DNA of 21,651 bases from a virus. The DNA lies in the IMG/VR virus record IMGVR_UViG_3300042887_000665, positions 1-21,651 of that record. The stretch is one strand, 5' to 3'. Made by a program: the position numbers and the translations under genes. The notes under the pieces were generated by a model. It made no database searches. It saw only the letters and a list, made by a program, of their open reading frames with translations, and was not told where the DNA came from. How positions within the stretch are numbered: position 1 is the first letter of the stretch; every line of letters starts with the position of its first letter. Shown here piece by piece: positions 1 through 21,651 of the stretch.

Positions 1-2
1 AA

Positions 3-176
3 GAGGCTCGTGCCAAGTATCCGCACAACTTTGACACGCTGGCAATGACTGAAGACTGGGTTGCGATTTGTAAATCCTGTGGGTTGATCGGCGGAGTGGA
101 CGAGTCTGCACGCGAGGTCAATGGGCTGGTGTTCCGCGTGACGTGCCGCACCAACTCCTACAAGGTCAACGAATGA
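3..176 (+). CDS. C-terminal fragment of an unknown protein (5' end outside window)
   Basis: An open frame runs from the window edge to a TGA at 174-176, giving about 57 residues with no stop. An ATG at 45 lies in frame but has no visible ribosome binding site, so I read this as the end of a longer gene starting upstream. The fragment has a CxxC pair (C-K-S-C) followed by a single later cysteine, which might be part of a small metal-binding fold, but there is too little to assign a family. Its stop overlaps the ATG of the next gene (ATGA at 173-176), which suggests translational coupling and supports this frame being real. Confidence 0.6.
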   Translation, partial: EARAKYPHNFDTLAMTEDWVAICKSCGLIGGVDESAREVNGLVFRVTCRTNSYKVNE

Positions 177-739
177 GCCTCGCAGAGTTTGAGCGCGAGT
201 TCAGGAGCAAGGTGGGCGAAGATCGCCGCTGGCCAGCCTTCAAGGTGATCGCCTACTACCTGCTCGCCAAGCAGGGTCCAGTTCACATTGCAGAGACTGG
301 CTGCGCTCGCCAGGCGGATAACTGGAGCGGCGATGGGCAAAGCACTCAGGTCTGGAACTGGATCATCGAGCGCACTGGCGGGAGTGCCATCGCCTTTGAC
401 ATCAACCCAGGCGCCGTGGCATACGCCAAGACGGTGGCGCCGCTCGTGGACGTGCAGTGCATTGACTCCGTTCAGGGGCTGCGGATGATTCCGCACCCTG
501 AGAAGCTGGACTTCCTGTATCTGGATTCCTACGACGTGACCCCAGGCATTGAGTCGCCAACCCATCACCTCGCCGAACTGACGAGCATCTACCCTCGGCT
601 GGCGTCTGGTTGCCTCATTGCTGTGGATGACTGCAAGATCAACGGCAACGGCAAAGACCGCTTCGTGAAGGCGTGGCTGAGCAGCCTCGGCGTTGAGCCG
701 ATTCAAGACTCCTATGTGACCGTGTGGCGCAAGCCGTAA
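173..739 (+). CDS. Class I SAM-dependent methyltransferase-like protein
   Basis: This 188-residue protein has the signatures of a Rossmann-fold methyltransferase: an SAM-loop-like segment I-A-E-T-G-C near residue 40, an acidic strand end A-F-D-I-N-P near residue 80 that would hold the ribose, and later D-F-L-Y-L-D-S-Y-D and C-L-I-A-V-D-D-C strands. The loop is not a classical GxGxG. It resembles the Methyltransf_24-type group, but the substrate cannot be read from sequence. I chose ATG 173 because it overlaps the preceding stop as ATGA; a GTG at 143 is in frame but would overlap the upstream gene. With the glycosyltransferase 800 bases downstream, a sugar or glycan methylation role is a reasonable inference. 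DNA or protein methylation is not excluded, though no DPPY-type DNA methylase motif is seen. Confidence 0.72.
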   Translation: MSLAEFEREFRSKVGEDRRWPAFKVIAYYLLAKQGPVHIAETGCARQADNWSGDGQSTQVWNWIIERTGGSAIAFDINPGAVAYAKTVAPLVDVQCIDSVQGLRMIPHPEKLDFLYLDSYDVTPGIESPTHHLAELTSIYPRLASGCLIAVDDCKINGNGKDRFVKAWLSSLGVEPIQDSYVTVWRKP

Positions 740-750
740 GATAGGCGGAC

Positions 751-801
751 GCCGCGCTTGCGCGGCTCAAGCCTGCCGGTGGAGTCCTCCCATCGGCAGG
801 C
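751..801 (+). other. Tandem hairpins in the intergenic leader
   Basis: The 87-base gap between the methyltransferase and the metallopeptidase gene holds two perfect stems. The first is GCCGCG (751-756) with CGCGGC (761-766) around a CTTG loop. The second is GCCTGCCG (771-778) with CGGCAGGC (794-801), and its loop contains a further GGAG/CTCC pairing. No T-run follows either, so intrinsic termination is not well supported. They may shape or protect the mRNA upstream of the GGAGG ribosome binding site at 818-822. Confidence 0.5.
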
Positions 802-826
802 GACCAACTTGAGGACTGGAGGACAC

Positions 827-1243
827 GTGGCAGCCAAGCAACCAATGCCAGACAAGTACGACGCGCTGGAAGGCTACGTCGCCGAGCTGCAGGTTGCGCT
901 CAACGTCACCTACTGGAAGATCACCGTGGCGCGTGATGCGTCAGACGTAGAGGCGTGGGCTGACATCAACCCGCACGCACAGGCTGAGACCGCAGAGCTG
1001 CGCGTGAGCCACGACTTCTGGAAGCAAACGCCAGAACTTCAGCGCGAGGTGTTGACGCACGAGATGCTGCACGTCGTGACAGCCAGACTCGATCAGACCG
1101 TTGAGGCAATGGAGGAAGCGTTCGGCAAGATTGCGTGGGCTATCTATGACCCGCTCTACGAGGATGCAACCGAGCGCGTGGTGGATCACTTGGCAAAGGT
1201 GATCGCGCCTGGGCTGCCTCTGCCTGAGTTCCCGAAGGCGTGA
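827..1243 (+). CDS. Putative zinc metallopeptidase-like protein (HExxH)
   Basis: The gene encodes 138 residues from GTG 827, which has a GGAGG ribosome binding site at 818-822; an in-frame start at 758 lies inside the hairpin region and lacks one. The central motif H-E-M-L-H-V-V fits the HExxH zinc-binding helix of zincins. A downstream acidic helix (A-T-E-R-V-V-D-H-L-A) may provide the third ligand, as in small phage metallopeptidase-like proteins. No signal peptide or membrane segment is visible, so it probably acts in the cytoplasm. The substrate is unknown; a role in host takeover or protein processing is only a guess. The stop overlaps the GTG of the HNH gene (GTGA at 1240-1243). Confidence 0.72.
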   Translation: MAAKQPMPDKYDALEGYVAELQVALNVTYWKITVARDASDVEAWADINPHAQAETAELRVSHDFWKQTPELQREVLTHEMLHVVTARLDQTVEAMEEAFGKIAWAIYDPLYEDATERVVDHLAKVIAPGLPLPEFPKA

Positions 1244-1551
1244 CCTTTCAGCGGCCGTGCCTTGACTGCGGCATCCTGACCCCGAACGGCAACAGATGCG
1301 CGATGCACAAGCGCGCTGCGACCTACAGATGGCAGCAGGGGAAGCCAAACCCATACCTTGACCCTGCGTGGAAGAAGCTCAGCAGCCAGATACGGAGCAA
1401 GCGTCCGTGGTGTGAGGTGTGCGGCAAGACCACGAACCTGACCGTTGACCACCTTGATCCGCTCAGCAAAGGCGGTCCGCTACTAGCACCAGAGCATCGG
1501 CTTCGGGTAGTATGCAGACCGTGCCACGGGAGGCTCACGAAGCACAAGTAG
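1240..1551 (+). CDS. HNH endonuclease
   Basis: This 103-residue protein has an N-terminal C-L-D-C-G zinc-knuckle-like segment, then W-C-E-V-C-G, the core T-V-D-H-L-D-P-L-S-K-G-G and the closing V-C-R-P-C-H-G-R-L-T-K. Together these give the HNH beta-beta-alpha-metal fold with structural cysteine pairs. Small HNH proteins next to terminase genes are a known component of many cos-type packaging machines, where they assist the large terminase in cutting genome ends. Here one gene, the glycosyltransferase, separates it from terS. The GTG start at 1240 overlaps the previous stop. The stop TAG at 1549-1551 runs into the ribosome binding site of the next gene. A free-standing homing nuclease is the alternative. 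Confidence 0.9.
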   Translation: MTFQRPCLDCGILTPNGNRCAMHKRAATYRWQQGKPNPYLDPAWKKLSSQIRSKRPWCEVCGKTTNLTVDHLDPLSKGGPLLAPEHRLRVVCRPCHGRLTKHK

Positions 1552-1559
1552 GAGGAACA

Positions 1560-2783
1560 ATGTCTCGGATCGCTTGGTATTCCAACGCTTGCCACGTGCC
1601 GTCCGGCTACGGAATGCAGACGGCGCAGGTCGTGCACCAGATGGTGAAGGATGGACACGAGGTCGCAATTACTGCGAATCACGGCGCGCAAGTGATGATG
1701 AACTGCACACACGGTCACCCGATCCTTCCTGAAGGCTTGATCCGCTATTCACTTGACGCTGCGCCTGAAAACATCAAGACGTGGATCGGCGATCAGCCTG
1801 GCTTCGGCGTTGTGTTGTTTGACCTGTGGCCGCTTATTGGCGTTGAGGGATTTAACGATCTGAACCTTGCGTGCTGGACGCCGATTGACCACGATCCAGT
1901 CCCGCCGCCGGTTGCGAGGTTTGCGTTCGAGGGGCGACATCACATCATTGCGATGAGTCGCTTCGGCGAGGATCGACTACTCAAGGCTGGAATCCCACGC
2001 GAAGAGTTGACATACATCCCGCACGCCATTGATACGGCGCTATTCAGCGACAAGGGTAAAAGCGCACGCTCATCAATGGGAATTCCAGAAGAGGCGTTCC
2101 TTGTGATTACCAATGCGGCAAACCGTGGTCGTATCCCAGTTCGCAAGGCATTTGGCGAGATGGCCGATGCGATGGCAACATTTATGCGCGATCGACCAGA
2201 TGTCTACTGGATGATGCATACGGAGCCAAACGGACACAGCGAAGGCGTAAACATTCCGCGCTTGCTCGCAGCGGTCGGTATTGATCCGAAACGCGTTCGT
2301 TATCCGCATCCAGTTCATTTCCGCAATGGGATTCCTCAGGAGGCGATCGCCTCCATCTACTCAGCCGCTGACGTGCAGCTCCTCACCTCAATGGGTGAGG
2401 GCTTCGGCATACCAGCCATAGAAAGTCAGGCGTGCGGCACACCGGTCATCGTCTCCAATTTCACAGCACAGCCTGAACTTGTCGGGCCACACGGCAAGAT
2501 TGTTCCAGTGCAGCGCGTATGGGACGAATTCCAGCAATCGTTCTTTGCCATCCCAAACGTTCTTGCAATTGTTAGCGCATTGCAAGAAGTGTACGAAGAA
2601 ACAAAGGCTGGCAAGGTTGACCGAGCAGCGGTCTCGGCCGCAATGGGTCAATACGAACAGACAAAGGTTTACAGCGAGTCCTGGAAGCCGTTGATTGAAC
2701 TTATGACCGCACGTAAGCGCGTACCAGCTCAGCCAGTACCGCTAAACCGAGAGCAGCGCAGGGGAGCCAAGAAGGGCAAATAG
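1560..2783 (+). CDS. Glycosyltransferase, GT-B fold, GT4-like
   Basis: The product is 407 residues from ATG 1560, preceded by GGAGGA at 1551-1556; an in-frame ATG at 1512 lies inside the HNH gene. The N-terminal half begins I-A-W-Y-S-N with a V-P-S-G-Y-G glycine loop, as in retaining GT-B enzymes. The C-terminal half has the diagnostic E-x7-E segment (M-G-E-G-F-G-I-P-A-I-E-S) followed by A-C-G-T-P-V-I-V-S, which binds the nucleotide-sugar donor. It should transfer a sugar from an activated donor; the acceptor could be a phage structural protein, host surface glycan or DNA base. The C terminus is basic (R-R-G-A-K-K-G-K). One 60-base line within it (2521-2580) counts 47% GC by hand, lower than the head genes, which may hint at separate acquisition. 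Confidence 0.92.
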   Translation: MSRIAWYSNACHVPSGYGMQTAQVVHQMVKDGHEVAITANHGAQVMMNCTHGHPILPEGLIRYSLDAAPENIKTWIGDQPGFGVVLFDLWPLIGVEGFNDLNLACWTPIDHDPVPPPVARFAFEGRHHIIAMSRFGEDRLLKAGIPREELTYIPHAIDTALFSDKGKSARSSMGIPEEAFLVITNAANRGRIPVRKAFGEMADAMATFMRDRPDVYWMMHTEPNGHSEGVNIPRLLAAVGIDPKRVRYPHPVHFRNGIPQEAIASIYSAADVQLLTSMGEGFGIPAIESQACGTPVIVSNFTAQPELVGPHGKIVPVQRVWDEFQQSFFAIPNVLAIVSALQEVYEETKAGKVDRAAVSAAMGQYEQTKVYSESWKPLIELMTARKRVPAQPVPLNREQRRGAKKGK

Positions 2784-2876
2784 CGGGGGGCGGTAAATAT
2801 TCTGGGCGCACGAGGGGGTACGGAACCCAGCGCCGAGTGGCTTACACACGGGGTCAGGTTAGGCTAGGGGGGATTT
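2784..2876 (+). promoter_or_regulatory. G-run-rich intergenic segment upstream of terS (candidate packaging or regulatory site)
   Basis: This gap has strong G runs at 2785-2790, 2814-2818, 2850-2853 and 2867-2872. The first three are followed closely by a second short G pair (CGG, TACGG, TCAGG), giving a loosely repeated motif. CTGGG (2802-2806) and CCCAG (2826-2830) can pair across one of them. The last run doubles as the ribosome binding site for terS. In many cos and pac phages the cut or recognition site lies beside terS, which fits this position, but no cos end can be proved from a single internal window. No convincing -35/-10 promoter was found. Confidence 0.35.
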
Positions 2877-3365
2877 ATGTCAGGACCAGCACGAACGCCA
2901 AATGAAATAAAAGCAAAGCGCGGGACGCTGAAGCCGTCTCGTGCTGTTGTTGTTCAGCTCACAAATAGTTTGCCGCGTGCGTCCGAACTGGGCGTGCCGG
3001 ACGGTTTGGGTCCGATCGCAACCGAGGCGTGGCACCGCATCGTGGAATACGCAGGCGCGTGGATCGCCGTATCCGACCGCGACGCGCTCACGCTGCTCGT
3101 CAAAGATATTGAGCATCTAGCCACGCTTGAGGCGCGGCTCTCCGTAGACGGTCCGATCCTCTACACCGACAAGGGCTATGCTTACGCACATCCCGCCGCA
3201 GGGATGAGGACAAGCACTGGGGAGAGTATTAGGAAATGGATGAATCACCTCGGACTGACTCCAGCCGACCGAGCCAAGCTAGGGATCGCAATGGTGGAGA
3301 GCCAGTCCAAGATCGACAAGTACCGCGATCGGATGCAACAGAAGGCTGGCCACCGCGCTGGCTGA
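2877..3365 (+). CDS. terS: Terminase small subunit, P27-like family
   Basis: The 162-residue protein follows the pattern of P27-type small terminases: a basic N terminus (P-N-E-I-K-A-K-R-G), a proline-bearing linker, an A-W-H-R-I helix, a central helix rich in D-A-L-T-L-L, and the conserved C-terminal L-G-L-T-P-A-D-R-A-K-L-G segment. It would recognise viral DNA and load the large subunit for packaging. ATG 2877 follows a GGGGGGA ribosome binding site. Its last 130 bases are also used in another frame by terL, and this shared part includes the conserved L-G-L-T-P segment, so terS appears to be the ancestral frame there. Confidence 0.9.
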   Translation: MSGPARTPNEIKAKRGTLKPSRAVVVQLTNSLPRASELGVPDGLGPIATEAWHRIVEYAGAWIAVSDRDALTLLVKDIEHLATLEARLSVDGPILYTDKGYAYAHPAAGMRTSTGESIRKWMNHLGLTPADRAKLGIAMVESQSKIDKYRDRMQQKAGHRAG

Positions 3366-4858
3366 CGCCTGTCGCCTCGGCTGACCTGAGCCGTAGTTTG
3401 GGTGACATCGTTGCGGACTTCGCCGAGGACCTTGTACCCATTGCCAAAGACTCAATCGCTGGCGCCTCAGGTGAGCCGCTTCAGTTCAGGGTATGGCAGA
3501 GGCGCCTTTTGCGCCGGATGCTTGCTCGCCGCGAAGACGGCACCTTCACGCACCGCTTCTTCCTAACAGGCATTGCTCGTAAGAACGGCAAGACCGCACT
3601 CGCCTCTACCCTCCCACTCTTTTTCGGACTCTATGGCGATCGGGGTGGTGAAATCTACTCGGCTGCTGCCGACCGCGATCAGGCGAAGCTCGTGATGAGC
3701 CACGCACGCCGAGCGGTTGAGATGAGTCCAGAACTAGGCGATCAGATCAAACTCTTCCGAGATGCGATGGAGTTCAAGGGAACTGGAACCGTCTACAAAG
3801 CGTTGAGTTCGGAGGCATTTACGAAGGAAGGCTTGAGCGCCTCGTTGGTCATCGCCGACGAGTTGGCAGCGTGGCCGTCTCGTGAACTCTTTGACGTCCT
3901 CTCCCTGTCAATGGGCGCAAGGAAGTCGCCGCTCTTTGTGGCAATCACCACGGCTGGTCAGCGCATTGACTCGACTGGCTCAGACTCGATTGCCTACACG
4001 CTCTATCAGTTGGCGCGCCGCCGCATCGCTGGAGAGAACGACGACCCTACGCTTGGGATGGCGTGGTGGGAAGCCGCGAGCGACGCCTACAGTGACGAGA
4101 CTCGCTGGAGCGAGGCGAACCCTGGGCTGCTCAGCGATCCCGCAATCCTCAGCATTGACGATCTGCAGTCTGCGAAGAAGCGCACGCCTGAATCAGAGTT
4201 TCGCACCAAGCGGCTGAACCAGTGGGTGAGCAGTTCGCAGGCGTTCTTGCCGACTGGCACGTGGGACTCCTGCAAGGATGATCAGATCGTCCTGAACAAA
4301 GAAGACGAGGTGGTGCTTGGTTTTGACGGCTCATTCAGCAACGACTCGACCGCGATTGTCGCCTGCCGTGTGGCAGACAAGGCGCTCTTCGTGCTTGGGC
4401 ATTGGGAGCGCCCGCTGGACTCCGAACTCAACTGGCGCGTGCCGGTGGAAGAGGTGGAAGCCAAGATGCTGGAACTCTGCCGCAGCTTCAACGTCAAGGA
4501 GATTGTCTGCGACCCATTCCGGTGGCAGCGGTCAATGGAGGCGTGGCAGCAGATGGGCTTGCCTGTGGTCGAGTTCCCGCAAACGCCTTCTCGGATGGTC
4601 CCAGCCACGGCCGCCTTCTACGATGCGGTGGTGAACCAGCAGATCAAACACGACGGCAATCCCTCGCTGGCTCGCCACGCTGCAAATGCCACGCCGTATT
4701 ATTCCCGCAATGGGCTTATGATTCGGAAAGAAAGCAAGACCTCGCTCAAGCGCATAGACTTACTCGTCGCAGGACTTATGGCACATAGTCGAGCGGGTAC
4801 ACTTGGAAGCGCGCCTGCGCCTAAGCCACGGGCTGAAGTGAAGTGGATTGACTTGTAG
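3236..4858 (+). CDS. terL: Terminase large subunit (ATPase and nuclease)
   Basis: This 540-residue packaging motor has an ATPase half with G-I-A-R-K-N-G-K-T (a Walker A variant common in phage terminases, near residue 110) and the Walker B-like L-V-I-A-D-E. The RNase H-like nuclease half has the strand V-L-G-F-D-G-S-F-S, then I-V-C-D-P-F-R-W and the late R-I-D-L-L-V-A-G segment supplying acidic metal ligands. ATG 3236 is the only usable start: a stop lies at 3230-3232 just upstream, and no other ATG, GTG or TTG occurs until TTG 3398, beyond the W-P-P-R-W-L-T-P segment that looks like a family N terminus. GGGGAG at 3219-3224 is a possible ribosome binding site. The first 43 residues overprint terS and look disordered. 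Confidence 0.96.
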   Translation: MDESPRTDSSRPSQARDRNGGEPVQDRQVPRSDATEGWPPRWLTPVASADLSRSLGDIVADFAEDLVPIAKDSIAGASGEPLQFRVWQRRLLRRMLARREDGTFTHRFFLTGIARKNGKTALASTLPLFFGLYGDRGGEIYSAAADRDQAKLVMSHARRAVEMSPELGDQIKLFRDAMEFKGTGTVYKALSSEAFTKEGLSASLVIADELAAWPSRELFDVLSLSMGARKSPLFVAITTAGQRIDSTGSDSIAYTLYQLARRRIAGENDDPTLGMAWWEAASDAYSDETRWSEANPGLLSDPAILSIDDLQSAKKRTPESEFRTKRLNQWVSSSQAFLPTGTWDSCKDDQIVLNKEDEVVLGFDGSFSNDSTAIVACRVADKALFVLGHWERPLDSELNWRVPVEEVEAKMLELCRSFNVKEIVCDPFRWQRSMEAWQQMGLPVVEFPQTPSRMVPATAAFYDAVVNQQIKHDGNPSLARHAANATPYYSRNGLMIRKESKTSLKRIDLLVAGLMAHSRAGTLGSAPAPKPRAEVKWIDL

Positions 4859-4866
4859 GGAGACTG

Positions 4867-6063
4867 ATGGGCATTCTTGATCGCGTCTTCGGACGCAGCG
4901 AGCCTGAGGAAAAGCGTTTCATCGGCGGCCAGTGGTTAGCGCAAGAAGCATCGTCAAGTGCGGCTGGCGTCCTTGTCACACAAGAGAACGCCACCAGCAT
5001 TGGTGCGGTCTACGCCGCAGTGAAGCTCTACGCCGACACGATCGCTGGACTTCCGTGGGATACCTACATCCGCATTGACGGAACGCGCCGACCATACCGT
5101 CCGCGTCCGCGCTGGATGGACTTCCCGATTCCGAACAATCCGAACTTCACATCTTTTGAGTTCAAGCATCGCGTCGTGACCTCGCTGCTGCTAGACGGCA
5201 ACGCCTTCATCCTTTGCCTGCGAGACTCATCCGACAATGTGATTGAGACCCGCGTCCTTGATCCGCAGAAAGTGGAGATCAGGAGCGGTCAGTTCGGTGA
5301 GCCGGTTTACTACATTGAGACAACCGAAGGCGCAATCACGCTAACAACCGCAGAGATCATTCACATCCCGCTGTTCGCCACTGGCGAGCATCATCGCGGG
5401 CTGTCACCGATCGAGCATCACAAGGTGACGCTCGGACTTGCAAGCGCGACGCAAATCTTCAGCGCGAAGTTCTACGAGAACAATGCAAGCGTCGGCGGTC
5501 TGATCAAGGTGCCAGGCGAGTTGACGCAGGATCAGGCAGAGGCGCTTCGCACTGGCTTCGGTCGCCGACACGGTGGTGTGGACAAGGCGTGGCGAGTGGC
5601 CGTGCTAACTGGCGGCGCAGACTATCTACAGCTCGGCGCAAAGATCAGCGACCTGCAGCTCGTGGAGACGATGCACTACGGCGTGGAAGCAATCGCGCGC
5701 ATCTACGGCGTGCCGCTCCATATGCTCCAGTACCCAGGCGGCAACACCTCCTATGCATCGGTCGAGTTGATCGGCATTGAGTGGCTGCGACTCGGACTTG
5801 GACCAATGATCGCGCGCCTTGAGGCATCGTTCCAACGCATCGTGCCAGGAGCCGACCAGACCTTCTTGAAGTTCACGCTTGACGGCTTGCTGCGCGCGAC
5901 GACGCAGGAGCGATACAACTCCTACGCGACCGCGCTGAACAATGGGTTCCTGTCGGTCAACGAAGTCCGCGCACTTGAAGATCGTTCGCCGGTGGACGGC
6001 GGCGCAGAGTTCTGGAAGCCGCTCAGCATCGGGACGCTGAATGAGACGGAGCCGACAGAGTAA
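4867..6063 (+). CDS. Portal protein, HK97 type
   Basis: The 398-residue product matches the HK97-type portal family in length and layout. It has an N-terminal S-I-G-A-V-Y-A-A-V-K-L-Y-A-D-T-I-A helix, L-L-L-D-G-N-A-F near residue 116, a wing with H-R-G-L-S-P-I, and the late helix V-E-A-I-A-R-I-Y-G-V-P-L-H-M-L followed by an N-T-S-Y-A-S segment. The portal forms the dodecameric ring at one capsid vertex through which TerL pumps DNA. It starts 9 bases after terL behind a GGGAG site, and its TAA overlaps the ATG of the protease gene by one base, so the two are probably translated together. Confidence 0.96.
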   Translation: MGILDRVFGRSEPEEKRFIGGQWLAQEASSSAAGVLVTQENATSIGAVYAAVKLYADTIAGLPWDTYIRIDGTRRPYRPRPRWMDFPIPNNPNFTSFEFKHRVVTSLLLDGNAFILCLRDSSDNVIETRVLDPQKVEIRSGQFGEPVYYIETTEGAITLTTAEIIHIPLFATGEHHRGLSPIEHHKVTLGLASATQIFSAKFYENNASVGGLIKVPGELTQDQAEALRTGFGRRHGGVDKAWRVAVLTGGADYLQLGAKISDLQLVETMHYGVEAIARIYGVPLHMLQYPGGNTSYASVELIGIEWLRLGLGPMIARLEASFQRIVPGADQTFLKFTLDGLLRATTQERYNSYATALNNGFLSVNEVRALEDRSPVDGGAEFWKPLSIGTLNETEPTE

Positions 6064-7514
6064 TGCCGTACTTCGTCACGGATCAGTCGCCAGACTGCAA
6101 CGGCTGGGCGACCGTCAAGGAAGACGGCGAGGTCATCGGCTGTCACGACAGCAAAGAAGATGCGCTCGCGCAGATGGTTGCCGTCTCACTCGGCGAAGGC
6201 ATTGAGCCAGGCGGCGAGTATTCAGCCGCGCGCGTCCTGCCTGATAACTACCGACCTGCACTCTCGCCTGACGTGCCAGAAGGCCGCGCCTGCGGCAACT
6301 GCGTCTTCTACAACGAGGCAAAGATTGAAGGCGACAAGGCGTACTGCGAGAAGTGGGATGACTATGTAAGCGGCGCCTACTACTGCAACGCGTGGCAGCC
6401 TGACGATGGCGGCGAGGAAGATGACCAAGTGCGCGTCCTGATTGACGTGCCGCAATACATCCAAGAGGCAGCAGAGAAGGGTCTGACCTACGAGCGCAAC
6501 GGCTTCGCCGGTGACGGATTGACCGAGCAGACCGTTGAAGAGGCGCGGCAGCTACGCGCTGGACAAGTCGAGGACGACAAGGTGACGCGGATGCGCGCGT
6601 GGATTCTGCGACACCGTGGCGACTGGGAAGGCGTGCCGCGCAACAGCAACTCCGACGATCCAGACTTCCCAGGACCAGGCGCGGTGGCCGCGTACCTGTG
6701 GGGCGTTGATCCCACAGCAGAGAACGGCGCAGATCGCGTCCTAGAATGGGCAGATGGCGTCCTCGCGCCGCTGACCGAAGAAGAGAGGTTTGACGTGAAA
6801 GAACTTGAGACGCGCGCTCTTCCGATGGGCGACTTCACCGTTCGAGAAGACGAAGACGGTCAGAAGACCTTCACTGGCTACGCCGCGCTGTTTGGCGCAC
6901 CGTCGGCTGGGCTTCCGTTCACCGAGGTCATCGCTCCAGGCGCTTTCCGTCGCACGCTCTCGCGCGTTGCTGACGGCAAGAAGATTGTCTCCTTCCTCTT
7001 CGGACACGACGAGACGCGCGCACTCGCAACGACCGCGAGCGGCCGCCTCACGCTGACCGAAGACGAGCGCGGCTTGAAGGTTGAGGCTCGCCTTGACCCA
7101 GCCGATCCAGACGCCGCTGGCGTCATCTCCAAACTGACGCACGAGGCGTTGGCGATGGGAATGTCCTTCGGCTTCACCATCCCAAAGAACGGCGATGAGT
7201 GGAACGAGGATGAGCGCACGCTGCGCGAAGTAAATCTCTTCGAGGTGAGCGTCCTCTCCGCAGGACAGACTCCCGCCTACCCAGCGACGCTGGGCTTGAC
7301 CTCCGTTCGCAAAGTCGCGTCCCGAATGGGCGTAGACGGCGACCGGCTTATCTCAGCCATCGAGTCCTTGAAGTCGGCGCAACCGCTGACCGAAGAGGAC
7401 GTCGAGGTGATTGAAACCATCACGGAGAAGTTGGCTCCGAAGCGCACAGTGCTGGACCCGTCCATCGCTCGCGCCAAGTTGCTGCTCGCCGAGATGGAAT
7501 CAGAAACGCTCTAG
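6063..7514 (+). CDS. Multidomain HK97-type prohead protease
   Basis: This is 483 residues, about twice the usual length. Residues 1-50 form a small conserved-looking domain (W-A-T-V-K-E-D-G-E-V-I-G-C-H). Residues 75-113 hold four cysteines at 77, 80, 95 and 108 in a pattern that recalls high-potential iron-sulfur proteins. Residues 124-230 form a helical module (K-V-T-R-M-R-A-W-I-L-R-H-R) ending in A-A-Y-L-W-G-V-D. The protease proper begins near 245, with F-T-G-Y-A-A-L-F-G, the likely catalytic histidine in F-L-F-G-H-D and serine in M-G-M-S-F-G-F, followed by N-L-F-E-V-S-V-L-S. It would cleave the capsid delta domain during head maturation. A GTG at 6795 behind AGAGG could yield the protease alone. 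Confidence 0.92.
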   Translation: MPYFVTDQSPDCNGWATVKEDGEVIGCHDSKEDALAQMVAVSLGEGIEPGGEYSAARVLPDNYRPALSPDVPEGRACGNCVFYNEAKIEGDKAYCEKWDDYVSGAYYCNAWQPDDGGEEDDQVRVLIDVPQYIQEAAEKGLTYERNGFAGDGLTEQTVEEARQLRAGQVEDDKVTRMRAWILRHRGDWEGVPRNSNSDDPDFPGPGAVAAYLWGVDPTAENGADRVLEWADGVLAPLTEEERFDVKELETRALPMGDFTVREDEDGQKTFTGYAALFGAPSAGLPFTEVIAPGAFRRTLSRVADGKKIVSFLFGHDETRALATTASGRLTLTEDERGLKVEARLDPADPDAAGVISKLTHEALAMGMSFGFTIPKNGDEWNEDERTLREVNLFEVSVLSAGQTPAYPATLGLTSVRKVASRMGVDGDRLISAIESLKSAQPLTEEDVEVIETITEKLAPKRTVLDPSIARAKLLLAEMESETL

Positions 7515-7619
7515 AAGCCACGAGACCCCGCCCCGCTGCGCTAGTACGCACGCCCGCGATCAGGTCATCCCGCTAGGCGAGCCGCAACATTGTGGAAACC
7601 AATAAAAAAGGAGACAGAA
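7515..7619 (+). other. Intergenic leader of the capsid gene
   Basis: This 105-base gap carries no convincing open frame, promoter or terminator. It ends in an A-rich stretch with GGAG at 7610-7613, six bases before the capsid ATG, which is a well-placed site for strong translation. A weak TGCG/CGCA stem (7537-7550) is visible. Confidence 0.4.
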
Positions 7620-8777
7620 ATGTCAGACGTTAGGAAGCTACACGAGAAGCGTGCTTCCCTCTTGACCGAGGCTCAGTCCATCGTGACTGACCTTGCCGAG
7701 AAGGGCGAGTCGCTTGAGGGCGAGTCACAGGCTCGCTTTGAGAAGTTGACCTCGGAGGCTGCAACGGTTGCGGCCGCGATCCGTTCGGAGAAGGATGCCA
7801 GCGAGGCACGAAGCGCTGCTGATGCAGTTCGCGCTGAGTACGCCACGGCAATCGCTCCTAAGGTCGAGAAGTCCGAAGGGTCAAACGACGAACTCCGCGC
7901 ACTTGCTCGCTTGGGCGGGTCGCAGACGTTCGAGTACCGCGATGTCTCACGCAGCACTGGCCTGGGCAACCCAGTCACCATTGCTGACCGCGTGAACGTT
8001 GTTGCGGCACAGTTCAACCCATTCATTGACCCAGCGATCATCACGGTCGTTCGCACCAGCACCGGCAACAACATTCAGTTCCCACGAGTCACGGCTCTTG
8101 GAACCGCTGGATCAGTTGCTGAGGCTGGCACGATCGGCGAGTCGGACGGAACGCTCAGCGCGCTGTCCCTCACGCCAGTCAAGTACGCGACCATCATTCA
8201 GGTCACCGAAGAGCTTGCCGAAGACGCAGCCTTTGACCTGAGCGCGATGATCGCCGAGAAGTGCGGCGCGGAAGTCGCAGTTGCTCACGGTGCCTTCGCT
8301 GGTACCGCTGTTGCCGCTGCTGCAGCCGTTGGCGCAACTGGCTCAGGCACCGTTTCAGTGAACCCAACCTATACCGACCTTGCGAAGCTCAAGGCGTCTG
8401 TGAACCAGGCGTACCGACGCGCTCCTAAGGCTGGCTGGTTGATGAATGACACCACGCTCGGTGTGGTCACTGGTCTCGTTGATACAACGGGCCAGCCGAT
8501 CTTCCGCGCAGGTGACGCGAATGTGGCAGACCGACTCCTCGGAGCGCCTGTCTACAGCGCAGCACTCATTGACCTGACCGATGACACCGCAGGGGCGATC
8601 CTGTTCGGTGACCTCGGACAGATCTACACCGCTCTCGTGGGCGGCGTGCGAGTTGAAGTTTCCCGCGAGTTTGCGTGGAACCTCGGCCTGATCTCCTACA
8701 AGGTGGAAGTTCGTGGCGCGACGGGCCTTGCTCAGACAACGGCCGTCAAGTCGTACAAGTCAGCCAACGTTTCCTAA
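7620..8777 (+). CDS. Major capsid protein, HK97 fold
   Basis: The product is 385 residues from ATG 7620, chosen for its GGAG at 7610-7613; an in-frame start at 7590 lacks a site. Residues 1 to about 90 are charged and helical (heptad-like, ending around V-R-A-E-Y), as expected for the delta scaffold domain removed by the prohead protease. The rest fits the HK97 family: N-N-I-Q-F-P-R in the E-loop region, T-E-E-L-A-E-D-A followed by an alpha-helical spine, a central alanine/glycine-rich A-domain stretch, G-W-L-M-N-D, L-L-G-A-P-V-Y and I-L-F-G-D-L-G-Q-I near the C terminus. It builds the icosahedral shell. A strong hairpin follows the gene. Confidence 0.95.
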   Translation: MSDVRKLHEKRASLLTEAQSIVTDLAEKGESLEGESQARFEKLTSEAATVAAAIRSEKDASEARSAADAVRAEYATAIAPKVEKSEGSNDELRALARLGGSQTFEYRDVSRSTGLGNPVTIADRVNVVAAQFNPFIDPAIITVVRTSTGNNIQFPRVTALGTAGSVAEAGTIGESDGTLSALSLTPVKYATIIQVTEELAEDAAFDLSAMIAEKCGAEVAVAHGAFAGTAVAAAAAVGATGSGTVSVNPTYTDLAKLKASVNQAYRRAPKAGWLMNDTTLGVVTGLVDTTGQPIFRAGDANVADRLLGAPVYSAALIDLTDDTAGAILFGDLGQIYTALVGGVRVEVSREFAWNLGLISYKVEVRGATGLAQTTAVKSYKSANVS

Positions 8778-8801
8778 TCAGTAGGCGACTAGGTTGAGCG
8801 G

Positions 8802-8831
8802 CGGGGTGCTGGGCTTCGGCTCGGCACCCCG
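8802..8831 (+). terminator. Strong hairpin with UUCG tetraloop after the capsid gene
   Basis: Bases 8802-8814 pair with 8819-8831 to give a 13-bp stem, of which 11 pairs are Watson-Crick and two are T-G wobbles, capped by C-TTCG-G, the exceptionally stable tetraloop. Only two T bases follow directly, so it is either a short-U-tract terminator or an mRNA-stabilising and read-through-reducing element that keeps capsid transcripts abundant. It lies 24 bases after the capsid stop. Confidence 0.72.
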
Positions 8832-8849
8832 TTCGCATCAGGAGGGGAA

Positions 8850-9017
8850 ATGGACATCTGGAAGAGACTGAAGAAACTGGGGCGCAAGGGCGCTGCTAAA
8901 ATCAACGCAGAGGCACCTACGAGCCACGTAGAGCGCGCCATTGTGGTCAGGTGGGGCAATACAGCCACCGTGAAGCGAACGCCGCTCAGAGAGCGGGAAA
9001 GAGGGATTGACGAGTGA
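8850..9017 (+). CDS. Small basic protein of unknown function (55 residues)
   Basis: ATG 8850 follows an excellent GGAGGGG site and opens a 55-codon frame ending at TGA 9015-9017. The N terminus is strongly basic (W-K-R-L-K-K-L-G-R-K-G) and the C terminus alternates arginine and glutamate. There is no membrane segment or recognised domain. The stop overlaps the GTG of the next gene as GTGA, the same junction used elsewhere in this genome, which supports expression. Its place between capsid protein and connector suggests a minor head or neck protein, or a small nucleic-acid-binding protein, but this is inference. Confidence 0.66.
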   Translation: MDIWKRLKKLGRKGAAKINAEAPTSHVERAIVVRWGNTATVKRTPLRERERGIDE

Positions 9018-9289
9018 CTCAGTATCTAGCGTCTAGGCAGATGAGCGTGGGGACTGCGGCTGCGAGCGTCGTCGAGGGTCGCGTCGCTGGAACGGAGATT
9101 CACTTGCACGCACTCGCCAACAACTCAAAGGACGTGTTGATCGGCGCTTCAGACGTGACCCTTGCCAATGGCTTTGTGCTACGCAAGGGCGAACACGTGA
9201 CAATCCGGCTAATGGAGCGACAGACGCTCTATGCTATCGCCGAGAACGACAACCAAATCTTGACCGTCCTGTCAGTCGGAGGCATCTAA
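9014..9289 (+). CDS. Small beta-rich head protein of unknown function
   Basis: The GTG at 9014 opens a 91-residue protein made almost wholly of predicted beta strands, with G-F-V-L-R-K-G-E-H-V-T-I-R-L and a C-terminal I-L-T-V-L-S-V-G-G-I. The order of strands (a G-T-E-I-H-L segment, then a G-F-x-L-x-x-G-E-x-V-T motif) is like small phage beta-sandwich proteins encoded just after the capsid protein, some of which decorate capsids. Decoration or stabilisation of the head is therefore a fair guess. It overlaps the preceding gene by four bases and its TAA directly abuts the ATG of the connector gene. Confidence 0.66.
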   Translation: MTQYLASRQMSVGTAAASVVEGRVAGTEIHLHALANNSKDVLIGASDVTLANGFVLRKGEHVTIRLMERQTLYAIAENDNQILTVLSVGGI

Positions 9290-9889
9290 ATGTCATACGC
9301 AAGTCTCGCCGAGTTCAAGGCTGCAATCGGGATCAGCGACAGCTCCGACGATACGGCGCTGCAGTCTGTCCTCGATGCGACCGACGCACTCATTGACCTT
9401 TACACCGATCGCAAGAACGGCTTTGGCACAGCGACACAAACGCGCTACTACACGGCAGAGGACTACAAGTACGTCCTCGTTGATGACCTTGTAAGCATTA
9501 CGACGCTGACGACTGACGACGACGGCAATGGCACCTACGAGACGACGTGGACGGTGGACACGGACTACAACCTCGCGCCTGGCAATGCCGCGCTTGATGG
9601 GTTTCCGTACAATGAGATTGACGTGTCGGTCAACTGGCCGCGCAACTTCCCACGCGACGTCTACCGCGGCGTCAAGGTGGTCGGCGTCTTCGGATGGCCG
9701 TCCGTGCCAAGCGCCGTGAAGCAAGCCGCAATCATTCAAGCCGGTGCAGTGTGGTCAAGCCGCACCTCGCCGTTTGGCGTAATCGGCTCGCAAGACCTCG
9801 GAGGCATCTTGCGCCAGACACGCGCACTGCACCCTGAATCTCAAGTCTTGCTCGAGGCATACCGCAAGCGCGAAGGGCTGGCTCGCTAA
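9290..9889 (+). CDS. Head-tail connector (gp6-like adaptor)
   Basis: The 199-residue product begins with a helical Y-A-S-L-A-E-F-K-A-A-I-G segment and D-A-T-D-A-L-I-D-L-Y, typical of gp6/gp15-type adaptors. A beta domain (Y-Y-T-A-E-D, L-V-S-I-T-T-L) and C-terminal helices (V-K-Q-A-A-I-I-Q-A-G-A-V-W, then L-L-E-A-Y-R-K) follow. These proteins form a ring under the portal to which the tail attaches. Position after the capsid protein fits this job. The stop overlaps the next ATG by one base. Confidence 0.82.
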   Translation: MSYASLAEFKAAIGISDSSDDTALQSVLDATDALIDLYTDRKNGFGTATQTRYYTAEDYKYVLVDDLVSITTLTTDDDGNGTYETTWTVDTDYNLAPGNAALDGFPYNEIDVSVNWPRNFPRDVYRGVKVVGVFGWPSVPSAVKQAAIIQAGAVWSSRTSPFGVIGSQDLGGILRQTRALHPESQVLLEAYRKREGLAR

Positions 9890-10245
9890 TGGCACTTGGC
9901 AATCGCTATGACTTAGAGATCAAACAGGGCGCAACCCTCTCCATTGTTGCGACGTGGAAAGATTCTGCCGGAACAGCAATCAACTTGACTAGCTATACCG
10001 CGCGACTATCTGTGCGTGAGACATACTCTTCGTCAACAAGCATCCTGACGCTCACTACCGAGAACGGCGGCATTACGCTCGGCGGCTCGGCTGGAACGAT
10101 TACCCTCTCGGCCAGCGCAACGACAACCGCTGCGTTGACCGCTCCGTTCAGCGGGGTCTATGACCTGGAGCTGGTGAGCGGAGGAGGCGTCGTTACTCGG
10201 CTCCTGGAAGGAGCTGCGACCGTTTCACCGGAGGTGACGCGATGA
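9889..10245 (+). CDS. Beta-sandwich structural protein (BppU N-terminal-like)
   Basis: This 118-residue protein starts with Y-D-L-E-I-K-Q-G-A-T-L and A-T-W-K-D-S-A-G-T, then I-N-L-T-S-Y-T-A-R-L, and ends L-E-L-V-S-G-G-G-V-V-T-R-L-L-E-G. This is the pattern of the small Ig-like domain that in other phages occurs alone or at the N terminus of fibre and baseplate proteins and is often described as BppU-like. Its stop overlaps the fibre start (ATGA), so it is probably a partner that anchors the fibre to the virion. The exact attachment site cannot be read from the sequence. Confidence 0.7.
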   Translation: MALGNRYDLEIKQGATLSIVATWKDSAGTAINLTSYTARLSVRETYSSSTSILTLTTENGGITLGGSAGTITLSASATTTAALTAPFSGVYDLELVSGGGVVTRLLEGAATVSPEVTR

Positions 10246-13061
10246 GCGTTACCGTCACCAAGACCGAGCAGACGGTCACGATTGATGACGGCCGTCAGGT
10301 CGTCACTGTTACCCCAGTCACGCAAACAGTATCAATTGCCGCGTCAGGTCCGCAGGGAGTTGCAGGACCAGCAGGATCACAAGGTCCCGCAGGTTCAGCG
10401 GGTCCAGCGGGATCTGCTGCGACAATTGCCGTTGGAACGGTTACGCAAGGCACCGCCGTCGCTGTCACAAATAGCGGCTCATCTTCTGCCGCCATCTTTG
10501 ATTTTGTACTCGCCAAAGGTGACAAGGGAGATACAGGAAACACAGGTGCCACTGGATCTACAGGAGCTGCAGGATCAGCCGCCACGATTACGGTCGGCAC
10601 TACAACGTCAGGGACTGCGCCTGTTGTCACTAACTCTGGCTCCTCCTCAGCCGCCGTCTTTGACTTTGTGTTGGTGCCAGGAGCGACAGGAGCGACTGGC
10701 GCTACCGGCGCGACTGGTGCTGCGGGCTCTGCAGCCACGATTGCGGTCGGAACCGTCACGCAAGGGACGGCGGTGGCCGTCACCAACTCTGGCTCATCGT
10801 CGGCTGCGATCTTTGACTTCGTGCTTGTCAAAGGCGACAAGGGCGATCAGGGTGACGCAGGTGCCACAGGCGCGACTGGCGCCACGGGCGCGACAGGCGC
10901 AGCAGGTTCTGCCGCTACGATTTCTGTTGGCACCGTCACACAAGGGACTGCCGTTGCAGTAACCAACAGCGGATCAAGTTCTGCTGCAGTCTTTGACTTC
11001 GTACTTGTCAAGGGTGACACTGGCGACACTGGAGCAACTGGAGCAACTGGAGCCACTGGCGCGACAGGCTCAGCGGCAACCATCGCCGTAGGCAGCGTCA
11101 CGCAAGGCACTGCCGTCGCTGTTACAAATAGCGGCTCATCGTCAGCCGCTGTCTTTGACTTCGTTCTCGTCAAGGGGGATAAGGGTGACACTGGGGACAC
11201 AGGCGCCACAGGATCAACTGGTGCGGCTGGCTCGGCTGCGACAATTGCGGTCGGCACGGTCATCACTGGCACCGCTGGCTCAAACGCCACGGTCACCAAC
11301 GTCGGCAGCTCTGGCGCGGCGATCTTTGACTTCAGCATTCCGCAAGGCGTCGCTGGATCAACAGGCGCGACAGGCGCAACTGGTGCGACAGGACCTGCAG
11401 GCACTGGCGTGCCGGTCGGAGGAACTGCAGGGCAGGTGCTCTCCAAGATCAACGCCACTGATTACAACACCGAGTGGACGACACCAACAGTTCCTGGAAC
11501 CGCGACAACTGCTGGCGTCTATGGCGTCACCACGCTCACGGACTCGATCTCCTCGACTTCTACAACGACGGCCGCAACTCCAGCCTCGGTCAAGAGCGCC
11601 TATGACCTAGCGGCCGGCAAGGTTGCATCCGTTGCCGGCACAGGGGCGATTGCATCAACTGGCGGGACAGCGCCCGTCATCTCCGTGGCAGCCGCATCAA
11701 CGACGGTTGTCGGCGCGGTGCAGCTCACTGACGCAACCAATAGCACGAGCACGACCACCGCAGCCACGCCAAACAGCGTCAAGTCAGCCTACGACTTGGC
11801 TGGCACGGCAATTCCAAAGAACACGCTTACGACGACTGGCGACATCCTGTATGCGTCTGGGTCAGCAACACCAGAACGCCTCGGAATCGGCACGGCAAAT
11901 CAGGTGCTCAGCGTTGGCACGGCAGGCATTCCGACGTGGAGCACGCCGAGCAGCGGCGGTAGCGCAACTTACTTTGTAACCACGGCGACTGGTTCATATG
12001 CCGGTACATCGCTGACAGCTCCTGCTGGCGCATACGCATTAACGAACTTGACCGACGGAACGGCAACGGTCGTAACAAATTCTGGAACGACTTACCTCGC
12101 GGCATACGACGCCACCTACTTGTCCGCGCTGTCAAATCTCACAACTGTTACAAAGGGCGCAGGTCCGACCGATGGCGTCACCTGGACATCTCGTACGTCT
12201 GGATTTGGAACATTCATTATCAACTCTGTAACATATGGCGGAACGCTGTGGGTTGCTGGCGGCGGGGCTGGAACGATGACGACATCGCCTGATGCAATTA
12301 CGTGGACTGCTCGAACATCTGGATTCTCATCAAATGCAATTAATGCTTTGACATATGGAGGTGGAACATACGTTGCGGGCGGCGCATCTGGAACGCTTAC
12401 GACCTCTGCCGACGGAATAACTTGGACTGGTCGCAACTCTGGGATGGGCGGTGAGGCGATCCACGGCGCGACGTATGCCGGCGGAACGTTCGTCGTGGTT
12501 GGGGCATCTGGGTCGGCAGCGTCGTCAACCAACGGCGCGTCTTGGACTGGGCGTAACTCTGGAACATCAATCATTTTGTATGACGTCAATTACGGCGGGA
12601 GCCTATTCGTCGCGGGCGGTCAGAGCGGTGCAATCAGAACATCGCCAGACGTAGTCACCTGGACAGGCCGTACGTCTGGATTTGGCTCGAACACGATCTA
12701 TGGAGTTGCGTACGGAAATGGGATTTTCGTCATCGGTGGAGATGCTGGAAACCTAGCAACCTCTTCGGATGGAATTACTTGGACCGCACGAACCTCTGGA
12801 TTCGGGACATTCGTGATAAATGACGTGAGCTTCGGACAGGGGCTGTTCGTTGCTGTTGGCGCGTCTGGCACAATGACTACTTCAACGGACGGCATTACCT
12901 GGACAGCGCGCACCGCTGGCTTCTCCACCACGGCAATTAACGATGGTGGCTACAATGGCGGCACTTACGTAATCGTAGGAGCGGCTGGCAAGATGGCAAC
13001 CTCGACCGTGTCGCTGACGCTTGATACGCTCTTGACGCCAGTCACATATCAGTCAATTTAG
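10242..13061 (+). CDS. Fibre protein: collagen-like stalk plus seven Asp-box repeats
   Basis: The 939-residue protein has an N-terminal beta segment (1-35). Residues 36-389 are a stalk where Gly-X-Y collagen blocks alternate with six copies of a beta unit (S-A-A-T-I-x-V-G, ending F-D-F-V-L-x-K-G). A region with two fibre-type repeats (about 425-457 and 489-520, each ending S-V-K-S-A-Y-D-L-A) follows. Residues 644-924 form seven repeats of about 40 residues, each starting with an Asp-box-like S/T-x-D-G-x-T-W. Seven such repeats suggest a seven-bladed beta-propeller receptor-binding head. GGAGGTGA precedes ATG 10242. The gene lies between head connector and tail terminator, not after the tape measure as is usual, so it may be a head or neck fibre. 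Confidence 0.86.
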   Translation: MSVTVTKTEQTVTIDDGRQVVTVTPVTQTVSIAASGPQGVAGPAGSQGPAGSAGPAGSAATIAVGTVTQGTAVAVTNSGSSSAAIFDFVLAKGDKGDTGNTGATGSTGAAGSAATITVGTTTSGTAPVVTNSGSSSAAVFDFVLVPGATGATGATGATGAAGSAATIAVGTVTQGTAVAVTNSGSSSAAIFDFVLVKGDKGDQGDAGATGATGATGATGAAGSAATISVGTVTQGTAVAVTNSGSSSAAVFDFVLVKGDTGDTGATGATGATGATGSAATIAVGSVTQGTAVAVTNSGSSSAAVFDFVLVKGDKGDTGDTGATGSTGAAGSAATIAVGTVITGTAGSNATVTNVGSSGAAIFDFSIPQGVAGSTGATGATGATGPAGTGVPVGGTAGQVLSKINATDYNTEWTTPTVPGTATTAGVYGVTTLTDSISSTSTTTAATPASVKSAYDLAAGKVASVAGTGAIASTGGTAPVISVAAASTTVVGAVQLTDATNSTSTTTAATPNSVKSAYDLAGTAIPKNTLTTTGDILYASGSATPERLGIGTANQVLSVGTAGIPTWSTPSSGGSATYFVTTATGSYAGTSLTAPAGAYALTNLTDGTATVVTNSGTTYLAAYDATYLSALSNLTTVTKGAGPTDGVTWTSRTSGFGTFIINSVTYGGTLWVAGGGAGTMTTSPDAITWTARTSGFSSNAINALTYGGGTYVAGGASGTLTTSADGITWTGRNSGMGGEAIHGATYAGGTFVVVGASGSAASSTNGASWTGRNSGTSIILYDVNYGGSLFVAGGQSGAIRTSPDVVTWTGRTSGFGSNTIYGVAYGNGIFVIGGDAGNLATSSDGITWTARTSGFGTFVINDVSFGQGLFVAVGASGTMTTSTDGITWTARTAGFSTTAINDGGYNGGTYVIVGAAGKMATSTVSLTLDTLLTPVTYQSI
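10413..11346 (+). repeat. Six tandem fibre-stalk repeats (collagen and beta unit)
   Basis: Copies begin at 10413, 10575, 10728, 10908, 11070 and 11232, with spacings of 162, 153, 180, 162 and 162 bases. The length differences come from the number of Gly-X-Y triplets between units. The proteins are nearly identical in copies 1, 3, 4 and 5, while the DNA differs at many third codon positions. Copy 6 is the most divergent. Confidence 0.9.
12165..13014 (+). repeat. Seven Asp-box repeats of the fibre tip
   Basis: Each unit of about 40 codons runs from an Asp box (D-G-x-T-W-T-x-R-x-S-G-F) through I-x-x-V-x-Y-G-x-G-x-F-V-x-x-G to the next Asp box. Units 3 and 4 are degenerate, with N-G-A-S-W and a one-residue-shorter core. 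Asp boxes mark sialidase-type and other beta-propellers; no sialidase catalytic set is visible, so binding rather than cleavage is likely. Confidence 0.85.
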
Positions 13062-13070
13062 GAGGATCGT

Positions 13071-13280
13071 ATGAGATACCGTTTTGAGATTGATGATCAG
13101 AATGCCGTTAGATTCTGGGATGATGAAAACCCAACGGAAAACGGCGCTCCATTTTTCTTTCAGCCAGACCATCCAGACGCTCGTCCCTGGCTTGACTACG
13201 ATGAGGCGCTTGCGTGGGCGACGGAATTCTTGAACAACCTGCTTGCCGCGCTTGAGCAGCCAGCAGAAGAGGAAATCTAA
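13071..13280 (+). CDS. Small acidic protein of unknown function
   Basis: A GGAGG site (in AGGAGGATCGT) precedes ATG 13071, giving a 69-residue acidic protein. It has R-F-E-I-D-D-Q-N near the N terminus, an aromatic P-F-F-F-Q-P segment, and the helix Y-D-E-A-L-A-W-A-T-E-F-L-N-N-L, ending with a glutamate-rich tail. The D-E-A-x-x-W-A helix recurs in small proteins encoded beside fibre genes in other phages. A chaperone for the fibre or a small structural role is possible but not shown. Its TAA abuts the next ATG. Confidence 0.62.
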   Translation: MRYRFEIDDQNAVRFWDDENPTENGAPFFFQPDHPDARPWLDYDEALAWATEFLNNLLAALEQPAEEEI

Positions 13281-13724
13281 ATGTCATTTTCAGACAAAAC
13301 CGTAATCGCTGGGCTGCGCGATCACCTGCTCAATGTTAATCCTCCGGCCGGCTATGCGCTTCGTGCGGTTCACGCCTATCCTCCCGATAATCTTTCCGTA
13401 GCTCCGGCTATCGTTGTGATCCCTGGCGACGACACGATCGGTTACGGAGCGTCAAATCGCCAGATCACGCTCACGCTCAATGTCACGCTGTATCTCTTGC
13501 CGCAGGCTGATCTTGCGCGAAAGTACGAGGATCTGATGACGTGGCGCACGTGGCTCCGCGACGCATTCATTGACGGCGTGACGCTCGACAACACAAGCGG
13601 TGTGGCACAAGCCAGCGTCGTTAGCACTACAATGGGAACTGATACCTGGGGAGACCAAGACTTCTTGACGATCTCCGCCGCGGTAGAAATTGCGTGCGTG
13701 GAGGCGATTGGAACAAGTGCCTGA
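13281..13724 (+). CDS. Probable tail terminator or tail completion protein
   Basis: The 147-residue product has an alpha/beta layout typical of tail terminators: an N-terminal helix (I-A-G-L-R-D-H-L), strands such as A-I-V-V-I-P-G-D-D, a beta run I-T-L-T-L-N-V-T-L-Y-L-L, a helix (Y-E-D-L-M-T-W-R-T-W-L-R) and a final strand with F-L-T-I-S-A-A-V-E-I. Such proteins cap the tail tube and meet the head connector. The position before the major tail protein agrees. Sequence identity in this family is low, so the name rests on length, secondary-structure pattern and context. Confidence 0.7.
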   Translation: MSFSDKTVIAGLRDHLLNVNPPAGYALRAVHAYPPDNLSVAPAIVVIPGDDTIGYGASNRQITLTLNVTLYLLPQADLARKYEDLMTWRTWLRDAFIDGVTLDNTSGVAQASVVSTTMGTDTWGDQDFLTISAAVEIACVEAIGTSA

Positions 13725-13929
13725 ACTGAAGAAGCCTCTCACCTATCCAGTCATTAGCCACATTGATGTGCAGTTCGTGCCAGGCTCAATCCCACAGGGA
13801 GAGTTTGTGGCTGGTCTGCCTGCCGACGGTAGTATCATCAGCGCACCTGTGGTTCAGGCAGAGGCTTGGATCGCAGCAGGAGTCGCCAAGCGTGCCGCAC
13901 CAGCGGTTGAAGACAAGGAGAACGACTAA
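13717..13929 (+). CDS. Small protein of unknown function before the major tail protein
   Basis: I start this 70-residue protein at GTG 13717, with GGAGG at 13700-13704; an in-frame TTG at 13690 is less likely. It overlaps the end of the terminator gene by 8 bases and its TAA overlaps the major tail protein ATG by one. The sequence is proline- and valine-rich with V-Q-F-V-P-G-S-I-P-Q-G-E-F and the helix A-E-A-W-I-A-A-G-V-A-K-R, ending in acidic residues. I do not recognise a family. The context suggests a tail-tube-associated protein. Confidence 0.6.
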   Translation: MPELKKPLTYPVISHIDVQFVPGSIPQGEFVAGLPADGSIISAPVVQAEAWIAAGVAKRAAPAVEDKEND

Positions 13930-14936
13930 TGCCAGCCGCATCCGCAGGGAACGTACTGTTCAGCAAACTGGTCGCCTTCAAGGAGGCGACGCCTGGAACT
14001 ATCCCGACGCTGACCAGCGGCGGCCGCAAGCTGCTCGTGACGCCAACTGGCGTCATCTCCGAAGGCACAACGATTGAACTTGGAACCGAGCGATCCGTTG
14101 CGCTTCGCAACCCGCTCATCGGTTCCACCGGCACAATCGTCTCCGTTGAGCCAACGCTCAGCGCGACCGTCCCTGCCGTGAGCGTCGGCGAACTTCCACT
14201 CTGGCTTTCAATGACGCGCACCGATACGCCTTCAGGCACGGCTGCGCCATATGAGTGGGACTACGACTACTCGATGACAGCGGCGAACTCGCCTACCTCC
14301 TACACGTTGATCGCAACGGACGGCACACAGGCATACGCAGCAAACTATTGCCTCGCAGAGTCCATCACGATTGCGGCCGACCGCAACGGACTCACGAACC
14401 TCAGTGCAAATCTCTTCGCGCAGCAGATCGCCAAGAACAGCGCGACACTCGCCGAAGGCACGCCAACCTCGCCGTTTATGTCGGGCCGCCTTTGGAACGC
14501 ATTCCAGCACGGCTCAACCTTCCCAGGCACCGCTGACGGAACGGCATACGAGTACCTGCTCGACTTCTCACTGGAGTTCAACGCAGGGATCACGCGTCAG
14601 TCGTACCTCGCAGGCACGACCGTATTCAGCACGCACAGCGAGAGCAACCCGTTCACTGGCACGCTGACGATGACAGTGAGCAGCACCGCGAGTGCAGTCT
14701 CTACGTGGTACGACGCATACAAGGCAGCTACGCCGAAGGGCGTGCGGCTGACTTGGAGCAACGGCACCTACTCGGCACACATCCTTGCGATGATCGTTCC
14801 AACAGAAGTTCAGCAGATGGCTGGCGCCGAAGATGGTCTGACCACGATGGCCGTGACTGGTACGCTGGTCTACGACACGGTGAGCGCGAAGAGCCTTCGC
14901 ATCGTCGTGAACAGCGACTTGGCGGCGTTGCCGTAA
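13929..14936 (+). CDS. Major tail protein (tail tube)
   Basis: The 335-residue product is rich in threonine, serine and beta strands. It opens F-S-K-L-V-A-F-K-E-A-T-P-G-T, a phrase typical of siphovirus tail tube proteins, and then shows long beta runs such as L-S-A-T-V-P-A-V-S-V-G-E-L-P and F-T-G-T-L-T-M-T-V. It lies directly before the tail-assembly chaperones, the conserved siphovirus order. It should polymerise into the tube around the tape measure. The length is near the upper end for simple tube proteins, which leaves room for a surface domain, but none can be named. Confidence 0.85.
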   Translation: MPAASAGNVLFSKLVAFKEATPGTIPTLTSGGRKLLVTPTGVISEGTTIELGTERSVALRNPLIGSTGTIVSVEPTLSATVPAVSVGELPLWLSMTRTDTPSGTAAPYEWDYDYSMTAANSPTSYTLIATDGTQAYAANYCLAESITIAADRNGLTNLSANLFAQQIAKNSATLAEGTPTSPFMSGRLWNAFQHGSTFPGTADGTAYEYLLDFSLEFNAGITRQSYLAGTTVFSTHSESNPFTGTLTMTVSSTASAVSTWYDAYKAATPKGVRLTWSNGTYSAHILAMIVPTEVQQMAGAEDGLTTMAVTGTLVYDTVSAKSLRIVVNSDLAALP

Positions 14937-14966
14937 GTTCAAGCTAGTAGCAGAGGAGGAGGCTAA

Positions 14967-15257
14967 ATGAGCCAGAGCAAGCCACAGTTCCGCACCGTTG
15001 AGGTGCGCCTTACGACCCCATTTGAGGGCTGGGAAGCCACGATGAAGGCTGAGGGAGTTCCAGCGCGCATCCTGATTGATTTGCAAAGCGGCGAAGCGGA
15101 GCGCGCGATGAAGGCGATTGAGCGCCTGATCACAAAGCACAACTTCTTGACCGACGACGGCGAGCCGGCAAAGAGCATCATTGACTCGCCGATGGACGCG
15201 CTGACGCAGACGATTGAGAAGTGGTCGGAGGCAGTCGCAGCACTCCCCCCTCGATAA
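14967..15257 (+). CDS. Tail assembly chaperone G
   Basis: ATG 14967 follows a strong AGAGGAGGAGG ribosome binding site (14952-14962). The 96-residue protein has the features of gpG-type chaperones: a beta N terminus (V-E-V-R-L-T-T-P-F-E-G-W), then helices (A-E-R-A-M-K-A-I-E-R-L-I) and a C-terminal amphipathic helix, ending A-L-P-P-R. Its final codons form the slippery run CCCCCCT at 15245-15251, shortly before the TAA at 15255-15257. In other long-tailed phages this protein and its frameshifted form guide tail protein assembly on the tape measure and are absent from the virion. Confidence 0.86.
   Translation: MSQSKPQFRTVEVRLTTPFEGWEATMKAEGVPARILIDLQSGEAERAMKAIERLITKHNFLTDDGEPAKSIIDSPMDALTQTIEKWSEAVAALPPR
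15245..15251 (+). other. -1 ribosomal frameshift site CCCCCCT
   Basis: The zero-frame codons CCC CCT preceded by C make a perfect X-XXY-YYZ heptamer, so both tRNAs can re-pair one base upstream. A possible stem (CGAC at 15262-15265 with GTCG at 15285-15288, plus inner GC pairs) lies about 11 bases downstream and could stimulate the slip. The frame entered stays open to 15442. Confidence 0.85.
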
Positions 15258-15442
15258 GACTCGACGCCCAGCGGCTGGCGGCGGGTCGTTCGCTCACGCC
15301 GCACCCGCTAATCGCGGCACACCTCATTGCCGAGAAGTTCCACATCCCACCGCACGAAGTGCTGGAGTGGGAAAGCGGAGACTTTTTTCGTACACTGATG
15401 CTGATGTCCGACCTACAGCCAAAGGAGCGTCGTGGCCGCTAA
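15251..15442 (+). CDS. Tail assembly chaperone T domain, made by -1 frameshift from G
   Basis: After slipping at CCCCCCT, ribosomes re-enter at 15251 (TCG) and read 63 further residues, giving a G-T fusion of about 158 residues (segments 14967-15251 and 15251-15442). The extension starts S-I-R-L-D-A-Q-R-L and has the helical phrase A-A-H-L-I-A-E-K-F-H-I-P-P-H-E-V-L-E-W, like gpT-type domains that contact the tail tube protein. There is no good separate start: a GTG at 15221 lacks a ribosome binding site and lies inside G. The end overlaps the next gene by 11 bases. Confidence 0.82.
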   Translation, partial: SIRLDAQRLAAGRSLTPHPLIAAHLIAEKFHIPPHEVLEWESGDFFRTLMLMSDLQPKERRGR

Positions 15443-15944
15443 CGATTCGCTAGTCCTGCAAATCCAAACCGACAAAGCGTTTGATGACCTTCGGATCGGC
15501 TTCCTTCAGGCAGATAATCCGAGCGCATTCAAGCGCCTTCAATCCTTTGCCGCGCTAAACGCCGCTCGCACAATGCTTGGACCGATGAAGCAGGCAGCTC
15601 CTCGTGGAACCACAACAGAGAATCCAGGCAGGCTCCAGCGCAACGTGAAGGCGCGTGGCGTGCGATTCAACAAGCCAGGCGCAGTCGTTGGTATCAAGGG
15701 CGGACGCTCAGGCGTCTTCTACGGCTGGTTTGTCGTGGAAGGGCGTTCAGGCGTGCGCCGAACCAAAAACGGACTCAAAGCAGTCAAGCCGGTCGCCGCT
15801 CGGCCATTCGTCTCGGATACCGTTCGCAAGAGCGGTACAATTGAGCGCGCAATGGAATCGTTCTCTGCGACCGTGGAGAAGTTCCTGAATGACGAACCGT
15901 TCAGAAACACAATCCTGAAGTTCAGGAGAGGGAGTCAACGCTAA
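15432..15944 (+). CDS. HK97 gp10-like tail completion protein
   Basis: GTG 15432 sits 4 bases after an AAAGGAG site. The 170-residue product has a helical N terminus, the segment K-Q-A-A-P-R-G-T followed by G-R-L-Q-R-N-V, a beta region with V-V-G-I-K-G-G, and the closing A-A-R-P-F-V-S-D-T-V. This is the pattern of the HK97 gp10-like family (P-x-x-T-G-x-L-x-x-S then x-x-R-P-F-L). Such proteins usually lie before the major tail protein and finish the neck or tail top. Here the gene is displaced to between the chaperones and the tape measure. Confidence 0.8.
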   Translation: MAANDSLVLQIQTDKAFDDLRIGFLQADNPSAFKRLQSFAALNAARTMLGPMKQAAPRGTTTENPGRLQRNVKARGVRFNKPGAVVGIKGGRSGVFYGWFVVEGRSGVRRTKNGLKAVKPVAARPFVSDTVRKSGTIERAMESFSATVEKFLNDEPFRNTILKFRRGSQR

Positions 15945-17224
15945 TGGCATTCGGATCTGACCGCTCCGCCAACTTTGTCATCAAGGCGAAGGATGCCGCT
16001 ACTGGGCCGCTTGGCAAAATCGGTGGCGCGCTGGGAAGCCTCAAGAGTGCCGCCGGCACCGCATTCAAGGCCATTGCTGCTGGAGCCGTAGCTGCTGCCA
16101 CGGCAATTGCCGGCTTCGCTGTTGCCGGCATCAAGGCAGCCGTAGAGGATGAGCAGCAGACGATTCGACTTAATGCCGCGCTAAAGGCGCGAGGATTTGC
16201 GCTTGATCAGCTAGGCCCGAGGGTTGAGGAGCAAATCAAGGCGATGCAGCGGCTCGGCTTTACTGATGATCAGGTGCGTTCTGGACTAGAGGTTGGAAGC
16301 CGCTTCTTCAAGAATCAAGACAATCTCCTGCGTGCCAATGCGGTAGCTGCAAACATCGCGGCAGTCACAGGCAAAGACCTTGCGACCGTAATGCTCGCCA
16401 TCGGGCGAGGCTCGTTGGGAAGCACACGCGGTTTGATGCAACTCGGCATCCAGGTGGAGAAGGGCGCAAAGCTCAAAGACATTCTTCGCGCTGCTGATGA
16501 GAAGTACGCAGGAACGGCTGAAGAGCTTGCAAATAGCACCGCAGGAAAGTTTGCCGCAGCCCAGATTACGTTCAACGAGCAGATTGAGGCGCTTGGCTAT
16601 CGCTTCTTGCCGGCGGTAAGCACGGCAATGGATTTCCTTGCCAAAAACGTTCTTCCGATGACGGACAAACTCTTTACCGCTCTTGGCGACACTCTCGTTG
16701 GACTGAGTTCTAAGATCACCGAAAAGGGCGGACTTCTTGATTCCGTGCTATCAGTAGTCGGACCTATTGCCGCACGCCTTGCACCTGCAATTGGCGATGT
16801 TGGCAAAAAGATTGGTGAGCTGCTTGGCTCTGTCGGCGAACTTGTGGTTGCACTTTGGGACGATGGCAATGGGCCGCTTGCGATCGCCGTGAGCGCCATT
16901 GGTGGACTGTTTGAGGGTCTTATCAAGGTTCTTGGCTTCGTGGTCGATACGATCAAATTGATCATTGACATTGCGACAGAGGCGGTGAAGTTGCTTGACA
17001 AGCTGGGCGGGAAAGCACGCGGACAGGCGGCGCTTCCAACATTCACCGGCGGCGGCGGAAACTACGGTGGCGGCGGCGGTGGGCAGCAAGGGATGTCGCC
17101 ATACCCGACAGGGCCAATTGGCGCGAACATCGTCATCGGGACGAACTCACTAGACAGCATTGACCTTTATCTCGGCCAGCAGGCACGAGTCTCAACTGGA
17201 AGAACGATCCCAGGTAGGGAATAA
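15944..17224 (+). CDS. Tail tape measure protein (short)
   Basis: The 426-residue protein begins S-A-N-F-V-I-K-A-K-D-A-A-T-G-P-L, then an alanine-rich hydrophobic helix (A-A-G-A-V-A-A-A-T-A-I-A-G-F, near residues 44-62). A long helical middle has T-G-K-D-L-A-T-V-M-L-A-I and L-M-Q-L-G-I-Q-V, typical of tape measure proteins. A second hydrophobic stretch lies near residues 305-345, and a glycine-rich hinge (about 366-383) precedes the C terminus. No peptidase or lysozyme domain is seen. At the usual scaling of about 0.15 nm per residue it predicts a tail of only about 60 nm. It overlaps its neighbours by one base on each side. Confidence 0.88.
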   Translation: MAFGSDRSANFVIKAKDAATGPLGKIGGALGSLKSAAGTAFKAIAAGAVAAATAIAGFAVAGIKAAVEDEQQTIRLNAALKARGFALDQLGPRVEEQIKAMQRLGFTDDQVRSGLEVGSRFFKNQDNLLRANAVAANIAAVTGKDLATVMLAIGRGSLGSTRGLMQLGIQVEKGAKLKDILRAADEKYAGTAEELANSTAGKFAAAQITFNEQIEALGYRFLPAVSTAMDFLAKNVLPMTDKLFTALGDTLVGLSSKITEKGGLLDSVLSVVGPIAARLAPAIGDVGKKIGELLGSVGELVVALWDDGNGPLAIAVSAIGGLFEGLIKVLGFVVDTIKLIIDIATEAVKLLDKLGGKARGQAALPTFTGGGGNYGGGGGGQQGMSPYPTGPIGANIVIGTNSLDSIDLYLGQQARVSTGRTIPGRE

Positions 17225-19299
17225 TGGCAACGGCTCCATTTCAGCTATGGATTGACCTTGCTGCAATCTCCACGGCGGTTCGCTCTTCTGGCACCGTCAC
17301 CGTAACCACCTACTCGCCGCACGGAATCACCACTGGCGCATATATCCAACTTGACCAAGCCGCTGGTACCGCCGGGACGTCAATGAATGGCGTGTATCAG
17401 GTCACCGCGACCTCTGGGACTACGTTCACTTTTGCGGCGTCTGGAAGCGACGGAACGGCGACCGTCGGTTCGGCGTACATCAGTTACGACCTCCTGAATC
17501 CGCTGATTAACTACTCTGGAACGGCAAAGGATTCTGCGTTGTACGTGCCGACAGAATCTCTGCTGTTTTCTACCAGCGGCGATGGCTCTGGCGCAACGAG
17601 CGCATTCACAGTGCTCCAAGACGACACGCCGAGCGACGGCCCGTGGTTCAAGCTTATCCCCGATCAAACCCGCGTACGGCTAGTCAAGAAAGACACTGGA
17701 CAGACTCCGGCATCGGACAAGAGCGACGTATTTTTCGTCAGCGCAGTCGCGTCGATCAACTCAATCATTAACGGATCGGGGCAGGGCAGCATCTCCTCGG
17801 TGTCACTTCAAGACCCAACGAGCCTGCTAGAGAAGATCTATGTCTACACCTACAACGCTCAGCCCCGCATCATCAAGCGGGACGGCATTTCACGAGAGGG
17901 CGGAGTTGTCGACGTTGTAACGGTCATCACGAATCAGTCTCCTGGGTTTAGCGTCGGCGGAACTGTTCAGATCAAGGGTGCATTCGGTGGTGACAACCTA
18001 AGTTTCAACGACAACTATGTGATCTCAACTGTTACCGACACGCTCTTTACCGCAAGCCAAAACGCAAACACGGCGACTGGGAACGGCGAGTACACCATTA
18101 CATCAGCCGCGATGTTCGGCACCACAACGAATCAGGTTGAGATTGACCCGCAGGACGGCCTCTTCATTGACGACGGGATCGTTGTGCTCAGCGGTATCAC
18201 GTCAACAAATGGCACCGCGCAAAACTTGATCAATACCGTCTTTGACTACGATGAAGTATCTGGAAGCACTGGCGACAAATTTGTCGTAACGCTCGCTGGA
18301 AGCGTGCCGAATAACACCACCTTCAATGTGGCAAACGGAAAGATCACTGGTCTTCCAATTGTTACCCCGCTCGGGGTAACAACGGCGATTGCTGCATCAA
18401 TTCCCGCAGACACGCTTGAGACCGCTGCCGTAACAACCGCGCTGGCGGCGGTGCATACAAACAAGGCTGGCGACTATCCACTTCAGCGCCTCATCAATAC
18501 CGCGTCGACCGCGTTTATTTCTGGCGCAAGTTTCCGCACGAACAGGGAGGAAATTAACATCACCGGCCAGAGCCTGCGTAGCATTCTTGACACGATCATT
18601 GAGGCGTATCAAGCCGAAGATGGCAAGGCGCGCAGATACTTCGTTGACCAGGCTGGCAACCTGAACTACGGGTTGATTGATACGGCCGCGCAGCCAACAT
18701 ATGCGACGGCTCCGTACAAAATCATCACGAGCGGAACGCAAAACCCAAATACGACGACAGCGGCTGCAACCATAATTCCGTACTCACTCCAGATTGGGTT
18801 TGACCACCAGACGACAAAGGGCGGGATGGTTCTGGGTCAGGGGACTGCGTATCAGCCGGTCTATACGACCTACGCCGACTATGGCTATTCGGAGCGCAGG
18901 GGTGCACCAATATTTGACGGAGTCATCCCATCGCTGGAGGTGACGTCAAACTACAATGCCAACGCATACAGGTACGCAAATGGGTATTTTGCAGACTCCC
19001 ATCTTCCATTGATGAGCGGCTACTTTACGTTGCGCGGCGCTGGCACGGCAAGCCACAATCAGTACGGCTTCAGCGCAGGCTACGCCCAGACTGGCGGCAC
19101 GGCGTTCTCGCTCGTCAACCGATGGTCGCCTGGTCAATGGGTTGACGTCACGTGTGCCGAGCTTGGGCTAAGCGGGTTGTATAGAATCGAGCAGGTAGAC
19201 TGGACGATGGAGCGCGGCTCCTTTACGCAGGTCATTACGATCACGTTCAGTTACAAGCCGCAATTTAGTTTGAGTAGCCAATTAGCACAGGTGAGGTAA
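17224..19299 (+). CDS. Tail hub / distal tail protein
   Basis: The 691-residue product follows the tape measure and overlaps it by one base. Two beta modules of similar design are visible: residues about 23-86 (P-H-G-I-T-T-G-A-Y-I then N-G-V-Y-Q-V-T) and about 226-297 (F-S-V-G-G-T-V-Q-I-K then N-D-N-Y-V-I-S-T-V). The C-terminal third has S-L-R-S-I-L-D-T-I-I and Y-F-V-D-Q-A-G-N-L-N-Y-G, and ends with W-S-P-G-Q-W-V-D-V-T and V-D-W-T-M-E-R-G, as in gp27-like hubs. It probably forms the tail tip and initiates tube assembly. No lytic domain is evident. The N-terminal residues could include the distal tail (Dit-like) domain. Confidence 0.76.
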   Translation: MATAPFQLWIDLAAISTAVRSSGTVTVTTYSPHGITTGAYIQLDQAAGTAGTSMNGVYQVTATSGTTFTFAASGSDGTATVGSAYISYDLLNPLINYSGTAKDSALYVPTESLLFSTSGDGSGATSAFTVLQDDTPSDGPWFKLIPDQTRVRLVKKDTGQTPASDKSDVFFVSAVASINSIINGSGQGSISSVSLQDPTSLLEKIYVYTYNAQPRIIKRDGISREGGVVDVVTVITNQSPGFSVGGTVQIKGAFGGDNLSFNDNYVISTVTDTLFTASQNANTATGNGEYTITSAAMFGTTTNQVEIDPQDGLFIDDGIVVLSGITSTNGTAQNLINTVFDYDEVSGSTGDKFVVTLAGSVPNNTTFNVANGKITGLPIVTPLGVTTAIAASIPADTLETAAVTTALAAVHTNKAGDYPLQRLINTASTAFISGASFRTNREEINITGQSLRSILDTIIEAYQAEDGKARRYFVDQAGNLNYGLIDTAAQPTYATAPYKIITSGTQNPNTTTAAATIIPYSLQIGFDHQTTKGGMVLGQGTAYQPVYTTYADYGYSERRGAPIFDGVIPSLEVTSNYNANAYRYANGYFADSHLPLMSGYFTLRGAGTASHNQYGFSAGYAQTGGTAFSLVNRWSPGQWVDVTCAELGLSGLYRIEQVDWTMERGSFTQVITITFSYKPQFSLSSQLAQVR

Positions 19300-19515
19300 A
19301 TGTCGCCACGAGTCACGCAAAACGACGAGATCCTGAAGCGCCTTGACTTGATGAACGCACGCCTTAATTCGCAGTCCGAGAAGATTGACGACCTCAAGGC
19401 GGAGATTGACCAGATGAAGGGCGGCCTTGCCGTCCTGAAGGGGCTTGGCGCCCTACTTGGCGTAGGAGGAATCGGCACGCTTCTGGCGTGGTTGCAATCT
19501 CAATCAGGCAAGTGA
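19300..19515 (+). CDS. XhlA-like small membrane protein (candidate holin or lysis helper)
   Basis: This 71-residue protein directly abuts the hub gene (TAA then ATG). Residues 8-42 form a charged, heptad-like coiled coil ([11 protein letters not shown]), and residues 44-65 form one hydrophobic segment ([17 protein letters not shown]). This coiled-coil-then-TM plan is that of XhlA-type proteins, which associate with holins in lysis. Alternatively it may be a membrane-anchored tail or superinfection protein. The last four bases form a GTGA overlap with the next gene. Confidence 0.7.
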
Positions 19516-20540
19516 GGTTGCGCGCACTCCTGCTCGCGCTGGCAATCGTCTTGCCATTCGTTCAGCCTGTCTACGCGCTTGACGATCTTGACGAGTGGGA
19601 CTTCAGCACCGACTCCAACGGCACGGTCGTCACGAACGAGGATGGCTCCGTCACGATCGGCGGCGCGAACAATCCGCTCCCTGAGCAGCCACGCTGGAAC
19701 GCGCTAACCAGCCTGACCACAACCGCACTAGAAGCTGAGACGGCGCAGTACCTCTGGTCATACCTGACGACCGACGGCGCGTTCTACGACAAGCCGCAGT
19801 ATCTCGTGGGCGGCGAGTGGCTCACGCTTGCAGAGGGCAACACGCAAGTAGCCACCGGCTACATCGAGGTGGTGCTGGCCGCAGGTGACCTGTTCGGCTT
19901 CCGCGTGCTGTCCACCGACTCGTGCTGCGGCATCGGCTTCCTCACAATCGCCGTAGGCAGCCCTACGCCGTCCCCAGAGCCGACTCCTGAGCCGACCCCT
20001 ACCCAGACACCAGAAGAGCCTTCACCAAGCCCTAGCGTGGCTCCTACCCCTACGCCAGAGCCTTCTGTAGAGCCGACGCCTGAGCCTACGCCAGAGCCTA
20101 CGCCTGAGCCTACCCCTGAACCAACCCCATCACCAACGGAGGAGCCAAGTCCTGAGGTGACCAATGAACCAACCCCAGAACCAACGCCAGAGCCAACGCC
20201 TGTACCAACAGAAGTTCCGCCATCTCCTTCCGTATCTCCTGATCCCACTCCTGTACCTACTCCTGAACCCGAACCCGCTCTGCCAGTTGTAGGGGCTGCG
20301 GTTGAGGCAGTCGGCGAGGTGTTCGCCAACATCGCGGCCATCACCGAGATCGGCAAAGACCTTGATCCGATTGAGAAGGAAGAGGCGCAGCCGGTTGCCG
20401 TCGCAATCCTTGCCAGCCAAGTTGCAAGTGTGGCTGCCGCAGCGTCAAATGCAGCACGAGCGGCTGCTAACATTGGAGGCGGCGGACCAGCGGGAGGCAA
20501 TGGAAATACGCCAAGCCGAAAGGGTGGTCGCCGTGCTTAG
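19512..20540 (+). CDS. Secreted jelly-roll protein with Pro-Thr-Glu repeat stalk, unknown function
   Basis: I start at GTG 19512, which makes the GTGA overlap seen at other junctions; GTG 19488 is also possible. The 342-residue product begins with a clear signal peptide ([14 protein letters not shown], probable cleavage after V-Y-A at residue 22). Residues 25-148 look like an extracellular beta-sandwich ([26 protein letters not shown], and a vicinal cysteine pair S-C-C-G). Residues 154-259 are P-T-P-E-P repeats, as in wall-spanning linkers. An alanine-rich C-terminal helix and a basic G-G-R-R-A end follow. It is likely exported, maybe held at the cell surface. I cannot name its function. Confidence 0.75.
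19970..20275 (+). repeat. Pro-Thr-Glu (PTPEP) coding repeats
   Basis: This segment is built of short units encoding P-E-P-T, near-perfect as 12-base repeats around 20067-20130 and again about 20166-20205, with varying third positions elsewhere. It yields an extended, rigid, acidic linker about 100 residues long and creates a long glycine/serine shadow frame on the opposite strand. Confidence 0.85.
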
Positions 20541-20703
20541 GAACATCATCAACGATTTAGTCGGAGGCTCGTGGACGATCCTCGGTCTGCTCTTCGCGGT
20601 GGTCGTACTACCAGAAGGTCAGACGCAAAGCACAATGGCAACGCTGTTCATCCTGATGACAATCATCTGGGTGGCAACAGGATATTTGAGGTGGAAAGAA
20701 TGA
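20533..20703 (+). CDS. Two-TM small membrane protein (candidate holin)
   Basis: I choose GTG 20533, with a GGGTGG site at 20522-20527, giving 56 residues. In-frame starts at GTG 20524 and ATG 20500 are alternatives. Two hydrophobic segments are clear: [13 protein letters not shown] near residues 13-25 and [15 protein letters not shown] near residues 34-48, separated by a short polar loop, with a charged end (Y-L-R-W-K-E). The small size, two TM segments and the position just before the peptidase gene (ATGA overlap) fit a holin or antiholin, but no family motif confirms it. Confidence 0.64.
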
Positions 20704-21308
20704 AGTTCAGGGTCAAGTCGCAGCTCGACCACGTTGAGAAGGGCGGCATCCTTGACGACTGCGGGCCGTCCAGTACGGCAGCCGCCGTCGCGTGGGCATC
20801 TAAGTACGCGGTTGACCCGACGGCTGGTGACGGCATCAAGGCGAAGGCCACTGCTACCGGCTTCGTAGAGAAGGAGGGCGTGTCGGACAACGGCTCGTCT
20901 CTCGGCGACTTGATCAAGACGGCAAAGCAGATGGGCGCGAAGGCGCGCTACGCCAAGTCGTGGGATGACGTCGTTATCTCCGCGCACCGCGGGGCTGGAC
21001 TCATCATCTGGGTGCAGCAGGCGGTGGACTACCCAGCCGTGGAGATCAGCGAGTGGCATAAGCGCTGGCAGGCATACTGGACAAAGAAAGATCGCAAGCA
21101 CATCGCGCTCGGCTACGGTCACGTCACCGCAGCCGCGTGGGATGCCGTTGACGGCTGGCAGTGGGCGTGTCCCACACGGTCAGGCAAGGGCAAAGAGAAG
21201 TTTGGGGTCGTAGTGACCGAAGAGCAGCTCAAGCAGATTGCTGCGAGCAAGAAGAAGCAGACGGGCGGCGCAGCGTTCAAGCACGTCGTCATCGTCGAGT
21301 GGAAGTAA
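20700..21308 (+). CDS. C39-like cysteine peptidase, probable endolysin
   Basis: ATG 20700 overlaps the preceding stop (ATGA), giving 202 residues. The N terminus holds D-D-C-G-P-S-S followed by an alanine-rich helix, the active-site cysteine (C21) pattern of C39-like papain-fold peptidases. The likely catalytic histidine is H141 in G-Y-G-H-V-T, with D148 or D151 shortly after. There is no signal peptide, so export would need a holin. Cleavage of peptidoglycan peptide bridges is the natural role in a lysis block, but a virion or processing peptidase remains possible. No separate wall-binding domain is visible; the last 40 residues are lysine-rich. Confidence 0.76.
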   Translation: MKFRVKSQLDHVEKGGILDDCGPSSTAAAVAWASKYAVDPTAGDGIKAKATATGFVEKEGVSDNGSSLGDLIKTAKQMGAKARYAKSWDDVVISAHRGAGLIIWVQQAVDYPAVEISEWHKRWQAYWTKKDRKHIALGYGHVTAAAWDAVDGWQWACPTRSGKGKEKFGVVVTEEQLKQIAASKKKQTGGAAFKHVVIVEWK

Positions 21309-21317
21309 GGAGTCAGA

Positions 21318-21611
21318 ATGTATAGCGACATCAAGGCAGGCATCCGCTGGATCATTGACAACACAGGCGTAGACGAGGCGCTGATTGAGTTCTTCCGAAC
21401 CTTCATCACCGTGTCTATCTCAGTCGCACTCGGCTTGGGCATCCCGCTTCTCGACATTTCTGGCGGTGACTTCCGCACGGTGCTGTCGGCAGGACTGGCC
21501 TCAGGGCTGCAGGTGCTGATCAAGTTCCTTGACCCAAAGAACACTTCGTTCGGGATCAAGGAGAAGTCGGCTGAAGACAAGGCTCTTGCGGAAAAGCAAT
21601 ACGACATCTAG
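21318..21611 (+). CDS. Holin, r1t-like
   Basis: An AAGGAG site just after the peptidase stop precedes ATG 21318. The 97-residue product has an N-terminal amphipathic helix (I-R-W-I-I-D), a hydrophobic segment near residues 27-46 (F-I-T-V-S-I-S-V-A-L-G-L-G-I-P-L-L), a turn with D-I-S-G-G-D-F-R-T, a second hydrophobic helix (V-L-S-A-G-L-A-S-G-L-Q-V-L-I-K) and a charged tail. This order, with an acidic turn before an A/G-rich second helix, resembles r1t-type holins. It would form membrane holes releasing the peptidase encoded just upstream. Confidence 0.72.
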   Translation: MYSDIKAGIRWIIDNTGVDEALIEFFRTFITVSISVALGLGIPLLDISGGDFRTVLSAGLASGLQVLIKFLDPKNTSFGIKEKSAEDKALAEKQYDI

Positions 21612-21621
21612 GCTCTGACGA

Positions 21622-21651
21622 TCGGCGTGTAGTCGCGCCGAAGTAGGAGGT
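21622..21651 (+). promoter_or_regulatory. Hairpin and strong ribosome binding site at the window edge
   Basis: TCGGCG (21622-21627) pairs with CGCCGA (21636-21641) around an 8-base loop. It is followed by TAGGAGGT at 21644-21651, nearly the full anti-SD complement. A further + strand gene very probably begins just outside the window. Confidence 0.6.

Follow-up and report, generated by a model that had tools for sequence, protein, structure and literature searches.

An accessory fibre cassette with an LtfC/BppU-N-type anchor in the connector-terminator slot of a small phage, possibly docked at the neck

Where on the virion does a fibre sit when its gene lies among those for the head and neck? 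The question is raised by one virus record of 21.7 kb, IMGVR_UViG_3300042887_000665, analysed here from position 1 to 21,651 and called the window. Its head side encodes the small and large terminase, portal, protease, an HK97-type capsid protein, a short ORF and a connector. A cassette containing a large fibre gene follows, then a 147-aa terminator-like protein, the tube protein (Phage_tube_2) and small overlapping ORFs, and the last part holds the tape measure (phrog_991), a 691-aa tail-tip protein and a lysis-like block. The best explanation for this arrangement, to which a probability of about 50% is assigned, is an accessory cassette of an anchor, a fibre and a 69-aa protein, docked on balance at the neck ring of the connector.

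All features of the locus lie on the plus strand. The gene for the head-tail connector or adaptor (9290..9889; PF05135, 8.8e-6; phrog_442, 2e-16) stands directly upstream of the cassette and is not a member of it, although its product is a candidate docking partner. Its stop is joined by TAATG to the start of a 118-aa ORF (9889..10245), which in turn is translationally coupled to the 939-aa fibre ORF (10242..13061) through an ATGA overlap (10242..10245), with GGAGG at 10230-10234 just ahead of the fibre start. On the far side, the 147-aa protein (13281..13724), also outside the cassette and encoded directly behind the connector in cassette-free relatives, is terminator-like by its position and by a Tail_completion_gp17 match (3.9e-4) in one of eight relatives, which is weaker support than that for the connector. 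A preliminary description of this DNA had placed the pair between connector and tail terminator, and this placement stands, with the terminator named on that weaker match and on position.

The fibre has several recognizable parts. Residues 1-35 (10242..10346) form a strand-like N terminus and a candidate anchor-binding segment. A collagen-like stalk (10347..11408) follows, in which seven blocks of at least four G-X-Y triplets alternate with modules of about 30 aa; the blocks total 153 residues, compared with a mean of 7 and a maximum of 54 in 1000 composition-preserving shuffles. The putative receptor-binding head (12162..13016) consists of seven repeats of about 40 residues, each with an Asp-box-like D-G-x-T-W motif, and is propeller-like as judged by sequence only; an AF2 model of it was unusable (pLDDT 51) and was set aside. 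In Pfam, the fibre matches Collagen (6.6e-13) and contains Phage_fiber_2 repeats (2.3e-21), which are distinct from the Asp-box-like ones. The earlier account of a collagen-stalk and Asp-box fibre coupled by ATGA to a BppU-like beta-sandwich protein is exact in its coordinates and borne out in motifs and fold.

Heads of cassette fibres vary among phages, and several head types come with their own small downstream protein. Behind the fibre of the window lies a gene for a 69-aa protein (13071..13280), absent from the preliminary description, which looks like a third cassette member. A similar gene is found behind repeat-headed fibres in five other loci (L001, L013, L042, L050 and L072), and other head types are accompanied by other small partner genes. 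The 69-aa protein is thus probably a partner or assembly protein of the repeat-type head.

The 118-aa protein matches phrog_1084 (2e-27), a family listed as of unknown function, and phrog_3304 (3e-8), labelled 'L-shaped tail fiber protein assembly'; a Pfam scan found no family for it at E<=1. A profile with 23 members retrieved the PDB chain 26dk_M (5e-10), a chain with a full-length match to ORF087 of Pseudomonas phage KPP25; DT57C LtfC was reached only at 0.022. The AF2 model of the protein is a confident beta-sandwich (pLDDT 91), and its top Foldseek match is DT57C LtfC. Six phage proteins head the VIA ranking: DT57C LtfC (Z 12.2 over 111 residues), T5 p132 (11.9), Douge BppU (11.0), an Sf14 neck protein (9.2), a Bas63 connector (9.1) and a P74-26 neck protein (9.0). 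Below them come unrelated Ig-like folds at about 8, and TP901-1 BppU and 80alpha at 7.8. With such phage proteins at the top of the ranking, the fold of the model is a fibre-anchor fold used at both tail tips and necks, and by this modelled fold and the phrog_3304 match the protein belongs to the T5/DT57C LtfC (p132) - BppU-N fibre-anchor superfamily. Fold, family and the conserved partnership with the fibre support the adaptor role proposed earlier, and phrog_1084 gains a likely role as a fibre anchor. The phrog_3304 label would also suit a protein that stays outside the virion and serves solely as a chaperone in fibre assembly. This is most unlikely, however: in DT57C, LtfC forms a ring in the virion (PMC10713586), T5 p132 and KPP25 ORF087 are present in deposited structures, and a separate small assembly-like gene stands behind the fibre.

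Anchor and fibre travel together. The fibre start overlaps the anchor stop by 4 nt in 81 of 82 cassettes, and anchors of type 1 (YDLEIKQGAT) accompany a longer fibre N terminus, those of type 2 (FDLTINQGAT) a shorter one, so that the length type of the candidate binding segment covaries with anchor type. A single anchor is present in each of 18 cassette-bearing records, and a search with positive controls found no anchor in any of 20 cassette-free records. The usual position is equally constant, with 71 of the 80 closest anchor homologues directly behind a connector; the conserved connector-terminator gene slot is real. Among connector relatives, the cassette follows the connector at 94 loci and a terminator-like gene follows it directly at 155, counts that include overlapping loci of one contig. 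The cassette is accessory, as connector and terminator are adjacent in many sister phages. Both states occur within several connector clades, and the cassette is therefore an insertion at one junction that has come or gone on more than one occasion.

The cassette also occupies other positions. In L039, L044 and L053, anchors 84% identical to those of the neck slot are encoded after the tail-tip protein, between tail and lysis-type genes; these tail-side cassettes share the fibre N terminus with neck-slot cassettes, and the phages carrying them have no recognizable connector homologue. The cassette lies upstream of the connector in L057 and L059, and behind lysis-type genes in L076. More distant family members stand in tail-fibre positions of phages VP882 and phiHAP-1, and others adjoin a 1239-aa tail-tip-like protein in alphaproteobacterial contigs. 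Gain, loss, relocation, pairing and coupling of the cassette are all shown by these comparisons. One adaptor-fibre module at several gene positions, combined with very different tails, is a warning that gene order should not be taken to reveal a place on the virion.

A second fibre locus bears on what the cassette does. Cassette-free sisters whose connectors are 90-92% and tube proteins mostly 93-99% identical to those of the window carry a Gly-rich fibre of about 550 aa (540-583) after the tail-tip protein. In the window, the stop of the tail-tip gene (17224..19299) and the start of the next gene are adjacent, with no fibre gene between them. Where both junctions are visible within this tail type, the post-tip fibre is missing from seven of eight cassette records and present in every cassette-free one (16 loci, about 11 distinct). 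The corresponding table (7,1/0,11) has a probability of 8/50388 if records are independent, which shared ancestry reduces to a guide. Strict mutual exclusion was considered and dropped: the exception in this tail type, L015/L179, carries both the cassette and the post-tip fibre, and in another tail type the two co-occur. No blastp match was found between cassette and post-tip fibres, and their only common profile is Gly_rich_2, below cut-off for the post-tip fibre. Near-exclusion in one tail type together with co-occurrence in the other suggests that the cassette serves in host recognition by replacing or supplementing the tail-tip fibre, and it looks like a swappable host-recognition module.

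The three genes at 9889-13280 would then work as follows. The LtfC/BppU-N-type anchor would most likely encircle a virion tube as a ring, its beta-sheets being extended by N-terminal strands of the fibre, as in DT57C, where each LtfA fibre N terminus adds two short strands to the LtfC dodecamer (PMC10713586). A presumably trimeric collagen stalk would carry the putative receptor-binding head away from the virion, and assembly of that head would be helped by the 69-aa protein. The genes come and go, change position and acquire new heads together. On balance, the likeliest docking site would be the neck ring of the connector, whose gene stands next upstream.

Attachment at the neck is plausible, and the conserved slot behind it is a fact; the step that the preliminary description took from gene block to capsid, neck or portal collar is not established. 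The 84% identical tail-side anchors, the tip collar of LtfC, the gene order of TP901-1 and the replaced post-tip fibre all leave that step uncertain. In TP901-1, the gene for the neck fibre comes behind bppL and closes the tail module (PMC4493119), which makes gene order an unsafe guide to location. Relatives with the same gene in a normal tail position, which the preliminary description would have counted against a neck fibre, do exist in part, namely the three loci with cassettes after the tail-tip protein.

The same genes could instead specify a lateral tail fibre whose genes have moved into the head block, the anchor ringing the distal end of the tail like LtfC of T5/DT57C. This is a serious contender of somewhat less than even probability. 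LtfC/p132 is the top match by both Foldseek and VIA, and the relocated anchors of L039, L044 and L053, the family members of VP882 and phiHAP-1 and the alphaproteobacterial ones are all found in tail surroundings; the near-exclusion of cassette and post-tip fibre in the tail type of the window is likewise what a relocated tail fibre would give. However, the slot beside the connector is strongly conserved, and L018 and L033, phages of two very different tail types, have anchors 92% and connectors 99% identical, with tube proteins sharing only 31% and terminators 48%; this near-constancy of the anchor speaks for the neck. The cassette and the post-tip fibre also occur together in the other tail type, so the cassette need not occupy the tip. 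Identities do not settle the docking partner, since the anchor tolerates divergent tails and divergent connectors alike: anchors 91% identical are paired with connectors only 55% identical. A fibre on the capsid itself, linked to the capsid protein through the 118-aa adaptor, would suit genes that lie within the head block, but the listed Foldseek and VIA matches include no capsid-bound protein and same-family anchors occur in phages with unrelated heads, which makes this reading very improbable.

For docking at the neck, the nearest precedent is the neck passage structure (NPS) of lactococcal phages. In 936 phages, the NPS gene stands upstream of mtp, which encodes the tube protein, much as the cassette of the window precedes its tube-protein gene, and the NPS product has been located at the neck by immunogold labelling (PMC4759559). 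This product contains a BppU-N domain (PMC6669499), and close relatives differ in having or lacking the gene (PMC4759559, PMC6669499). The BppU-N ring of the TP901-1 NPS has been modelled around the adaptor (PMC10747895). In both 936 and TP901-1, a BppU-N domain bears a fibre with a binding head. The NPS differs in being a single polypeptide, whereas the window has two ORFs (9889-10245 and 10242-13061), and in having a coiled-coil stalk instead of collagen-type Gly-X-Y. Phages with an NPS also retain a tail-tip receptor-binding protein, whereas the window has no recognized post-tip fibre. That a neck-mounted, LtfC/BppU-ringed fibre is the sole receptor-binding fibre here, recognition having moved from tip to neck by exchange of a single cassette, is unlikely; if it were true, a shift of host recognition from tip to neck would be cleanly exemplified by these small phages. 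Neck fibres need not be primary receptors: in Anabaena phage A-1(L), such fibres have a head module that, when tested, failed to bind the host (PMC10966104). Those fibres are similarly mounted on a neck ring via a small N-terminal domain, but their anchor fold is pilus-like and their genes lie in another operon (PMC10966104).

The closest fold match to the anchor comes from the collar of T5 (p132, which has the BppU-N fold; PMC7291167) and DT57C (LtfC). As in the window, a separate small BppU-N-fold protein is encoded immediately upstream of its own fibre gene, and the fibre has a strand-like N terminus. Unlike the window pair, which stands behind the connector, the T5 genes belong to the tail operon and their ring sits at the tail tip, and the collagen stalk and repeat head are features of the window fibre. 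The anchor fold is also found in the solved neck structures of Sf14, Bas63 and P74-26 (Z 9.0-9.2), albeit at 10-17% identity and in two myophages and one thermophilic siphophage; in Sf14, the whiskers gp30/gp31 are held by the adaptor gp37 (PMC11821841). Ring-forming N-terminal domains likewise hold lateral binding parts in TP901-1 BppU, the 80alpha fibre and Douge BppU (PMC7291167, PMC13033339), although there the domain is fused to the rest of the protein and located at the baseplate. The T4-type fibritin whisker (wac) is a different device: a Pfam scan of the window fibre at E<=1 returned Phage_fiber_2, Collagen, DUF6242 and FlgT_C and no fibritin domain. An LtfC/BppU-type anchor with its fibre is a known kind of system. 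The features that seem to be new are that this version has two genes and a collagen stalk and lies between connector and terminator, that it is mobile, and that it partly trades places with the fibre of the tail tip.

A possible docking signal was sought in the connector itself. In the clade of the window, a 2-residue insertion at connector residues 15-19 divides phages without the cassette from those with it, and does so without exception (V=1.00, 41 distinct connectors). This co-variation was dropped as a signal, because it fails in two further connector clades, where most cassette-free phages also have the short loop. The association is thus only one-way and is not used as docking evidence. 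Hitchhiking can account for the sites that segregate near the N terminus of the terminator-like protein. What persists of the loop pattern is that no cassette lies directly behind a long-loop connector; L057 has the long loop and its cassette upstream.

Within the window's own connector clade, a two-residue loop insertion at residues 15-19 of the head-tail connector (9290-9889) perfectly separates the connectors of cassette-free phages from those of phages that carry the fibre cassette. In other connector clades this split fails.

The cassettes themselves vary among related phages. At three loci (L014, 1516-4858; L033, 994-4951; L040, 3917-8410) a second fibre-tip-like gene lies behind the main fibre, as do extra small partners. 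The cassette fibre of another related locus, L019 (8354-10600), contains a CBM_5_12 and a Phage Tail Collar domain; its head is a different one, whereas its anchor is of the same kind.

Methyltransferase-like and glycosyltransferase genes are located upstream of the terminase in the window (143-739 and 1512-2783). The head blocks of phiPsal1 and of the cassette-bearing locus L057 likewise contain glycosyltransferases. Virion glycosylation is a possibility. Upstream of the tape measure, two small overlapping ORFs (14967-15257 and 15221-15442) occupy the usual position of tail assembly chaperones. Adjoining the lysis-type genes is a 350-aa protein (19488-20540) whose N terminus is signal-like and which contains long Pro/Thr/Glu repeats; it has no family match and is conserved among relatives.
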